NCBI RefSeq assembly: GCF_001921215.1
Contig: NZ_MSIF01000001.1
Span: forward strand, 124,001 to 188,000
Origin: Actinophytocola xinjiangensis
Lineage (GTDB): Bacteria; Actinomycetota; Actinomycetes; Mycobacteriales; Pseudonocardiaceae
Direction: 5' to 3'
DNA: 64,000 nucleotides
Below the pieces are notes generated by a model that saw only the letters and a list, made by a program, of their open reading frames with translations, made no database searches and was not told the DNA's origin. The position numbers were made by a program, and so were the translations under genes. Below, one piece after another: positions 1 to 64,000 of the stretch (positions are counted from its first letter, which is position 1; every line of letters starts with the position of its first letter).

Positions 1-261
1 CTGGTGATGTCGGTCGAACCGGGGTTCGGCGGCCAGGAGTTCATGCCAGAGGTGTTGGACAAGGTGCGGGCGGTCCGGCGGTTGGTCGACCGGGGCGAGC
101 TGCAGGTGCTGATCGAGATCGACGGCGGCATCAACGCCGACACCATCGCCGAGGCGGCGGCGGCCGGCGTGGACTGCTTCGTCGCCGGTTCGGCGGTCTA
201 CGGGGCGGACGACCCGGCCGAGGCGGTCGGGCGGCTGCGGACTATGGCGGAGGGAAGCTAG
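1..261 (+). CDS. rpe: Ribulose-phosphate 3-epimerase, C-terminal part (cut by window edge)
   Basis: Interconverts ribulose 5-phosphate and xylulose 5-phosphate in the cytosol (pentose phosphate pathway). Only the last 86 codons are present; the frame is open at base 1. The visible part contains the family motif VEPGFGGQ and, further on, the EIDGGIN phosphate-binding segment, followed by the [12 protein letters not shown] strand and loop typical of the C-terminal end of this TIM barrel. The stop codon TAG directly abuts the ATG of the riboflavin synthase gene (no spacer), so the two are probably cotranscribed. This places the supply of ribulose 5-phosphate, a riboflavin precursor, beside the rib genes. 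Confidence 0.95.
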
Positions 262-912
262 ATGTTCACCGGGATCGTGGAGGAGCGCGGCACGGTCGTC
301 GCGGTCGAGAGCCTGCCGGACGCCGCCCGGCTGTCCGTGGAGGGGCCGCTGGTCACCGCCGACGTCCGGCACGGCGACTCGATCGCCGTGAACGGCGTGT
401 GCCTGACCGTGGTCGCCGTCGACGGCGGCACGTTCACCGCCGACGTGATGCGCGAGACGCTGGACCGCTCCAGCCTCGGCAAGATCGGCCCCGGTGAACA
501 GGTCAACCTGGAACGCGCCGCCGAGGTCGGCAAACGGTTCGGCGGGCACATCGTGCAGGGGCACGTCGACGGCACCGGTGTGGTCCTCACCCGCCAGCCC
601 TCGGCCCACTGGGACCTGGTCCGCATCGGCCTGCCCAGCTATCTGGCCAGGTACCTGGTGGAGAAGGGGTCGATCACCGTCGACGGGGTATCCCTCACCG
701 TGGTAGACGTGACCGACGACGACTTCTCCGTCAGCCTCATCCCGGAGACGTTGCAGGCCACGACGCTCGGTGTCCGCCAGCCAGGTGACCTGGTGAATCT
801 CGAGGTGGACGTGGTCGCCAAGTACATCGAGAGGTTGGCCGCGCCACACTTGCCCGCCGCCTGGTCGGCGGCGGAGCAGAATGGGCGTAACTCCGAGCGG
901 GAGACACGATGA
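262..912 (+). CDS. ribE: Riboflavin synthase, alpha chain
   Basis: Catalyses dismutation of two 6,7-dimethyl-8-ribityllumazine molecules to riboflavin and the pyrimidinedione, the last step of riboflavin synthesis. The 216-residue protein starts with the diagnostic MFTGIVEE and shows two lumazine-binding repeats: the first with [13 protein letters not shown] and [12 protein letters not shown], the second with [15 protein letters not shown] and the [13 protein letters not shown] segment. Length fits the family (about 200-215). The ATG follows the rpe stop without a gap. Its TGA overlaps the start of ribBA in an ATGA, so the enzymes are translationally coupled. It is called ribC in mycobacterial nomenclature. 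Confidence 0.96.
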
Positions 913-2153
913 GTGACATCAGCGGGATCGAGCGCGCGGTCGCGGACATCAAGGCCGGTCGGCCGGTCATCGTCGTCGACGACGAGGACCGGGAGAACGA
1001 GGGCGACCTCATCTTCGCCGCCGAGAAGGCGACACCGGAGCTGTTGGCGTTCATGGTGCGCTACACCTCCGGCTACATCTGTGTCCCGCTGACCGAGGCC
1101 GACTGCACCCGGCTGGACCTCCCGCCGATGTTCCACACCAACCAGGACGTGCGCGGTACGGCCTACACGGTCACGGTCGACGCCAAGGAGGGCGTGACGA
1201 CCGGCATCTCGGCCGCCGACCGCGCCCACACGATCCGGCTGCTGGCCAACGAGCAGGCCACCGCCGACTCCTTCACCCGTCCCGGTCACGTGGTTCCGTT
1301 ACGCGCCAAGGAGGGCGGCGTGCTGCGCCGCCCCGGCCACACCGAGGCGGCGATCGACCTCGCCGTGCTGGCCGGTCTGCGCCCGGCGGGCGTGCTGTGC
1401 GAGATCGTGTCGCAGAAGGACGAGGGCGACATGGCGCGGCGCGACGAGCTGGAGGTGTTCGCCGCCGAGCACGACCTGGCGATCATCTCCATCGCCGACC
1501 TGATCGACTACCGGCGGCGCAAGGAGGTGCAGGTCGTCCGGGTCGCCGAGGCCAGGATCCCGACCGCGCACGGCACGTTCCGGGCCGTCGGCTACGACTC
1601 CAAGCTCGACGGCATCGAGCACATCGCCCTGGTTTTCGGCGAGGTCGGCGACGGCGAGGACGTGTTGGTGCGCGTGCACTCCGAGTGCCTGACCGGTGAC
1701 GTGTTCTCCTCGCTGCGCTGTGACTGCGGCCCGCAGCTCGACGCCGCCCTCGCGGCGGTGGCGGCCGAGGGCCGGGGGATCGTGCTGTACATGCGCGGGC
1801 ACGAGGGCCGGGGGATCGGGCTGATGCACAAGCTGCAGGCCTACCAGCTGCAGGACGACGGCGCGGACACCGTGGACGCGAACCTGGCGCTGGGTGTGCC
1901 GGCCGACGCCCGCGACTACGGGCAGGGCGCGCAGATCCTGGTCAACCTGGGTGTGAAGTCGATGCGCCTGCTGACCAACAACCCGGCCAAGCGTGTCGGC
2001 CTGGACGGCTACGGCCTGCGGATCGCCGGCCGTGTCCCGCTGCCGGTGCGGCCGAATTCGGAGAACCTGCGCTACTTGCAGACCAAGCGCGACCGGATGG
2101 GCCACGAGCTGGGTGACCTGGACATGGACCTGTTGGAGGGGGGCCGGCTGTGA
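909..2153 (+). CDS. ribBA: Bifunctional 3,4-dihydroxy-2-butanone-4-phosphate synthase / GTP cyclohydrolase II
   Basis: Provides both precursors of riboflavin: the N-terminal domain (about residues 1-205) makes dihydroxybutanone phosphate from ribulose 5-phosphate, and the C-terminal domain (about 206-414) opens GTP. The N-terminal domain carries the acidic metal-binding loop [16 protein letters not shown]. The C-terminal domain has the zinc cysteines in [19 protein letters not shown], the [10 protein letters not shown] motif, and NNPAKRVGL followed by [15 protein letters not shown]. At 414 residues it is the usual length of the fused enzyme. It overlaps ribE by four bases. A 117-base spacer with a dyad follows before ribH. 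Confidence 0.97.
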
Positions 2154-2172
2154 GCGGGAGCGGAGCCGCGTG

Positions 2173-2237
2173 CGCCGTCTGGACTGAGGAGCAGCGCAGG
2201 CGCGCCAGCGCCGAGCAGCGGACGAGGGAAGACGGCG
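2173..2237. repeat. Inverted repeat in the ribBA-ribH spacer
   Basis: The 117-base spacer between ribBA and ribH holds an 8-base arm CGCCGTCT at 2173-2180 and its exact complement AGACGGCG at 2230-2237. The loop contains two copies of GAGCAGCG (2190-2197 and 2213-2220) around a GGCGCGCC palindrome. Similarity between the flanks extends the stem imperfectly outward. It could be an RNA hairpin affecting processing between the cistrons or a dispersed intergenic repeat. No function can be assigned. Confidence 0.4.
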
Positions 2238-2243
2238 TGGTAG

Positions 2244-3208
<965 letters not shown>

Positions 3209-3211
3209 GGG

Positions 3212-3679
3212 TCAGGCTCGCTGCCCGGACCGCACGGTCGAGGTCGCCTCGGCGACCTGCCCGGCCCACGAGTCGTGCCCGGCGAGGCCGACCTCGGTGA
3301 TCCGCACGGAGAACAGCCTGGTCCGTTCGTCGCCGGTGCTGGCCTCGTAGGCGCCGGCGCCCTGTTCGTAGAGGAACTTCTCGACGTGCAGCCGGTTCTG
3401 CACCTCGCGGGACAGCGTCCACTGCTCGTGTGAGCGGGTGGCGTTCATCAGTGCGAGGGTCAGCGCCGCGCCGGCGCTGGAGATGACGATCCACCAGCGG
3501 GGTACGGCCGGGATGCCGGACATGGCGGTGGTGACGACCGAGAGCAGCACGCTGCCGAAGACCAGTAACCTCGACACCCGCCGGTTGCGCAGTGCCCGTC
3601 GTCGCCAGTTCCTGAGCAGGGCCTGCCACTGGTCGAACGCCCGGTTCCGCAGTTCGTCCTCGTCGCTCATGCGCACCAT
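3212..3679 (-). CDS. DUF4231 (SLATT-like) two-TM protein
   Basis: A 155-residue protein with a charged helical N-terminus (about 1-38), two closely spaced transmembrane segments (about 40-58 and 64-82) and a soluble helical tail. The arrangement, with NATRSHEQWTLSREVQNRLHVEKFLYEQGAGAY after the second segment, matches DUF4231. This family belongs to the SLATT group of 2TM proteins, for which a role as membrane effectors in bacterial conflict systems has been proposed. Translation could start at 3679 or at ATG 3670 (MSDEDEL); neither has a clear Shine-Dalgarno sequence. It diverges from the toxin-antitoxin pair across a shared palindromic promoter region. Confidence 0.7.
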   Translation of the reverse strand: MVRMSDEDELRNRAFDQWQALLRNWRRRALRNRRVSRLLVFGSVLLSVVTTAMSGIPAVPRWWIVISSAGAALTLALMNATRSHEQWTLSREVQNRLHVEKFLYEQGAGAYEASTGDERTRLFSVRITEVGLAGHDSWAGQVAEATSTVRSGQRA

Positions 3680-3692
3680 GATGGACCAGGTG

Positions 3693-3720
3693 GCTACTCG
3701 GGTACTACCCCGGGTAGCAT
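3693..3720 (+). promoter_or_regulatory. Putative autoregulatory operator and leaderless promoter of the toxin-antitoxin pair
   Basis: An imperfect palindrome spans 3693-3718: left arm GCTACTCGGG, right arm CCCGGGTAGC, 9 of 10 positions complementary. Its right end contains the -10-like hexamer TAGCAT (3715-3720). Seven bases downstream lies GTG 3728, so transcription would begin at or next to the start codon, producing a leaderless mRNA. RHH antitoxins usually repress their own promoter through such dyads; that this one does so is inference. Confidence 0.5.
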
Positions 3721-3727
3721 CGTGGGT

Positions 3728-3940
3728 GTGAAGCTGAGTGTGAGCCTGCCCGCCGAGGACGTGGCCTTCGTCGACGAGTACGTCGAGCGCACCGGGGAGC
3801 CGTCACGTTCCTCGGCGATCCAGCGCGCCATCGCCCTGCTGCGCACGGCCGAGTTGGAGGACGAGTACGTCAACGCCTTCGACGAGTGGGAGCAGGCCGA
3901 GACCGAGGCGTGGGAGCGCGCGAGCGGCGACGGGTTGTGA
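3728..3940 (+). CDS. Ribbon-helix-helix antitoxin (MazE-like)
   Basis: Small 70-residue protein beginning with a beta strand of the ribbon-helix-helix fold (KLSVSLPAEDVAFVDEYVERTG) followed by the helix pair SRSSAIQRAIALLRTAELEDEYV and an acidic tail (EWEQAETEAWERASGDG) that would wrap around the toxin. This is the usual build of RHH antitoxins paired with MazF/PemK toxins. GTG 3728 is preferred over GTG 3722 because it lies seven bases after the -10-like TAGCAT and begins exactly at the RHH strand. Its stop overlaps the toxin start (GTGA). Confidence 0.85.
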   Translation: MKLSVSLPAEDVAFVDEYVERTGEPSRSSAIQRAIALLRTAELEDEYVNAFDEWEQAETEAWERASGDGL

Positions 3941-4284
3941 AACGCGGCGAGGTCTACTGGGTCGACCTCGAACCCGTCCGCGGTTCGGAGGCCAACAAGA
4001 CCCGCCCGGCGGTGATCGTGTCCAACGACGCGGCCAACCGGGCCGCGAGCCGCGCCGGCCGGGGAGTTGTCACGGTCGTGCCGATCACCTCGAACGTCGG
4101 CCGGGTGTACCCGTTCCAGGTGCTGCTGCCCGCCGCCGACTGCGGCCTGCCGGCCGACTCGAAGGCCCAGGCCGAGCAGGTGCGCACGGTCGCCACCGAT
4201 CGGGTGCGGCGGCGGATCGGGGCGGTGCCGGCGGAGGTGATGGGCCGACTGGACGGCGCGTTGCGCACCCATCTGGCCCTGTGA
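3937..4284 (+). CDS. mazF: MazF/PemK-family endoribonuclease toxin
   Basis: The 115-residue protein has the hallmarks of the PemK/MazF fold: VKRGEVYWVDLEPVRGSEANKTRPAVIVSN at the N-terminus, including the conserved G-E and the RPAVIVSND segment, then VVTVVPITSN and QAEQVRTVATDRV near the end. Such toxins cleave mRNA at short motifs and are held inactive by the cognate antitoxin. The gene overlaps the antitoxin by four bases, the normal order and coupling for this class. All core motifs are intact, so it should be functional. Cleavage specificity cannot be read from the sequence. Confidence 0.92.
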   Translation: MKRGEVYWVDLEPVRGSEANKTRPAVIVSNDAANRAASRAGRGVVTVVPITSNVGRVYPFQVLLPAADCGLPADSKAQAEQVRTVATDRVRRRIGAVPAEVMGRLDGALRTHLAL

Positions 4285-4328
4285 AGAAATTCGTTCAAGA
4301 TTGAACCGCGCGCGGCGCGGATGCGTTA

Positions 4329-4376
4329 GGCCTCCTGTACTGACTGTACTGATGGTCCGATAGCTACCAGGAGGCC
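4329..4376 (+). promoter_or_regulatory. Hairpin hiding the Rieske gene ribosome binding site, with tandem 9-mers in its loop
   Basis: GGCCTCCTG (4329-4337) is perfectly complementary to CAGGAGGCC (4368-4376). The right arm contains the AGGAGG Shine-Dalgarno of the following TTG start at 4381. The loop carries CTGTACTGA twice in direct succession (4335-4343 and 4344-4352; the first copy overlaps the left arm). If transcription starts upstream, the stem would mask the ribosome binding site; the tandem 9-mers could also be a protein-binding site. Confidence 0.5.
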
Positions 4377-4380
4377 CGGT

Positions 4381-4860
4381 TTGACCGCAGTTGAACCCAC
4401 CACGCACATCCGTAGTCGCCGCGACATGCTCTGTGGCCTGGCCGTCGCCGTGGTCGCCCCCGGCGCGCTGGTCGTCGCCTGCGGCAGTGATTCCGGCTCC
4501 GGCGGCGATTCCGGCGGCGGCTCCGGTTCCGACTCCGGTTCCGGCGGCGGCTCCGGGGGTGCCTCCGGGTCGCCCGGCGCGATCTCGCTGGCCGACATCC
4601 CCGATGGCCGCGGGCTGATCGTCGACGCCCCGCAGGGCAAGGCGCTGCTGGTGCGCACCGGCGACGAGGTCAAGGCGTTCAACGCCAGCTGCACCCACAA
4701 GGGCACGATCGTCAGCGCGCCGAAGGACGGCGTCGCCGAGTGTCCCAGCCACGGCAGCCAGTTCCAGCTCTCCGACGGCGCGGCGGTCAAGGGGCCGGCC
4801 ACGAGCCCGCTGGCCGAACTGACCGTGACCGTCGAGGGGGACAAGGTCACCGTCGCGTGA
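4381..4860 (+). CDS. Secreted Rieske [2Fe-2S] lipoprotein
   Basis: A 159-residue exported electron-transfer protein. The N-terminus has a Tat-like motif RSRRDML (residues 11-17), a hydrophobic stretch, and a lipobox VVAC with Cys34 as the lipid anchor. A Ser/Gly-rich linker (about 35-64) leads to the Rieske domain with the two cluster motifs Cys104-Thr-His106 and Cys121-Pro-Ser-His124. The redox partner is unknown; no oxidase or cytochrome gene is adjacent. The TTG start is fixed by a strong AGGAGG six bases upstream, part of a potential hairpin. The folded Fe-S protein and twin arginines fit Tat export. Confidence 0.88.
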   Translation: MTAVEPTTHIRSRRDMLCGLAVAVVAPGALVVACGSDSGSGGDSGGGSGSDSGSGGGSGGASGSPGAISLADIPDGRGLIVDAPQGKALLVRTGDEVKAFNASCTHKGTIVSAPKDGVAECPSHGSQFQLSDGAAVKGPATSPLAELTVTVEGDKVTVA

Positions 4861-4935
4861 GGAGCGTCCCGGATCCGCCCTCTGACGTGGGCTGAACGCA
4901 CAAAAGATGAGGGCCATTCGGGTTATAGCCCGGCA

Positions 4936-4985
4936 GGTTACCGCCTGGTTAAGGTGTTTTCACCATACGTAACCAGGCGGTAACC
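4936..4985. promoter_or_regulatory. Perfect 16-bp inverted repeat upstream of the SGNH hydrolase gene
   Basis: GGTTACCGCCTGGTTA (4936-4951) is repeated exactly in inverted orientation as TAACCAGGCGGTAACC (4970-4985). The 18-base spacer itself contains a small hairpin, GGTG-TTTT-CACC (4953-4964). The element ends 23 bases before the ATG at 5009, so it may be a dimeric regulator operator or a structured 5' leader. It lacks a following T-run, which argues against a simple terminator of the Rieske gene. Confidence 0.5.
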
Positions 4986-5008
4986 GCCGTGGCCCCGGGG
5001 AGCTGCTC

Positions 5009-6043
5009 ATGCGAGGGGTACGAATCGTCGGAGCCGGGGCAGCCGCCCTGCTGACCGTCGGCCTGCTGGCCACAACACCCACCGCGGCCGCCCAGGAGGC
5101 GGTCGACGACCGGCCGACGGCGATCGTCTCCCTCGGCGACAGCGCCATCTCCGGTGAGGGCGCCGGCGACTACGAGAACGGCACCAAGGGCGAGAACGGC
5201 AACTGGTGCCACCGCTCGAACAACGCGCTCGTCCACCGCACGACCGTCGCCGACGAGACGATCAACCTCGCCTGCTCCGGCGCGGACGCGGCCAACGTGT
5301 CGCTGGCCGACACCTCGCACTACACCGAGGGCTCCCAGGCCCGCCGGCTGATCGACGTCGCCCAGCAGTACCGCGTCACGACGGTGATCGTCCAGGTCGG
5401 CGCCAACGACGACCCCGCCTTCGCCGACACGGTGCTCGACTGCATCGCCGAGTGGTTCAACCCGTTCAGCTCCGGCTGCCGCGCCAGCCTGCAGTCCCAG
5501 TGGCCGCAACGGGTCGCGGCGATGGCGCCCAAGGTCGAGGTCGCGGTGAACGACGTGAAGTCCGCGATGTCCCAGGCCGGCTACGCCGCCGGCAGCTACA
5601 ACCTGGTCCTCACCTCCTACGCCTCGCCGATGACCGAGAACATGGACGACATCCTGCACGGACCGCAGGGCTGCCCGTTCAAGATCGCCGACGCGCGCTG
5701 GGGCCGCACCGTGGCCGTCCCGCAGCTGTCCGAGGCCCTGCGTGGCGTGGCCACCAGGACCGGCGCGAAGTTCCTCGACTTCTCCCGGGGCTCGGAGGGC
5801 CACGAGGCGTGCAGCGGCTACGGCGACTCGTCGACCGAGTGGCAGAACCGGGTGAAGGTCGACCCGTGGGCGTGGGTGACCGGTGGCCTGGACGCGATCG
5901 GCATCCACATGGCGCAGGAGTCCTTCCACCCCAACGCCCGTGGACACACGCAGCTCGGCCGGTGCGTGACGGAGTTCGTGAACTCCGGTCGGGGCTCGGC
6001 CGCCTGCGTCGTCGGATCGGACGGAAACCTCCACGCCGTGTGA
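5009..6043 (+). CDS. Secreted SGNH/GDSL hydrolase (lipase/esterase family)
   Basis: A 344-residue protein with a Sec signal peptide (about 1-28, cleavage near TAAAQ) followed by an SGNH domain. The nucleophile block is IVSLGDSAISGEG, the glycine lies in the NLACSGADAANV block, the asparagine in QVGANDD, and the catalytic Asp/His pair appears in SFHPNARGH close to the C-terminus. Several cysteines suggest disulfide bonds, as in secreted actinobacterial lipases of this type. The substrate cannot be read from the sequence. The start ATG is preceded by a GGGGAG element and a large inverted repeat. A terminator follows the stop. Confidence 0.85.
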   Translation: MRGVRIVGAGAAALLTVGLLATTPTAAAQEAVDDRPTAIVSLGDSAISGEGAGDYENGTKGENGNWCHRSNNALVHRTTVADETINLACSGADAANVSLADTSHYTEGSQARRLIDVAQQYRVTTVIVQVGANDDPAFADTVLDCIAEWFNPFSSGCRASLQSQWPQRVAAMAPKVEVAVNDVKSAMSQAGYAAGSYNLVLTSYASPMTENMDDILHGPQGCPFKIADARWGRTVAVPQLSEALRGVATRTGAKFLDFSRGSEGHEACSGYGDSSTEWQNRVKVDPWAWVTGGLDAIGIHMAQESFHPNARGHTQLGRCVTEFVNSGRGSAACVVGSDGNLHAV

Positions 6044-6048
6044 TCCAC

Positions 6049-6088
6049 CCGGGCCCACCCGCTCCGCCTCCGGACCGGGTGGGCCCGG
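6049..6088. terminator. Bidirectional transcription terminator
   Basis: A 13-bp stem with arms CCGGGCCCACCCG (6049-6061) and CGGGTGGGCCCGG (6076-6088) closes a 14-base loop and is followed by CTGTTT. It lies between the convergent SGNH hydrolase and HAD-like genes and can serve both. Confidence 0.75.
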
Positions 6089-6098
6089 CTGTTTCCGC

Positions 6099-6620
6099 TC
6101 ACCGCAGCGAACGCGCCCACCGGCCCACCGCCGCCACCTGCTCCCCGGTGATCCCGACCGCCGGATCCACCGCGACCAACTCCGTCGCCACCCCGGCCGC
6201 CCGCCGCCGCGCCAGGAACGCCTCCCGCGCCGCCGGATGGATCCCGAAGTCGTCGTCGAACCAGGCCAGCGCCCGTCCGGCGGCGTACCGCGCGACGGGC
6301 CCGTACTTCCAGGTGAACGGCCGCCCCGGCAGCGGCTCCAGCCCGGCGGGGAACTCGATCACCGGCAGCCTCGGCAGCCCGATCGCCGGGCCCATGATCG
6401 TGTTCGCCTGGTGTTCCCAGCTCGTCGCCCACGCCAGGTCCAGGCCGAGGCCGAGCAGCGCCGGGCCCATCGACGGGTCGAGCCACATCCGCAGCGGGCG
6501 GCGGCGGCTCCAGCCGGGCAGCCGGAACCGGTGCTCGACGAACCCGGGCCGGCGGGTCTCGTCGCGGGCGGCCCAGGGGCTCAGTGGTCCGTCGACGTCG
6601 AGCAGCAGCAGCGGTCGCAC
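6099..6620 (-). CDS. HAD-like hydrolase family protein
   Basis: A 173-residue protein starting MRPLLLLDVDGPLSPW; the DVDG motif near residue 8 corresponds to motif I (Asp nucleophile and Asp+2) of HAD phosphohydrolases. A later segment, AWFDDDFGI, could supply the motif IV acidic residues, and WATSWEHQAN resembles motif II (Ser/Thr). Substrate unknown. The GTG at 6620 is chosen because the alternative ATG at 6692 would overlap the uvrC start and promoter on the other strand and adds residues with no homologous look. It converges on the SGNH hydrolase gene across a shared terminator. Confidence 0.7.
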   Translation of the reverse strand: MRPLLLLDVDGPLSPWAARDETRRPGFVEHRFRLPGWSRRRPLRMWLDPSMGPALLGLGLDLAWATSWEHQANTIMGPAIGLPRLPVIEFPAGLEPLPGRPFTWKYGPVARYAAGRALAWFDDDFGIHPAAREAFLARRRAAGVATELVAVDPAVGITGEQVAAVGRWARSLR

Positions 6621-6661
6621 CTCGCCAGGATGCCCTGCCGCACACTGTCGGTGGCCGGCCG

Positions 6662-6667
6662 TAGGCT
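6662..6667 (+). promoter_or_regulatory. -10 element of a leaderless uvrC promoter
   Basis: TAGGCT fits the actinobacterial TANNNT -10 consensus and lies six bases before the GTG start of uvrC, so the transcript would start at the start codon. No clear -35 element was seen. Confidence 0.5.
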
Positions 6668-6673
6668 GAACGG

Positions 6674-8662
6674 GTGGCAGATCCGTCGACATATCGGCCG
6701 TCGCCGGGCACGATCCCGGACGCTCCCGGGGTGTACAAGTTCCGCGACCCCCGGGGCGCGGTGATCTACGTCGGCAAGGCCAAGAGCCTGCGCGGCCGGC
6801 TCAACTCCTACTTCGCCGACCTCTCCCTGTTGCACCCGCGTACCCGGCAGATGGTCACCACCGCCGGCTCGGTCGAGTGGACCGTCGTCGCCACCGAGGT
6901 CGAGGCGCTGCAGCTGGAGTACAACTGGATCAAGGAGTTCGACCCTCGGTTCAACGTCCGCTACCGGGACGACAAGTCCTACCCGGTCCTGGCGGTCACG
7001 CTCAACGAGGAGTATCCGAGGCTGCACGTCTACCGCGGCCCGCGCCGCCGGGGCGTGCGCTACTTCGGGCCCTACGCCCACGCCTGGGCCATCCGGGAGA
7101 CCCTCGACCTGCTGCTGCGCGTGTTCCCGGCCCGCACCTGCTCCAAGGGCGTGTTCAGACGCCACGGCCAGATCGGCCGGCCCTGCCTGCTCGGCTACAT
7201 CGGCAAGTGCTCCGCCCCGTGCGTCGGGCGGGTCAGCGCCGAGGAACACCGCGACATCGTCGACGACTTCTGTGACTTCCTCGCCGGCCAGACCGACCGG
7301 ATGATGCGGCGCATCGAGAAGGAGATGAACGCCGCCTCCGCCGACCTGGAGTTCGAGCGCGCCGCCCGGCTGCGCGACGACCTCGCGGCGCTGCGCCGCG
7401 CCATGGAGAAGCAGGCGGTCGTGTTCGGTGACGGGACCGACGCGGACGTCGTCGCCTTCGCCCACGACGATCTCGAGGCGGCCGTCCAGGTCTTCCACGT
7501 GCGCGGCGGCCGGGTGCGTGGCCAGCGCGGCTGGGTCATCGACAAGATCGACGAGATCGACGAGGCCGGGCTGGTCCACCAGTTCGTCAGCCAGTTCTAC
7601 GGCGACCAGGCCGACCTCGCCGAGGAGGGCACCGCGAGCCCGGTCCCGCGCGAGGTCCTCGTCCCGGCGCTGCCCGACGACGCGCCCGCGATCTCCGACT
7701 GGCTCTCGGGCCTGCGCGGCTCCCGGGTGCAGTTGCGGGTCCCGCACCGGGGCGACAAGCGCGCCCTCATGGACACCGTGGCGCGCAACGCGAAGGAGGC
7801 CTTCGCCCAGCACAAGCTCCGCCGCGCCGGCGACCTGACCGCGCGCTCGGCGGCTCTTCAGGAACTCCAGGACGCGCTCGGCCTGGAGACCGCGCCGCTG
7901 CGCATCGAGTGCGTCGACATCAGCCACATCCAGGGCTCGGACGTCGTCGCCTCGCTGGTCGTCTTCGAGGACGGGCTGGCGCGCAAGTCCGAGTACCGCC
8001 GCTTCGCCATCCGGGAGGCCGCGACCGAGGGCGACGTCGCCGCCATCGCCGAGGTCGTCCGCCGCCGCTTCACCCGCTACCTGTCCGAGACCAACGGCAA
8101 CGGCACCGGGGCCGGGGCCGGGGCCGAACCCGCCGACCAGGAGATCCGGGGCGGCATCGACCCGGAGACCGGGCGGCCGAAGAAGTTCGCCTACCCGCCC
8201 AACCTGCTCGTCGTCGACGGCGCCGGCCCGCAGGCCAACGCCGCCGCCGACGTGCTGGCCGAACTGGGCATCTCCGACGTCGCGGTGATCGGCCTGGCCA
8301 AGCGCCTGGAGGAGGTGTGGTTGCCGGCCGACCCCGAGCCGACCATCCTCTCCCGCACCAGCGAGGGCCTCTACCTGCTGCAACGCGTCCGGGACGAGGC
8401 CCACCGGTTCGCCATCACCTACCATCGCGGGAAACGCTCGAAGCGGATGACCACCTCGGCGCTCGACGGCATCCCAGGCCTCGGGCAGAGCCGCAAGGCG
8501 GCGCTCCTCAAACACTTCGGCTCGCTCAAGCGGCTGCGCGAGGCGAGCGTGAACGACATCAGCGGCGTACCCGGTATCGGCACGCACACCGCGGCGCTGG
8601 TACACAGCGCACTGGAGCGGGACACGCCGGACAACACGCCGGACAAGGGGAGGGGACTATGA
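6674..8662 (+). CDS. uvrC: Excinuclease ABC subunit C
   Basis: Makes the dual incisions in nucleotide excision repair together with UvrA and UvrB. The 662-residue protein has an N-terminal GIY-YIG nuclease domain ([20 protein letters not shown], about residues 14-33), a UVR motif for UvrB binding (about 205-240), an RNase H-like endonuclease domain ([21 protein letters not shown], about 415-435), and a C-terminal helix-hairpin-helix pair ([20 protein letters not shown] and [13 protein letters not shown]). A short Gly/Ala/Asn-rich insert sits near residues 475-490. Translation is probably leaderless. Its TGA overlaps rapZ as ATGA. Confidence 0.97.
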
Positions 8663-9540
8663 CGGAGAAGGATTCGCCGGGAGTCGAAGTCGCGGTGGTC
8701 ACCGGGCTGTCGGGCGCCGGCCGGAGCACCGCGGCCAAGTGCCTGGAGGACCTCGGCTGGTTCGTGGTGGACAACCTGCCGCCCGAGCTGATCAACACCA
8801 TGGTCGAGCTGGGCGCCAAGGCCCAGGGCGCGGTCACCAAGGTCGCCGTCGTGATGGACGTGCGTTCGCGCGCGTTCACCGACGACCTGGCCTCGATCAT
8901 CAAGGACCTCGACGCCAGCGAGTACAAGCCGCGGGTGCTGTTCCTGGAGGCCACCGACGAGGTGCTGGTCCGCCGGTTCGAGCAGGTCCGCCGGGGCCAC
9001 CCGCTGCAGGGCGACGGCCGGCTGATCGACGGCATCAAGGCCGAGCGCGACCTGCTCGGCCCGCTGCGCGAGACCGCCGACCTGGTGCTCGACACCAGCA
9101 CGCTGTCCGTGCACCAGCTGCGCGCCAAGATCGAGGACACCTACGGCACCGAGAACAGCACCCAGACCAGGGTCACCGTGCTGTCCTTCGGCTACAAGTA
9201 CGGCCTGCCGATGGACGCCGACCTGGTCATGGACTGCCGGTTCCTGCCCAACCCGTTCTGGATCCCGGAGCTCAAGGACCTCACCGGCAAGGACTCCGAC
9301 GTGCGCAACTACGTGCTCACCCAGGAGGGCGCCGAGGAGTTCCTCGACCGCTACCACGAACTGCTGCGGCTCATCGGCGCCGGCTACCGCCGCGAGGGCA
9401 AGCGGTACCTGACGCTGGCCATCGGCTGCACCGGCGGCAAGCACCGCAGCGTCTGCATCTCCGAGGAACTGGCCCGCCGGCTCGCCGACGAGGACCGGAT
9501 GGCCGTCAAGGTCGTGCACCGCGACCTGGGGCGCGAGTGA
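8659..9540 (+). CDS. rapZ: RNase adapter / nucleotide-binding protein RapZ (YvcJ)
   Basis: A 293-residue P-loop protein of the RapZ/YvcJ family; in E. coli RapZ guides RNase E to small RNAs, while the role in actinobacteria is less clear. The Walker A region is [19 protein letters not shown], with Arg where the classical motif has Lys, a substitution common in actinobacterial members. Further landmarks are [10 protein letters not shown], the Walker B-like [16 protein letters not shown], and the C-terminal [20 protein letters not shown] and [12 protein letters not shown] motifs. ATG overlaps the uvrC stop and the gene ends in GTGA with yvcK, part of the conserved uvrC-rapZ-yvcK-whiA unit. Confidence 0.94.
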
Positions 9541-10484
9541 GGGCGGTCGCGCTCGGGGGAGGCGCGGGCCTGCACGCCACACTCAGCGCCCTGCGCCGGC
9601 TCACCCCGGACGTGACCGCCGTGGTGACCGTCGCCGACGACGGCGGGTCGTCGGGCCGGCTGCGCCGCGAGCTCGGGCTACTGCCGCCGGGCGACCTGCG
9701 CAAGGCGCTCGCGGCGCTCGCGGGCGAGGACAACGAGCTCTGGCGGACCGTCTTCCAGCACCGGTTCGGGGGAACCGGGGCGCTGGCCGGACACGCCGTG
9801 GGCAACCTGCTGCTCGCCGGACTGCTGGAAGTACTACCTGATCCGGTGACCGCCCTGGACGAGGCCGCGCGGCTGCTCGGTCTGCGCGGGCGGGTCCTGC
9901 CGATGTGCACCGAGCCGCTGGACATCGAGGCCGACGTGGTCGGGCTGGACGAGGACACCGCCGCCGTGCGGCACATCCGTGGCCAGGTCGCGGTCGCCAC
10001 GACCCCCGGCAAGGTGCAGCGGATCCGACTGCACACCACCGGAAAGCCCGGCGCGGCGCCGACCGCGTGCCCGGCGGCGGTGCGCGCCGTGCTTGACGCG
10101 GACGTGGTGCTGCTCGGCCCCGGCTCGTGGTTCACCAGCGTGCTGCCGCACCTGCTGGTCCCGGAGTTGCACGAGGCCCTCATCACGACTACCGCGTCCC
10201 GGATAGTGGTACTGAACCTGGTCCCTCAACCGGGGGAGACCGCCGGTTTCTCCCCGGAGCGGCACCTGGACGTACTCTGCGAGCACGCACCCCGCCTTCG
10301 GGTCGACGCGGTGATCGCCGACGTCGACTCGGTGTCCACGCCGGACAGGCTGCGACGGGCGGCGGAAGGGCTGGGAGCGAGCATGCGGTTGGACGGGGTG
10401 GCGTCCGCCGACGCTCGTGAACGGCATGACCCGAAGGCGCTCGCGGAGAGCCTTCGGGACGCCCTGGCCGCGGTGCGGGCCTGA
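9537..10484 (+). CDS. yvcK: YvcK/CuvA family protein (CofD-like fold)
   Basis: A 315-residue member of the YvcK (gluconeogenesis factor, mycobacterial CuvA) family, which binds UDP-sugars and influences cell-wall synthesis and carbon use. Evidence: the glycine-rich ALGGGAGLHATLSAL start, TVADDGGSSGRLRRELGLLPPGDLRKAL, the GHAVGNLLLAGLLE motif, and LGPGSWFTSVLPHLLVPEL. The GTG start overlaps the rapZ stop in GTGA, fixing the start at the first glycine-rich strand. The position between rapZ and whiA is conserved across Gram-positives and suggests a shared regulatory logic linking cell envelope and development. Confidence 0.93.
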   Translation: MRAVALGGGAGLHATLSALRRLTPDVTAVVTVADDGGSSGRLRRELGLLPPGDLRKALAALAGEDNELWRTVFQHRFGGTGALAGHAVGNLLLAGLLEVLPDPVTALDEAARLLGLRGRVLPMCTEPLDIEADVVGLDEDTAAVRHIRGQVAVATTPGKVQRIRLHTTGKPGAAPTACPAAVRAVLDADVVLLGPGSWFTSVLPHLLVPELHEALITTTASRIVVLNLVPQPGETAGFSPERHLDVLCEHAPRLRVDAVIADVDSVSTPDRLRRAAEGLGASMRLDGVASADARERHDPKALAESLRDALAAVRA

Positions 10485-10572
10485 GGGTGGTGGGATGTTG
10501 GCGGTTCCTGTGGGAGGGGGCCGTCGGCGTTCGCGTTCGGATTCGGCGTGTCGTGGGTAGAGGAGGGGCCTC

Positions 10573-11559
10573 GTGGCGATGACCGCAGCGGTCAAGGACG
10601 AGCTGAGCAGACTTGCGGTGTCGAAGACCTGCTGCCGGCGTGCGGAGGTGTCGTCGCTGTTGCGTTTCGCCGGCGGGCTGCACATCGTGGCCGGCCGGGT
10701 GGTCGTCGAGGCCGAGTTGGACACCGGCGCGGCGGCGCGGCGGCTGCGCAAGGAGATTCACGACCTGTTCGGCCACTACGCCGACGTGCACGTGCTGGCC
10801 TCCAGCGGCCTGCGCAAGGGCACGCGGTACGTGGTGCGGGTGGTCAAGGACGGCGACGGGCTCGCCAGGCAGACGGGTCTGCTCGACCCGCGCGGCCGGC
10901 CGGTGCGCGGGTTGCCGGCGCCGGTGGTGTCCGGCGGGGTGTGTGACGCGGAAGCGGCGTGGCGGGGCGCGTTCCTCGCGCACGGCTCGTTGACCGAGCC
11001 GGGCCGCTCGTCGGCCCTGGAGATCACCTGTCCCGGCCCGGAGGCGGCGCTGGCCCTGGTCGGGGCCGCGCGCCGGATGGGCATCCAGGCGAAGTCGCGC
11101 GAGGTCCGGGGGGCGGACCGGGTCGTGGTCCGCGACGGCGACGCGATCGGCGCGATGCTGACCAGGCTCGGCGCGCACACCTCGGTGCTGGCCTGGGAGG
11201 AGCGGCGGATGCGCCGCGAGGTCCGGGCGACGGCCAACCGGCTGGCGAACTTCGACGACGCGAACCTGCGGCGTTCGGCCCGCGCGGCGGTGGCCGCCGC
11301 CGCGCGGGTGCAGCGGGCGATGGAGATCCTGGGCGACACCGCCCCGGACCACCTCAGCGCGGCCGGCAAGCTGCGGTTGTCGAACCGGCAGGCGTCGCTG
11401 GAGGAGCTGGGTCAGCTGTCCGACCCGCCGATGACCAAGGACGCGGTCGCCGGCCGGATCCGGCGGCTGCTGGCGATGGCCGACAAGCGGGCCAAGGAGC
11501 TGGGGATGCCCGACACCGAGTCGGCGGTCACCCCGGAGATGCTCGAGGCCGAGGTCTGA
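10573..11559 (+). CDS. whiA: Sporulation/cell division transcription regulator WhiA
   Basis: A 328-residue DNA-binding regulator; in Streptomyces it acts with WhiB to switch on sporulation septation genes. The N-terminal part (about 1-225) is the degenerate LAGLIDADG homing-endonuclease-like fold ([51 protein letters not shown]). The C-terminal helix-turn-helix covers about residues 250-315 ([44 protein letters not shown]). The GTG start follows a GAGGAGGGG ribosome site. A 13-bp terminator stem follows the stop. WhiA is an actinobacterial/Firmicute marker and fits the suggested taxonomy. Confidence 0.96.
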
Positions 11560-11587
11560 GGTTCGGTTCACGGCCGAGACGCGGTTG

Positions 11588-11624
11588 GGCCCGCCTGACT
11601 GACCCCCACGCAGTCAGGCGGGCT
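11588..11624 (+). terminator. Terminator of the uvrC-whiA operon
   Basis: Perfect 13-bp stem: GCCCGCCTGACTG (11589-11601) pairs with CAGTCAGGCGGGC (11611-11623), with a 9-base loop and one extra G-U pair outside. No T-run follows, as often in high-GC actinobacteria. Confidence 0.8.
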
Positions 11625-12886
<1,262 letters not shown>

Positions 12887-12896
12887 GGACCGGTAC

Positions 12897-14092
12897 GTGA
12901 AGACTCTCGACGACCTGCTCGCCGAGGGTGTGTCGGGTCGGCGCGTGCTGTTGCGCGCCGACCTGAACGTGCCACTCGACGGCGAGACGATCACCGACGA
13001 CGGCCGCGTGCGGGCCTCGCTGCCCACGCTGCGCCGGCTCACCGGGGCCGGCGCGCGGGTCGTGGTCACCGCACATCTCGGGCGGCCCAAGGGCGCCCCG
13101 GACCCGAAGTTCTCCCTGGCGCCGGTCGCCGCGCGGCTCGGTGAGCTGCTCGGCGCGCCGGTGGCGCTGGCCGCCGACGTGGTCGGCGCGTCCGCCAGGT
13201 CCACTGTGGACGGGCTGGTCGACGGCGGCGTCGCGCTGCTGGAGAACATCCGGTTCGACCCGCGTGAGACGTCCAAGGTCGACGGCGAGCGCGCGGAGTT
13301 CGCCGGTGAGCTGGCGGCGCTCGTCGGCGACGGCGCGGCGTTCGTGTCCGACGGTTTCGGCGTGGTGCACCGCAAGCAGGCCTCGGTCTACGACGTGGCC
13401 ACCCTGCTGCCGGCCTACGCCGGCGGGCTGGTGCTCGCCGAGCTGGAGGTGCTGCGCCGGCTGACCGGCACGCCCGACCGCCCGTACGTGGTGGTGCTCG
13501 GCGGCTCGAAGGTCTCCGACAAGCTCGCGGTGATCGAGTCCCTGCTGCCCGGTGTCGACCGGCTGCTCGTCGGCGGCGGGATGTGCTTCACCTTCCTCGC
13601 CGCCCAGGGCCACGGCATCGGTGACTCGCTGCTGGAGGCCGACATGGTCGACACCTGCCGGCGGTTGCTGGCCGACGCCGGCGACAAGATCCAACTGCCG
13701 GTGGACATCGTCGAGGCCGACGCCTTCGCCGCCGACGCGACGGTCGCGACCGTGGCCGCGACGGAGATCAGCGAGGGCTGGAAGGGCCTGGACATCGGTC
13801 CGGCCACCGCCAAGCGCTACGGCGAGGTGCTCGCCTCGGCCGGCACCGTGTTCTGGAACGGCCCGATGGGCGTGTTCGAGCTGGCGCCGTTCGCCGAGGG
13901 CACCCGGGCGGTCGCCCAGGCCATCGTCGACTCGCCGGCCTACAGCGTGGTCGGCGGCGGCGACTCGGCGGCCGCGGTCCGCGCGCTGGGCCTGCCGGAG
14001 GACGGCTTCTCGCACATCTCCACCGGCGGCGGCGCGTCGCTGGAGTTCCTGGAGGGCAAGACCCTTCCCGGCATCGAGGTACTGGAGCGCTC

Positions 14093-14096
<4 letters not shown>
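12897..14096 (+). CDS. pgk: Phosphoglycerate kinase
   Basis: Transfers phosphate from 1,3-bisphosphoglycerate to ADP, the first ATP-yielding step of glycolysis. The 399-residue protein has the substrate-binding N-domain ([51 protein letters not shown]) and the nucleotide-binding C-domain ([63 protein letters not shown]). All motifs are intact and length is as expected. It lies 10 bases behind gap and overlaps tpiA by an ATGA. Confidence 0.98.
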
Positions 14097-14878
<782 letters not shown>

Positions 14879-14939
14879 CGGTGCGTTCACCCGATAGTTC
14901 AACTGGACAACAATTTCCACCCGGTGGTGTGGGGGTGGG

Positions 14940-14968
14940 TGAAACGCTCCGCGACCACCAGGTAACCT
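14940..14968 (+). promoter_or_regulatory. Putative secG promoter
   Basis: A -35-like TGAAAC (14940-14945) is separated by 17 bases from the -10-like TAACCT (14963-14968). The predicted start would lie about 40 bases before the secG ATG, leaving a leader that includes a GC-rich hairpin around 14977-14992. Confidence 0.4.
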
Positions 14969-15017
14969 GTGTATTCCCCGCGTGCCGCGCGGGCACCGGG
15001 TCGACAGCGAGGATGAC

Positions 15018-15251
15018 ATGGTTCTTGGTCTGCAGATTGGTCTGATTGTCACCAGCCTGCTGCTGATCCTGCTGGTGTTGCTGCATCGCGGCCGGGGCGG
15101 CGGTCTGTCGTCGCTGTTCGGCGGCGGCATGCAGTCGAGCCTGTCCGGATCGAGCGTGGCGGAGAAGAACCTGGACCGCTTCACGCTGCTCATCGGCGCC
15201 GTCTGGCTGATCTGCGTGATAGGCCTGGGCCTGCTCATCAAGGTCGCCTGA
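15018..15251 (+). CDS. secG: Preprotein translocase subunit SecG
   Basis: Small 77-residue integral membrane subunit of the SecYEG translocon. Two transmembrane helices (about 5-25 and 52-73) flank the conserved cytoplasmic loop HRGRGGGLSSLFGGGMQSSLSGSSVAEKNLDR, which is characteristic of SecG. The ATG at 15018 is chosen because it has a GAGG upstream and gives the standard short N-terminus; an upstream GTG in frame would add a charged, unconserved extension. The position just behind tpiA matches the M. tuberculosis order. Confidence 0.93.
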   Translation: MVLGLQIGLIVTSLLLILLVLLHRGRGGGLSSLFGGGMQSSLSGSSVAEKNLDRFTLLIGAVWLICVIGLGLLIKVA

Positions 15252-15317
15252 GCCGCTAGTCGTTGTGTTGGTGCGGGAGTCCCGCACCTGTTCTCCGCAT
15301 TGGGGTGTGAGAGTCAG

Positions 15318-15659
15318 ATGGCCGGTGGTAGTGCGATTCGAGGTACTCGGGTCGGCGCTGGACCAATGGGCGAGTCGGAGCGGGGGGAATCCGCGCCGCG
15401 CCGGAGGGTTTCCTACTGGTGTGCCAACGGGCACGAGTCGCGTCCGTCGTTCGCGCTGGACGCCGAGGAGCCGGAGTCGTGGGACTGCCCGCGCTGCGGT
15501 CTTCCTGGCGGCCGTGACGAGCAGGAGCCGCCGAAGGCTCCCCGCAACGAGCCCTACAAGACGCACCTGGCGTACGTGAAGGAGCGGCGTTCGGACGCCG
15601 ACGGCGAGGCCATTCTCGCCGAGGCGCTCGCCAAGCTCCGCAAGCAGCGCGAGGGCTGA
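15318..15659 (+). CDS. rbpA: RNA polymerase-binding protein RbpA
   Basis: A 113-residue actinobacterial transcription factor that binds sigma factors and the RNA polymerase core and stabilises the open complex. Evidence: the N-terminal AGGSAIRGTRVGAGPMGESE region, the core domain with RRVSYWCANGHESRPSFALDAEEPESWDCPRCG (one cysteine, then a CPRC knuckle, forming a zinc-binding site in this subtype), and the C-terminal sigma-interacting helix KTHLAYVKERRSDADGEAILAEALAKLRK. The start ATG gives the usual N-terminus. A strong terminator follows directly. RbpA is essentially restricted to actinobacteria. Confidence 0.93.
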   Translation: MAGGSAIRGTRVGAGPMGESERGESAPRRRVSYWCANGHESRPSFALDAEEPESWDCPRCGLPGGRDEQEPPKAPRNEPYKTHLAYVKERRSDADGEAILAEALAKLRKQREG

Positions 15660-15672
15660 GAAACTTCTGGAT

Positions 15673-15713
15673 CGGCAGGCCGCCCGTGGTGCGTGTGCAC
15701 GGGCGGCCTGCCG
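15673..15713. terminator. Bidirectional terminator after rbpA
   Basis: A perfect 16-bp stem with arms at 15673-15688 (CGGCAGGCCGCCCGTG) and 15698-15713 (CACGGGCGGCCTGCCG) closes a 9-base loop. It sits between convergent rbpA and the histidine kinase gene. Confidence 0.85.
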
Positions 15714-15726
15714 CGTTTCAGGGGTG

Positions 15727-17094
15727 TCACCCGGCCAGCGGGTAGGTCGCCGAGACGCGGAAACCGCCCTCGGACGTCGGTCCGGCGGAGAACGTGCCGC
15801 CGAGCAGCCCAGCCCGCTCCCGCAGGCCGATCAGCCCGTGCCCACCCGAGGGCAGCGACGGCGCACGGTTGCCCGACCGCTCGTTGCGCACCTCCACGAG
15901 CAGCGTGTCGCGCTGCGCGGTGACCCGCACCGAGGCCCGCGCGCCGGACGCGTGCTTGCGCACGTTGGTCAGCGCCTCCTGCACCGTCCGGTACACCGCG
16001 TGTGACACCGACCGGGGCAGCCGCGACAGCTCGGCGGCCATGTCCAGCGCCACCGGGACCGACTCGCTGCGGAAGTTGCGGATCAGGTCGCCCAGCTCGT
16101 CCAGGCCCGGCTGGCCGGCGTCGGCCGCGTCGCCCGACCGCAACACACCCACCAGGCTGCGCAGTTCCTCCAGCGTCCTGGTCGACAGCTCGCGGATGGT
16201 CGTCGCGGACGTCCGGGAGCTCTCGTCCGGGGCCGCCACCTGCAACGCGCCGGCCTGCATGGCGATCAGCGTGACCTGGTGGGAGACCACGTCGTGCATC
16301 TCCCTGGCGAGCTTGGCGCGTTCGGCGGCGCGCACGGTCTCCGCGTAGAGCGCCTTCTCCCGCTCGCGGCTCGACGCCAGCTCCCGGATGCGCTGGGACA
16401 GCTCCTGGCGGACGGTGAACAACAGGCCGATCGCCACCGGCATCCCGGCCACGATCACCCCCCAGATCACGTGCAGCACGTGCTCACGCCAGGTCAGCGC
16501 GAAGAACTCGGTCAGCGGCCAGCGGATGAAGTAGCACAGGAACACCAGCACCGATCCCACGACCAGCTGCCAGTTCCAGCCCCGGCGTTTGGCCAGCGTC
16601 CCCAGCGCGACCATCGCGGCCAGCTGCGACCAGCCGGTCAGGAACCCGGGGACGGTGACCAGCACGGCCACGAACGGCACGTGCCGGCGCAGCACCATCG
16701 CCGCGACCGCCGCCCCGGACAACCACAGTGAGTAACCGGGGGCTTCCTCGGGGATCACCAGCCACACGTCGAGGATGGCCAGCACCACGGCGAACACGTC
16801 CGAGGCGATGTTCTTCGCGCGCTGGCTGGCGCGCAGGGCGGTCAGCTTGCGCGGCAACGCGCGCGTCACCAGGCGGGACCGGGGGATGAGCCGGAACTCG
16901 TCCGAGCCCAGGGGCGTGGTGATCGGCTGGGCAACCAGGGCAGACCCTCCTTGCTCGATCGGTGCACGATCGGCTGACGGGTCTCCGGCCGGTGTGGCGA
17001 AGTCCGGCGAACCCGCTCGCTGGCGTGGCAACTCGGCTCCGAGGGTCACGGTACGGCCTTGCTCGGCCGGTTGCTCCTGTTGCCGTGGCGACAT
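15727..17094 (-). CDS. NarL-type sensor histidine kinase (orphan)
   Basis: A 455-residue membrane kinase. After a long charged N-terminus (about 1-90), several hydrophobic segments (about 95-215) form a membrane sensor. A coiled stretch then leads to the HisKA_3 dimerisation domain with the phospho-acceptor in LAREMHDVVSHQVTLIAMQAG. The HATPase_c domain shows an N-box (ALTNVRKHASGARASV) and a G-box (GHGLIGLRERAGLLGG). Such kinases phosphorylate NarL/LuxR response regulators, but none is encoded next door. ATG 17094 is chosen because GGAGGGAGG lies just upstream. The signal sensed is unknown. Confidence 0.88.
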   Translation of the reverse strand: MSPRQQEQPAEQGRTVTLGAELPRQRAGSPDFATPAGDPSADRAPIEQGGSALVAQPITTPLGSDEFRLIPRSRLVTRALPRKLTALRASQRAKNIASDVFAVVLAILDVWLVIPEEAPGYSLWLSGAAVAAMVLRRHVPFVAVLVTVPGFLTGWSQLAAMVALGTLAKRRGWNWQLVVGSVLVFLCYFIRWPLTEFFALTWREHVLHVIWGVIVAGMPVAIGLLFTVRQELSQRIRELASSREREKALYAETVRAAERAKLAREMHDVVSHQVTLIAMQAGALQVAAPDESSRTSATTIRELSTRTLEELRSLVGVLRSGDAADAGQPGLDELGDLIRNFRSESVPVALDMAAELSRLPRSVSHAVYRTVQEALTNVRKHASGARASVRVTAQRDTLLVEVRNERSGNRAPSLPSGGHGLIGLRERAGLLGGTFSAGPTSEGGFRVSATYPLAG

Positions 17095-17218
17095 GGCTCG
17101 GCCTCCCTCCGGAAATTGCCCCGTGTCAAGTAAAGACAGGAGTATCGTCCGGAGGGGACGAATCATTACAGATAACTGTGCTGGAGCAAATCACCAGTTG
17201 CCGGTCACCCGGCGCTGG

Positions 17219-17983
17219 TCACGCCGAGTGAGCGGGAACGCCGGACCCGGCGGTGCGATCCAGCAGCCACAGCGTGCGCCGCCGGCCACGCGCCCCGGCC
17301 GCCGGCAACGCCACCTCACTCGCCCCGCCCAACGCCGCCGCCACGGCCTCCGCCTTGGCCTCCCCGGTCGTCATCAGCCACACCTGCGCCGAATTCCGGA
17401 TCGCCGGCAGCGTCAGGCTCACCCGGATCGGCGGCGGCTTGGGGCAGTCGCGTACGGCCACCACCGACCGGCCGGTCTCGTGCACGGCGGGGGAGTCGGG
17501 GAAGACCGACGCCGTGTGGCCCTCCTCGCCGACCCCCAGCAGGCACACGTCGAACACGGGCGCCGGGTACGTGTCGTCCGTCGCCCGCGCCGCCAGCAGC
17601 TCGGCGTAGGCCGCGGCCGCCGCCTCCGGGTCGTCGCCGAACTCACCGTCCGGCGCGGCCATCGCATACACCCGGTCCGGGTCCACCGCGACGTGGTCCA
17701 GCAGCGCCACCCTGGCCTGGGTCTCGTTGCGGTCCGGGTGCCCGGAGGGCAGGAAACGCTCGTCTCCCCAGTAGAAGTCGACCCGCGACCAGTCGACCGC
17801 GTCGCGCGCCGGGGCGGCGCGCAGCTGCTCCAGCACGGCGGTGCCGGTGCGCCCACCGGTCAGCACCACCGACGCCGCGCCCCGCGCGGCCTGGGTGTCG
17901 ACGATCGCGGTCACCAGCCGGGCCGCCGTGGCCGCGGCCAGCAGCTCCCCGTCGCGGTGGATGATCGCCTCGGGTCGGCTCAC
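17219..17983 (-). CDS. pgl: 6-phosphogluconolactonase
   Basis: Hydrolyses 6-phosphogluconolactone in the oxidative pentose phosphate pathway. The 254-residue protein (DevB type) shows VVLTGGRTGTAVLEQL, VDFYWGDERFLPSGHPDRNE, LLGVGEEGHTASVFPDSPAV with the conserved catalytic His region, and RVSLTLPAIRNSAQVWLM. It is the last gene of the minus-strand operon tkt-tal-pgi-zwf-opcA-pgl. Its GTG start overlaps the opcA stop as GTGA, which fixes the start and implies coupled translation. Length is as expected for bacterial devB products. Confidence 0.95.
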   Translation of the reverse strand: MSRPEAIIHRDGELLAAATAARLVTAIVDTQAARGAASVVLTGGRTGTAVLEQLRAAPARDAVDWSRVDFYWGDERFLPSGHPDRNETQARVALLDHVAVDPDRVYAMAAPDGEFGDDPEAAAAAYAELLAARATDDTYPAPVFDVCLLGVGEEGHTASVFPDSPAVHETGRSVVAVRDCPKPPPIRVSLTLPAIRNSAQVWLMTTGEAKAEAVAAALGGASEVALPAAGARGRRRTLWLLDRTAGSGVPAHSA

Positions 17984-18954
17984 GAGCCCGCCTTGGCCTT
18001 CACCGGCTTCTTCGCCGCCGGGGTCGTCGTGCGGGACCGGCGGTCGATCTTGCCCAGCGACCGCAGCGCGGAGGCGTAGATCTCGTCCGCGTCGAGCCGG
18101 CGCAGCTCCTCGGCGAGGCAGTCACGCACCTGCCGGCGCTGCAACGCCACCCGCCTCGGCGGCTGACCCGGCTGGCTCAGCTCGCCGACCGCGCCGTCCG
18201 GCCGGCTCAGCACGACCGGACCCGAGCGCCGGTCCAGCTCCACCCGCACGATGCCCGGCCCGGACGTCGCCTTGGCCCGCCGCACCGGCAGCCGCAGCCG
18301 CGCCGCGAGCCACGCGGCCAGCAGATCGGCCGACGGCGAGTCGGCCTCACCGGTCACCGTCGCGCCCTGCACCCGCTCGTGCGGCGGCAGGTCCAGCGCC
18401 GAGGCCAGCACCGCCCGCCACAACGTCAGCCTGGTCCACGCCAGGTCGGTGTCGCCGTCGGCGTAGGACTTCGCGCGGGCCTCCAGCGCCCGCGTGGGGT
18501 TCCGCTCGGCCGCCGCGTCGGTGATCCGGCGGGTCGCCAGCATGCCGATCGGGTCGCGCGAGGGCACCGTCGGTGCCTCGAACGGCCACCACGCCACCAC
18601 CGGCGCGTCCGGCAGCAGCAGCGGCACCACGCACGACGCGCCCTCGCTGGCCAGCGGGCCGTAGAGCCGCAGCACGATCACCTCGCTGGCCCCGGCGTCA
18701 CCGCCGACCCGGATCTGGGCGTCCAGTCGGGCGGCGGCCTTGCGCGCGCCCCGGGCGACCACGATGACCCGGCACGGGTGTTCCCGGCTGGCGTGGTTGG
18801 CCGCGTCGATGACCTCCTCGGTCCGCTCGCTGTCGTCGGCGACGACGACCAGCGTCAGCACCCGGCCGATCGTGTAGGCGCCACCCTGTTCGCGCAGGTG
18901 CACGAGCTTGCTGTTCACCTGTGAGGTCGTGGTGGACGGCAGGTCGATGATCAC
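17980..18954 (-). CDS. opcA: Glucose-6-phosphate dehydrogenase assembly protein OpcA
   Basis: A 324-residue protein needed for active G6PDH oligomers in cyanobacteria and actinobacteria; it may act as an allosteric or redox effector. Recognised by VIIDLPSTTTSQVNSKLVHL at the start, CRVIVVARGARKAAARLDAQIRV, and VPLLLPDAPVVAWWPFEAPT followed by the TRRITDAAAERNP segment. The C-terminal tail is Lys-rich (PAAKKPVKAKAGS). The GTG at 18954 is chosen since it overlaps the zwf stop as GTGA and gives the conserved N-terminus. It lies directly downstream of zwf, whose product it serves. Confidence 0.94.
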   Translation of the reverse strand: MIIDLPSTTTSQVNSKLVHLREQGGAYTIGRVLTLVVVADDSERTEEVIDAANHASREHPCRVIVVARGARKAAARLDAQIRVGGDAGASEVIVLRLYGPLASEGASCVVPLLLPDAPVVAWWPFEAPTVPSRDPIGMLATRRITDAAAERNPTRALEARAKSYADGDTDLAWTRLTLWRAVLASALDLPPHERVQGATVTGEADSPSADLLAAWLAARLRLPVRRAKATSGPGIVRVELDRRSGPVVLSRPDGAVGELSQPGQPPRRVALQRRQVRDCLAEELRRLDADEIYASALRSLGKIDRRSRTTTPAAKKPVKAKAGS

Positions 18955-20489
18955 GGGCGCCTCCAGTGCCGGCCGGTACGGGCGAGCATCTCGGTCGCCG
19001 AGTCCGGCCCCCAGGTCCCCGCCTGGTACGGCTCGGGGCGACCCGACGCCCGCCACGCGTCGAGAATCGGGTCGAGGATCTCCCACGACCGCTCGACCTC
19101 GTCGTTCATCGGGAACAGTGACGGCTCACCGAGCAGCATGTCCAGGATCAGCCGCTCGTAGGCCTCCGGCGAGGACTCGGTGAACGAGTGCCCGTAGCTG
19201 AAGTCCATCGACACGTCCCGGACCTCCATGGTGGAGCCGGGGACCTTCGAGCCGAACCGCATGGTCACGCCCTCGTCCGGCTGCACCCGGAACACCAGGG
19301 CGTTCTGGCCCAGCTCCTCGGTGGAGGTGTCGTCGAAGGGCAGGTGCGGGGCGCGCTTGAACACCACCGCGATCTCGGTGACCCGCCGGCCCAGCCGCTT
19401 GCCGGTCCGCAGGTAGAACGGCACCCCGGCCCAGCGGCGGGTCTCCACGGCCAGGGTGATCGCGGCGAAGGTCTCGGTGATCGAGTCCTTCGCGAAACCC
19501 TCCTCCTCCAGCAGACCGGGGACCTTCTGGCCGCCCTGCCAGCCGCCGGTGTACTGGCCGCGCGCCGTGGTCTCGACGAACGGCTCGACCGGCTTGGTGG
19601 CGGCGAGGATCTTGGCCTTCTCCGCGCGCACCGCCTTGGGGTTGAACGAGATCGGCTCCTCCATGGCCACCAGCGCGAGCAGTTGCAGCAGGTGGTTCTG
19701 GATCACGTCGCGGGCGGCGCCGATGCCGTCGTAGTACCCGGCGCGGCCACCGAGACCGATGTCCTCGGCCATGGTGATCTGCACGTGGTCGACGTAGTGG
19801 CTGTTCCAGATCGGCTCGAACAGCTGGTTGGAGAAGCGCAGCGCCAGGATGTTCTGCACGGTCTCCTTGCCGAGGTAGTGGTCGATGCGGAACACCGACT
19901 CCTCGGGGAAGACGTCGTTGACGATGTCGTTGAGTTCCTTGGCGCTGGCCAGGTCGTGGCCGAACGGCTTCTCGATGACCACCCGGCGCCACTGGTCGGG
20001 GGCCGGCGCGGCGAGCCCGGTCCGCGCCAGCTGCTTGATCACCACCGGGAACGCCGCCGGCGGGATCGACAGGTAGAAGGCGTGGTTGCCGGCCGTACCC
20101 CGGATGTGGTCGAGGTCCTCGATCGTCTTGGCCAGGTTGTCGAAGGCGTTGTCGTCGTCGAAGGTGCCCTGCACGAACCGGCAGCCCTCGGCGAGGCGGT
20201 CCCACACCTGCTCGCGGAACGGGGTGCGGGCGTGCGCCTTGACCGCGTCGTGCACCACCTGGCTGAAGTCCTCGTCCGCCCAGTCGCGGCGGGCGAAGCC
20301 GACCAGCGAGAAGCCGGGCGGCAGCAGGCCCCGGTTGGCCAGGTCGTAGATGGCCGGCATCAGCTTCTTGCGCGACAGGTCGCCGGTGACGCCGAAGATC
20401 ACCAGGCCGCACGGTCCGGCGATGGTGGGTAGTCGTTTGTCCCGCTCGTCGCGCAGCGGGTTCTGCCAGGTGGGTGTCAAACGTGTCAA
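18951..20489 (-). CDS. zwf: Glucose-6-phosphate 1-dehydrogenase
   Basis: Catalyses the NADP-linked first step of the oxidative pentose phosphate pathway. The 512-residue enzyme has the dinucleotide-binding motif VIFGVTGDLSRKKLMPAIYDL, the substrate-binding RIDHYLGKETVQNILALRFSN with the catalytic His/Lys region, and VIEKPFGHDL. TTG 20489 is used as start: it overlaps the pgi stop (TTGA) and has an AGGAGG about eight bases upstream; a second TTG three codons later is possible. It sits between pgi and opcA, as expected for the actinobacterial G6PDH operon. Confidence 0.97.
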   Translation of the reverse strand: MTRLTPTWQNPLRDERDKRLPTIAGPCGLVIFGVTGDLSRKKLMPAIYDLANRGLLPPGFSLVGFARRDWADEDFSQVVHDAVKAHARTPFREQVWDRLAEGCRFVQGTFDDDNAFDNLAKTIEDLDHIRGTAGNHAFYLSIPPAAFPVVIKQLARTGLAAPAPDQWRRVVIEKPFGHDLASAKELNDIVNDVFPEESVFRIDHYLGKETVQNILALRFSNQLFEPIWNSHYVDHVQITMAEDIGLGGRAGYYDGIGAARDVIQNHLLQLLALVAMEEPISFNPKAVRAEKAKILAATKPVEPFVETTARGQYTGGWQGGQKVPGLLEEEGFAKDSITETFAAITLAVETRRWAGVPFYLRTGKRLGRRVTEIAVVFKRAPHLPFDDTSTEELGQNALVFRVQPDEGVTMRFGSKVPGSTMEVRDVSMDFSYGHSFTESSPEAYERLILDMLLGEPSLFPMNDEVERSWEILDPILDAWRASGRPEPYQAGTWGPDSATEMLARTGRHWRRP

Positions 20490-22093
20490 GAGCCAACCTC
20501 CTGAACGACGGTGACCAGATGGGCCAGGCCCGCTGCCCGGTCGGTGAGGTTCAGCCGTAGCACCGGGCGGCCGTGCTCGATCAGCACCTGCCCGTCGCCG
20601 ATGGCCTGCGCGTGCTGGAGCGTGCCGAGGGTGTACGGGCGGCCCGGCACCGCGAGGTCCTCCTCCACGGCACCGGTGATCTGCAGGAACGCGCCGTTCT
20701 GGTGGCCGCCCTTGTGGTACTGGCCGGTGGAGTGCAGGAACCGGGGTCCCCAGCCGAACGTGGTCTGCACGCCGGTCCGCCGCGCCAGTTCGGTCCGCAG
20801 CAGCACGGTCGAGGCGTCGGCGATCCGGTCCAGGTAGGCCTGCACCGCGAGGTAGCCGAACTCCGGGACGGCGTCGAGGAACGCGCGCAGCGCCTCGGCC
20901 AGGGTGGCCGTGCCATCGGGCAGCAGGCCGGGGGAGCCGAAGACCTCCACCGGGCCGTCCACCACGGCCGGCGCGGCGTCGTCGGTCGACGGGGAGTCCA
21001 GCAGCGACCGCGCCGCCTTCTTCGCCGCCTCAACGTCGGGCTGGTCGAACGGGTTGATCCCCAGCAGCCGCCCCACGACCGCGGTGGCGAACTCCCACAG
21101 CAGCAACAGCCCGCCGAGCCGGCCCTCGGTGGCCAGCATCGTGGTGTCCAGGGCCGGTCCGATGGCGACCAGCGTCGCGTCCTCACGCGCACCGGTGAAG
21201 CCTGGGCTGTCCGCGTTCTCCACCACCACCGGCAGCAGACCCGTGCCGTCCTTGCCGGTGGACTCGGCGATCAGCTGCTCGGCCCACTCACCGAATCCCT
21301 TGATGCCCGAACCGGTGTCGGCCAGCACGACCTTCTCCGCGCCGCGGATGTGCGCCGCGCCCAGGGCCGCGGCCAGGACCAGCGCGGGGTTGGCCGGCGA
21401 GTCGGCGCCCAGCTCACCGGCGGTGGACTCGGCGTCGTCGAGCAGCCCGCGGATGTCGACCCCGGCGAGCCCGGAGGGCACCAGGCCGAACGCGGTCAGC
21501 GCCGAGTAGCGCCCGCCGACGTGCGGGTCGGCCAGGAACACCCTGCGGTAGCCGGCCTCGGTGGCCGAGGCGGCCAGCGGCGAGCCGGGGTCGGTGACCA
21601 CGACGATGCGTGACGCGGCGTCGATCCCGTTGGCGGTGAAGGCTTCCTCGAAGATCCGGCGGTGGCTGTCGGTCTCCACGGTCGACCCCGACTTGGACGA
21701 GACCACCAACACCGTGCGGTCCAGGTCGCCCTCCAGCGCGTCGGCGACCTGACCCGGATCGGTGGTGTCCAGCACGACCAGCGGCACCCCGGCGGTGTTG
21801 GTGATGACCTCCGGCGCCAGCGACGAACCGCCCATGCCGGCCAGCACGACCCGGTCGACGCCCTCGGCGTGCAGTTCGCCGCGCAGTGCCTCGATCTCGC
21901 CGACCAGCGGGCGCGAGGTCCGGTGCAGGGTGGTCCAGGACAGCCGGATGGACGCCTCCGGCTCGGCGTCGGCGCCCCACAGGGTGGGGTCCTTGGCCAT
22001 CAGCCGGGAGGCGACCTTGTCCGCCACCAACTGCTCGATCAGCGGCGTGGTCTCGGCGAGCAACCGCTCCTCGACGGACTTGTCCACGGTCAT
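20486..22093 (-). CDS. pgi: Glucose-6-phosphate isomerase
   Basis: Interconverts glucose 6-phosphate and fructose 6-phosphate. The 535-residue protein has two sugar isomerase (SIS) domains: first with RVVLAGMGGSSLAPEVI and VLVVSSKSGSTVETDSHRRIFEEAF, later KGFGEWAEQLIAESTGKDGTGLLPV. This resembles the shorter, divergent actinobacterial GPI rather than the E. coli type. Its presence between tal and zwf is not seen in the M. tuberculosis order as I remember it but occurs in streptomycete-like operons. It couples glycolysis to the pentose phosphate genes. Overlaps zwf by a TTGA. Confidence 0.93.
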   Translation of the reverse strand: MTVDKSVEERLLAETTPLIEQLVADKVASRLMAKDPTLWGADAEPEASIRLSWTTLHRTSRPLVGEIEALRGELHAEGVDRVVLAGMGGSSLAPEVITNTAGVPLVVLDTTDPGQVADALEGDLDRTVLVVSSKSGSTVETDSHRRIFEEAFTANGIDAASRIVVVTDPGSPLAASATEAGYRRVFLADPHVGGRYSALTAFGLVPSGLAGVDIRGLLDDAESTAGELGADSPANPALVLAAALGAAHIRGAEKVVLADTGSGIKGFGEWAEQLIAESTGKDGTGLLPVVVENADSPGFTGAREDATLVAIGPALDTTMLATEGRLGGLLLLWEFATAVVGRLLGINPFDQPDVEAAKKAARSLLDSPSTDDAAPAVVDGPVEVFGSPGLLPDGTATLAEALRAFLDAVPEFGYLAVQAYLDRIADASTVLLRTELARRTGVQTTFGWGPRFLHSTGQYHKGGHQNGAFLQITGAVEEDLAVPGRPYTLGTLQHAQAIGDGQVLIEHGRPVLRLNLTDRAAGLAHLVTVVQEVGS

Positions 22094-22102
22094 CTGCTTA
22101 GC

Positions 22103-23221
22103 TCAGCTCCCTGCCGAGGTCGCGGCCTTCAGCTGCCCGCTGACGGATTCGAGCAGCTCTTCCCAGGACTTCTCGAATTTCTCGACGCCCTCGTTCTCGA
22201 GGACGACGAAGACGTCCGCGATGTCCACGCCGGCCTCGCCCAGCTTGTCGAACACCGCTTGGGCCTCGGTAGAGGTGCCGGTGACCGTGTCGCCGCGCAA
22301 CTGGCTGTGCTCGGCGACGGCGTCCAGCGTGGCCTCGGGCATGGTGTTCACCGTGTCGGCGACGACCAGTTCGTCCACATAGAGCGTCGGCGAGTAGTCG
22401 GGGTTCTTCACCCCGGTCGAGGCCCACAGCGGACGTTGCGGTCGGGCGCCGTCGGCGGCCAGCGCCGCCCAGCGCGGTCCGGCGAAGACCTCCTCGAACG
22501 CCGCGTAGGCCAGCCGTGCGTTGGCCACGGCCGCCTTGCCGCGCAAGGAAAGCGCCTCGTCGGTGCCGATCGCCTCCAGCCGCTTGTCGACCTCGGTGTC
22601 CACACGGGACACGAAGAACGAGGCGACCGAGACCAGCGTCGACACGTCGTGGCCGTTGGCCTTGGCCTGCTCCAGCCCGGCGACGAACGCCTCCATCACC
22701 GCGCGGTAGCGCTCGACGGAGAAGATCAGCGTGACGTTGACGCTGACGCCCTCGGCGAGCGTGCGGGTGATCGCCGGCAGCCCGGCCTCGGTGGCCGGGA
22801 TCTTCACCAGCAGGTTGGGCCGGTCGACGGTCTTCCACAGGTCGAGCGCCTCGGCGACGGTCTTGTCCGTCTCGTGCGCCAGGCGCGGGTCGACCTCGAT
22901 CGACACCCGGCCGTCGACCCCGTTGGTGGCCTGCCACACGTCGCGGAACAGGTCGCAGGCGTTGCGGATGTCGGTGGTGGTGATCTCCTTGACCGCGGCG
23001 TCGAGCGAGGCGCCGCGCGCGGCCAGCTCACGGACCTGGTCGTCGTAGTCGGCGGCCTCGGCCAACGCCTTGGCGAAGATCGTCGGGTTGCTGGTGACGC
23101 CGACGACGTGCTTGTCGCGCACCAGACCGGCCAGGTTGCCGGTGGTGAGCCGCCGGCGGGAGACGTCGTCGAGCCAGATGGACACGCCGGCGTCGGAGAG
23201 CTGGGCGAGGTTGTCGGTCAT
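22103..23221 (-). CDS. tal: Transaldolase
   Basis: Transfers a dihydroxyacetone unit between sugar phosphates in the non-oxidative pentose phosphate pathway. The 372-residue protein belongs to the long actinobacterial type: [20 protein letters not shown] at the N-terminus, [29 protein letters not shown], the Schiff-base lysine in [17 protein letters not shown], and [19 protein letters not shown]. The ATG overlaps the tkt stop in ATGA. pgi follows after nine bases. Confidence 0.97.
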
Positions 23222-25329
23222 GATTGCCCTTCCAGTCGCGTGAGGGAGCGGCGGGCGGCCGAGACGACGGCTTCCGGGGTGAACCCGAACTCCCGGAACA
23301 GGGTCTGGTGGTCGGCCGAGGCGCCGAAGTGTTCGATGGAGACGATCTCGCCGGCGTCACCGGTGAACCGGTACCACGGCTGCGCGATCCCGGCCTCGAC
23401 CGCCACCCTGGCCCGCACCGAGGGCGGGATCACCGAGTCGCGGTAGGCCTGGTCCTGCGCGTCGAACCACTCCACCGACGGCATCGACACCACCCTGGTG
23501 GCAACGCCGTCGGCCTCCAGGGTCTTCCGCGCGGCCACCGCCAGCGACACCTCCGAACCGGTGGCGATCAGCACCACCCGGGGAGCGCCGTCGCTGGCGT
23601 CGGCGAGCACGTAGCCGCCGCGCCGCACGCCCTCGGTGGCCAGTTCCTTCGTGCCGTCGAGTACCGGCAGGTTCTGCCGGGTGAGCGCGAGGCCGACCGG
23701 GTGGTCGGACTGCTCCAGCAGCGCCCGCCACGCGGCGGCGGTCTCGTTGGCGTCGCCCGGCCGGACCACCGCCAGACCGGGGATGGCGCGCAGCGCGGCC
23801 AGGTGCTCGATCGGCTGGTGGGTCGGGCCGTCCTCGCCAAGGCCGATCGAGTCGTGCGTCCAGACGTAGGTCACCGGCAGCTTCTGCAGCGCGGCGAGCC
23901 GGACCGAGGGGCGCATGTAGTCGCTGAAGACCAGGAAGGTGGCGCCGTAGGGGCGGGTGGGCCCGTGCAGCACGATGCCGTTGAGGATGGCACCCATGGC
24001 GTGCTCGCGGACACCGAAGTGCAGCGTGCGGCCGTAGGGGTGGGCGTTCCACTCCTTGGTCGCGGCGCTGGTCGGGCCGAACGAGTCGGCGCCCTTCATG
24101 GTGGTGTTGTTGGACTCCGCGAGGTCGGCCGAACCGCCCCACAGCTCGGGCAGCACGCCGGACAGCGCGTTGAGCACCTCGCCGGAGGCCTTGCGGGTGG
24201 CCACGCCCTTGGGGTCGGGGTCCCAGCTGGGCAGGCCGTCGGCCCAGCCGTCGGGCAGCCGGTAGGCCGAGGCCCGCTCCAGCAGCGCGGCGCGCTGCGG
24301 GTTGGCCCTGGCCCACGCGTCGAAGTCGACCTGCCACCGCGCGTGCGCCTGCTGGCCGCGCTCGACCACCATCCGGCTGTGCGCGAGCACCTTCTCCTCG
24401 ACGACGAAGTCCTGCTCGGGGTCGAAGCCCAGGATCTTCTTGACGGCGGCGACCTCGTCGGCGCCCAGCGCGGCGCCGTGGGCCTTGCCGGTGTTCATCT
24501 TGTTCGGCGCCGGGTAGCCGATCACGGTCCGTAGCACGATGAACGACGGGCGGGTGGTCTCGGCCTTGGCGGCCTCGACGGCGGCCAGGATCGCGGTGAC
24601 GTCCTCGCCGCTGTCCACGACCTGCACGTGCCAGCCGTAGGCGGCGTAGCGGGCGGCGGTGTCCTCGGACAGGGCGATGTTCGTGTCGTCCTCGATGGAG
24701 ATCTTGTTGTCGTCCCAGAAGACGATGAGGTTGCCCAGTTCCTGGCGCCCGGCCAGCGACGACGCCTCGGAGGAGACGCCCTCCTCGATGTCGCCGTCGG
24801 AGCACACCACGTAGACGTGGTGGTCGAACACGCTCGTGCCGGGACTCGCGTCCGGGTCGAACAGGCCTCGTTCGCGGCGGCTGGCCATGGCCATGCCGAC
24901 CGCCGAGGAGATGCCCTGGCCGAGCGGGCCGGTGGTGATCTCCACGCCCCTGGTGTGGCCGTGCTCGGGGTGGCCGGGGGTCAGCGAGCCCCACGTGCGC
25001 AGCGCCTTGATGTCCTCGAGTTCGAGCCCGTAGCCGCTGAGGAACAGCTGGAGGTAGAGCGTGAGGCTCGAGTGCCCGGCGGAGAGCACGAACCGGTCGC
25101 GGCCGATCCAGTCCGGGTCGCTCGGGTCGTGGCGCATGACACGTTGGTAGAGCGCGTAGGCCAGCGGTGCCAGGCTCATCGCGGTGCCCGGGTGGCCGTT
25201 GCCGGCGTTCTGGACCGCCTCCGCGGCAAGGACGCGGACCGTGTCGACGGCTCGCTTGTCGAGGTCGGTCCAGTCGTCCGGAGTCCGCTGCGTGGTCAGG
25301 CGGGTGAGTTCGTCAGTACTGATGGACAC
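23218..25329 (-). CDS. tkt: Transketolase
   Basis: Thiamine diphosphate enzyme moving two-carbon units between sugar phosphates. The 703-residue protein shows [20 protein letters not shown], the ThDP-binding motif [19 protein letters not shown] ending in DDNKISIED, the pyrimidine domain [15 protein letters not shown] with the catalytic Glu, and [14 protein letters not shown]. It is the first gene of a six-gene operon ending with pgl. GTG at 25329 gives the conserved [12 protein letters not shown]-type N-terminus. It diverges from ctaB across a 199-base intergenic region that must hold both promoters, though I could not define them confidently. Confidence 0.98.
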
Positions 25330-25528
25330 GGAGTCAGGCTCCCCATTTCCTCGGTGTTCTCAAACCTGCGAGCGGCCCCGTGCTGTTCATGATCCACGGG
25401 GTGACTTTCCTCGTGAGTTTCCTCAACGTCCCTCGTCAGGGACAGCCTAGCCAAGCGACCCGACAACGGCCGTTCATGGTCACGCGGCTACCATGCGGAG
25501 CGTTGCCGAACTGACCATGAGGAGCTAC

Positions 25529-26461
25529 ATGCCGCCGGTGAGCGCCGTCCACGACGAGGCTCGTGGCACGCGCCGTCGCCGCAGGGACGTGCTGCTGGCG
25601 TATGTCGCGCTGACCAAGCCGCGGATCATCGAGCTGCTGCTGGTGACCACGGTGCCGGCGATGATGCTCGCCGAGCGGGGGATCCCGTCGCCGTGGTTGG
25701 TGTTCGCCACGTTGTTCGGCGGGACGCTGGCCGCGGGTTCGGCCAACGCGCTGAACTGTGTCGCCGACGCCGACATCGACGCGGTGATGAAGCGGACCTC
25801 GGCGCGGCCGTTGCCCCGTCATCAGGTTCCTCCCCGTAACGCGCTGGTCTTCGGTGTCGTGCTCGGCGTGCTGTCCTTCGCCTGGCTGTGGCCGACGACG
25901 AACCTGCTGGCCGCCTGCCTGTCGGTGGCCGCCATCCTCTTCTACGTACTGATCTACACAATGGTTCTGAAGAGGCGGACGGCCCAGAACATCGTGTGGG
26001 GCGGCGCGGCCGGCTGTATGCCGGTGGTGATCGGCTGGTCGGCGGTGACCGGGAGCATCGAGTGGCCGGCGCTGGTGATGTTCGGTGTGATCTTCTTCTG
26101 GACGCCGCCGCACTTCTGGGCGCTGGCGATGAAGTTCAAGGACGACTACGCGCGGGCCGGCGTGCCGATGTTGCCGGTGGTGACCACCGCGGACCGGGTA
26201 GCCCGGCAGATCGTCACCTACTCGTGGGTGATGGTGCTGTGGACGTTGCTGCTGGTGCCGGCCGCCGGTTGGGTCTACGCGGCGTTCGCGGTCGGTGTCG
26301 GGGTGTGGTTCCTGGCGGTGGCCCACCGCCTGTACGCGGCGATCCGCCGTGGTGAGCCGGGCAAGCCGATGAAGTTGTTCCACATGTCGAACACCTATCT
26401 GACGCTGGTGTTCGTGGCGCTCGCGGTGGACTCGGCGATCTCCCTGCCGACCGTCTTCTGA
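25529..26461 (+). CDS. ctaB: Protoheme IX farnesyltransferase (heme O synthase)
   Basis: Attaches a farnesyl group to heme b to give heme O, needed for heme-copper cytochrome oxidase. The 310-residue polytopic membrane protein is a UbiA-family prenyltransferase: [19 protein letters not shown], the Asp-rich [21 protein letters not shown], and the second loop [20 protein letters not shown]. About nine hydrophobic helices are visible. ATG 25529 is preferred to the upstream ATG 25493 because GAGGAG lies five bases before it. ctaA, the next enzyme in the pathway, is in this window at 33.1-34.0 kb. Confidence 0.96.
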
Positions 26462-26489
26462 GTTTCCGACCTGACCCGTCCGTGGTTGG

Positions 26490-26519
26490 TTGACACTGTG
26501 TACACGGGTTCATTACCGT
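26490..26519 (+). promoter_or_regulatory. Promoter and putative operator of the ArsR-AHSA1 pair
   Basis: TTGACA (26490-26495) and TACCGT (26514-26519) are spaced by 18 bases. Between them lies the 8-bp palindrome GTGTACAC (26498-26505), a good position for autorepression by the ArsR protein encoded directly downstream. Confidence 0.5.
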
Positions 26520-26546
26520 CTGGTTATCGAACCCGGAGGTGATGGA

Positions 26547-26885
26547 GTGGTCGCCACACTCGAACGGCTCGACGCCACGTTCGCCGCCCTGGCCGACCCG
26601 ACCCGGCGGGCCATCCTCAGCCGGCTGGCCAAGGGCGAGGCCACGGTCAAGGAGCTCGCCGCGCCGTTCGACATGACCCAGCCGGCCATCTCCAAGCACC
26701 TCAAGGTGCTCGAACGCGCCGGCCTGGTGTCGCGCGGACGCGACGCCCAGCGCCGGCCGTGCCGCCTGGAGGCCGGGCCGCTGCGCGAGGCCACGGAGTG
26801 GCTGGTCGGCTACCGTCAGTTCTGGTCGGAGAGCTACGAGCGGCTCGACGCGCTGCTCGGCGAGCTGACCGAGGGCCAGTCGTGA
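26547..26885 (+). CDS. ArsR-family transcriptional regulator
   Basis: A 112-residue winged-helix regulator: FAALADPTRRAILSRLAKGEATVKELAAPFDMTQPAISKHLKVLERAGLVSRGRDAQRRPCRLEAGPL carries the complete helix-turn-helix and wing. No cysteine pair for metal binding is present, so this is the non-metal type commonly paired with an SRPBCC (AHSA1) protein. GTG 26547 follows GGAGG by seven bases; a longer frame upstream exists but lacks ribosome-site support. It overlaps the AHSA1 gene by a GTGA. Probably an autoregulated two-gene operon. Confidence 0.9.
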   Translation: MVATLERLDATFAALADPTRRAILSRLAKGEATVKELAAPFDMTQPAISKHLKVLERAGLVSRGRDAQRRPCRLEAGPLREATEWLVGYRQFWSESYERLDALLGELTEGQS

Positions 26886-27388
26886 GGATCGAGCCGCACG
26901 GCGAGCGCGACATCGTCATGACCAGGGAGTTCGCCGCGCCGCGCCGGCTGGTCTTCGACGCGCACACCCGCCCCGACCTGCTGGCGCGCTGGTACGGGCC
27001 GCACGGCTGGCGGCTGGAGCACTGCGAGGTCGACCTGCGGGTCGGCGGCGGCTGGCACTACCGACTGCGCGGGCCGGAGGGGGTCGCGATGACCCTGCGC
27101 GGGACCTACCTCGACCTGGCCGCCCCGGAGCGGATCGTCACCACGGAGTCCAATGTGGACTGCGAGGCGCGGGCGGCGCACGAGGCGGTCGTGACCACCG
27201 TGCTCGTCGAGCACGAGCGACGCACCCTGCCGACCACCCTGCTGACCACCACCGCCCGGTTCCCCACCCGCGCGGTTCGTGACGCCGTGCTCTCCTCCGG
27301 CATGGAACGCGGCGTGGTCCAAGGGTTCGAACGCCTGGACGCGGTGCTCGCGGCGGGCCGGGTCGCGGGGCGGATCACCGCCACCTGA
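26882..27388 (+). CDS. SRPBCC / AHSA1-type (activator of Hsp90 ATPase-like) protein
   Basis: A 168-residue START-like fold protein with the AHSA1 motifs MTREFAAPRRLVFDAHTRPDLLARWYGP, GGGWHYRLRGPEG and LDLAAPERIVTTES. These proteins bind hydrophobic ligands and are often encoded with an ArsR regulator; ligand and role are unknown here. The GTG start overlaps the ArsR stop. The C-terminal end overlaps the convergent small gene on the minus strand by 14 bases. Confidence 0.88.
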   Translation: MRIEPHGERDIVMTREFAAPRRLVFDAHTRPDLLARWYGPHGWRLEHCEVDLRVGGGWHYRLRGPEGVAMTLRGTYLDLAAPERIVTTESNVDCEARAAHEAVVTTVLVEHERRTLPTTLLTTTARFPTRAVRDAVLSSGMERGVVQGFERLDAVLAAGRVAGRITAT

Positions 27389-27689
27389 CACCGGTACCGA
27401 ACGCCCGCCACTCGTCGTTGCGCCGGCGGGTGGACATCAGCCGTTCGGAGCCGGTCGCGTACAGCGACAGGCCGAGCACCGCGTCGGCGCCGCGCTCCAG
27501 CGCGTTCCGCGCCAGGGTGCGCAGCGCCTCGGCCTCGTGCGGCGCGGCGTCGCCCCACACCAGCCCGACCTCCTCGAACGGCCGGTCGGTCACCGACAGG
27601 GTTGACAGCGCCACCCGGGCGAGCAGAACGTCCTCCTCGGCCCGGGCGGCGGCCCGCTGCTGTTTGCGTTTCCCGAACACCATGCGCAC
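27375..27689 (-). CDS. Small conserved hypothetical protein
   Basis: A 104-residue protein with a basic N-terminus (MRMVFGKRKQQRAAARAEED) and a compact domain. The segment RTLARNALERGADAVLGLSLYATG faintly resembles the YbjQ/heavy-metal-binding-like fold, in which GA-AV-G-R strands recur, but I do not recognise the family with confidence. Translation may instead start at ATG 27683 (MVFGKRKQ). It overlaps the convergent AHSA1 gene by 14 bases. It could belong with the HD gene upstream on the same strand, 59 bases away. No membrane segment or signal peptide is visible. Confidence 0.55.
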   Translation of the reverse strand: MRMVFGKRKQQRAAARAEEDVLLARVALSTLSVTDRPFEEVGLVWGDAAPHEAEALRTLARNALERGADAVLGLSLYATGSERLMSTRRRNDEWRAFGTGVRWR

Positions 27690-27748
27690 ACCGTGTCAGC
27701 CACGCCCGTCCCGTTCGGGCGGAACGGGCGAAGACGATCAGGTGGCGC

Positions 27749-28441
27749 TCAGGACGCGGCGGCGTGGGCGTTGACCGCGGCCAGCAGGTCGGTCACGTCG
27801 TCGTCGTCGAGGGACTCCTGGATGTGTTGCCAGAGCATCAGGTTCGTCGCGGCCCACCGGGAGTAGGTGGCCGCGGCCTCGGGGTTGTAGAAGTAGTAGC
27901 CGTCGTCGACCTTGTGCTGTTGCTCACCCACGATCTTGTCGGCTAACTCACGCAGGGTGATGCCGTTCTCGGCGAGGTAGCGGTGGGAGAGCATCACCGG
28001 GGTCACCGGCAGAGCCTTGAACAGCGTGTCGGCGTCGGACAGCGCCTGGGCCTCCACCGAGATGTACCGGCCTCGGTTGGCCATCTCGGCCTCGACCACG
28101 ATCCGCTCGATCCAGTCGATGGTCGCCGCGCCGATACCGGCCTGGGCCAGCAGACCGCCGCGGAGCTGGACGCCCTCCGCGGCGGGGGAGTTGCGGCGCA
28201 CCAGGTAGTTCACGTCGTGCACCAGGGCTGCGGTCTCGACAACGCTCACCTCGGCACCGTTGGCTCTGGCGAACTGGACCGCTTTCGATCTGACGAAGCT
28301 GACGTGGTGCCAGCCGTGGAACGGGAGTCGTTTGGCGTAGCGGGAGCAGAGGCTGCGCACCTTCGCGTCGACGATCGTGAGTGCGTCAGCCGGGACAGTG
28401 GGCGCGACGGCGCGGACCGTCGCGACGTTCTCGGACTGCAT
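27749..28441 (-). CDS. HD-domain phosphohydrolase-like protein
   Basis: A 230-residue protein with the metal-binding pattern of HD phosphohydrolases: His residues in LPFHGWHHVSFVRSKAVQFA (about 40-60), HD in ETAALVHDVNYLVRR (about 68-84), and a late Asp in QALSDADTLFKAL (about 132-144). Substrate unknown; HD proteins hydrolyse nucleotides or cyclic nucleotides. It lies downstream, on the same strand, of the cupin-like gene (114-base gap) and the 2TM gene, and may belong to the same functional block. ATG 28441 is the first good start. Confidence 0.75.
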   Translation of the reverse strand: MQSENVATVRAVAPTVPADALTIVDAKVRSLCSRYAKRLPFHGWHHVSFVRSKAVQFARANGAEVSVVETAALVHDVNYLVRRNSPAAEGVQLRGGLLAQAGIGAATIDWIERIVVEAEMANRGRYISVEAQALSDADTLFKALPVTPVMLSHRYLAENGITLRELADKIVGEQQHKVDDGYYFYNPEAAATYSRWAATNLMLWQHIQESLDDDDVTDLLAAVNAHAAAS

Positions 28442-28555
28442 CGGCCCTCCCCAACAACCCTGCCCAGCGGCATGGTTGGTTGGGCCTGATGGTAAACGCC
28501 ACGGACGGTCGTTGTCTTGCCTTGTGCTTCTCCTTTCTCACGGACAGGTAACGCT

Positions 28556-29200
28556 CTACAGCCGATTTGCCAGGTGTTCCAGGCGAGTCTCCACCGGTAC
28601 GTGCTTGTGTCCCTCCTGCGTCTCCGGGTCGAACGACAGGCTCCAGGGCATGACCTCACGCGACTTGACCAGGAATGTCATCGTGCCGTCGGTGGCCCTC
28701 GGAATCCGGTGGAAGTCCGACGCCAGTAACGATTCGGTTGCGCCGACCGGACAGGGCGTGCTGAGCCGCAGTTCGGTCGAGCCGATCATCTCCGTGGTGG
28801 GGTTGATCGTGGCGGTGTAGCGCTCGTGCAGATACCCGCCGCGCAGGATCGTCGTGCAGAAGTGGTAGCGGTGGTTGTGGATCGAGTCGGCGTAGCCGGT
28901 GCGCCAGTCCCGCTGCTGCTTGTACTCGTTGAGCCAGAACGTGAACGGCTCGTCGGGCCGGTCACGCAGGCACCACGCGAAGTGCGTCGTGGTCTCCCGT
29001 GACCGTCTGATCACCGCGTCCGCCTGGTCGTTGGGCAGTTCGAGCAGGTGGTGTCTCAGGTTCATGCGCAGACCGGGCCGTTCCGCCCAGTTCTGGAACC
29101 ATGTGTTCACCTGCTCCCACCGCGCGATCAGGTCGAATTCGGCGTCGCTCAGTTGTGCTGCCAGTTCTCCCAGGGCGGAAACCCGTAGCGACATGGCCAT
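28556..29200 (-). CDS. Cupin-like protein of unknown function
   Basis: A 214-residue soluble protein. Residues about 105-125 read SIHNHRYHFCTTILRGGYLHERY, a His-x-His pair followed by a Gly-rich turn and a further His, as in the metal-binding motif of cupins such as cysteine dioxygenase. A later DFHRIP may be the second cupin half. An N-terminal helical part (about 1-60) includes VNTWFQNWAERPGLRMNLRHHLLEL. I do not recognise a specific enzyme. Its ATG overlaps the stop of the upstream 2TM gene (TGATG), so the two products are made together. Confidence 0.6.
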   Translation of the reverse strand: MAMSLRVSALGELAAQLSDAEFDLIARWEQVNTWFQNWAERPGLRMNLRHHLLELPNDQADAVIRRSRETTTHFAWCLRDRPDEPFTFWLNEYKQQRDWRTGYADSIHNHRYHFCTTILRGGYLHERYTATINPTTEMIGSTELRLSTPCPVGATESLLASDFHRIPRATDGTMTFLVKSREVMPWSLSFDPETQEGHKHVPVETRLEHLANRL

Positions 29201-30201
29201 CAGCCCCCCAACTCGGCGGTGACGGAGAATTCCCGGAGGAATCGGTGGAACTCGGCGGTGAGCTCCAGAAAGGTCTCTTCGGTGAGCTTCGAGCCGGTGA
29301 CCTGCTCGAACTGCGCGATGAACTCGTCACGCGTCGTGCTCGGTCCGATCACCATCTGGTGGGCGAACGGCGAGGCACAGATACGGCCGAACTCGGTGCG
29401 CTCCATGTTGTAGATGAACGACCCCTCGGAGAACCGCAGCGTGCGCGGGAACTCGTTGGTCGACCGGGCGTCGCTGTACAGCGTCACCCAGACACTGCCG
29501 TCGAAGATCTCGACCCGGTCGATCGGCGGGTCGGAGATCACCGAGACCTCCATCCTGGTGCACCGGCTCCGGGCGAGATACAGACCGACGAGGCCGATCC
29601 GGATCTCGTCGTGCAGCCGCGCGTTGATCGTGTCCTGATCGACGTCGGCCGCTGAATGACGAATCAGATAACGTGCCCGACCACTGATGCCGGACAAATT
29701 CTGTGGGTCTGAAACCACCGCTCGAATTTCCCACTCCGCTCGCGACAGCAGCAGTCGGGCGGCCGCGTGGCGGCCGGAGAACCCGCGAAACAGGTACTGC
29801 CGGGTGCTCTGCAGATCCTGCATCATCAACCGATTGAACGCGGGATCAGGCTCGGCTGTCGGCTCGAACACGTGCGTGGGGAAGAATTCCCGGTTCATCG
29901 ATCGGTACTCGGCGGACAGGTCACGCAGTGCCTGGCGGCTCTCTTCGATGAGTGGCGTGAGCATGGCCCGCTGGGACGCGGTCGCGGTGATCAGGGTCTG
30001 GCCGAAGCCGACGATCGCTGAGACGAGGGTGCCGGTGGCCAATGCGGTGACCAGGTTCTTCCCGGTACCGGCGGCCATGGCGCTCGACACGATCATGGCC
30101 AGCCCCGATGTCACCAACAAGATCAGGAGTAGGAGGCCGGTTCTAGTCCAGAAGATCTCTTGAATCGGGTTCTTGCGGCGGCCAGTGCCGTCCGCTGACA
30201 A
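29200..30201 (-). CDS. Two-TM membrane protein with soluble C-terminal domain, unknown function
   Basis: A 333-residue protein. A short charged N-terminus leads into two hydrophobic segments (about 22-44 and 50-70), then a helical region (SRQALRDLSAEYRSMNREFF) and a soluble alpha/beta domain to the end. That domain holds YLFRGFSGRHAAARLLL, EIRAVVSDPQNLSGISGRARYL, a run on RVEIFDGSVWVTLYSDAR and EGSFIYNMERTEFGR. The pattern of strands, the RxGFSG turn and the paired segments recall degenerate phospholipase D-like or DUF5919-type domains, but this is only a resemblance. It is coupled to the cupin gene by a TGATG overlap. Codon third positions look less GC-biased than in neighbours. Confidence 0.6.
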   Translation of the reverse strand: MSADGTGRRKNPIQEIFWTRTGLLLLILLVTSGLAMIVSSAMAAGTGKNLVTALATGTLVSAIVGFGQTLITATASQRAMLTPLIEESRQALRDLSAEYRSMNREFFPTHVFEPTAEPDPAFNRLMMQDLQSTRQYLFRGFSGRHAAARLLLSRAEWEIRAVVSDPQNLSGISGRARYLIRHSAADVDQDTINARLHDEIRIGLVGLYLARSRCTRMEVSVISDPPIDRVEIFDGSVWVTLYSDARSTNEFPRTLRFSEGSFIYNMERTEFGRICASPFAHQMVIGPSTTRDEFIAQFEQVTGSKLTEETFLELTAEFHRFLREFSVTAELGG

Positions 30202-30357
30202 CGGGCATCACCTCCAAGGTGAGCACTCGAACGCTCTGCGTGTTCGATCGAGTGCGGGGAGTAACTCTACCCCGAGATTCACTCCGGGAGATATAGGCGA
30301 AAAGGGTGACCTGGACCGGTTACCGTCAGCCGCTGACCGGGGCTGATGCGGTACCTC

Positions 30358-30363
30358 TAAGCT
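30358..30363 (+). promoter_or_regulatory. -10 element of a leaderless FKBP promoter
   Basis: TAAGCT (TANNNT) lies eight bases before the ATG of the FKBP lipoprotein gene; no separate Shine-Dalgarno is visible, consistent with leaderless translation. Confidence 0.4.
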
Positions 30364-30371
30364 CGCCAACC

Positions 30372-30980
30372 ATGCGCAACGTGAGCAAACTCCTCATCGT
30401 CGTGGCGGCGGCAGCGCTGGCCGTCACCGGCTGCACCGCCTCGGAACAGGCCTCGGACGAGCCGCCCGGTGCCGACACCCAGTCGTTCGCCCCGCCGTCG
30501 GAGCCCGAGCCCTCCGAGGTCGAGCCGACCGAGCCGGCCGACTCCGGCGACGCCGGCGGCCCGGCCTGCACGGCCGCGGACATCACCGTCGAGGGGGCCG
30601 CCGGCGAGAAGCCGACGATCACGTTGCCTGACACCTGCTCCCCGCCGACCGAGCTGGTCATCGAGGACCTCACGCCCGGTACCGGCGCGGAGGTCACCGA
30701 GGGCTCCACGGTACAGACCAACTACCTGCTGATGACCTGGTCCGACCGCCAGATCGTGGACAACTCCTACGACCGGGGCCAGCCGTTCCCGGTGGAGAAC
30801 GTCGGCTCCGCCCCGGTCATCCCCGGCTGGAACGAGGGCATGATCGGAATCAAGCAGGGCGGTCGCCGCCTGCTGATCATCCCGCCGGAGCTGGGCTACG
30901 GCCCGCAGGGCCAGCCGCCGGTGCAGCCGAACGAGACGCTCGTGTTCGTCGTCGACGCCGTGGAGGTCACCGGCGCCTGA
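30372..30980 (+). CDS. FKBP-type peptidyl-prolyl isomerase, lipoprotein
   Basis: A 202-residue exported folding factor that isomerises Xaa-Pro bonds. The signal peptide ends in a lipobox LAVTGC (Cys about residue 21). An acidic Pro/Glu-rich linker follows (about 25-65). The FKBP domain begins at GSTVQTNYLLMTW and shows DNSYDRGQPFPVENVG, VIPGWNEGMIGIKQGGRRLLIIPPELGYG and ETLVFVVDAVEV, the usual active-site segments. The protein probably acts at the outer face of the membrane. ATG 30372 gives an intact signal peptide; a GTG frame 66 bases upstream does not. Confidence 0.93.
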   Translation: MRNVSKLLIVVAAAALAVTGCTASEQASDEPPGADTQSFAPPSEPEPSEVEPTEPADSGDAGGPACTAADITVEGAAGEKPTITLPDTCSPPTELVIEDLTPGTGAEVTEGSTVQTNYLLMTWSDRQIVDNSYDRGQPFPVENVGSAPVIPGWNEGMIGIKQGGRRLLIIPPELGYGPQGQPPVQPNETLVFVVDAVEVTGA

Positions 30981-31027
30981 GATCGCGGCCTGAACACCGC
31001 CTGACTCGCGTTCCGAAGGCCGGTGGA

Positions 31028-32002
31028 TCACCCGGGGATGAGCAGCACCTTCCCGGTGGTCCGCCGGCCTTCGAGGTCCTCATGGGCCCGGCGGACCTCG
31101 GCCAGCGGGTACCGCGCGCCGACCCGCACCGAGAGCCGCCCGCCCGCGATCGCCGCGAACAGCTCCTCGCAGCGCCGGCGGAACTCCTCCGGGGTGGCGA
31201 TGTGGTGGGCCAGCGTCGGCCTGGTGAGGAACAGCGAGCCGCCCGCGTTGAGCCGCTGCGGGTCCACCGGCGCCACCGCCCCGCTGGACGCCCCGAACAG
31301 CACCAGGTAGCCGCGCGGGGACAGGCACGTGAGGCTGCGGTCGAAGGTGTCCCGGCCGACGCCGTCGTACACCACCGCCACCCCGGTCCCGCCGGTGATC
31401 CGCGCGACCTCCTCGGCGAAGTCGACCTCGGTGTAGCGGATGACCTCGTCGGCGCCGGCCCCGGTCGCCAGTGCCGCCTTCTCCTCGGTGGACACCGTGC
31501 CGATGACCTTGCCGCCCCGGGACTTCGCCAGCTGCGTGAGCAACAGCCCGACGCCGCCCGCCGCGGCGTGCACCAGGACGGTGTCACCCGGCTTGACCGG
31601 GAAGGTGGAGGTGACCAGGTAGTGCGCGGTCAGCCCCTGGAGCATCGCGGCCGCCGCCGTCTCGGTGTCCACGCCGTCGGGCACCGGGAACGCCGAACCG
31701 GCCGGCACGACCGCCTGGCGCGCGTAGGACCCGGGCGCGTGGGCCCAGGCGACCCGGTCGCCGACGGCGAGGCCGGTGACGCCCTCGCCGAGCTCGGCGA
31801 CCACGCCGGCACCCTCGTTGCCCGGCACGAACGGCAGCTCCCGGGCGTACATGCCGTTGCGGTGGTAGGTGTCGATGTAGTTCAGGCCGGCGGCCTCGAC
31901 GTCCACCAGCACCTCACCGGCGCCGGGCCGGGGCGGGTCGATCTGTCCGAACTCCAGTACGTCCGGGCCACCGGTGGCCCGGACGACGACCGCGTCAACC
32001 AC
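31028..32002 (-). CDS. Quinone oxidoreductase (zinc-free MDR family)
   Basis: A 324-residue NADPH-dependent quinone reductase of the medium-chain dehydrogenase family. Landmarks: VVVRATGGPDVLEFGQ, the LNYIDTYHRNGMY segment, VPGNEGAGVVAELGEGV, LQGLTAHYLVTSTFPVKPGDTVLVHAAAGGVGLLLTQLAK with the nucleotide-binding glycines, and VVYDGVGRDTFDRSL. Zinc ligands of alcohol dehydrogenases are missing, as in Qor. GTG 32002 follows GGAGG by six bases and gives the conserved N-terminus. It lies 37 bases behind the desaturase gene on the same strand. Confidence 0.92.
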   Translation of the reverse strand: MVDAVVVRATGGPDVLEFGQIDPPRPGAGEVLVDVEAAGLNYIDTYHRNGMYARELPFVPGNEGAGVVAELGEGVTGLAVGDRVAWAHAPGSYARQAVVPAGSAFPVPDGVDTETAAAAMLQGLTAHYLVTSTFPVKPGDTVLVHAAAGGVGLLLTQLAKSRGGKVIGTVSTEEKAALATGAGADEVIRYTEVDFAEEVARITGGTGVAVVYDGVGRDTFDRSLTCLSPRGYLVLFGASSGAVAPVDPQRLNAGGSLFLTRPTLAHHIATPEEFRRRCEELFAAIAGGRLSVRVGARYPLAEVRRAHEDLEGRRTTGKVLLIPG

Positions 32003-32039
32003 GTTGTCCTCCGCCAGGATCAGGGAACCTTCCCGGACC

Positions 32040-32984
32040 CTAGCTGGTTCGCCTGGCCGCCAGACGTTCCGGCTTGGGCCAGCGGACCTCGCGCGCCCAG
32101 CCGAGCTTCTCGAAGATCCAGATGACCCTGGCGGAGATGTCGAGCTGACCACGCAGGACACCGTGCCGCGCACCGGTCGGGTCGGCGTGGTGGGAGTTGT
32201 GCCAGGACTCGCCCATCGACAGCAGGGCCAACGGCCAGAAGTTCGCCGCCCGGTCGCGGCTGGCGAACGGACGCGAGCCGACCATGTGGCAGATCGAGTT
32301 GACCGACCAGGTCACGTGGTGCAGGAAGGCGATCCGCACCAGCCCGGCCCAGAAGAACCCGGCGACCGCGCCGCCCCACGACATCGTGATCAGGCCGCCG
32401 AGCAGCGCCGGCAACAGCAGGCTGACCAGGGTCAGCGGGATGAACAGGCGGTCGATCAGGCGCAGGTCGCGGTCGGCCAGCAGATCCGGGGCGAACCGCT
32501 CGGCGTTGGTGATGTCACGCTCGAACAGCCAGCCCATGTGCGCGTGCCAGAAGCCCTTGGCCAGCGCGCGGGCGCTGGTGCCGAACAGCCAGGGGGAGTG
32601 CGGGTCCCCCTCGCGGTCGGAGAAGGCGTGGTGGCGGCGGTGGTCGGCGACCCACGCCACGACCGACCCCTGGGCGGCCAGCCCACCGGCGAGCGCGAGC
32701 GCCACCCGCAGCCCCCGGTTGGCCTTGAACGAGCCGTGGGTGAAGTACCGGTGGTAGCCGACGGTCACACCGAGCGCCGACACCAGGTAGAACCCGGCGG
32801 CGAGGCCGACCTCCGTCCAGCCGAGTCCCCAGCCCCAGAACAGCGGGACGGCGGCGATCAGCGCGGCGAACGGGACGAGGATGAACAGCTTGACGAGGAA
32901 CGTCTCCGGCAGCGAGCGCCGGCGACCGATCAGGGGTTTGGGCTGGGGCCGGTCTTCGCGCGTGGGCGAGAGGGTGGGTGCGAT
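32040..32984 (-). CDS. Acyl-CoA/fatty-acid desaturase (start codon not resolved)
   Basis: A membrane di-iron desaturase of the stearoyl-CoA 9-desaturase type. The three His boxes are present: HRYFTHGSF, HRRHHAFSD and ESWHNSHHADP. Four hydrophobic helices are visible, the first two in LVKLFILVPFAALIAAVPLF and AGFYLVSALGVTVGYH. The frame with good coding character (EVLEPIAPTLSPTREDRPQP) is open from 33023, right behind a TGA at 33024-33026, but contains no ATG, GTG or TTG before the GTG at 32783, which would remove the first membrane helices. I place the start at ATC 32984, the position where homologs often have their Met, as a compromise. Confidence 0.75.
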   Translation of the reverse strand: MAPTLSPTREDRPQPKPLIGRRRSLPETFLVKLFILVPFAALIAAVPLFWGWGLGWTEVGLAAGFYLVSALGVTVGYHRYFTHGSFKANRGLRVALALAGGLAAQGSVVAWVADHRRHHAFSDREGDPHSPWLFGTSARALAKGFWHAHMGWLFERDITNAERFAPDLLADRDLRLIDRLFIPLTLVSLLLPALLGGLITMSWGGAVAGFFWAGLVRIAFLHHVTWSVNSICHMVGSRPFASRDRAANFWPLALLSMGESWHNSHHADPTGARHGVLRGQLDISARVIWIFEKLGWAREVRWPKPERLAARRTS

Positions 32985-33030
32985 GGGTTCGAGGACCTCG
33001 TAACTCGGCCGGGACGCGGCCTGTCAACGT

Positions 33031-33054
33031 ACCTACGGTTACGTAACCGTAGGT
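33031..33054. promoter_or_regulatory. Perfect 24-bp palindrome, putative TetR-type operator of the desaturase
   Basis: The 24 bases form a perfect palindrome with half-site ACCTACGGTTAC. A minus-strand TTGACA (complement of 33022-33027) lies directly next to it, with a weak -10 about 17-18 bases further, pointing at the desaturase. Desaturase genes are often controlled by TetR proteins sensing acyl-CoA; no such regulator is adjacent here. Confidence 0.6.
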
Positions 33055-33066
33055 TCACCGTCCACG

Positions 33067-34017
33067 TTAGGTCCTCTGCGGCTGCTTCGCCACCAGTGAC
33101 TCGGTGGTCCGCACGCCGCACCACAGCGAGGCGGTGGCCACGATGACCGACATAGCGCCCAGGACGTGCAGCGACACCAACATCTCCGGCACCCCGGTCC
33201 AGAACTGGACGAGTCCGATCGCGCCCTGCGCGACGACCACCGCCAGCAGGATCCGGTAGCGCCGCCACGGCGGGTTCGTCGTGCCGCGCAGCCAGAAACC
33301 GACCAGCACCAGCGAGCCGAGGAAGGTGTAGAGGAACGCGGCGTGCACGTGGGCCAGCGTCTCCACCGGCACGTCGAAGCGCGGGGTCTCCGGGTCGCCG
33401 CCGTGCGGGCCGGCGCCGGTGACCATGGTGCCGGTGACCAGCACGCCGGCCAGCAGCCCGGCCGGGACGTAGAGCAGTTTCGAACCGTGTCCGCGCGGCC
33501 GGTCGTCCCGGGGCACGGCGTGCACCAGCAGGGTGGCCAGCCAGACCATCACCGTGGAGGCCAGCAGGTGGATGGCCACGGTCCACCACAGCAGGTCCAG
33601 CCGCACGGTGATCCCACCGATGACGGCCTGCACGGCGACCCCGACGGGCATCGCGATGGCCAGGCGCAGGTAGCGCTTGTCGGTCGGGCGGTGGCGGTAG
33701 GCCAGCACGAACGCGGCGACCGCGATCAGCCCGACGACCCCGGTGAACAGCCGGTTGCCGTACTCGATCCACTGGTTGAGCGTCGCGAACTCGGGGTGCT
33801 CGACGGGCACCATGCTGCCCGGGAAGCACTCCGGCCAGGTCGGGCAGCCCAGCCCCGAGCCGGTGACCCGGACGATCGCACCGGTCATGGCGATCAGGGC
33901 CTGGGTGACGACCACCGCGATCGCGACGCCCAGCTGGAGGCGGTAGCTGGGGGCGGGAATCCGGTCGATCCGGGACTTCAACTGTGCGAGCCGGGACTTC
34001 AGCTGTGCGAGCACCAC
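33067..34017 (-). CDS. ctaA: Heme A synthase (COX15/CtaA family)
   Basis: Oxidises heme O to heme A for aa3-type cytochrome oxidase. The 316-residue polytopic protein has eight or so transmembrane helices and the family motifs GAIVRVTGSGLGCPTWPECFPG, IEYGNRLFTGVVGL with the heme-ligand region, AIHLLASTVMVWLATLLVH and TLAHVHAAFLYTFLG with further His residues. The N-terminus carries a 7-residue repeat (AQLKSRL / AQLKSRI) encoded by a 21-bp tandem duplication. The GTG at 34017 is the only start giving the whole frame; a TTG inside the second copy (about 33996) is an alternative. Confidence 0.93.
   Translation of the reverse strand: MVLAQLKSRLAQLKSRIDRIPAPSYRLQLGVAIAVVVTQALIAMTGAIVRVTGSGLGCPTWPECFPGSMVPVEHPEFATLNQWIEYGNRLFTGVVGLIAVAAFVLAYRHRPTDKRYLRLAIAMPVGVAVQAVIGGITVRLDLLWWTVAIHLLASTVMVWLATLLVHAVPRDDRPRGHGSKLLYVPAGLLAGVLVTGTMVTGAGPHGGDPETPRFDVPVETLAHVHAAFLYTFLGSLVLVGFWLRGTTNPPWRRYRILLAVVVAQGAIGLVQFWTGVPEMLVSLHVLGAMSVIVATASLWCGVRTTESLVAKQPQRT
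33970..34011. repeat. 21-bp tandem duplication in the 5' end of ctaA
   Basis: Positions 33970-33990 and 33991-34011 are identical in 20 of 21 bases. On the coding strand each unit encodes a heptad of the form AQLKSR plus Leu or Ile, in frame. Confidence 0.9.
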
Positions 34018-34063
34018 GGCACGATCGTATGGAAGGGACGCCGGGACCCCGCGCGAGGGTTCG

Positions 34064-34840
34064 CTAGGAGAGCCTGGTCGTGCGGGTGGCCAGCACGGCG
34101 GCGACCCCGCCCCACCCGAGGAGGGTCACGAACACCGACCAGCCGGGGACCGCACCGTCCACCAGCGCGGTGTGCAGGCCCTCGGCCAGCGCCCCGGACG
34201 GCAGGAACGGCACGATGTCGGCCAGTACGCCGGGCATCGAGGTCGCCGGGACGACGATCCCACCGGCCAGCAGCAGCACGAACCAGACCAGGTTCGCCAG
34301 GGCCAGCACGACCTCCGCCTTGAGCGCGCCGCCGAGCAGCACGCCCAGCGCGCCGAAGGACAGCGTGCCCAGCAGCACCAGCACGACCGCCCAGCCGATG
34401 CCGGCCGGTGACGGTGACCAGCCGAGCACCGCGGCCACCACGCCGAGCACCACCAGCTGCACCGCCACCACGACCAGCGCCGCGCTGGTGCGCCCGGCCA
34501 GCAGCAGCCAGCGGGGCAGCGCGGTCGCGGCGAGCCGCTTGACCACGCCGTAGCGTCGGTCGAACCCGAGAGCGATGGCCTGGCCGGTGAACGCGGAGGA
34601 CATCACCGCCAGCGCGAAGATCCTCGGCGTCACCGAGTCGACCCGTGGCTCGGGCAGCGAGAAGATGTCCAGCAGCGTGAGGCCGACGAGCAGCGCGAGC
34701 GGGATCAGCAGGGTGAGCAGGATCTGTTCGCTGTTGCGCAGCGTCAGCATCGCCTCGGTGCGGGCGTGGACGAGCAGCATCCGGCCGGTCCGGCCCCGGC
34801 CCGGCGCCGGGGTGAAGGTGCCGGCGGGAAACGTGGTCAT
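34064..34840 (-). CDS. ABC-2 type transporter permease
   Basis: A 258-residue six-helix membrane protein of the ABC-2 permease family: TLRNSEQILLTLLIPLALLVGLTLL, FTGQAIALGFDRRYGVVKRLAATALPRWLLLAGRTSAAL, and SFGALGVLLGGALKAEVVLALANLVWFVLLLAGGIVVP. With the ATPase 44 bases upstream on the same strand it forms an exporter. The location between ctaA and an mptB-like gene is conserved in actinobacteria as I recall (M. tuberculosis Rv1456c-Rv1459c region); the substrate is unknown. An export role in drug, lipid or heme traffic is possible but not shown. Confidence 0.9.
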   Translation of the reverse strand: MTTFPAGTFTPAPGRGRTGRMLLVHARTEAMLTLRNSEQILLTLLIPLALLVGLTLLDIFSLPEPRVDSVTPRIFALAVMSSAFTGQAIALGFDRRYGVVKRLAATALPRWLLLAGRTSAALVVVAVQLVVLGVVAAVLGWSPSPAGIGWAVVLVLLGTLSFGALGVLLGGALKAEVVLALANLVWFVLLLAGGIVVPATSMPGVLADIVPFLPSGALAEGLHTALVDGAVPGWSVFVTLLGWGGVAAVLATRTTRLS

Positions 34841-34884
34841 CGGCCGGGCTCCCTCAGCGGGGTTCTGGGCGGGGGTACGGGCGG

Positions 34885-35820
<936 letters not shown>

Positions 35821-35830
35821 GGGACCAAGG

Positions 35831-37444
35831 TTAGGACGCGGCGCTGGAAGGCTGGTTGCCGGCACCACGTGCGCCGCGTGGCGGGCGGGTCGAGGCCGGG
35901 ATGTGGCGGCGGACCAACACCACCGCGATGACCACCACGAGCACGGCTCCGGCGTAGGCGTAGGGCAGTTGGTAGGTGCGGCCGTCGAAGGTGCTGCCGG
36001 TCGGTGGCAGGGCGACCGCCAGCCCGGCGCTGACCACCGTGGCCATCGTGCGGAACCGGATGTTGCCGGCCGCGACCGCCAGCGGCAGGATCGCCCACAG
36101 CAGGTACCAGGGCTGCACGGTCGCGCCGAAGACCAGCACCGCGCCGATCGCGGCCCCGAGCCCGATCATCGGTCGCAGCCGCCACCGGAAGCTGTCCAGC
36201 AGCAGCTTGGCGGCCAGCAGCGGGCCGAGCAGCGTGCCGACCATCCGGCTGACGGTGATGGCGGCGTCGATGTGGTTGCCCAGGCCGAGCATGATGCCCA
36301 GCCCGCCGGCGCCGAAGCCGAGCGCGGTCATCGGTGCCATCCACGACTTGATGCTGCTGGCCGTGTTGAGCGTGGTCGTCCAGCCGAAGCCGAGGCCGCT
36401 GCCGAACGAGATGATGGCGAGCACCCCGACGAAGATCACCATCAGTGCGCCGGCCGTGGCGAACAGGTGTTTCCACCGCCCGCCGAGGCGCCGGGCGATC
36501 ATCACGCCGAGGAAGCCGAGGGCGAGCGCGGCGGGGATCTTCACCGCCGCGCCGAGGGTGATCACCCCGGCGCCGATGCCGTACCAGAGCAGCTCGCCCG
36601 GCTGCCACGGCGGGAACGGGCCGGCCGGCCCGCAGCGCGGCATCCTGGCCAGCGCCAGCTCGATGCCCACGAGCATCAGGCCGATGGCCAGCGCCTCGTT
36701 GTGGATGCCGACCACCAGGTGGAACAGCACCAGCGGGTTGGCGGCGCCCAGCCACAGCGCGCTGACCGGGTTGATCCCGAAGCGCCGCGCCAGCCGGGGC
36801 AGCGCCCAGACGATCATCGCGAAGCCGACCAGGGCCAGCAGCCGGTGCAGGGCGACGCCCATCACCACGTGGTTGCCGGCCACCCAGTTGATCGCCCGGC
36901 CGACCATGATGAACGCCGGCCCGTAGGGCGAGGGCGTGTCCCGCCACATCGTCGGCACGCCGTCGGTCAGCGGGTCGTCCAGGCCAAGCCCCTCGGCCGG
37001 TCCGACGGTGTACGGGTCGAGGCCGCGCGCGGCGATCTCACTCTGCGCGAGGTAGCTGTAGACGTCCTTGGAGAACATCGGGACGGTGAACACCAGCGGC
37101 GCGGTCCACATCATCAGCGTGCGCGCCATCTGCGGCAGCGAGACCATCCGGTCACGGCCGGGCATCGCCAGCCGGCCAAGGCCCAGCCAGGCCAGCACGA
37201 TCATGAACACGCCGATGAACGCGATGGTCAGCGAGACCGTGGTCATCCGGCTGAAGATGCCCAGCACCGGCAGTCGCCACACCGGGTTGAACACCGGAGC
37301 GGCCCCCGCGCCCAGTGAGCCGACCGCCAGCAGCAGCGCGCCGACCGTGCCGAAGCGGCGGATGACGTCGAGCTGGCGGCGCTCGCGGGTGTCCAGGACG
37401 CCGGTGGGCCCCTCGTCAGGTCGATCGTTGACGTCCTCACGCAC
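35831..37444 (-). CDS. Alpha-(1->6)-mannopyranosyltransferase-like GT-C protein (MptB family)
   Basis: A 537-residue polytopic membrane glycosyltransferase using a polyprenyl-phosphate sugar donor. About 13 hydrophobic helices are present. The extracytoplasmic loop after the second helix has FSKDVYSYLAQSEIAARGLDPY, with the Asp of the GT-C catalytic motif, followed by WRDTPSPYGPAFIM. In mycobacteria and corynebacteria MptB builds the mannan core of lipomannan. GTG 37444 is supported by a GGGAG six bases before; a long in-frame extension upstream runs into the sufR region and is not real. It diverges from sufR, as in M. tuberculosis. Confidence 0.88.
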   Translation of the reverse strand: MREDVNDRPDEGPTGVLDTRERRQLDVIRRFGTVGALLLAVGSLGAGAAPVFNPVWRLPVLGIFSRMTTVSLTIAFIGVFMIVLAWLGLGRLAMPGRDRMVSLPQMARTLMMWTAPLVFTVPMFSKDVYSYLAQSEIAARGLDPYTVGPAEGLGLDDPLTDGVPTMWRDTPSPYGPAFIMVGRAINWVAGNHVVMGVALHRLLALVGFAMIVWALPRLARRFGINPVSALWLGAANPLVLFHLVVGIHNEALAIGLMLVGIELALARMPRCGPAGPFPPWQPGELLWYGIGAGVITLGAAVKIPAALALGFLGVMIARRLGGRWKHLFATAGALMVIFVGVLAIISFGSGLGFGWTTTLNTASSIKSWMAPMTALGFGAGGLGIMLGLGNHIDAAITVSRMVGTLLGPLLAAKLLLDSFRWRLRPMIGLGAAIGAVLVFGATVQPWYLLWAILPLAVAAGNIRFRTMATVVSAGLAVALPPTGSTFDGRTYQLPYAYAGAVLVVVIAVVLVRRHIPASTRPPRGARGAGNQPSSAAS

Positions 37445-37545
37445 CGTGTCTCCCGCCACCACGGGGGAAGAGTAGCGACCCACCTGACCGGTGATGCCGA
37501 TCACCTCACGGAGGGGCGTCTTTGCCGCCTCCCGGGAAATAGGAC

Positions 37546-37560
37546 ACACTGGTGTTGTGA
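37546..37560. promoter_or_regulatory. Candidate SufR operator overlapping the sufR start codon
   Basis: ACACT-GGTGT-TGTGA matches the ACACT-N5-TGTGA dyad that I remember as the mycobacterial SufR binding site; the motif is from memory and should be confirmed. The right half overlaps the GTG start of sufR at 37557, so binding would block transcription or early elongation of the suf operon. Confidence 0.65.
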
Positions 37561-38267
37561 AAAACGAGCAGCAGGCCGAGGGCCGCACCAGGCATGGTGT
37601 GGCGCGTCTGCTGCTGGAGGAGGGCCCGATCACGGCGGCAGCGGTCGCCGAGACCCTCGGGCTCAGTCCGGCAGCGGTACGCCGGCACCTCGACACGCTG
37701 GTCGCCAACGGTGAGGCGGAGTTCCGCGACGCGCCCCGGCGCGGCCAGCGGGGCCGTGGGCGGCCGGCGAAGCTGTGGTTGCTCACCGAGACCGGACGGG
37801 CCAGGTTCGGCCACGCCTACGACGACCTCGCCATCGCGGCGATCCGGTTCGTCGCCGAGGGCGGGGGCGAAACGGCCGTTCGGGAGTTCGCCGCGCGGCG
37901 GGTCGCCTCCATGGTCGACCGGCACCGCACGGCGGTCACCGACAAGGACGGGCCGGCGGAGCGGGCCAAGGCCCTCGCCGACGCGCTCACCAGGGAGGGA
38001 TACGCTGCGTCGACGCGGCGGGTAGGGACAGGGGAGCAGCTGTGCCAGCACCACTGTCCGGTCGCCCACGTCGCCGCGGAGTTCCCCCAGCTGTGTGAGG
38101 TCGAGACGGCGACGTTCGCCGACCTGCTCGGCACCCACGTCCAGCGCCTGTCGACCATCGCGCGCGGTGACGCCGCGTGCACCACCCATGTCCCGCTCAG
38201 CGGTACCGAACCCACTGAGCACGGACGCCCGACCGCTCCCACCACGACCGAAGGGACGCCTTCATGA
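37557..38267 (+). CDS. sufR: Iron-sulfur cluster biosynthesis repressor SufR
   Basis: A 236-residue winged-helix regulator of the suf operon that senses its own Fe-S cluster. The N-terminal HTH ([39 protein letters not shown], about 16-55) is of the DeoR/ArsR type. The C-terminal half carries cluster ligands in [24 protein letters not shown] (about residues 160-185): three Cys in C-x3-C-x12-C spacing. GTG 37557 is chosen as it begins the conserved part; the upstream frame lacks a ribosome site. Its stop overlaps sufB as ATGA. The binding dyad covering its own start indicates autoregulation. Confidence 0.9.
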
Positions 38268-39706
38268 CCACCGCCCCGGAGCGCGCAGGTTCGCCGCCGC
38301 TGACCCAGGAGGAGACGCTGGCCTCGCTGGGCCGGTACCAGTTCGGCTGGTCGGACTCCGACGCCGCCGGTGCCAGCGCGCAGCGTGGCCTGTCCGAGGC
38401 CGTCGTCAGGGACATCTCGGCGAAGAAGGGCGAGCCCGAGTGGATGCTCGAGTCGCGCCTCAAGGGCCTGCAGCTGTTCGACCGCAAGCCCATGCCCAAC
38501 TGGGGTGCTGACCTGTCCGGCATCGACTTCGACACGATCAAGTACTTCGTGCGGTCCACCGAGAAGCAGGCCCAGAGCTGGGAGGACCTGCCCGAGGACA
38601 TCAAGAACACCTACGACAAGCTGGGCATCCCCGAGGCCGAGAAGGCCCGGCTGGTGGCCGGTGTCGCCGCCCAGTACGAGTCCGAGGTGGTCTACCACAA
38701 GATCAACGAGGAGCTCGAGAAGCAGGGCGTGATCTTCCTCGACACGGACACCGCGCTCAAGGAGCACCCGGAGCTGTTCGAGGAGTACTACGGCTCGGTC
38801 ATCCCGCACGGCGACAACAAGTTCTCCGCGCTCAACGGCGCCGTCTGGTCCGGCGGCTCGTTCATCTACGTCCCCAAGGGCGTGCACGTCGAGATCCCGC
38901 TGCAGGCCTACTTCCGGATCAACACCGAGAACATGGGCCAGTTCGAGCGGACGCTGATCATCGTCGACGAGGGCGCCTACGTGCACTACGTCGAGGGCTG
39001 CACCGCGCCGATCTACTCGTCGGACTCGCTGCACTCGGCGGTCGTCGAGATCATCGTGAAGAAGGGCGGCCGCTGCCGGTACACGACCATCCAGAACTGG
39101 TCGAACAACGTCTACAACCTGGTCACCAAGCGCGCCAAGGCCGAAGAGGGCGCGACCATGGAGTGGATCGACGGCAACATCGGCTCCAAGGTCACCATGA
39201 AGTACCCGTCGGTGTTCCTGATGGGCGAGCACGCCAAGGGCGAGGTGCTGTCGATCGCGTTCGCCGGCGAGGGCCAGCACCAGGACGCCGGCGCCAAGAT
39301 GGAGCACCTCGCGCCGCACACGTCCTCGACGATCGTGTCCAAGTCGGTGGCCCGTGGTGGCGGCCGCACCTCCTACCGGGGACTGGTGAAGGTCGCCAAG
39401 CGCGCGCACCACTCGAAGTCCACGGTGAAGTGTGACGCGCTGCTGGTCGACCAGATCAGCCGCAGCGACACCTACCCCTACGTCGACATCCGCACCGACG
39501 ACGTGGCGATGGGGCACGAGGCGACGGTCTCGAAGGTCAGCGAGGACCAGCTGTTCTACCTGATGTCCCGGGGCCTGACCGAGGACGAGGCGATGGCGAT
39601 GGTCGTGCGCGGCTTCGTCGAGCCGATCGCGCGCGAACTGCCCATGGAGTACGCGCTGGAACTGAACCGGCTCATCGAGCTGCAGATGGAAGGGGCCGTC
39701 GGCTAA
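38264..39706 (+). CDS. sufB: Fe-S cluster assembly protein SufB
   Basis: Scaffold subunit of the SufBC2D complex on which Fe-S clusters are built in the cytosol. The 480-residue protein contains the beta-helix core with [44 protein letters not shown] (conserved Cys), the [38 protein letters not shown] run and [11 protein letters not shown]. Unlike M. tuberculosis SufB I see no intein interruption; the length is that of an intein-free protein. It overlaps sufR and directly abuts sufD. Confidence 0.97.
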
Positions 39707-40864
39707 ATGACGTCCGTCGCACAGACACCGCACTCCCACGGCGCGGTGGTTCCCAAGGCGTCCAGGGCCGAGCAGTTCGCCTCCTTCGACGTCGAGGCCT
39801 TCGAAACGCCCGGCGGGCGTGAGGAGATCTGGCGTTTCACCCCGATGCGTCGGCTGCGCGGCCTGCACGACGGCAGCGCGCCGGCCACCGGCGAGCTGAC
39901 CGTCGAGGTCGACGGTCCCGACGTGACCGTCGAGACCGTCGGCCGTGACGACGACCGGCTCGGCGCCGCCGGCACCCCGGGTGACCGGGTGGCGGCGCAG
40001 GCGTACTCGTCGTTCACCACGGCCACGGTCCTCACCGTGCCCCAGGAGGTCCGGGCGGGCGTCACCACGGTGACGCTCACCGGCCCCGGCGAGGGCAAGG
40101 TCGCCTACGCGCACCTGCAGGTGCGGGCCGAGCGGTTCGCCGAGGCCGTGGTCGTGCTCGACCACCGGGGCAGCGGCACGGTCGCCGACAACGTGGAGAT
40201 CCTCGTCGGTGACGGCGCGAAGCTCACCGTGGTCAGCGTGCACGACTGGGCCGACGACGCCGTGCAGGTCTCCGCGCACCACGCGAAGCTCGGCCGTGAC
40301 GCCACGCTCAGGCACCATCTGGTCTCCCTCGGTGGCGACCTGGTGCGGGTCAGCCCGACCGCGGTGTTCGCCGCGCCGGGCGGTGACGCCGAGCTGAACG
40401 GCCTGTACTTCGCCGACGCCGGCCAGCACATCGAGCTGCGTACCTTCGCCGACCACGCCCAGCCCAACTGCAAGTCCAACGTGACCTACAAGGGCGCGTT
40501 GCAGGGCGACGGCGCGCGGACCGTGTGGATCGGCGACGTGCTGATCCGGGCGGCCGCCGAGGGCACCGAGACCTTCGAGCTGAACCGCAACCTGGTGCTC
40601 ACCGAGGGCGCTCGCGCCGACTCGGTGCCGAACCTGGAGATCGAGACCGGCGAGATCGCCGGTGCCGGTCACGCCAGCGCCACCGGCCGGTTCGACGACG
40701 AGCAGCTGTTCTACCTGCAGGCCCGAGGGATCCCGGAGGGGGTGGCGCGCCGGTTGGTGGTGCGCGGCTTCTTCCACGAGCTGCTGATGAAGATCGGCGT
40801 CCCGGAGATCCGCGAGCGCCTGGAGGCGGCCATCGAGGCGGAGCTCGAGGCGGTCGGCGCATGA
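39707..40864 (+). CDS. sufD: Fe-S cluster assembly protein SufD
   Basis: A 385-residue partner of SufB and SufC in the SufBC2D scaffold; needed for iron entry. Recognised by GGREEIWRFTPMRRL near the N-terminus, the parallel beta-helix region (HHLVSLGGDLVRVSP), DAGQHIELRTFADHAQPNCKSNVTYKGAL, and RADSVPNLEIETGEIAGAGHASATGRFDDEQLFYLQARGI, which aligns with the SufB C-terminal end. The ATG follows the sufB stop without spacing, and its stop overlaps the Rieske gene (ATGA). Confidence 0.96.
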   Translation: MTSVAQTPHSHGAVVPKASRAEQFASFDVEAFETPGGREEIWRFTPMRRLRGLHDGSAPATGELTVEVDGPDVTVETVGRDDDRLGAAGTPGDRVAAQAYSSFTTATVLTVPQEVRAGVTTVTLTGPGEGKVAYAHLQVRAERFAEAVVVLDHRGSGTVADNVEILVGDGAKLTVVSVHDWADDAVQVSAHHAKLGRDATLRHHLVSLGGDLVRVSPTAVFAAPGGDAELNGLYFADAGQHIELRTFADHAQPNCKSNVTYKGALQGDGARTVWIGDVLIRAAAEGTETFELNRNLVLTEGARADSVPNLEIETGEIAGAGHASATGRFDDEQLFYLQARGIPEGVARRLVVRGFFHELLMKIGVPEIRERLEAAIEAELEAVGA

Positions 40865-41175
40865 TCCGCGCCTGCGCGTTGTCGGATCTGGACGACGGGA
40901 AGCCGTTCGGCGTCGAGGTCGACGACGAGCCGGTCGTTCTCGTTCGCCAGGGTGACGTCGTGCACGCGCTGCGTGACGAGTGTTCACACGCGACGCTCGC
41001 GCTGTCCGAGGGCGAGGTGACCCGCAAGGGCATCGAGTGCTGGCTGCACGGGTCGTGCTTCGACCTGCGCACCGGCGCCCCGTCCTCGCTGCCGGCCACC
41101 GAACCGGTCGACGTGTTCCCGGTCGAGATCCGCGACGGTGAGGTCCATGTGGACGTCACCACCACCACGAACTGA
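40861..41175 (+). CDS. Rieske-type ferredoxin in the suf operon
   Basis: A 104-residue soluble [2Fe-2S] protein resembling the ferredoxin component of non-heme dioxygenases. Both cluster motifs are intact: Cys-Ser-His in ALRDECSHATLALSEG and Cys-Trp-Leu-His in IECWLHGSCFDLRTG. No signal peptide. It lies between sufD and sufC with a four-base overlap to sufD and 19 bases before sufC, so it is made together with the assembly machine. It may deliver electrons for cluster assembly, or be a client used as indicator; neither is shown. Confidence 0.92.
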   Translation: MIRACALSDLDDGKPFGVEVDDEPVVLVRQGDVVHALRDECSHATLALSEGEVTRKGIECWLHGSCFDLRTGAPSSLPATEPVDVFPVEIRDGEVHVDVTTTTN

Positions 41176-41194
41176 GCTAGGAGAAACGCACGAC

Positions 41195-41968
41195 ATGTCC
41201 ACGCTGGAGATCAAGGGTCTGCACGTCTCGGTCGCCACCGACGAGACGTCCAAGGAGATCCTGTCCGGGGTCGACCTGACCATCAGGGCGGGCGAGACGC
41301 ACGCCATCATGGGCCCCAACGGGTCCGGCAAGTCCACGCTGTCCTACGCGATCGCCGGGCACCCCAAGTACGAGGTGACCTCGGGCGAGGTGACGCTCGA
41401 CGGCGAGGACGTGCTCGCGATGTCGGTCGACGAGCGGGCCCGCGCCGGCCTGTTCCTCGCGATGCAGTACCCGGTGGAGGTGCCGGGCGTGTCGATGTCG
41501 AACTTCCTGCGTACCGCGGCCACCGCGGTCCGGGGCGAGGCGCCGAAGCTGCGGCACTGGGTCAAGGAGGTCAAGGAGGCGATGGCCGAGCTGGACATCG
41601 ACCCGGCCTTCGCGGAGCGCTCGGTCAACGAGGGTTTCTCCGGCGGTGAGAAGAAGCGCCACGAGATCCTGCAGCTGGCCCTGCTCCAGCCCAAGATCGC
41701 GATCCTCGACGAGACGGACTCCGGTCTGGACGTCGACGCGCTGCGCGTGGTGAGCGAGGGCATCAACCGGGTCAAGGCCGGTGGCGAGGTCGGCATCATG
41801 CTGATCACCCACTACACCCGGATCCTGCGCCACATCACCCCGGACTTCGTGCACGTGTTCGCCGGCGGCCGGATCGTCGAGTCGGGTGGTTCCGAGCTCG
41901 CCGACCAGCTCGAGGAGCACGGCTACGTTCGGTTCACCGGCAAGCAGGAGCCGGCCGCGATCGGCTGA
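41195..41968 (+). CDS. sufC: Fe-S cluster assembly ATPase SufC
   Basis: Non-transport ABC ATPase driving conformational change of the SufBC2D scaffold. The 257-residue protein has Walker A IMGPNGSGKSTLSYAIAGHP, the Q-loop LAMQYPVEVPGVSMSNFLR, the signature FSGGEKKRHEILQLALL, Walker B AILDETDSGLDVDAL, and a His switch in LITHYTRIL. ATG 41195 gives the family-typical MSTLEIKGLHVSV; an AGGAGA lies about 11 bases upstream. Second member of the conserved sufBDC core. Confidence 0.97.
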   Translation: MSTLEIKGLHVSVATDETSKEILSGVDLTIRAGETHAIMGPNGSGKSTLSYAIAGHPKYEVTSGEVTLDGEDVLAMSVDERARAGLFLAMQYPVEVPGVSMSNFLRTAATAVRGEAPKLRHWVKEVKEAMAELDIDPAFAERSVNEGFSGGEKKRHEILQLALLQPKIAILDETDSGLDVDALRVVSEGINRVKAGGEVGIMLITHYTRILRHITPDFVHVFAGGRIVESGGSELADQLEEHGYVRFTGKQEPAAIG

Positions 41969-41996
41969 TCCGCGCTCTCGAAACGAGGTTCCTGAG

Positions 41997-43253
41997 GTGA
42001 CCACCACCACCGCGCCGCTGGACGTCGAGACGATCCGCAAGGACTTCCCGATCCTGTCCCGGCTCGTGCACGGCGACAAACCGTTGGTGTACCTGGACAA
42101 CGCGGCGACGTCGCAGAAGCCGCGCCAGGTCATCGACGCGCTCGTGGGGTACTACGAGCAGCACAACGCCAACGTCCACCGTGGCATCCACGCCCTGGCC
42201 GAGGAGGCCACGGCGCTCTACGAGGGTGCGCGGGACAGGATGGCGAGGTTCATCAACGCGCCCAGCCGCGACGAGGTGATCTTCACCAAGAACACCTCGG
42301 AGGCGATCAACCTGGTCGCCAGGGTGCTCGGTGAGGCCGGTCCCGACCACCGGGTCGGTCCCGGTGACGAGATCGTCATCACCGAGATGGAGCACCACTC
42401 CAACATCGTTCCGTGGCACCAGCTCGCCGAGCGCACCGGCGCGACGGTGCGGTGGTTCCGGATCACCGAGGAGGGCCGGCTCGATCTGTCCACTCTGGAC
42501 AGCGTGATCACCGAGCGGACCAAGATCGTGTCGCTGACGCACGTGTCCAACCTGCTCGGCACGATCAACCCGGTGGACGTGGTGATCCGGCGGGCGCGGG
42601 AGGTCGGCGCGTTGGTGCTGGTCGACGCGTCGCAGTCGGCGCCGCACCTGCCGCTGGACGTGGCCGCGCTGGGCGCCGACTTCGTCGCGGTGACCGGGCA
42701 CAAGATGCTCGGCCCGACCGGGATCGGCGTGCTGTGGGGCCGGTTGCCGCTGCTCAACGAGCTGCCGCCGTTCCTCGGCGGTGGCGAGATGATCGAGCTG
42801 GTGACGATGGAGCGGTCCACCTACGCCGCTCCGCCGCACAAGTTCGAGGCCGGCACGCCGCCGATCGCGCAGGCCGTGGGCCTTGGCGCGGCCGTGGACT
42901 ACCTGACCTCGGTCGGGATGGCGGCGATCGCCGCGCACGAGCACGAGCTGACCGCCTACGTCATCGACCGGTTCGCCGAGGTCGATGGCCTGACGGTGAT
43001 CGGCCCGAACACCGCGACCGACCGGGTCGCCGAGGTGTCGTTCTCGTTGGAGGGCATCCACCCGCACGACGTCGGGCAGATCCTCGACGAGCAGGGCATC
43101 GCGGTGCGGGTCGGCCACCACTGTGCGCGGCCGGCGGTCGTGCGCTTCGGAATTCCGGCGACCACCCGGGCGTCGTTCTACCTGTACAACACGCGCGCCG
43201 AGGTGGACGCGCTGGTGGCGGGGCTGGACCGGGTGAAGAAGGTCTTCGGATGA
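41997..43253 (+). CDS. sufS: Cysteine desulfurase SufS
   Basis: PLP enzyme that releases sulfur from cysteine as an enzyme-bound persulfide for cluster building. The 418-residue protein shows LVYLDNAATSQKPRQVIDAL, the NANVHRGIHALAEEAT segment, VDASQSAPHLPLDV, the PLP lysine in VAVTGHKMLGPTGIGVLWG, and the catalytic Cys in VRVGHHCARPAVVRFG. GTG 41997 is preceded by a GAGG. Four-base overlap with sufU follows. Complete and typical in length. Confidence 0.97.
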   Translation: MTTTTAPLDVETIRKDFPILSRLVHGDKPLVYLDNAATSQKPRQVIDALVGYYEQHNANVHRGIHALAEEATALYEGARDRMARFINAPSRDEVIFTKNTSEAINLVARVLGEAGPDHRVGPGDEIVITEMEHHSNIVPWHQLAERTGATVRWFRITEEGRLDLSTLDSVITERTKIVSLTHVSNLLGTINPVDVVIRRAREVGALVLVDASQSAPHLPLDVAALGADFVAVTGHKMLGPTGIGVLWGRLPLLNELPPFLGGGEMIELVTMERSTYAAPPHKFEAGTPPIAQAVGLGAAVDYLTSVGMAAIAAHEHELTAYVIDRFAEVDGLTVIGPNTATDRVAEVSFSLEGIHPHDVGQILDEQGIAVRVGHHCARPAVVRFGIPATTRASFYLYNTRAEVDALVAGLDRVKKVFG

Positions 43254-43696
43254 ACCTGGAGTCGATGTACCAGGAGATCATCCTGGACCACTACAAGAAC
43301 CCGCACGGGCGGGGACTGCGCGAGCCGTTCGACGCGGAGTCCTTCCAGGTCAACCCGACCTGTGGGGACGAGGTGACGCTGCGGGTGGCGCTCGCGGGGT
43401 CGACCGTCGGCGACGTGTCCTACGAGGGCCAGGGCTGTTCGATCAGTCAGGCGTCCACGTCGGTGCTGACCGACCTGGTCACCGGGCGCTCGGTCCAGGA
43501 CGCCCTGTCCACGATGGACGCGTTCGTGGAGATGGTGCAGGGGCGGGGTCAGGTCGAGCCGGACGAGGACGTGCTGGAGGACGGTGTGGCCTTCGCCGGT
43601 GTCGCGAAGTACCCGGCGCGGGTGAAGTGCGCGCTGTTGGGCTGGATGGCGTTCAAGGACGCGGTGTCCCGAGTCGAAGGAGTTGCTGACCGATGA
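43250..43696 (+). CDS. sufU: Zinc-dependent sulfurtransferase / scaffold SufU
   Basis: A 148-residue NifU/IscU-like protein that accepts sulfur from SufS. Conserved cysteines lie in VNPTCGDEVTLRV, EGQGCSISQASTSVL and ARVKCALLGWMAF, with MYQEIILDHYKNPHGRG at the N-terminus; this is the SufU subtype used by Gram-positive SUF systems. The ATG overlaps the sufS stop and its own stop overlaps sufT. Confidence 0.96.
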   Translation: MNLESMYQEIILDHYKNPHGRGLREPFDAESFQVNPTCGDEVTLRVALAGSTVGDVSYEGQGCSISQASTSVLTDLVTGRSVQDALSTMDAFVEMVQGRGQVEPDEDVLEDGVAFAGVAKYPARVKCALLGWMAFKDAVSRVEGVADR

Positions 43697-44082
43697 GCAC
43701 CGAGAGCACCGAGCGGGGCGTCGAGTCGCTGCCCGAGCCGCCGGCGCCGAAGGCGGACGTGGCCGCGGTCGAGGACCTTGAGGAGGCCATGCGTGACGTG
43801 GTCGACCCCGAGCTGGGTATCAACGTGGTCGATCTCGGGCTGGTCTACGACATCCGGGTCGAGCAGGACAACACGGCGACCCTGGACATGACGCTGACGT
43901 CGGCGGCCTGCCCGCTGACCGACGTGATCGAGGACCAGACCCGGGCCGCGCTGACCGCGGGTCCCGGTGGCGGGCTGGTGAGCGACTTCCGGATCAACTG
44001 GGTCTGGATGCCGCCGTGGGGTCCGGAGAAGATCACCGACGACGGCCGCGAGCAGTTGCGCGCCCTCGGCTTCACCCTCTAG
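43693..44082 (+). CDS. sufT: SufT-like MIP18 (DUF59) family Fe-S assembly factor
   Basis: A 129-residue protein with a MIP18/DUF59 domain: AVEDLEEAMRDVVDPELGINVVDLGLVYDIRV, MTLTSAACPLTDVIEDQTRAAL with the conserved Cys, and WVWMPPWGPEKITDDGREQLRALGF. Homologs aid maturation of Fe-S proteins. It closes the operon; its end overlaps the convergent gene on the minus strand by four bases. Confidence 0.95.
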   Translation: MSTESTERGVESLPEPPAPKADVAAVEDLEEAMRDVVDPELGINVVDLGLVYDIRVEQDNTATLDMTLTSAACPLTDVIEDQTRAALTAGPGGGLVSDFRINWVWMPPWGPEKITDDGREQLRALGFTL

Positions 44083-45041
44083 ACCCAGGTGTTGCACGCG
44101 GCCAGCTGGCGGGTGTCGGAACCCTTCGCCAGCCAGGTGGCCGCGTCCTCCGTAGCGTCCACTTCGGACAGTCGGGCGCGGATCTCGCCGGTGATGTTGT
44201 CGTCCACCGCGCCGCGCCCGTCCATCGCGCCGGACGCGATGCCGGCCAGGCAGGTGGCCTGGTCGGCGATCCGGCCGGCGATGTCGCCGTCGACCTTCTC
44301 GTAGAGGGGGCCGAGCCCGCCGGTCTCCAGCAGTGCCTTGGCGTACTCGCGTAGGAACACCCCGACGTAGCGGCCGGGGTAGCGGTCGTTGCCCTCGGTG
44401 TCCCGCAGGTGCGCGGGTGTCATGTAGACGGTGCCGGCGCACTGGGTCGCCGGACTGGTCGGTTCCACGGTGCCGCACGGGGTTTCGACCGGTCCGGTGT
44501 AGACGGTGACGGCCTCGACGGGGACCGGCGACAGGTCGTTGGCCGACAGCAGGGCGCCGAACGCGGTGTCCGCGCACACCGCGACGGCCTGGTAGAAGCT
44601 GGCCTGGGCGGCGTCGGCCGGGTCGAACCTCGGCAGCGCGCAGGTCTGGTCGGGCATGGTGGCGGTCCCCGTGGACAGCGGGTGGGTGGCCAGCTCCGCG
44701 TACGGGTCCTCGCCGGTGGCCGGCGGTGCGGTGGTGGTGGCCTCGGCGGGGGCGGACTCCGTGCCGGTCGGCGGTTCCACGACGTCGGGCGCCGAGGGGG
44801 TCCCGGCGACCCGGGTCACCGGGGGCGCGGTGGCGAGCACCGCCAGGCCGGCGATCAGGCCGATCACCAGCATCACCGCGACGGTCAGCCCGACGTAGTA
44901 CGCGGGCCGGCGGGGCGCGCGCACGGGCACGGGCGGTCCGGGCGGTGGGGGCGCGGCCGGCAGGGGTTCCTGGAAGAAGTCCTCGATCGGGGACGGGCCC
45001 GTCGGTTCGTCGCCGCCCTGGGGCGGGTCCGGTGTCGTCAT
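44079..45041 (-). CDS. Membrane-anchored degenerate neutral zinc metallopeptidase-like protein
   Basis: A 320-residue protein with a Pro-rich cytoplasmic N-terminus (about 1-45), one transmembrane helix (YYVGLTVAVMLVIGLIAGLAVL), a Thr/Pro-rich linker (about 70-110) and an extracellular domain. The domain resembles the YpfJ family of putative neutral zinc metallopeptidases: GTVYMTPAHLRDTEGND, and a C-terminal end WLAKGSDTRQLAACNTW that matches the family's W-x-G...C-[DN]-T-F signature. The zinc motif HExxH is absent: the equivalent helix reads GVFLREYAKALLE. A pseudo-enzyme or binding protein is therefore likely. Its start overlaps the MerR stop (ATGA). Confidence 0.65.
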   Translation of the reverse strand: MTTPDPPQGGDEPTGPSPIEDFFQEPLPAAPPPPGPPVPVRAPRRPAYYVGLTVAVMLVIGLIAGLAVLATAPPVTRVAGTPSAPDVVEPPTGTESAPAEATTTAPPATGEDPYAELATHPLSTGTATMPDQTCALPRFDPADAAQASFYQAVAVCADTAFGALLSANDLSPVPVEAVTVYTGPVETPCGTVEPTSPATQCAGTVYMTPAHLRDTEGNDRYPGRYVGVFLREYAKALLETGGLGPLYEKVDGDIAGRIADQATCLAGIASGAMDGRGAVDDNITGEIRARLSEVDATEDAATWLAKGSDTRQLAACNTWV

Positions 45042-45439
45042 GCGCCCTCCCGTGCGGGAGCCAGTTCCGGTGCGGTGCCCGCCATGGCCCGGCGGTAGTT
45101 CGAGATCTTGGCACGGATGTGGTCCTGCTCGGCCAGCAACAGCTCGATCTTCCGGTTGATGTCCCGGTCGTGCTCCTCGAGCAGGGCGAGCCGCTCGGCG
45201 ATGGTCTCGTCACCGCCCCTGGCCAGTTCGGCGTAGCGGACCATCCGGGAGATCGGCATGCCGGTGTCGCGCAGGCAGCGCAGGATGCGCAGCCAGTTGA
45301 GGTCGTTGTCGTCGAACACCCGGCGCCCGCCGGAGTCACGTTCGATGCCGTCGAGCAGGCCGATGCGCTCGTAGTAGCGCAGGGTGTCGAGGCTGAAGCC
45401 GGTCTGCTCGGCCACCTGGCCGGGGCGGTAGCGCACCAT
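45038..45439 (-). CDS. MerR-family transcriptional regulator
   Basis: A 133-residue regulator with a MerR helix-turn-helix: YRPGQVAEQTGFSLDTLRYYERIGLLDGIERDSGGRRVFDDNDLNWLRILRCLRDTGMPISRMVRYAEL (about 4-72) and a coiled coil dimerisation helix (ETIAERLALLEEHDRDINRKIELLLAEQDHIRAKISNY). No cysteine pair for metals is seen, so the inducer is probably small-molecule or stress related. It lies between the lycopene cyclase (23-base gap) and the peptidase-like gene (four-base overlap) on the same strand. Confidence 0.9.
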   Translation of the reverse strand: MVRYRPGQVAEQTGFSLDTLRYYERIGLLDGIERDSGGRRVFDDNDLNWLRILRCLRDTGMPISRMVRYAELARGGDETIAERLALLEEHDRDINRKIELLLAEQDHIRAKISNYRRAMAGTAPELAPAREGA

Positions 45440-45462
45440 CCGGGCGAGTCTAGTCGGCGGGG

Positions 45463-46527
45463 TCAGCGGCGGAGCGCCATCGCGCGACGCAGCCGGGGGC
45501 TCGCGCGCGCGAACATGGTGGCCATGGCCGCGACGTTGCCGGCCAGGTCGTCGCGACCGCCGAGGAACGCCAGTTGCAGCCTCGGCGGCAACCCGAAGAA
45601 CAGGCCGAAGAACTCGGCGGTCCGGTCGGCCGGCAGCGCGAGCAGCGTGCCCAGCCCGGCCCGCCGCAGCCGGTACACCGCCCGCGCGGCCGGCGGCCAC
45701 AGCACCCGCCCGGCCGCCCGCCCGGCCCGTGCCGGACCGGCGAGCCGGATGGCCCTGGCGAGCACCGGCGCCAGCCGCAGCGAGTCGGCGACGCTGTAGC
45801 CGGTGGCCGGGTGCACCAGCCCGGCGGCGGCCCCGAACGGGATGACGCCGGTCCGCACCGCCGGTCGTTCCAGCGGGAAACGCACCCGGTCGACCGGCGC
45901 GTCGCCGGGGTCGATGCCGTGCGCGGCGAGCCGGGTGAGCAGCCGTTCGCGCAGATCGGCCAGGCCGAGACCGGGACGGCTGGCCAGCGAGGTCTCCTCC
46001 AGCAGGACCTGGCCGTCCGGGCGGGGGATGGCGTAGAGGAAGGTCGGTGGCCCCGGCGCCGGCTGGCGCCAGTCCATGAACACGGCCTGGCCAGGACCGA
46101 CCAGGGCGGCGGCGGTCCGCGCGGGGACCACGACGCCGTAGGCGGTCTGCTCGACCGCCGTACGGCCCGGCCGGTGGGCGCCGGTCGCGTCGATCACCAC
46201 CCGGGCGGTGCCGAGCCGGTCGGCCAGCCGACCGTCCAGGACGGTCACCTCGGGGTGGGTCAGGGCGGCGCGGACGCTGTCGTTGTCCAGCACGGCGTAG
46301 TCCCACGCCAGTCGCCGCGCCCCGCCGGCGTGCACGTGGGCGGTGGCCGTGGTGTAGCGGGCGGTCGGTGGCAGCAGCGCCGTCTCGTGGGCGAGCAGGC
46401 CGTAGGTCGCCGGCCACGGCGCGTCGGGTCGGGGGGCGACCAGCGCGGTCGCCAGGCCCTGTGCGGCGCACGCCGAGGCGATCGCCCGGCCGGCGGGCCC
46501 GGCGCCCCCGACCAGGACATCGATCAC
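45463..46527 (-). CDS. Lycopene cyclase family protein (CrtY/CrtL type)
   Basis: A 354-residue flavoprotein that would cyclise lycopene ends to beta-ionone rings. The dinucleotide-binding start VLVGGAGPAGRAIASACAAQGL, the VVIDATGAHRPG block, AVFMDWRQPAPGPPTFLYAIPRPDGQVLLEETSLASRPGL, and GLVHPATGYSVADSLRLAPVLA are diagnostic for lycopene cyclases. No other carotenoid genes are near, so it acts with enzymes encoded elsewhere. GTG 46527 lies 23 bases from the divergent dGTPase start. It is the first gene of a three-gene minus-strand unit. Confidence 0.85.
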   Translation of the reverse strand: MIDVLVGGAGPAGRAIASACAAQGLATALVAPRPDAPWPATYGLLAHETALLPPTARYTTATAHVHAGGARRLAWDYAVLDNDSVRAALTHPEVTVLDGRLADRLGTARVVIDATGAHRPGRTAVEQTAYGVVVPARTAAALVGPGQAVFMDWRQPAPGPPTFLYAIPRPDGQVLLEETSLASRPGLGLADLRERLLTRLAAHGIDPGDAPVDRVRFPLERPAVRTGVIPFGAAAGLVHPATGYSVADSLRLAPVLARAIRLAGPARAGRAAGRVLWPPAARAVYRLRRAGLGTLLALPADRTAEFFGLFFGLPPRLQLAFLGGRDDLAGNVAAMATMFARASPRLRRAMALRR

Positions 46528-46537
46528 CGTCTCAGCC

Positions 46538-46543
46538 TAGAGT
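46538..46543 (+). promoter_or_regulatory. -10 element of the leaderless dgt promoter
   Basis: TAGAGT fits the TANNNT consensus and lies seven bases before GTG 46551. The region between the divergent starts is only 23 bases, so the cyclase and dgt promoters must overlap. Confidence 0.5.
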
Positions 46544-46550
46544 GACCCGT

Positions 46551-48104
46551 GTGGGTGATCTCGCCGAGCAGCGCGCGTCCAGGCGGTACGGGACCAGCGC
46601 GGGTGACCTGGCCGCCAGCCCGTTCCGCGCCGACCGGGACCGGGTCGTCGCCTCCCCGTTCTTCGCCAGGCTCGGGGGTGTCACCCAGGTCGTCAGCGTC
46701 AGCGGGTCGGGCCTGCTGCACAACCGGCTGACCCACAGCCTCAAGGTCGCCCAGGTCGCCAGGGCCATCGCCGAGCGGCTGATCGCCGACCCCCGGCTTG
46801 CTCCGGAGCTGGACAAGCTCGGCGGGTGCGACCCGGACGTCGTCGAGGCAGCGGGTCTGGCCCACGACCTCGGGCACCCGCCGTTCGGGCATCTCGGTGA
46901 GCAGGTCCTCGACCGGCTCGCCCGCCACCGCTTCGGCCTGCCCGACGGGTTCGAGGGCAACGCGCAGAGCCTGCGCATCGTCACCACCACCGACACCGGC
47001 GGGCCCAGCGGCAAGGGCCTGGACCTCACCGCCGCCGTGCGGGCCGCGATGCTCAAGTACCCGTGGACCCGCCTGAGCCACCCGCGGCCGCATCCCCGGG
47101 GCATGGACGACCCGCCGCGTGGGGCGTCCGAGCCGTCGGGGGAGAAGGGCACCGGCTCCAGCAAGTTCTCCGTCTACGTGACCGAACTGGACGATCTGGC
47201 CCAGGCCCGCGCGCCGTTCGCCGCCCGCCTCGCACCCTGGCAGCAGACGGTCGAGGCGTCCGTGATGGACATCGCCGACGACATCGCCTACGCCATCCAC
47301 GACCTGGAGGACTTCCACCGCATCGGGGTCCTGCAGCACGCCCCGGTCGCGGCCGAGCTTGGCCGCTGGGTCGGTGCCGCGCTGGAACTGGCCGAACTGG
47401 ACGACCAGCTGTTGGCGCAGCGGGCCCGCCGCCCCGGGTACTCGCTGGAGATCCTGCGCCGGCGGCTGCACCGGCGGGACTCGTGGATCGTCAACGACGA
47501 GGCGTTCGTCGCGGCCGTGCGGCGGGTGCGGGCCGAGCTGGTGGACAACCTGCTCACCACGCCGTTCGACGGTTCGGTGGAGGCCGAGCAGGCCGTCGGC
47601 CGGTTCTCCGCCGGCTGGACCGCGCGGCTGATCGACGGCATGAGCGTCGTGCTGGACCCGCCGAACCGCGCCGGGCACGTGCTGCTCGGGTCGGCGCAGT
47701 GGCACGAGGTGCAGGTGCTCAAGTTCGTGCACCGGCGCTTCGTCCTGCTTCGTCCGGATCTCGCGCTGCACCAACGAGGTCAGGCCCGGTTGCTGACCGC
47801 GTTGGTGCGCGCGCTCGAGCAGTGGCTCGCCGACCGCTACGAGTCCGACCGGCTGCCGCGCCGGCTCCAGGATCTGGTCGGTCTGGCCGAGGAGGAGTAC
47901 AGCGAGCTGGCCGCGACCGATTCGTCCACTTTGGTCGGTGCGGTCGGTGAACCGCCCCAGGGCGAGGCCGGCATCCGTGAACTGGCACGGGGACGGGCTG
48001 TGATCGACTTCGTGGCGTCGCTCACCGACAGTCAGGCCTCCTCCCTGCTGGACGCCCTGTCCGGGCGAACCGCACAACCGTGGTCAGACGCTTTCGTGCT
48101 GTAG
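46551..48104 (+). CDS. dgt: Deoxyguanosinetriphosphate triphosphohydrolase-like protein
   Basis: HD-domain enzyme cleaving dGTP (or other dNTPs) to nucleoside and triphosphate. The 517-residue protein has the metal-binding His in NRLTHSLKVAQVARAI, the HD pair in AAGLAHDLGHPPFGHLGE, FEGNAQSLRIVT, and MDIADDIAYAIHDLEDF with the last Asp. The C-terminal half is helical. GTG 46551 is preferred to GTG 46542 because the latter lies within the -10 element TAGAGT; a leaderless start fits. The gene is often found near dnaG in other actinobacteria; here it stands alone. Confidence 0.93.
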   Translation: MGDLAEQRASRRYGTSAGDLAASPFRADRDRVVASPFFARLGGVTQVVSVSGSGLLHNRLTHSLKVAQVARAIAERLIADPRLAPELDKLGGCDPDVVEAAGLAHDLGHPPFGHLGEQVLDRLARHRFGLPDGFEGNAQSLRIVTTTDTGGPSGKGLDLTAAVRAAMLKYPWTRLSHPRPHPRGMDDPPRGASEPSGEKGTGSSKFSVYVTELDDLAQARAPFAARLAPWQQTVEASVMDIADDIAYAIHDLEDFHRIGVLQHAPVAAELGRWVGAALELAELDDQLLAQRARRPGYSLEILRRRLHRRDSWIVNDEAFVAAVRRVRAELVDNLLTTPFDGSVEAEQAVGRFSAGWTARLIDGMSVVLDPPNRAGHVLLGSAQWHEVQVLKFVHRRFVLLRPDLALHQRGQARLLTALVRALEQWLADRYESDRLPRRLQDLVGLAEEEYSELAATDSSTLVGAVGEPPQGEAGIRELARGRAVIDFVASLTDSQASSLLDALSGRTAQPWSDAFVL

Positions 48105-48263
48105 TTCGCTAACAGCAGGCAATTGGTAACACACGAAGCGTGTGGTTGCGCCGAATGGCCGCTGTGGTGGGGAACCTTCCAAACATACGTTGGTCGCGGC
48201 CGGGGGCAACCGGTGTCGGTCCGTCGTGTGTCGGGGGCACGGCCCAGGATTCGCGGAGGATCC

Positions 48264-51092
48264 GTGCGCAAACCCTCACGAAGACCACGTACCTTGCTGA
48301 CCACGGCGGCGTGTCTGCTCGCCGTGGTCGGAATGGCGAGCCCGGCGGCAGCCGCGCCGCCGCGGGACACCGCCGCCGAGAAGGCCGAGGCGAACGCGGC
48401 CCGGCAGATCGGTGCCCTGCAGACACTGAAGAAGAACGCCACCAAGACCGAGGCCAAACTGGACAGCGCGTTGCTGGTGGCGCTCAAGGCGCGCACCAAC
48501 CGCGCGACCACCTCGGCGCTGCCGCGACTCCAGAACGGGATCACGGTCGCCGGCGACAAGACCTCGGTGGACATTCGCGCCACCGTCTCCCCGGCACTGC
48601 TCAAGGCCCTGACCGGTCTCGGCGCCGACGTGAAGGCGGTGTCCAACCGGTACGGCAGCATCCGCGCCGACGTGCCGCTCGCCGCACTGGGCACGCTCGC
48701 CGCCCGGGCTGACGTCAAGCGGGTCGAGGAGGCCGGCGGCGCCATGACCGCCCGCCAACTCGACCCCGGTGCCGCGCCGGCCGCGCCGGCCAAGGCCGAG
48801 TCCAAGGACGAGAAGGCCGCCAGGATCGCCGCGAACACCCGCGCCGCCCTGGCCGACCGCGCCGGCCCGGTGAACAGCGCCGGCGACCGCGCGCACAACG
48901 CCGACACCGCCCGCGAGGAGATCGGCGTCACCGGTGTCGGCGTCAAGCTGTGCGCCCTGTCCGACGGCGTCGACTCGCTGGCCACCTCCCAGGCCGCCGG
49001 CGAACTGCCGGCCGTGGACGTGCTGGCGGCGCAGGCCGGCTCCGGCGACGAGGGCACCGCGATGCTGGAGATCCTGCACGACATCGCGCCCAACGCCGAA
49101 CTCGGCTTCGCCACGGCGTTCACCAGCGACGCGAGCTTCGCCGACAACATCCGCGCGCTGCGCTTCCAGGGCGAGTGCGACGTGATCGTCGACGACGTCA
49201 TCTACTTCAAGGAGGCGCCGTTCCAGGACTGGATCATCGCCCAGGCCGTGAACGACGTGATCGCCGACGGCGCGCTGTACTTCTCCTCGGCCGGCAACGA
49301 GGGCAACACCGTCGACGGCACCGCCGCGCACTGGGAGGGTGACTACGTCAACTCCGGCCAGCTGATCGGCAAGTACGCCGGCTACGCCCACGACTTCGAC
49401 CCGTCGGCGAACACCCAGGTACTGCAACCGATCTCCGCCGCGTCCTCGGCCGGCGTGCCGGTGCTGCTGAACTGGTCCGACCCGCTCGGCGCCTCCAGCA
49501 ACGACTACGACCTGTACCTGCTGGACGCGGCCGGCAACGTGGTGGACGCGAGCCAGAACTACCAGCTCGGCGCGGAGGACCCGTACGAGCGGGTGGACAC
49601 GCCGTTCTTCGGCGGTTCGGGCCTGCGGCTGGCGATCGTGAAGTTCACCGGCGCCGACCGCTACCTGTCGCTCTCGGCGCTGCGCGGCCGGTTCGCCGAC
49701 TCCGCCGACGGCCTCAAGGCGTTCAACACCCCCGGCGTGACCTTCGGCCACTCGGCGGCCAGGGGCGCGTTCAGCGTCGCCGCCGCCCCGGCCGACGCGG
49801 CGTTCCCCCGCAGCCTGGAGCCGGGTGACCCGCCGAACCCGCGCGGCCCGTTCCCGGGAGCCTACGACGAGAACACCGCGCTGGAGAGGTTCAGCTCCGA
49901 CGGCCCGCGCCGGGTCTTCTACGAGGCCGACGGCACCCCGATCACGCCGGGGAACGTCAGCTCCACCGGCGGCGAGCTGCGGCAGAAGCCCGACATCACC
50001 GCGGCCGACGGTGTGGCGACCAGCGTCGACGGGTTCGAGCTGTTCTACGGCACCTCGGCGGCGGCCCCGCACGCGGCGGCGATCGCCGGCCTGGTCCTGT
50101 CCGGCAACCCCGGCATCGACCCGGCCGAGGTCCGCGAGGCGCTGACCAGCACGGCGATCGACATCGTCGCGCCGGGCGTCGACGGCCGCAGCGGCCACGG
50201 CGTGATCCTGGCCGACCGGGTGCTGGCCTACACCGGCGCCAGCCCGCAGCCCTACGCGCACGCCGGCAAGGTGTCGGTGAACCCGGCCGACGGCGGCGCG
50301 TACCTGCATCCCGGCGACACCGCGACGGTGGACCTGCCGGTGGTCAACACCGGTGACGCGACCGCGCTGTCGACCAGCGTGGTGCTGACCTCGCCGACGC
50401 CCGGGGTGACGATCACGCCCAGGTCGCGTTCCTACGGCGCGATCGAGAAGGGCCAGGAGGTGTCGCGGTCGTTCAGCGTGACGTTGCCGGCCTCGCACCA
50501 GCCGGGGGTGCCGCTGGTGCTCACCACCCGGGTGACCTACGCCGGTGCGCTGTCGCCGACGACCACGTCGATCTCGGCGGAGGTCGGTGAACCGTCGAAC
50601 GTGACGGTCGATTTCGGCTACGCCGGTGCGCCGGTGGCGATCCCGGACGCCAGCACGGTCGGGGTGAGCGTGCCGATCGAGGTCAGCGGGGTGGGCCGCG
50701 CGTCGCGGCTGTCGCTGTCGATCGACGGCGAGACCTGCTCGACCGCGACCGGCGCGACGACCGTCGGTCTGGACCACACCTACGTGTCGGACCTGGTCGG
50801 TCTGCTGACCTCGCCGTCGGGCAGGACCGCCCAGGTGTTCGCCGGCGCCGGCGGCAGTGGCAACAACATCTGCCAGGCGGTGTTCGACGACGGGGCCGAG
50901 ACCCGGTTCTCGTCGCTGAGCTCGGCGATGGCGCCCTACACCGGCACGTGGGGTCCCGACGACGCCCTCGGCGGCCTGCGCGCCGACGGGGTCGACGGCA
51001 CGTGGACGTTCAGCGCGTTCGACCTGTATGCCGCCGACACCGGTTCGATCCGTGCGGTGTCGCTGCACCTCAACGGGTACGTCACGCCGTGA
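48264..51092 (+). CDS. Secreted subtilase-like (S8) protein with P domain and unusual active site
   Basis: A 942-residue exported protein. Signal peptide about 1-33 (RPRTLLTTAACLLAVVGMASPAAAAP), an N-terminal propeptide-like region (about 34-220), then an S8-like domain: Asp in VGVKLCALSDGVDSL, oxyanion Asn in LYFSSAGNEGN, Ser in FYGTSAAAPHAAAIAGL. The usual HGT motif is replaced by GDEGTAMLEILHDIAPNAEL, with Glu at the place of His. A CARDB-like beta domain (about 690-820) and a C-terminal proprotein convertase P domain (LDHTYVSDLVGLLTSPSG to the end) follow. GTG 48264 follows GGAGG. A terminator lies behind the gene. Confidence 0.85.
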   Translation: MRKPSRRPRTLLTTAACLLAVVGMASPAAAAPPRDTAAEKAEANAARQIGALQTLKKNATKTEAKLDSALLVALKARTNRATTSALPRLQNGITVAGDKTSVDIRATVSPALLKALTGLGADVKAVSNRYGSIRADVPLAALGTLAARADVKRVEEAGGAMTARQLDPGAAPAAPAKAESKDEKAARIAANTRAALADRAGPVNSAGDRAHNADTAREEIGVTGVGVKLCALSDGVDSLATSQAAGELPAVDVLAAQAGSGDEGTAMLEILHDIAPNAELGFATAFTSDASFADNIRALRFQGECDVIVDDVIYFKEAPFQDWIIAQAVNDVIADGALYFSSAGNEGNTVDGTAAHWEGDYVNSGQLIGKYAGYAHDFDPSANTQVLQPISAASSAGVPVLLNWSDPLGASSNDYDLYLLDAAGNVVDASQNYQLGAEDPYERVDTPFFGGSGLRLAIVKFTGADRYLSLSALRGRFADSADGLKAFNTPGVTFGHSAARGAFSVAAAPADAAFPRSLEPGDPPNPRGPFPGAYDENTALERFSSDGPRRVFYEADGTPITPGNVSSTGGELRQKPDITAADGVATSVDGFELFYGTSAAAPHAAAIAGLVLSGNPGIDPAEVREALTSTAIDIVAPGVDGRSGHGVILADRVLAYTGASPQPYAHAGKVSVNPADGGAYLHPGDTATVDLPVVNTGDATALSTSVVLTSPTPGVTITPRSRSYGAIEKGQEVSRSFSVTLPASHQPGVPLVLTTRVTYAGALSPTTTSISAEVGEPSNVTVDFGYAGAPVAIPDASTVGVSVPIEVSGVGRASRLSLSIDGETCSTATGATTVGLDHTYVSDLVGLLTSPSGRTAQVFAGAGGSGNNICQAVFDDGAETRFSSLSSAMAPYTGTWGPDDALGGLRADGVDGTWTFSAFDLYAADTGSIRAVSLHLNGYVTP

Positions 51093-51136
51093 CGGCCTGA
51101 CGGCCCGCTGACGGGTCGCTGACGGGTCGCTGACCA

Positions 51137-51172
51137 GGGCCGCCGCCGGTTCACCATGGCCGGCGGCGGCCC
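51137..51172 (+). terminator. Terminator after the subtilase gene
   Basis: A perfect 13-bp stem, GGGCCGCCGCCGG (51137-51149) with CCGGCGGCGGCCC (51160-51172), closes a 10-base loop and is followed by CGTTCGTT. Just before it an 11-base unit, GCTGACGGGTC, is repeated 2.5 times (51107-51134). Confidence 0.75.
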
Positions 51173-51251
51173 CGTTCGTTGAGCTGTCTACATTGGACGT
51201 CGTGGCATTGTTGGGTTTCGTGGCCGCCGGCCTGCCGGCACGGGAGGGTTG

Positions 51252-51686
51252 ATGGCCCACGTGCACGCGTCGGTTCTGGTGCCGGCGTCCCCCGCGCGAA
51301 CGTGGGAGACGGCGGCGGACCTGTCCCGCTTCGGCGAATGGCTGACCCTGCACGACGGCTGGCGAAGCGACCTGCCCGACGAGTTGGGCGAGGGCACCAC
51401 GGTGACGTCGGTGGTGTCGGTGATGGGCCTGCGCAACCGCGTGGACTGGCGCATCGAGCGCTACGCCCCGCCCAAGGGCCTGCGCATCACCGGAACCGGT
51501 GTCGGCGGCGTCCGGATCTCGCTGAACCTGGCCGTGCGCCCCGACGGCACCGACCGGGCGACGGTCACCGTGGACGCCGAGGTGACCGGCGGCCCGGTCC
51601 TGGGCCCGATCGGTCTGGCCATCGGCCGCGCGCTGCGCGTCGACCTCCGCCGCTCGGTCGCCGCCCTCGCCGACCTTCTCAGCTGA
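51252..51686 (+). CDS. Rv0910-like SRPBCC protein (toxin family)
   Basis: A 144-residue START-like fold protein. The sequence AADLSRFGEWLTLHDGWRSDLPDELGEGTTVTSVVSVMGLRNRVDW and TGTGVGGVRISLNL, LGPIGLAIGRALRVDLRRSV correspond closely to M. tuberculosis Rv0910, annotated as a toxin of a type II pair with Rv0909. No Rv0909-like antitoxin is encoded next to it: upstream is the subtilase terminator and downstream the convergent SDR gene. It may be a housekeeping lipid-binding protein rather than a toxin. ATG 51252 is preceded by GGGAGG. Confidence 0.85.
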   Translation: MAHVHASVLVPASPARTWETAADLSRFGEWLTLHDGWRSDLPDELGEGTTVTSVVSVMGLRNRVDWRIERYAPPKGLRITGTGVGGVRISLNLAVRPDGTDRATVTVDAEVTGGPVLGPIGLAIGRALRVDLRRSVAALADLLS

Positions 51687-51708
51687 GCCGGCCCGCCGGG
51701 GTCGAGGG

Positions 51709-52473
51709 TCAGGACAGGCCGCCGGTGGCGAGCATGCCGCCGTCGACGCGGACGGTTTCGCCGGTGATCCAGGAGGCCTGGTCCGAGGCGAGGAAGGCGA
51801 CCAGCGCGGCGACGTCGGTGGGGGCGCCCAGGCGCTTCATCGGGTAGCCGGCGGCGGCGCGTTCCTCGTCGGCGTAGAGGGCCTCGGCGAACTTGGTCTT
51901 CACGACCGCCGGGGCGACGGCGTTGACCCGGACGCCGGGGCCCAGCTGCCAGGCCAGTTCCTCGGTCAGCCGGATCAGCGCGGCCTTGCTGGCGCCGTAG
52001 GCGGCGATCAGCCCGGAGGAGCGCAGGCCGGCCACCGACGCGATGTTCACGATCGACCCGCCGTGCTCGGCCATCCACGCCCGCAGCGCGAGCTGCACGT
52101 AGCCGAGCGCGGCGACCACGTTCACGTCGAAGATCTTGCGCACGGCGTTGAGGTCGGCGTCGGCCAGCGGACCGTAGGTCGGGTTGATGCCGGTGTTGTT
52201 GATCAGCACGTCCAGCGAGCCGAACTCCTCGACGGTCTGCCGCACGACCCGCTCGCGGTCCTCGTCGACGCCGGTGTTGGCCGGGATGGCCAGCACGCGC
52301 GCGCCGGGCACCAGGCCGCGCAGTTCCTCGCCGGCCGCCGCGATCTGGTCGGGCTTGCGGGAGGAGATCGTGACGGCCGCGCCGCCTCGGGCCAGCTCGG
52401 TCGCGATCGCGTGGCCAATGCCCCGGCTCGCGCCCGTGACCAGCGCGACCTTGCCCGTGAAGTCAGCAGTCAT
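51709..52473 (-). CDS. Short-chain dehydrogenase/reductase (FabG-like)
   Basis: A 254-residue NAD(P)-dependent oxidoreductase with the classical SDR motifs: VALVTGASRGIGHAIATEL (cofactor binding), LINNTGINPTYGPL, SIVNIASVAGLRSSGLIAAYGASKAAL with the catalytic Ser-Tyr-Lys (Ser in NIASVAG, YGASK), and ITGETVRVDGGM at the end. Substrate unknown; a 3-oxoacyl or similar ketone is likely. The gene has a leaderless promoter with a palindrome between its -35 and -10 regions, typical of TetR control, but no regulator is adjacent. Confidence 0.93.
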   Translation of the reverse strand: MTADFTGKVALVTGASRGIGHAIATELARGGAAVTISSRKPDQIAAAGEELRGLVPGARVLAIPANTGVDEDRERVVRQTVEEFGSLDVLINNTGINPTYGPLADADLNAVRKIFDVNVVAALGYVQLALRAWMAEHGGSIVNIASVAGLRSSGLIAAYGASKAALIRLTEELAWQLGPGVRVNAVAPAVVKTKFAEALYADEERAAAGYPMKRLGAPTDVAALVAFLASDQASWITGETVRVDGGMLATGGLS

Positions 52474-52479
52474 GGGCAG

Positions 52480-52502
52480 ACTCTAGCTAAGCGGGTGCTT
52501 AG
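52480..52502 (-). promoter_or_regulatory. Leaderless promoter and putative TetR-type operator of the SDR gene
   Basis: Read on the minus strand, TAGAGT (52485-52480) lies six bases before the ATG of the SDR gene. Directly upstream is the palindrome CTAAGC-GGGT-GCTTAG (52487-52502, plus-strand reading), of the AAGCnnnnGCTT kind seen in front of actinobacterial fatty-acid catabolism genes under TetR regulators. Confidence 0.5.
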
Positions 52503-52539
52503 TGCACGAGTGGCCGGCAAACCGGTTGCCGAGCACCCG

Positions 52540-52608
52540 TACACTCGGGGACGTGGTGGTTCGGACTGCCTAGGCGGCAGGCGAGCCCGCCGGCCACGGC
52601 CGGTGGGC
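52540..52608 (+). promoter_or_regulatory. Putative ribosome-mediated attenuator upstream of the ABC-F gene
   Basis: A -10-like TACACT (52540-52545) is followed after seven bases by a GTG that opens a six-codon frame (52553-52573). Twelve bases behind its stop begins a 9-bp hairpin with one G-U pair: arm GCCCGCCGG (52585-52593), loop CCACGG hexamer region, arm CCGGTGGGC (52600-52608). ABC-F antibiotic-resistance genes are often controlled by such leader-peptide/hairpin attenuators that respond to stalled ribosomes. Confidence 0.55.
52553..52573 (+). CDS. Leader peptide (six-codon uORF) of the ABC-F gene
   Basis: GTG GTG GTT CGG ACT GCC TAG encodes Met-Val-Val-Arg-Thr-Ala. It starts seven bases behind a TANNNT -10 element, so it would be the first translated codon of a leaderless transcript. 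It ends 11 bases before the attenuator-like hairpin. Too short for normal gene finding; supported only by position and context. Confidence 0.4.
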   Translation: MVVRTA

Positions 52609-52651
52609 GGCCAAGCCCTGCCCACGACCACTATCCCGGAGTCTCCGAAAC

Positions 52652-54280
<1,629 letters not shown>

Positions 54281-54411
54281 CGCGCCACGGACAGGTTCGC
54301 GAGTTCGTAGCTATTTTCGATCTCACCTGGCATTCCACGCCTCAGTGTTCGATCATTGCGAAGGCAGGTGTATCAGAAACCTCCGTCACCACGCTACGGA
54401 AGGCGGACGAC

Positions 54412-54621
54412 GTGGCTGATCTGAAGAAGGGCGCGCGGATCACCGGTACTACGCGCGACAAGCTGGCCGCTGACCTCAAGAAGAAATACGAGAAGGGCGC
54501 CAGCATTCGTGCGCTGGCCGAGTCGACGGGCCGGTCCTACGGATTCGTGCACAGGGTTCTCTCGGAATCCGGTGTGACGCTCCGCGGCCGTGGCGGCGCG
54601 ACGCGCACGAAGAAGAAGTAA
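54412..54621 (+). CDS. Small actinobacterial helix-turn-helix protein
   Basis: A 69-residue very basic protein: DLKKGARITGTTRDKLAADLKKKYEKGASIRALAESTGRSYGFVHRVLSESGVTLRGRGGATR carries a Lys-rich N-terminus, a helix-turn-helix (SIRALAESTGRSYGFVHRVL, about 31-50) and an Arg/Lys tail (RGRGGATRTKKK). Proteins of this exact build are widespread in actinobacteria and are probably DNA-binding or nucleoid-associated. The GTG start is preceded by GGAAGG. It is not the antitoxin of the nearby Rv0910-like protein as far as can be seen. Confidence 0.85.
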   Translation: MADLKKGARITGTTRDKLAADLKKKYEKGASIRALAESTGRSYGFVHRVLSESGVTLRGRGGATRTKKK

Positions 54622-54625
54622 CTCG

Positions 54626-55924
54626 TCAGGGTTGGCTGCCGCGGGAGTCGGGGTTCGTGACCAGACCGGTCGGGCCCGCGGTAGTCCAGGTTGGTCGAGC
54701 CGAACCGTCGAGGGAAGAGAACCCGATCATCGCACCGAACAACGCGAGTGGGTAGACCAGATAGCCCCACCGCGTTGCCGGAGCGAGGACGATCGCCACG
54801 CCCAGACCGGTGGCGATCCGCGCCATCGCGTCGGCAGGATCCCTGGGGGGACGCAACACCAGCCAGGCGGCGACACCGCAGGCCGCCGCGGCGAGCAGGA
54901 CCAGCGCCGCGGTGTGCCCGGCCGTGCCCAGGGACGCGAGCAACTGTCCCGGAAGTGGGCTGGCGGCCGGTGAACTCGCCGCACCCAACCCTGCGGGGTA
55001 GAGGATCACGTGCTCCACGAACGACACCGGATCGACCAGGAGCACGGGCACGGTGATGACCGCGCCCGCCGCGACCAGCGCGCCGAGGAAGACCAGCACG
55101 GCGCGCCGCCCGTGGCGGGCCGCGATCGCGACCAGCAGCACGGCGATCGCCGGCAGCGCGGTCAGCTTCATCGTGAGCACCACGGCGCCGACGAGCCCGG
55201 CCCAGGCCGGCGGGGCGCGATAGGCGAGCACCGTGGCGAGCACGATCAACGCGATCACCGGGACGTCGTCGCCGGCCACGACGAGCGTCAGCAGGGTGAG
55301 TGGGCTGACCGCTGCCAACTGCGCGGCCCGCACCGGCACCGGCGGCCAGCCCAGCAGGTACAGCGCCAGCGCGACGATCAGCACCGTGCCGAGCGCGAAC
55401 CAGATCCTGGCGTCGGTCAGCGCGCCGTCGCCGAGCAGCGCGCGCGGCAGGCCGAACACGGTCATCGACGGGCCGTAGGGCGTGTAGTCGTCCGGATGCG
55501 CCGCGCGGTCGAGCAGCGTCAGGTCCGGGTAGGGCGTGCCGTTCTCCAACAGCAGCCGCGCCGAACGCTCCACCACCCACACCTCGGGCTGCGACGGGAA
55601 CGCCCACGGCCAGTTCCCCCACACGAAGCTCGGCGAGCGGCGGAACACCAACACCAGCAGCGGCACGACGCCGGCGAGCAGCCCGGCCAGCGCGACCGGG
55701 GTCCACCGGGAGGTGATCACGCTCGATCTGCGCCCGAGGCCGGTACTGGAGAATAGGGCGACGCAAGTGATCATGGTAGCCAGCCCGTAACCGACCGTCG
55801 CGAAGTTGCCCCAGACCCGGTACCCGTAGAACTCCGAGAACAGGGCGTTGCCCGCCGCGAAGACCAGGCTCACCCCGTAGACGAGCAGGTCGAGACGACG
55901 TGCCCGCTGCCCCGTCCGCTCCAC
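54626..55924 (-). CDS. GT87/DUF2029-like polytopic membrane glycosyltransferase
   Basis: A 432-residue integral membrane protein with about 10-11 hydrophobic helices. The GT-C type extracellular loop carries WVVERSARLLLENGTPYPDLTLLDRAAHPDDYTPYGPSMTVFGLPRALLG, as in polyprenyl-phosphate-dependent mannosyl/arabinosyl transferases of GT87. Function therefore probably in assembly of a cell-envelope polysaccharide. It converges closely with the small HTH gene (4-base gap) and diverges from the ABC exporter. GTG 55924 gives an N-terminal charged stretch before the first helix. Confidence 0.75.
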   Translation of the reverse strand: MERTGQRARRLDLLVYGVSLVFAAGNALFSEFYGYRVWGNFATVGYGLATMITCVALFSSTGLGRRSSVITSRWTPVALAGLLAGVVPLLVLVFRRSPSFVWGNWPWAFPSQPEVWVVERSARLLLENGTPYPDLTLLDRAAHPDDYTPYGPSMTVFGLPRALLGDGALTDARIWFALGTVLIVALALYLLGWPPVPVRAAQLAAVSPLTLLTLVVAGDDVPVIALIVLATVLAYRAPPAWAGLVGAVVLTMKLTALPAIAVLLVAIAARHGRRAVLVFLGALVAAGAVITVPVLLVDPVSFVEHVILYPAGLGAASSPAASPLPGQLLASLGTAGHTAALVLLAAAACGVAAWLVLRPPRDPADAMARIATGLGVAIVLAPATRWGYLVYPLALFGAMIGFSSLDGSARPTWTTAGPTGLVTNPDSRGSQP

Positions 55925-56028
55925 GCGGGCAGGTTACCGATGGGCACCCGGCTGTTCGCTCTCCGGGTAAGCGGGAAGCCCGGCCGCCCCCGCGGCGTTG
56001 GTCGGGGGCGGGGGAGAAAGAGGTGGAT

Positions 56029-57897
56029 GTGGACAACGCATGGCACATCGTGCGCGGAGCGGCGCGCGCCGGGGACACGCCCAAGGGGCTGAAGAAGGGC
56101 ACCATCCGGCGGGTGTACCGGTTCGCCGCGCCGCACCGGGGCAAGCTGATCGTCTTCCTGGCGCTGACGGTGATCTCGGCTGTGCTCGCGGTGAGTACGC
56201 CGCTGCTGGCCGGTCAGGTCGTCGACGCGATCGTCGGTGGGCACGACGTGTCGTTGGTGGTCTGGCTCGCGGTGGCCATCGCGGGCGTGGCGGTGCTTGA
56301 TGCTGGGCTGGGCATGGCTGAGCGGTGGCAGTCGGCGCGCATCGGGGAGGGGTTGATCTACGACCTGCGGCGGGCGGTGTTCGAGCACGTGCAGCGGATG
56401 CCGGTGGCGTTCTTCACCAGGACCCGCACCGGTGCGCTGGTGAGCCGGCTGAACAACGACGTGATGGGCGCGCAGCGCGCGTTCACCTCGACGCTGGCCG
56501 GTCTGGTGACCAACGTGATCCAGCTGGTGCTGTCGGTCGCTGTGATGGTGACGCTGTCCTGGCAGGTGACGGCGCTGGCGCTTGTGTTGCTGCCGGTGTT
56601 CGTGTTGCCAGTGAGGCGGATGGGGCAGCGGATGGCCGACCTGTCACGCGAATCCGCGACGCTCAACGCGTCGATGACCACCCAGATGACGGAGCGGTTC
56701 TCGGCGCCGGGCGCGACGCTGGTGAAGTTGTTCGGCCACCCGAGGGTCGAGGCGGAGGAGTTCGGCGGTCGCGCCGGGCGGGTACGCGACATCGGGGTGC
56801 GCACGGCGATGCTCACGCGCTGGTTGATGACCAACCTGACGCTGGTGTCGGCTCTGGCCCAAGCGCTGGTCTACGGCCTCGGCGGCTACCTGGCGATCAC
56901 CGGGGCGCTCGCGCCCGGAACGGTGGTCGCCCTGGCACTGCTGCTCACCCGGTTGTACACACCGCTGACCGCGCTGGCGAACGTGCGGGTGGACGTGATG
57001 ACCGCGCTGGTGTCCTTCGAGCGGGTGTTCGAGGTGCTCGACCTGAAGCCGATGATCGCCGAGGCGGAGGAGCCGAGGGCGGTGCCCGACGGCGAGGTCG
57101 CCGTCGAGTTCGTGGACGTGCGGTTCGGGTATCCGACGCCGGACAAGGTGTCGCTGGCCTCGCTGGAGGAAGTCGCGGTGCTGGACAAGCGCGGTGGCGA
57201 GGAGGTGCTGCACGAGGTTTCGTTCCGGGCCCAACCGGGGCAGATGGTGGCGCTCGTCGGGTCGTCCGGTGCGGGGAAGTCGACGATCGCGTCGCTGGTG
57301 TCGCGGCTTTACGACGTCAACGAGGGCGCCGTACGTCTGGCCGATGTGGACGTTCGGGAGCTGTCGTTCGACTCGCTGCGGGCCACTGTCGGTGTGGTGA
57401 CCCAGGACGGGCACCTGTTCCACGACACGATCCGCGCGAACCTCGCCTACCCGAGGCCCGAGGTGACCGAGGACGAGATCTGGGACGCGCTCGCCAAGGC
57501 GCGGCTGGAGACCATGGTCCGGTCGCTGCCCGACGAGCTGGACACCGTCGTCGGCGAGCGCGGCTACCGGCTCTCCGGCGGTGAACGGCAACGGCTGACG
57601 ATCGCGCGGTTGCTGTTGGCCCAGCCCAAGGTGGTGATCCTCGACGAGGCGACCGCGCACCTGGACTCGGAGTCCGAGGTGGCGGTGCAGGAGGCGCTGG
57701 CCAGTGCGCTGGCCGGGCGGACGGCGCTGGTGATCGCGCACCGGCTGTCGACCGTGCGGGCGGCCGACCAGATCCTGGTCGTCGAGGACGGCCGGATCGT
57801 GGAGCGTGGCGACCACGACACGTTGCTGGCGGCCGGGGGCCGGTACGCGGACCTGTACCGGACCCAGTTCGCGAACCAGCCGGCGACGGCTGCCTGA
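56029..57897 (+). CDS. ABC exporter, fused permease and ATPase (MsbA/MDR type)
   Basis: A 622-residue half-transporter: six transmembrane helices (about 45-330) followed by a nucleotide-binding domain. Walker A is VGSSGAGKSTIASLV, the Q-loop VTQDGHLFHDTIRANLAYP, the signature LSGGERQRLTIARLL, Walker B VVILDEATAHLDSESE, and the H-loop IAHRLSTVRAAD. An unusual insert (SLASLEEVAVLDKRGGEEV) lies between the first two strands of the ATPase domain. The substrate is unknown; it would work as a homodimer. GTG 56029 has AAGAGG five bases upstream; GTG 56023 is an alternative. Confidence 0.92.
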   Translation: MDNAWHIVRGAARAGDTPKGLKKGTIRRVYRFAAPHRGKLIVFLALTVISAVLAVSTPLLAGQVVDAIVGGHDVSLVVWLAVAIAGVAVLDAGLGMAERWQSARIGEGLIYDLRRAVFEHVQRMPVAFFTRTRTGALVSRLNNDVMGAQRAFTSTLAGLVTNVIQLVLSVAVMVTLSWQVTALALVLLPVFVLPVRRMGQRMADLSRESATLNASMTTQMTERFSAPGATLVKLFGHPRVEAEEFGGRAGRVRDIGVRTAMLTRWLMTNLTLVSALAQALVYGLGGYLAITGALAPGTVVALALLLTRLYTPLTALANVRVDVMTALVSFERVFEVLDLKPMIAEAEEPRAVPDGEVAVEFVDVRFGYPTPDKVSLASLEEVAVLDKRGGEEVLHEVSFRAQPGQMVALVGSSGAGKSTIASLVSRLYDVNEGAVRLADVDVRELSFDSLRATVGVVTQDGHLFHDTIRANLAYPRPEVTEDEIWDALAKARLETMVRSLPDELDTVVGERGYRLSGGERQRLTIARLLLAQPKVVILDEATAHLDSESEVAVQEALASALAGRTALVIAHRLSTVRAADQILVVEDGRIVERGDHDTLLAAGGRYADLYRTQFANQPATAA

Positions 57898-57899
57898 GG

Positions 57900-58466
57900 T
57901 CAGCCGGGCAGGTCCTCGGGCCGGTCGATGTCGTCGCCGGTGGCGATGTCCTCGCACGGCACCGGGACCGGCCGGTGGGCGGCCAGGTAGTGGCGGGCGC
58001 CGGCGTCGCCGGTGGCCTGCTCGGTGACGGCCGCCCAGTGGTCGCGTCCGATCAGGACGGGGTGGCCCGGGTGGCCGTCGTAGGTGGCCCGGGCGAGGGC
58101 GTCCGGGGCGGCGAGCGCGACGAGCCGGCGGACGGCGGCGGGGGTCACGCCCGGGGTGTCGACCGGCAGGACGACCGCGGCGGTCGCGTCGGTGTCGTCG
58201 AGGGCGGCGAGGCCGACGCGCAGCGACGACCCCATGCCGGTGGTCCACTGTGGATTGTCCACGAAGGAGTCTGAGGGAAGTGTCGCGGCGGCACGGATCT
58301 CGGTGGCCGACGCGCCGAGGACGACGACGACCGGGGTGAGACCGGCGGTACGCAGAACGTGGTGGGCGCGGTCGACGAGGAGGGTGCCGTCGAGGCGGAC
58401 GAGCGCCTTCGGCATGCCGAATCGCCGCCCGGCTCCGGCGGCGAGCAGTACCCCCGCGACTCCCAC
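57900..58466 (-). CDS. MocA/MobA-like nucleotidyltransferase
   Basis: A 188-residue NTP transferase: the signature GVLLAAGAGRRFGMPKALV, VVVVLGASATEI, FVDNPQWTTGMGSSLRVGLAAL, and AAVVLPVDTPGVTPAAVRRLV match molybdenum cofactor cytidylyl/guanylyltransferases (MocA, MobA-like). Such enzymes add CMP or GMP to molybdopterin; no molybdoenzyme genes are near, so another nucleotide-activated substrate is possible. GTG 58466 is the start. The gene converges with the ABC exporter, with two bases between stops. Confidence 0.85.
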   Translation of the reverse strand: MGVAGVLLAAGAGRRFGMPKALVRLDGTLLVDRAHHVLRTAGLTPVVVVLGASATEIRAAATLPSDSFVDNPQWTTGMGSSLRVGLAALDDTDATAAVVLPVDTPGVTPAAVRRLVALAAPDALARATYDGHPGHPVLIGRDHWAAVTEQATGDAGARHYLAAHRPVPVPCEDIATGDDIDRPEDLPG

Positions 58467-58513
58467 GGGAGGAGCTTACGGGCTGGGTTGGCCGCCGGCC
58501 CCCGGTTACCAGC

Positions 58514-59353
58514 TTACCGGTGGGGGCCGACGGTTCCGGGGGGACGGCGGTGCGGCTGTGGATGGTGGGGGGAGGGCCGGGTGAAGGCGGGGGCGTGGTC
58601 GGCGGCCCACTGGGTGAGGGTGCGGGCGGGGTGGCCGGTGACCTGTTCGACGGTGCGGGTGGGGTGGGCCAGTGGGGCGGGGAGAGCCACCCTGGTTCGC
58701 GACGGGGTGATCTCCGCGAGCCTGAGGGGGCGGCCGATGCCGGCGGCGACGGCCGCGACCTGGTCGCGGACGGTGAGGGCCTGGGGGCCGGTGAGGACGT
58801 GGCGACAACCGTGGTGGCCGGCGGTGAGCAGGGCGGTGACGGCGACCTCCGCCACGTCGCGTTCGTGGATGGGGGCGCTGGTCGCGGTGGGATGCGCGGC
58901 GTGGATGACGTTGCCGGCCCTGGCCATGGGGGCCCAGTCGGCCAGGCGGTTCGCGGCGTACTCGTCGGGGCGCAGGATGGTCCATTCCCTGGCCGTTGAC
59001 TCGACGGCGTGTTCGAGGTCGTGCAGGGCCGCCGAGGAGCCGAGCATGACCACGCGGCGGACACCGGCCAGGGTGGCGGCCAGCAGGATCGGGCGGGTGT
59101 CCACCGTGTCGGCGGGGTGGCGTAGTGGCTTTGTCAGGTACGCCAAGGGGAACAGGAACATCGCCGACACGCCGGACAGCGCGTCCACACAGGACTCCGG
59201 TGCGGCCAGGTCGCCGGGGACGATCTCCGTTCCCGGTGGCAGCCGGGCGGTGGCCGGGGTTCTGGTGAGGGCGCGGACCCGCGCGCCGTCACGCAGCAGC
59301 CCCGCCACCACGTGGCGGCCCACGGTTCCGGTCGCGCCGGTCACCAGGATCAA
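58514..59353 (-). CDS. NAD(P)H-binding NmrA-like protein
   Basis: A 279-residue atypical SDR of the NmrA/NAD(P)-binding type: ILVTGATGTVGRHVVAGLLRDGARVRAL, IVPGDLAAPESCVDAL, VRRVVMLGSSAAL and REWTILRPDEYAAN. Members act as NAD(P)H-dependent reductases or regulators. TTG 59353 overlaps the stop of the upstream paralog (TTGA), so both are coupled. The C-terminal tail (PHHPQPHRRPPGTVGPHR) is Pro/His-rich. Confidence 0.85.
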   Translation of the reverse strand: MILVTGATGTVGRHVVAGLLRDGARVRALTRTPATARLPPGTEIVPGDLAAPESCVDALSGVSAMFLFPLAYLTKPLRHPADTVDTRPILLAATLAGVRRVVMLGSSAALHDLEHAVESTAREWTILRPDEYAANRLADWAPMARAGNVIHAAHPTATSAPIHERDVAEVAVTALLTAGHHGCRHVLTGPQALTVRDQVAAVAAGIGRPLRLAEITPSRTRVALPAPLAHPTRTVEQVTGHPARTLTQWAADHAPAFTRPSPHHPQPHRRPPGTVGPHR

Positions 59354-60213
59354 CGGAAGTCCTTGGCGTGGTCGGTGGCCCACCGGGCGAACGTGTGGGC
59401 CGGGCGGCCCAGTACCCGCTCGACGGTCGGCAGCGGCTCCAGCATCCGGTCCCACTCCTCTGCCGTGAACTCGGGCACGTCGCTGGGGGAGTAGGACTCG
59501 AAACCGGTCAGGAAGTCGGCGTTCTCCGCCGCCCAACCGCCCTGGGCGCGCAGGATCCGGCGGGACTGCTCGGCGGTCACCGTCTCCACCCGGATCGGCT
59601 CGCCCAGGGCCTCGCCGATCAACCGGGCCTGCTCGCGCGCGCTGAGACGGTGCGGGCCGGTCAGGTCGTAGGCCCGGCCGTGGTGCCCCTCGCCCAGCAG
59701 GGCCTCGACGCCGACCGCGGCGATGTCCGCCTCGTGGGTCGGCAGGCCGCGCCAGTCCGGCTGATGGTGGCGCACCACCCGCTCGGCGCGGATCGACGGG
59801 CCCCACAGCCGCAGCGTGTTCGACGCGAACTCGCCGGGGCGCAGGTGGGTCCACTCGCACCCGGACGCCTCGACCGCCTGCTCGACCGGCAGCTGGAAAT
59901 CCGTGTCCAGGCCGCCAGTCACCGCCCCGGACGACAGCGTCACGATCCGCCGCACGCCCGCGCGCACCGCCGCCGCGACCACCTCGACCGCCGTACGCGG
60001 CTCCGGGAACAGGTACAGCCGGTGCGCGCCGGCCAGCGCCCGGGTCACCGACGGCACGTCCAGCAGGTCGCCGCCCACCACCTCCACGCCGGCCGGGACA
60101 CCGGCGGTGGCCGGGTTCCGGCTCATCGCCCGCACCCGCTCACCGCGCGCGGCCAGTTGGGACACCACGTGCCGGCCGACGTGGCCCGTCGCGCCGGTCA
60201 CCAGGATCGTCAT
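59350..60213 (-). CDS. NAD(P)H-binding NmrA-like protein (paralog)
   Basis: A 287-residue atypical SDR: TILVTGATGHVGRHVVSQLAARGERVRAM, VEVVGGDLLDVPSVTRAL, VRRIVTLSSGAV, CEWTHLRPGEFASNTLRLWG, and a C-terminal EFTAEEWDRMLEPLPTVERVLGRPAHTFARWATDHAKDF that also ends its neighbour in a related form, showing an old tandem duplication. It diverges from a TetR gene over a region with repeated motifs, so it is probably repressed by that regulator. The ATG is preceded by GAGAGG. Confidence 0.88.
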   Translation of the reverse strand: MTILVTGATGHVGRHVVSQLAARGERVRAMSRNPATAGVPAGVEVVGGDLLDVPSVTRALAGAHRLYLFPEPRTAVEVVAAAVRAGVRRIVTLSSGAVTGGLDTDFQLPVEQAVEASGCEWTHLRPGEFASNTLRLWGPSIRAERVVRHHQPDWRGLPTHEADIAAVGVEALLGEGHHGRAYDLTGPHRLSAREQARLIGEALGEPIRVETVTAEQSRRILRAQGGWAAENADFLTGFESYSPSDVPEFTAEEWDRMLEPLPTVERVLGRPAHTFARWATDHAKDFR

Positions 60214-60229
60214 GCGTCACCTCTCGAAA

Positions 60230-60281
60230 AATGGGTACAGTGTACGCGAACTCTAGACAAGTGGGTGCGATGTACGCAAAT
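60230..60281. promoter_or_regulatory. Two 22-bp direct repeats between divergent NmrA and TetR genes
   Basis: AATGGGTACAGTGTACGCG (from 60230) and AGTGGGTGCGATGTACGCA (from 60260) are direct repeats, 16 of 22 positions equal, 30 bases apart. The first contains the dyad GTAC-AGT-GTAC. They lie between the divergent starts and are probable operators for the TetR protein. A third partial copy follows at about 60294. Confidence 0.5.
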
Positions 60282-60305
60282 TCCATTCCCTACGATGGGT
60301 GCGCG

Positions 60306-61112
60306 ATGAGGACAACCAGCGACACCAGCAGCGACACCAGCGGCGACACCAGCGGCGACACCAGCGGCGACACCTCGGCCAGCTTCGGCGGGTCGGCCGC
60401 CGTCGCGCGCAGCATGGAACTGCTCTGGGGCACCAAACCGGCGCCGACCCGGGGCCGCAAACCCGGGCTCACCCTCGACCAGATCGTCGCGGCGGCCATC
60501 GAGGTCGCCGACGCCGAGGGCCTGGACGGGCTGTCCATGCGCCGGGTCGCCGACGCGCTCGGCGTCGGCACCATGTCGCTCTACCGCTACGTGCCGTCCA
60601 AGGCCGAGCTGCACGACCTGATGCTCGACGCCGTCACCGGCGAGGACCTGCCGATGGACCTCACCACCGGCGGCTGGCGCGCCGGCCTGGAGCGCTACGG
60701 CCGGCTCAGCGTCGAGGGCTACCTGCGCCACCCCTGGCTGCTGCGCGCCTCGCTGACCAGAGGCGCCATGGGACCCAACCAGGCCACCGCGCTGGACGCC
60801 GTGCTCGCCGCCGTCGACGGGATCGGCCTGAACAGCGGGCAGATGATGGCCGTGGTCGAACTGGTCACCAGGTACGCCCAGGGCGTCGCCCGCGAACGCA
60901 TCGAGGCCGCCGCCGCCCAGCGCGGCGGCGGACAGTCCGACGAACAGTTCTGGGCCGAGTACGCGCCCCTGCTCGACCGCCACCTCGACCAGCGGCGCTT
61001 CCCCGCGCTGACCGCGCTCTGGCGCGACGAGAACTCGACCTGGGTGGACTCGTTCGACTTCGGCCTCGCCACGATCCTCGACGGCGTCGCGCGACTGGTC
61101 GACGGCGCGTGA
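60306..61112 (+). CDS. TetR-family transcriptional regulator
   Basis: A 268-residue repressor. After a repetitive Ser-Gly-Asp-Thr-rich N-terminus (about 4-25) comes the HTH: LTLDQIVAAAIEVADAEGLDGLSMRRVADALGVGTMSLYRYVPSKAELHDLMLDAV (about 58-113), then a TetR_C ligand-binding domain of the type with RHPWLLRASLTRGAMGPNQATALDAVL. ATG 60306 lies nine bases after a TACGAT -10 element (60291-60296), giving a leaderless mRNA. Probably represses the divergent NmrA genes and its own operon with the hydrolase downstream. Confidence 0.92.
   Translation: MRTTSDTSSDTSGDTSGDTSGDTSASFGGSAAVARSMELLWGTKPAPTRGRKPGLTLDQIVAAAIEVADAEGLDGLSMRRVADALGVGTMSLYRYVPSKAELHDLMLDAVTGEDLPMDLTTGGWRAGLERYGRLSVEGYLRHPWLLRASLTRGAMGPNQATALDAVLAAVDGIGLNSGQMMAVVELVTRYAQGVARERIEAAAAQRGGGQSDEQFWAEYAPLLDRHLDQRRFPALTALWRDENSTWVDSFDFGLATILDGVARLVDGA
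60315..60371 (+). repeat. 12-bp tandem repeat in the TetR coding sequence
   Basis: The unit ACCAGCGGCGAC occurs three times exactly (60336-60371), preceded by a one-mismatch copy (60324-60335) and a 9-base partial copy (60315-60323). It encodes Thr-Ser-Gly-Asp repeats at the N-terminus before the DNA-binding domain, in frame. Confidence 0.9.
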
Positions 61113-61795
61113 GCCGCCCCGCGCTGCGCGCGTTCGGCTCCGCCGACCCGACGGCGATCGTGCTGGTCCTGCACGGCGGCCAGGAGACCAGCACCGAACC
61201 CGCCCACCGGCTGCGCCCCGCCTACCTGCGGATGCTGCCCTTCGCCCACGACCTGGCCAGGGCCGGTCGCCGCGCCGGGATCGGGGTGTTCGCCCTGCGC
61301 TACCGGTTCCGGGGCTGGAACGGCGACGCCATGGACCCGGTCGCCGACGCCCGCGCCGCGCTCGACCGGATCCGGCGCCACCACCCCGGCGTGCCCGTCG
61401 TACTGGTCGGGCACTCGATGGGCGGGCGGGTCGCCCTGCGCGTCGGCGGCGAGCCCGAGGTGGTCGGGGTGTGCGCGCTGGCGCCGTGGACGCCGTCCGG
61501 CGACCCGGTGGCACACCTGGCCGGACGCGCCGTGCTCATCGCGCACGGCACCCGCGACACCGTCACCGAACCCCGTCTGTCCCACGCCTACGCGCTGCGC
61601 GCCAAGGACGTCACCGACCGCACGTGCCGGTTCGAGATCCGTGACGAGACCCACGCGATGCTGCGCCGCGAACGGGAGTGGCGTTCGCTGGTGCGTTCGT
61701 TCACGCTGGGTGTGCTGGACGTGACCGAAATGGATCATGTCATCGCGAGTGCACTGGCCAAGCCGTCGCCGGGTGGGTTGAGGGTGGTGCTCTGA
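61109..61795 (+). CDS. Alpha/beta hydrolase (dienelactone hydrolase-like)
   Basis: A 228-residue serine hydrolase: the oxyanion region VLVLHGGQE, nucleophile elbow VLVGHSMGGRVAL, acidic residue in LIAHGTRDTVTEP, and the His in IRDETHAMLRRERE. Substrate unknown. GTG 61109 overlaps the TetR stop (GTGA), so both proteins are made from one message and the hydrolase is probably under the control of the TetR regulator. Confidence 0.88.
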   Translation: MSRPALRAFGSADPTAIVLVLHGGQETSTEPAHRLRPAYLRMLPFAHDLARAGRRAGIGVFALRYRFRGWNGDAMDPVADARAALDRIRRHHPGVPVVLVGHSMGGRVALRVGGEPEVVGVCALAPWTPSGDPVAHLAGRAVLIAHGTRDTVTEPRLSHAYALRAKDVTDRTCRFEIRDETHAMLRREREWRSLVRSFTLGVLDVTEMDHVIASALAKPSPGGLRVVL

Positions 61796-61869
61796 GTGAC
61801 GTCTCGTACGGTGTCGCGCAACCTCCTTGGCGGCCCCCACGTCTTGGGAGACGACGGAAGGTTGGGGAG

Positions 61870-63078
61870 ATGAGCTACGGCTACCAGGGCGGCCCTCGGC
61901 GCCCCGAGCACAACCGAGGACCGGGCTACGGCCCGCCACCGGGACCACCACCGGGGCAGCGCCGGCGCCCGGCCTACCACGAGACCAGGGCGCTGCCGAT
62001 CCCCCCGGTCGACCAGCCCTACCAGGCGGGGCCGCCGCCAAGGGACCGCTACGACCGCCGTAACGAGGGGCCGCCGCCGGAGGACTTCGGCGCGCCACCG
62101 CGTGCTCCCCGGCCGCCACGGCGGCGCCGCTTCGGCCGCAAGCTGCTGATCTTCTTCATCGTCCTGCTGCTCGGGATCGGCGGTGTCTGGCTGTGGCTGG
62201 ACATGTCGCTCAACCGCATCGAGGCACTGGCCGACTACCCCGGCCGCCCGGCCGAGGGCGCGGGCACCAACTGGCTGATCGTCGGCTCGGACAGCCGCGA
62301 GGAGCTGACCGAGGAGCAGCGCGCTGAGCTGTCGACCGGCGCGCCGACCAGCAAGCTCACCGACACCATGATGTTGCTGCACATCCCGGACAACGACACC
62401 AAGCCGACGCTGATCAGCCTGATGCGCGACTCCTATGTGGAGATTCCCGGCAAGGGCATGAACAAGCTCAACGCCGCCTACGCCTCCGGTGGACCGAAGT
62501 TGTTGGCGCAGACCGTCGAGCTGAACACGGGTCTGCGGCTCAACCACTACGTCGAGGTCGGACTCGGTGGCTTCGTCGACGTCGTGGACGCCGTCGGCGG
62601 GGTGGAGATGTGCGTCAAGGAACCGATCGACGACCCGCTCGCCGGGCTGAAACTCCAGGCCGGCTGCCAGGAACTGGACGGGGCGCAGGCGCTGGGCTAC
62701 GTGCGCACCCGCGCCACCCCGCGCGCCGACTTCGACCGGGTCGTGCACCAGCGGGAGTTCATCGGCGCGCTGACCGACAAGATCGCCAGCCCGGGGACGT
62801 TCCTCAACCCCTTCAAGCTGATCCCCGTGCTGTCCAACGCACCGGACGCGGTGACCGTCGACGAGGGTGACCACCTGCACCACCTGCCGGGCCTGGCGTT
62901 CGCCATCGGCGGCGCGAGCGACGGCAGCACGCTGTCGACCACCGTGCCCATCGGCGGCTCGCAACGCACCGACGTCGGTGCGGTCGTGCTGTGGGACGAG
63001 GACCGCGCCGGCCGGATGTTCGAGGCACTGCGCACCGACCAGCCGGTGCCCGAGGACACGATCGAGAAAGCTCCCTGA
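61870..63078 (+). CDS. LytR-CpsA-Psr (LCP) family cell-wall ligase
   Basis: Attaches lipid-linked glycopolymers such as arabinogalactan or teichoic acids to peptidoglycan at the outer membrane face. The 402-residue protein has a Pro/Arg/Gly-rich cytoplasmic N-terminus (about 1-90), one transmembrane helix (KLLIFFIVLLLGIGGVWLWL) and the LCP domain: NWLIVGSDSREELTEEQ, SKLTDTMMLLHI, SLMRDSYVEIPGKGMNKLNAAYA and ALGYVRTRATPRADFDRVVHQREF with the active-site Arg/Asp residues. ATG 61870 (MSYGYQGG) is the natural start; a longer frame upstream overlaps the hydrolase. Confidence 0.93.
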   Translation: MSYGYQGGPRRPEHNRGPGYGPPPGPPPGQRRRPAYHETRALPIPPVDQPYQAGPPPRDRYDRRNEGPPPEDFGAPPRAPRPPRRRRFGRKLLIFFIVLLLGIGGVWLWLDMSLNRIEALADYPGRPAEGAGTNWLIVGSDSREELTEEQRAELSTGAPTSKLTDTMMLLHIPDNDTKPTLISLMRDSYVEIPGKGMNKLNAAYASGGPKLLAQTVELNTGLRLNHYVEVGLGGFVDVVDAVGGVEMCVKEPIDDPLAGLKLQAGCQELDGAQALGYVRTRATPRADFDRVVHQREFIGALTDKIASPGTFLNPFKLIPVLSNAPDAVTVDEGDHLHHLPGLAFAIGGASDGSTLSTTVPIGGSQRTDVGAVVLWDEDRAGRMFEALRTDQPVPEDTIEKAP

Positions 63079-63082
63079 CAGC

Positions 63083-63538
63083 TCAGGCCGGCCGGGCCCG
63101 CAGGACCTCCAGGGCCCGGTCGGCGTGCACCGCCATCCGCAGTTCGCTCTTGACCACCTCAAGGACCTTGCGGTCGGTGTCGATGACGAAGGTCTGCCGC
63201 CGGGTCAGCAGCGGCCCGAACGAGCGCCGCACCCCGAACTGGCTGGCGACCGTCCCGTCCGGATCGGACAGCAGCGGGAAGTCGAACGAGTGCTTGTCGC
63301 TGAACTCCTGCTGCTTGCCGACCGCGTCCGGGCTGATGCCCACCCGGCTCGCGCCAACGGCGGCGAACTCGGCGGCCAGGTCACGGAAGTGGCAGCTCTC
63401 GGCCGTGCAGCCCTTGGTCATCGCGGCGGGGTAGAAGAACAGCACCAGCGGACCGTCGGCGAGCAGGGCGGAGAGCCGGCGGGCCGTGCCGGTCTGGTCC
63501 GCCAGCTCGAAGTCGGGGGCGAGATCACCTGGCTTCAT
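63083..63538 (-). CDS. bcp: Thioredoxin-dependent peroxiredoxin (Bcp type)
   Basis: A 151-residue cytosolic peroxide reductase: MKPGDLAPDFELADQTG, the peroxidatic Cys in FFYPAAMTKGCTAESCHFRDLA with the likely resolving Cys five residues on, VGISPDAVGKQQEFSDKHSFDFPLLSD, and GVRRSFGPLLTRRQTFVID. ATG 63538 is seven bases behind AGGAG; ATG 63544 is only one base from it, so the shorter form is preferred. The gene converges with the LCP gene and diverges from the PAP2-like gene. Confidence 0.92.
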   Translation of the reverse strand: MKPGDLAPDFELADQTGTARRLSALLADGPLVLFFYPAAMTKGCTAESCHFRDLAAEFAAVGASRVGISPDAVGKQQEFSDKHSFDFPLLSDPDGTVASQFGVRRSFGPLLTRRQTFVIDTDRKVLEVVKSELRMAVHADRALEVLRARPA

Positions 63539-63572
63539 CGGCATGCTCCTAGCCTTGGCATGATCGCGTTCC

Positions 63573-64000
63573 ATGGACCCTAGTCGCCTCGCGCGGATCG
63601 TGACCGAGGCCCTGTCCCCGGCGGTGGTCGTGATCCTGCTGCCGCTCGCGGTGGCCTGGCACGCCACCGGCGGGGCGCTGGGCGCCACCGTCGGCTGGAG
63701 TGTGCTGGTGGCGGTGTTCTACAGCGTCGTGCCGATGGCGTTCCTGGTCCACGGCGCCCGCCGGGGACGCTGGGACGGGCACTGGGTGCGCGACCGCGAG
63801 CAGCGCACGTTCCCGCTGCTGATGTGCCTGGTCTCCGCGTTGGTCGGGATGGGCGTGATGCTCCTGTTCGACGCGCCGGAGGCGGTCGTCGCCCTGGCCT
63901 GGGCGATGATCTGCACCTTGGTGGCCTGCCTGGTGATCACCCGCTGGTGGAAGATCTCGGTGCACGCGGCGGTCGCCGGGGGAGCGGCGGCGATGGTGGT
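63573..64000 (+). CDS. PAP2-like phosphatase membrane protein, N-terminal part (cut by window edge)
   Basis: The frame from ATG 63573 is open to the end of the window: 142 codons, reading MDPSRLARIVTEALSPAVVV at the start, several hydrophobic helices (VVVILLPLAVAW, VGWSVLVAVFYSVVPMAFLV, LMCLVSALVGMGVMLLF, ALAWAMICTLVACLVI) and RWWKISVHAAVAGGA near the cut. The last motif is typical for PAP2-related membrane proteins, in which the WKIS-H-AG segment belongs to the phosphatase signature. Substrate unknown; an isoprenoid or lipid phosphate is likely. Confidence 0.7.
   Translation, partial: MDPSRLARIVTEALSPAVVVILLPLAVAWHATGGALGATVGWSVLVAVFYSVVPMAFLVHGARRGRWDGHWVRDREQRTFPLLMCLVSALVGMGVMLLFDAPEAVVALAWAMICTLVACLVITRWWKISVHAAVAGGAAAMV

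Follow-up and report, generated by a model that had tools for sequence, protein, structure and literature searches.

Proposed regulation of an ABC-F gene by its leader

How might the leader of an ABC-F gene in Actinophytocola xinjiangensis control the gene that it precedes, and what would the six-codon reading frame at its 5' end contribute? The gene lies in a 64-kb stretch of DNA (64,000 nucleotides of contig NZ_MSIF01000001.1, hereafter the window). An earlier note on this sequence proposed that the frame is a leaderless upstream open reading frame (uORF), and that the uORF and a GC-rich hairpin form an attenuator through which a ribosome-targeting antibiotic induces the gene. Every element of the layout on which that proposal was built is present in the sequence, all on the plus strand: TACACT, 7 nt, the GTG-initiated six-codon frame closed by TAG (GTG GTG GTT CGG ACT GCC TAG, 52553-52573), 11 nt, the hairpin, 43 nt, and the ABC-F start codon ATG at 52652. 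When both strands of the 64-kb window were searched for TANNNT followed by 6 or 7 nt, RTG, 3-9 codons and a stop, the uORF site was the single occurrence. A simple sigma-70 scan found no promoter in 51500-54500, and Rfam returned no match up to E 10 for the 401 bases around the leader. The features used throughout are listed here.

52517..52528, plus strand: promoter box GCAAACCGGTTG, from logos of 38 + 36 leaders aligned on the -10 element
52540..52545, plus strand: -10 element TACACT, read from the sequence; relatives carry TANNNT 6-7 nt before the uORF start
52553..52573, plus strand: predicted leaderless uORF GTGGTGGTTCGGACTGCCTAG, M-V-V-R-T-A-stop; position, frame and stop conserved, with a synonymous excess in the family
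52553..52560, plus strand: 5' strand of helix P1, nt 1-8 of the predicted transcript; over 42 genera, pairing within a genus is better than pairing across genera, not for the window leader alone
52576..52581, plus strand: 5' strand of helix P2, GGCAGG, from inverted repeat I16; 63.1% of cells paired in 22 leaders
52585..52608, plus strand: P3, a GC-rich hairpin without a U-tract; 9/10 pairs with two-sided changes (22 leaders), no terminator-like site
52617..52622, plus strand: 3' strand of P2, CCTGCC, from inverted repeat I16, inside a CCTGCCC motif that recurs in related leaders
52624..52631, plus strand: 3' strand of P1 in the family-common register, ACGACCAC, with 7/8 pairs, 6 nt upstream of the Shine-Dalgarno (SD) sequence; from the sequence and its relatives
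52627..52634, plus strand: 3' strand of P1 in a second register, ACCACTAT, with 8/8 pairs including two G-U, 3 nt upstream of the SD; the best contiguous helix for the window leader
52638..52641, plus strand: SD sequence GGAG of the ABC-F gene, read from the sequence, ending 10 nt before the ATG
52652..54280, plus strand: ABC-F protein, 542 aa, OcrA/Rv1473-type, from a 60/60 match in the first genome sample, NCBIfam and a structure search

Two further elements border this arrangement. Between the divergent SDR gene (51709-52473, minus strand) and the ABC-F promoter lies a palindrome, CTAAGC-N4-GCTTAG (52487-52502), which we take to resemble a TetR-type operator; by eye, it is also present in L002-L005, which make up 4/5 of the other Actinophytocola leaders, and in L010 with a single change. 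Immediately after the ABC-F gene, at 54412-54621, a small HTH_58 protein (Pfam PF19575) is encoded.

The ABC-F gene and its family

Strong matches to the ABC-F protein were present in 60/60 genomes of the first sample, 150/150 of the family sample and 207/216 of the class sample, and a few genomes carry a second copy. Its best NCBIfam model is that of ribosomal protection-like ABC-F proteins, with a score (350.8 bits) below the model cut-off of 380, and among solved structures PoxtA was the top-scoring resistance ABC-F, behind YheS. The closest named matches come from Actinophytocola (A. xanthii, A. gossypii, A. oryzae, A. algeriensis and a MAG), with best segments 88-94% identical, and records named Mycobacterium match at 77-78% identity over the best segment. 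From these identities we assign the protein to the actinobacterial OcrA/Rv1473 type, and the window gene is probably the ortholog of Rv1473 itself. OcrA has been tied to oxazolidinone (linezolid) and chloramphenicol resistance, as regards the mycobacterial protein only (PMC9159947), and a title cited in the same source has Rv1473 regulated by WhiB7. In the open-licence PMC literature searched, we found no description of leader control of OcrA-type ABC-F genes, and the word uORF is absent from PMC12633451.

Conservation of the uORF

The earlier note had held that a uORF lacking from relatives would speak against its reading; the uORF proved to be conserved far beyond Actinophytocola. A uORF of 3-9 codons is present at 167/253 ortholog loci in 20/40 families of the class (189/253 loci when frames of up to 40 codons are counted), against a mean of 1.4 loci (max 4) and 1.05 families (max 3) over 20 shuffles of the same 253 upstream regions, and the pattern appears in 0/253 of these regions when they are reverse-complemented. 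The 253 loci come from 133 of 150 family genomes, with 21 loci of the order, 69 of the class, drawn from 207 genomes with a match, and 30 presumed Streptomyces, these being the best 30 (60/61 genomes match); L034, L038 and L047, which are from the same genomes as L160, L164 and L177, and the paralogs L061 and L062 were left out. The labels presumed Streptomyces (g87) and Mycobacteriaceae-type (f8) are ours, assigned tentatively with the help of sequence identity.

Within the window's own family, the Pseudonocardiaceae, 98/133 loci carry a frame of 3-9 codons and 119/133 one of up to 40, and in presumed Streptomyces the uORF is found in 36/36 leaders read. The short uORF is absent from 86/253 loci, from 20/40 families and from 16/16 Mycobacteriaceae-type loci. 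The window gene resembles OcrA/Rv1473 of M. tuberculosis and MAB_2736c of M. abscessus in encoding an OcrA-type ABC-F but differs in its leader, the short leaderless uORF being found at 0/16 Mycobacteriaceae-type loci. Among loci with named records, 39/76 carry a frame of 3-40 codons; the genera that have it include Actinophytocola, Amycolatopsis, Saccharothrix, Pseudonocardia, Actinokineospora, Prauserella and Saccharomonospora, and it is absent in the Mycobacterium, Gordonia, Kibdelosporangium and Clavibacter records.

Spacing and frame are preserved together with the uORF itself. In a set of 159 upstream regions (133 from the window's family, and including the paralogs L061 and L062), the pattern TANNNT-N6/7-RTG with 3-8 codons occurs in 111, compared with a mean of 0.56 (max 3) in 50 dinucleotide-preserving shuffles. 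When 136 start codons were anchored by the promoter pattern alone, a stop followed within 7 codons in frame in 110 cases versus 46 and 6 in the other two frames.

Some leaders depart from the common form. Longer leaderless-type uORFs of 17-28 codons occur in L022, L027, L102, L111, L114-L116, L131, L132, L137, L139 and L145; they have the same GTGGT start and, by eye, many are Arg-rich. In genus g28 (L011, L066, L068, L069, L077), a 14-codon frame of the type MVATACHPSMEPYW-stop overlaps the ABC-F start codon, and in L011 it begins 8 nt after its -10 element (both by eye), an overlap that looks like a different, coupling-like solution.

Promoter and predicted transcription start

In the window and its relatives, the start codon of the uORF lies 6 or 7 nt after TANNNT, a spacing from which we infer that transcription would begin at the uORF GTG itself. 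Promoters activated by WblC have their starts 7 or 8 bp downstream of the -10 element (PMC7157823). Upstream, Pseudonocardiaceae and presumed Streptomyces (38 + 36 leaders) have in common a promoter box with the consensus GAAA(A/T)(C/T)C-N2-T-N-G, at about -23..-12 from the -10 element, which was not seen in 34 leaders of other families.

The published WblC consensus reads GAAAWY-N3-TKGMNN, 16-19 bp, TANNNT (PMC7157823). A promoter of this WhiB7/WblC type was considered for the leader: the composite box (52517-52545) is similar, but it stands 8 bp from the -10 element versus the published 16-19 bp. WhiB7 control of the leader is possible, and the geometry does not support it. In the same genome, L341, a putative whiB7-like gene named for its AT-hook, has by eye a box about 18 bp from a TANNNT.

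Coding evidence in the uORF

The peptides of Pseudonocardiaceae uORFs (MVVRTA/D, MVVRLE, MVILIE, MDVQLE and similar) are distinct from those of presumed Streptomyces (MAILLAH, MAFLLVH, MANLLAD). Among 41 distinct 6-codon uORFs of Pseudonocardiaceae there are 23 synonymous and 21 nonsynonymous distinct codon changes. With kappa set from 1 to 5, between 12.6 and 14.9 synonymous changes would be expected, and z runs from 3.6 to 2.6, the changes being linked by phylogeny; a narrower count gives 21 synonymous and 17 nonsynonymous changes versus 11.0 and 27.0 expected. These excesses support selection at the level of the peptide in the window's family. In the uORF of presumed Streptomyces, with 7 synonymous and 13 nonsynonymous changes, purifying selection is not significant (z 1.1 to 0.5). 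By eye, the ends of the peptides are alike within several clades, being R-T-(A/D/S/C/P)-stop or (L/I)-E-stop. Both the synonymous excess and the conservation of the frame suggest that the uORF may be translated.

Hairpins of the leader

The hairpin P3 forms 10 bp with a 4-nt loop in the predicted fold and was returned by the inverted-repeat search with 11-nt arms that are 91% complementary. Across 22 leaders, 9/10 of its pairs are changed on both sides and 93.6% are paired, and this covariation strongly supports P3 as a real hairpin. The P2 helix, with 63.1% paired, is weakly supported. (This alignment, A2, holds 22 and alignment A3 12 of 43 related leaders; A1 comprises the 36 presumed-Streptomyces leaders minus 4 long ones.) The motif around the 3' strand of P2, CCTGCCC or CTGTCC (window 52617-52623), lies about 30 nt before the ABC-F start and, by eye, recurs in related leaders even without its P2 partner.

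The earlier note had made the GC-rich hairpin part of an attenuator; as a terminator it does not look convincing. No terminator-like site was found in the window leader, and a U-tract after a perfect GC stem occurs in only 4/120 family leaders, imperfect stems not being counted. Because P3 covaries but is without a U-tract, an intrinsic terminator at this position is unlikely, and we rejected it for most leaders. One clade (L102, L111) has a hairpin followed by TTTTT; further g68 leaders (L114-L116), outside the 4/120 count, have by eye T-rich or weaker tails after an imperfect stem.

Predicted pairing of the uORF with the ribosome-binding region

The comparatively supported interaction at the ribosome site of the ABC-F gene is, in place of a terminator hairpin, one between the 5' end of the uORF and the ribosome-binding site (RBS) region. 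It is clearest in presumed Streptomyces, where the helix joins AUGG of the uORF to CCGU, a sequence that takes in the A and U of the start codon; it continues into the spacer, then brings CUCC onto the SD GGAG, followed by GCG opposite CGC. When windows of the 5' end were scanned against windows of the RBS (170 cells; pairings between leaders served as control), the strongest signal was that of nt 5-14 against -12..-1 (z -6.3). In 32 leaders, 96.6% of cells are paired versus 92.1% in shuffles, 15 cells have two-sided changes versus 6.0, and the covariation is 0.155 versus 0.094, none of these values being reached in 500 shuffles (0/500 each); slid versions of the helix give at most 0.050. Two further measures, a count of pairs with two-sided changes and a count of pair types, are not above shuffles (227 and 215 of 500). 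The main covarying pair joins uORF and spacer (C-G 16 / A-U 11).

When the first 15 nt of these leaders are covered, the predicted probability that the SD is unpaired rises from 0.02 to 0.19, and the cost of opening falls from 14.0 to 10.1 kcal/mol for -25..+12 and from 10.7 to 6.5 kcal/mol for -14..+6. Because covering any strand tends to lower the opening cost, 5' ends were swapped between relatives as a control: with its native 5' end the site is more tightly closed than with a swapped one, by 0.78 kcal/mol (t 5.1, 29/36). In presumed Streptomyces, we can say firmly on the basis of these comparisons and folds that the uORF strand is predicted to pair with SD, spacer and start codon, and to free the site when covered. 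In other families, predicted SD accessibility rises from 0.26 to 0.37 with the 5' end covered, and native 5' ends again close the site more tightly than swapped ones, by 1.22 kcal/mol (t 3.4, 23/32).

In Pseudonocardiaceae the pairing is displaced. The scan (170 cells, compared with between-genus pairings) has its maximum at nt 1-10 against -28..-17 (z -5.1). Averaged across 42 genera, the duplex of the 5' end with the last 48 nt of its native leader has -12.0 kcal/mol, versus -10.9 when these 48 nt are taken from other genera (2/20000 permutations), and the longest contiguous helix is 6.17 versus 5.80 cross-genus (50/20000 permutations). Paired changes are found, such as GUGAUCG/CGAUCAC (L016) and GUGGAGA/UCUCCAC (L009) beside the common GUGGUCG/CGACCAC. 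On 12 aligned leaders, P1 is little above shuffles, its pairing being reached by 51/500 and its covariation score by 33/500.

The window leader itself follows this arrangement in that nt 1-8 of its predicted transcript are able to form a helix with the sequence immediately before the SD. Its own 5'-RBS duplex, at -12.4 kcal/mol, is not better than the cross-genus mean of -13.1, and the minimum-energy fold has the 5' end paired not with the pre-SD bases but near the ABC-F start codon, with 52644-52648 and 52658-52665. A separate candidate, the pairing of TGGTTCGGA (52557-52565) with TCCGAAACA (52644-52652) from inverted repeat I6, was rejected, as by eye it is not kept in all Actinophytocola leaders.

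Predicted SD accessibility in Pseudonocardiaceae does not rise with the 5' end covered (0.30 to 0.29, or 0.24 to 0.22 with one leader per genus). Because it stays flat, direct sequestration of the SD was rejected for the window's family and is not claimed there. Covering the first 15 nt lowers the opening cost of -25..+12 from 13.7 to 11.5 kcal/mol in the family and from 12.3 to 8.1 kcal/mol in the window leader; in L003, one of six Actinophytocola leaders, it hardly changes, and the family cost for -14..+6 barely falls (6.9 to 6.7 kcal/mol). Native 5' ends exceed swapped ones by 0.83 kcal/mol (t 2.0, 21/31 genera) in Pseudonocardiaceae, where this control is weak. Taken over 42 genera, the statistics support a pairing just upstream of the SD in the window's family, of which the window's own pair is an unexceptional member.

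Paralogous ABC-F genes

A paralog with 62-63% identity is found in presumed Streptomyces and in two Pseudonocardiaceae genomes, and a leaderless-type uORF precedes it at 10/10 loci read (L061, L062, L343-L350), encoding MSTPR(I/V)S, MALPRIS or MSASRIY. Three other second copies (L351-L353), 68-79% identical, are without a uORF, the sequence of L352 being incomplete. The helix between the paralog uORF and its SD covaries (0.209 vs 0.154; 0/500 shuffles); the pairs changed on both sides and the pair types are not above shuffles (309 and 485 of 500), and the predicted opening of the SD is unchanged with the 5' end covered (0.24 to 0.22).

A proposed switch at the 5' end of the transcript

We consider it somewhat probable that the leader is a translation-attenuation switch for the ABC-F gene, operated by the leaderless uORF. 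The transcript would begin at the uORF GTG, and ribosomes would load on this 5' end without an SD and read six codons. During normal translation the uORF would be cleared, and its first codons would pair just upstream of the ABC-F RBS (in other clades, over the RBS), a pairing backed by covariation that may lower initiation at the ABC-F gene. A ribosome-targeting antibiotic would hold the ribosome on the uORF, masking the 5' strand, leaving the RBS region accessible and allowing the ABC-F protein to be made. The start codon and its neighbouring codons belong to the pairing strand, so that arrest as early as these first codons would suffice; the similarity of the last residues of the peptide within clades makes a peptide-specific arrest near the stop codon also possible. 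For the window's own leader, this model is tentative. What stands of the drug attenuator proposed by the earlier note is the conserved short uORF in a leaderless position, the protection-type ABC-F and RNA structure at the ribosome site; the GC-rich hairpin is unlikely to be of terminator type.

Control could instead be exerted on transcription, with P3 or a Rho-dependent site in the leader stopping RNA polymerase unless a ribosome stalled on the uORF alters the folding or coverage of the RNA. Several of the ABC-F uORF systems described act at this level (PMC12421871; PMC10314930), P3 covaries strongly, and one clade has its hairpin followed by TTTTT. However, the window leader has no terminator-like site, the U-tract after a perfect GC stem is confined to the 4/120 leaders, and the 3' strand of P1 lies beyond P3, hence it is made only once P3 has been passed; we therefore regard this explanation as unlikely. 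An improbable reading makes the uORF a constitutive damper, or a re-initiation or coupling device, that fixes a low level of ABC-F with no sensing of drugs. The g28 frame that overlaps the ABC-F start would suit coupling, but most leaders outside g28 have about 50-120 nt between the end of the uORF and the ABC-F start, far for simple coupling, and the covarying pairing with the RBS would be left without a role. That the 5' pairing merely protects or hides the end of the mRNA, for stability, and that the short frame is a by-product of a GUGGUC or AUGG 5' end, seems to us very improbable: most of the 42 genera do have a best P1 helix that starts with nt 1 of the predicted transcript, as this explanation would have it, but the excess of in-frame stops (110/136 vs 46 and 6) and of synonymous changes points to translation.

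Returning to the translational switch, we regard as plausible, though short of probable, an extension to the Actinomycetia as a whole, in which such leaders would be a class-wide set of SD-less sensors. The transcript would start at the start codon of the uORF, whose first codons would act as the sensor and, by pairing, also close the ABC-F RBS. An arrested ribosome sitting on the 5' end would be the signal, whatever the peptide, with peptide-specific arrest added in some clades. Two paralogous ABC-F families would be governed in this way through unrelated uORF sequences, and the design would then outlast any single peptide.

Relation to known leaders

Two other kinds of actinobacterial leader bear comparison. 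The mycobacterial cysteine operons reportedly have leaderless regulatory polycysteine uORFs (said to be the subject of Canestrari et al. 2020), which are alike in being leaderless regulatory short ORFs in an actinobacterium; the window uORF (MVVRTA) differs in that it has no run of cysteine codons and precedes another target gene. The whiB7/wblC leader, reportedly treated by Lee et al. 2022, likewise places an actinobacterial antibiotic-response gene under uORF control, but there the uORF governs the regulator, whereas that of the window precedes an ABC-F gene. The earlier note called the leaderless form little described. This holds for ABC-F genes, since the open-licence PMC literature yielded no publication that describes one of them with a leaderless uORF, subscription journals lying mostly outside the search; it does not hold for leaderless regulatory uORFs as such, of which the polycysteine uORFs are known examples.

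The attenuators of the resistance ABC-F genes vmlR, cplR, msrD, are5sc and tiaA resemble the window leader in having a very short uORF before the ABC-F gene and RNA structure over the ribosome site. For cplR, translational attenuation has been shown together with transcriptional attenuation (PMC10201436). Lincosamides, streptogramin A and pleuromutilin stall the ribosome at the start codon of the 3-codon uORF of Streptomyces are5sc, and a start-codon arrest by the same drugs has also been shown for the tiaA uORF (PMC12421871); erythromycin stalls it at the stop codon of the 6-codon MYLIFM uORF of msrD (PMC10314930). By analogy, either a start-codon arrest of the are5sc and tiaA kind or a stop-codon arrest of the msrD kind would serve in the window leader. 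The window leader differs in that its uORF is placed as leaderless and that the first codons of the uORF would themselves be the anti-RBS strand. The search tool uORF4u, used for cplR and are5sc, includes a search for an SD within 20 nt upstream of each candidate (PMC10219788), and leaderless uORFs may for this reason have been passed over.

ABC-F uORF attenuators as such are already known; what is new here is a leaderless uORF that would itself be the anti-RBS strand. OcrA-type ABC-F proteins are common across actinobacteria and are a resistance factor in mycobacteria. The layout found before the gene of A. xinjiangensis and its relatives would make it possible to test cleanly whether ribosome arrest on a leaderless message can serve as the signal, and the presumed-Streptomyces leaders, through their compensatory changes, mark the base pairs suited to testing.
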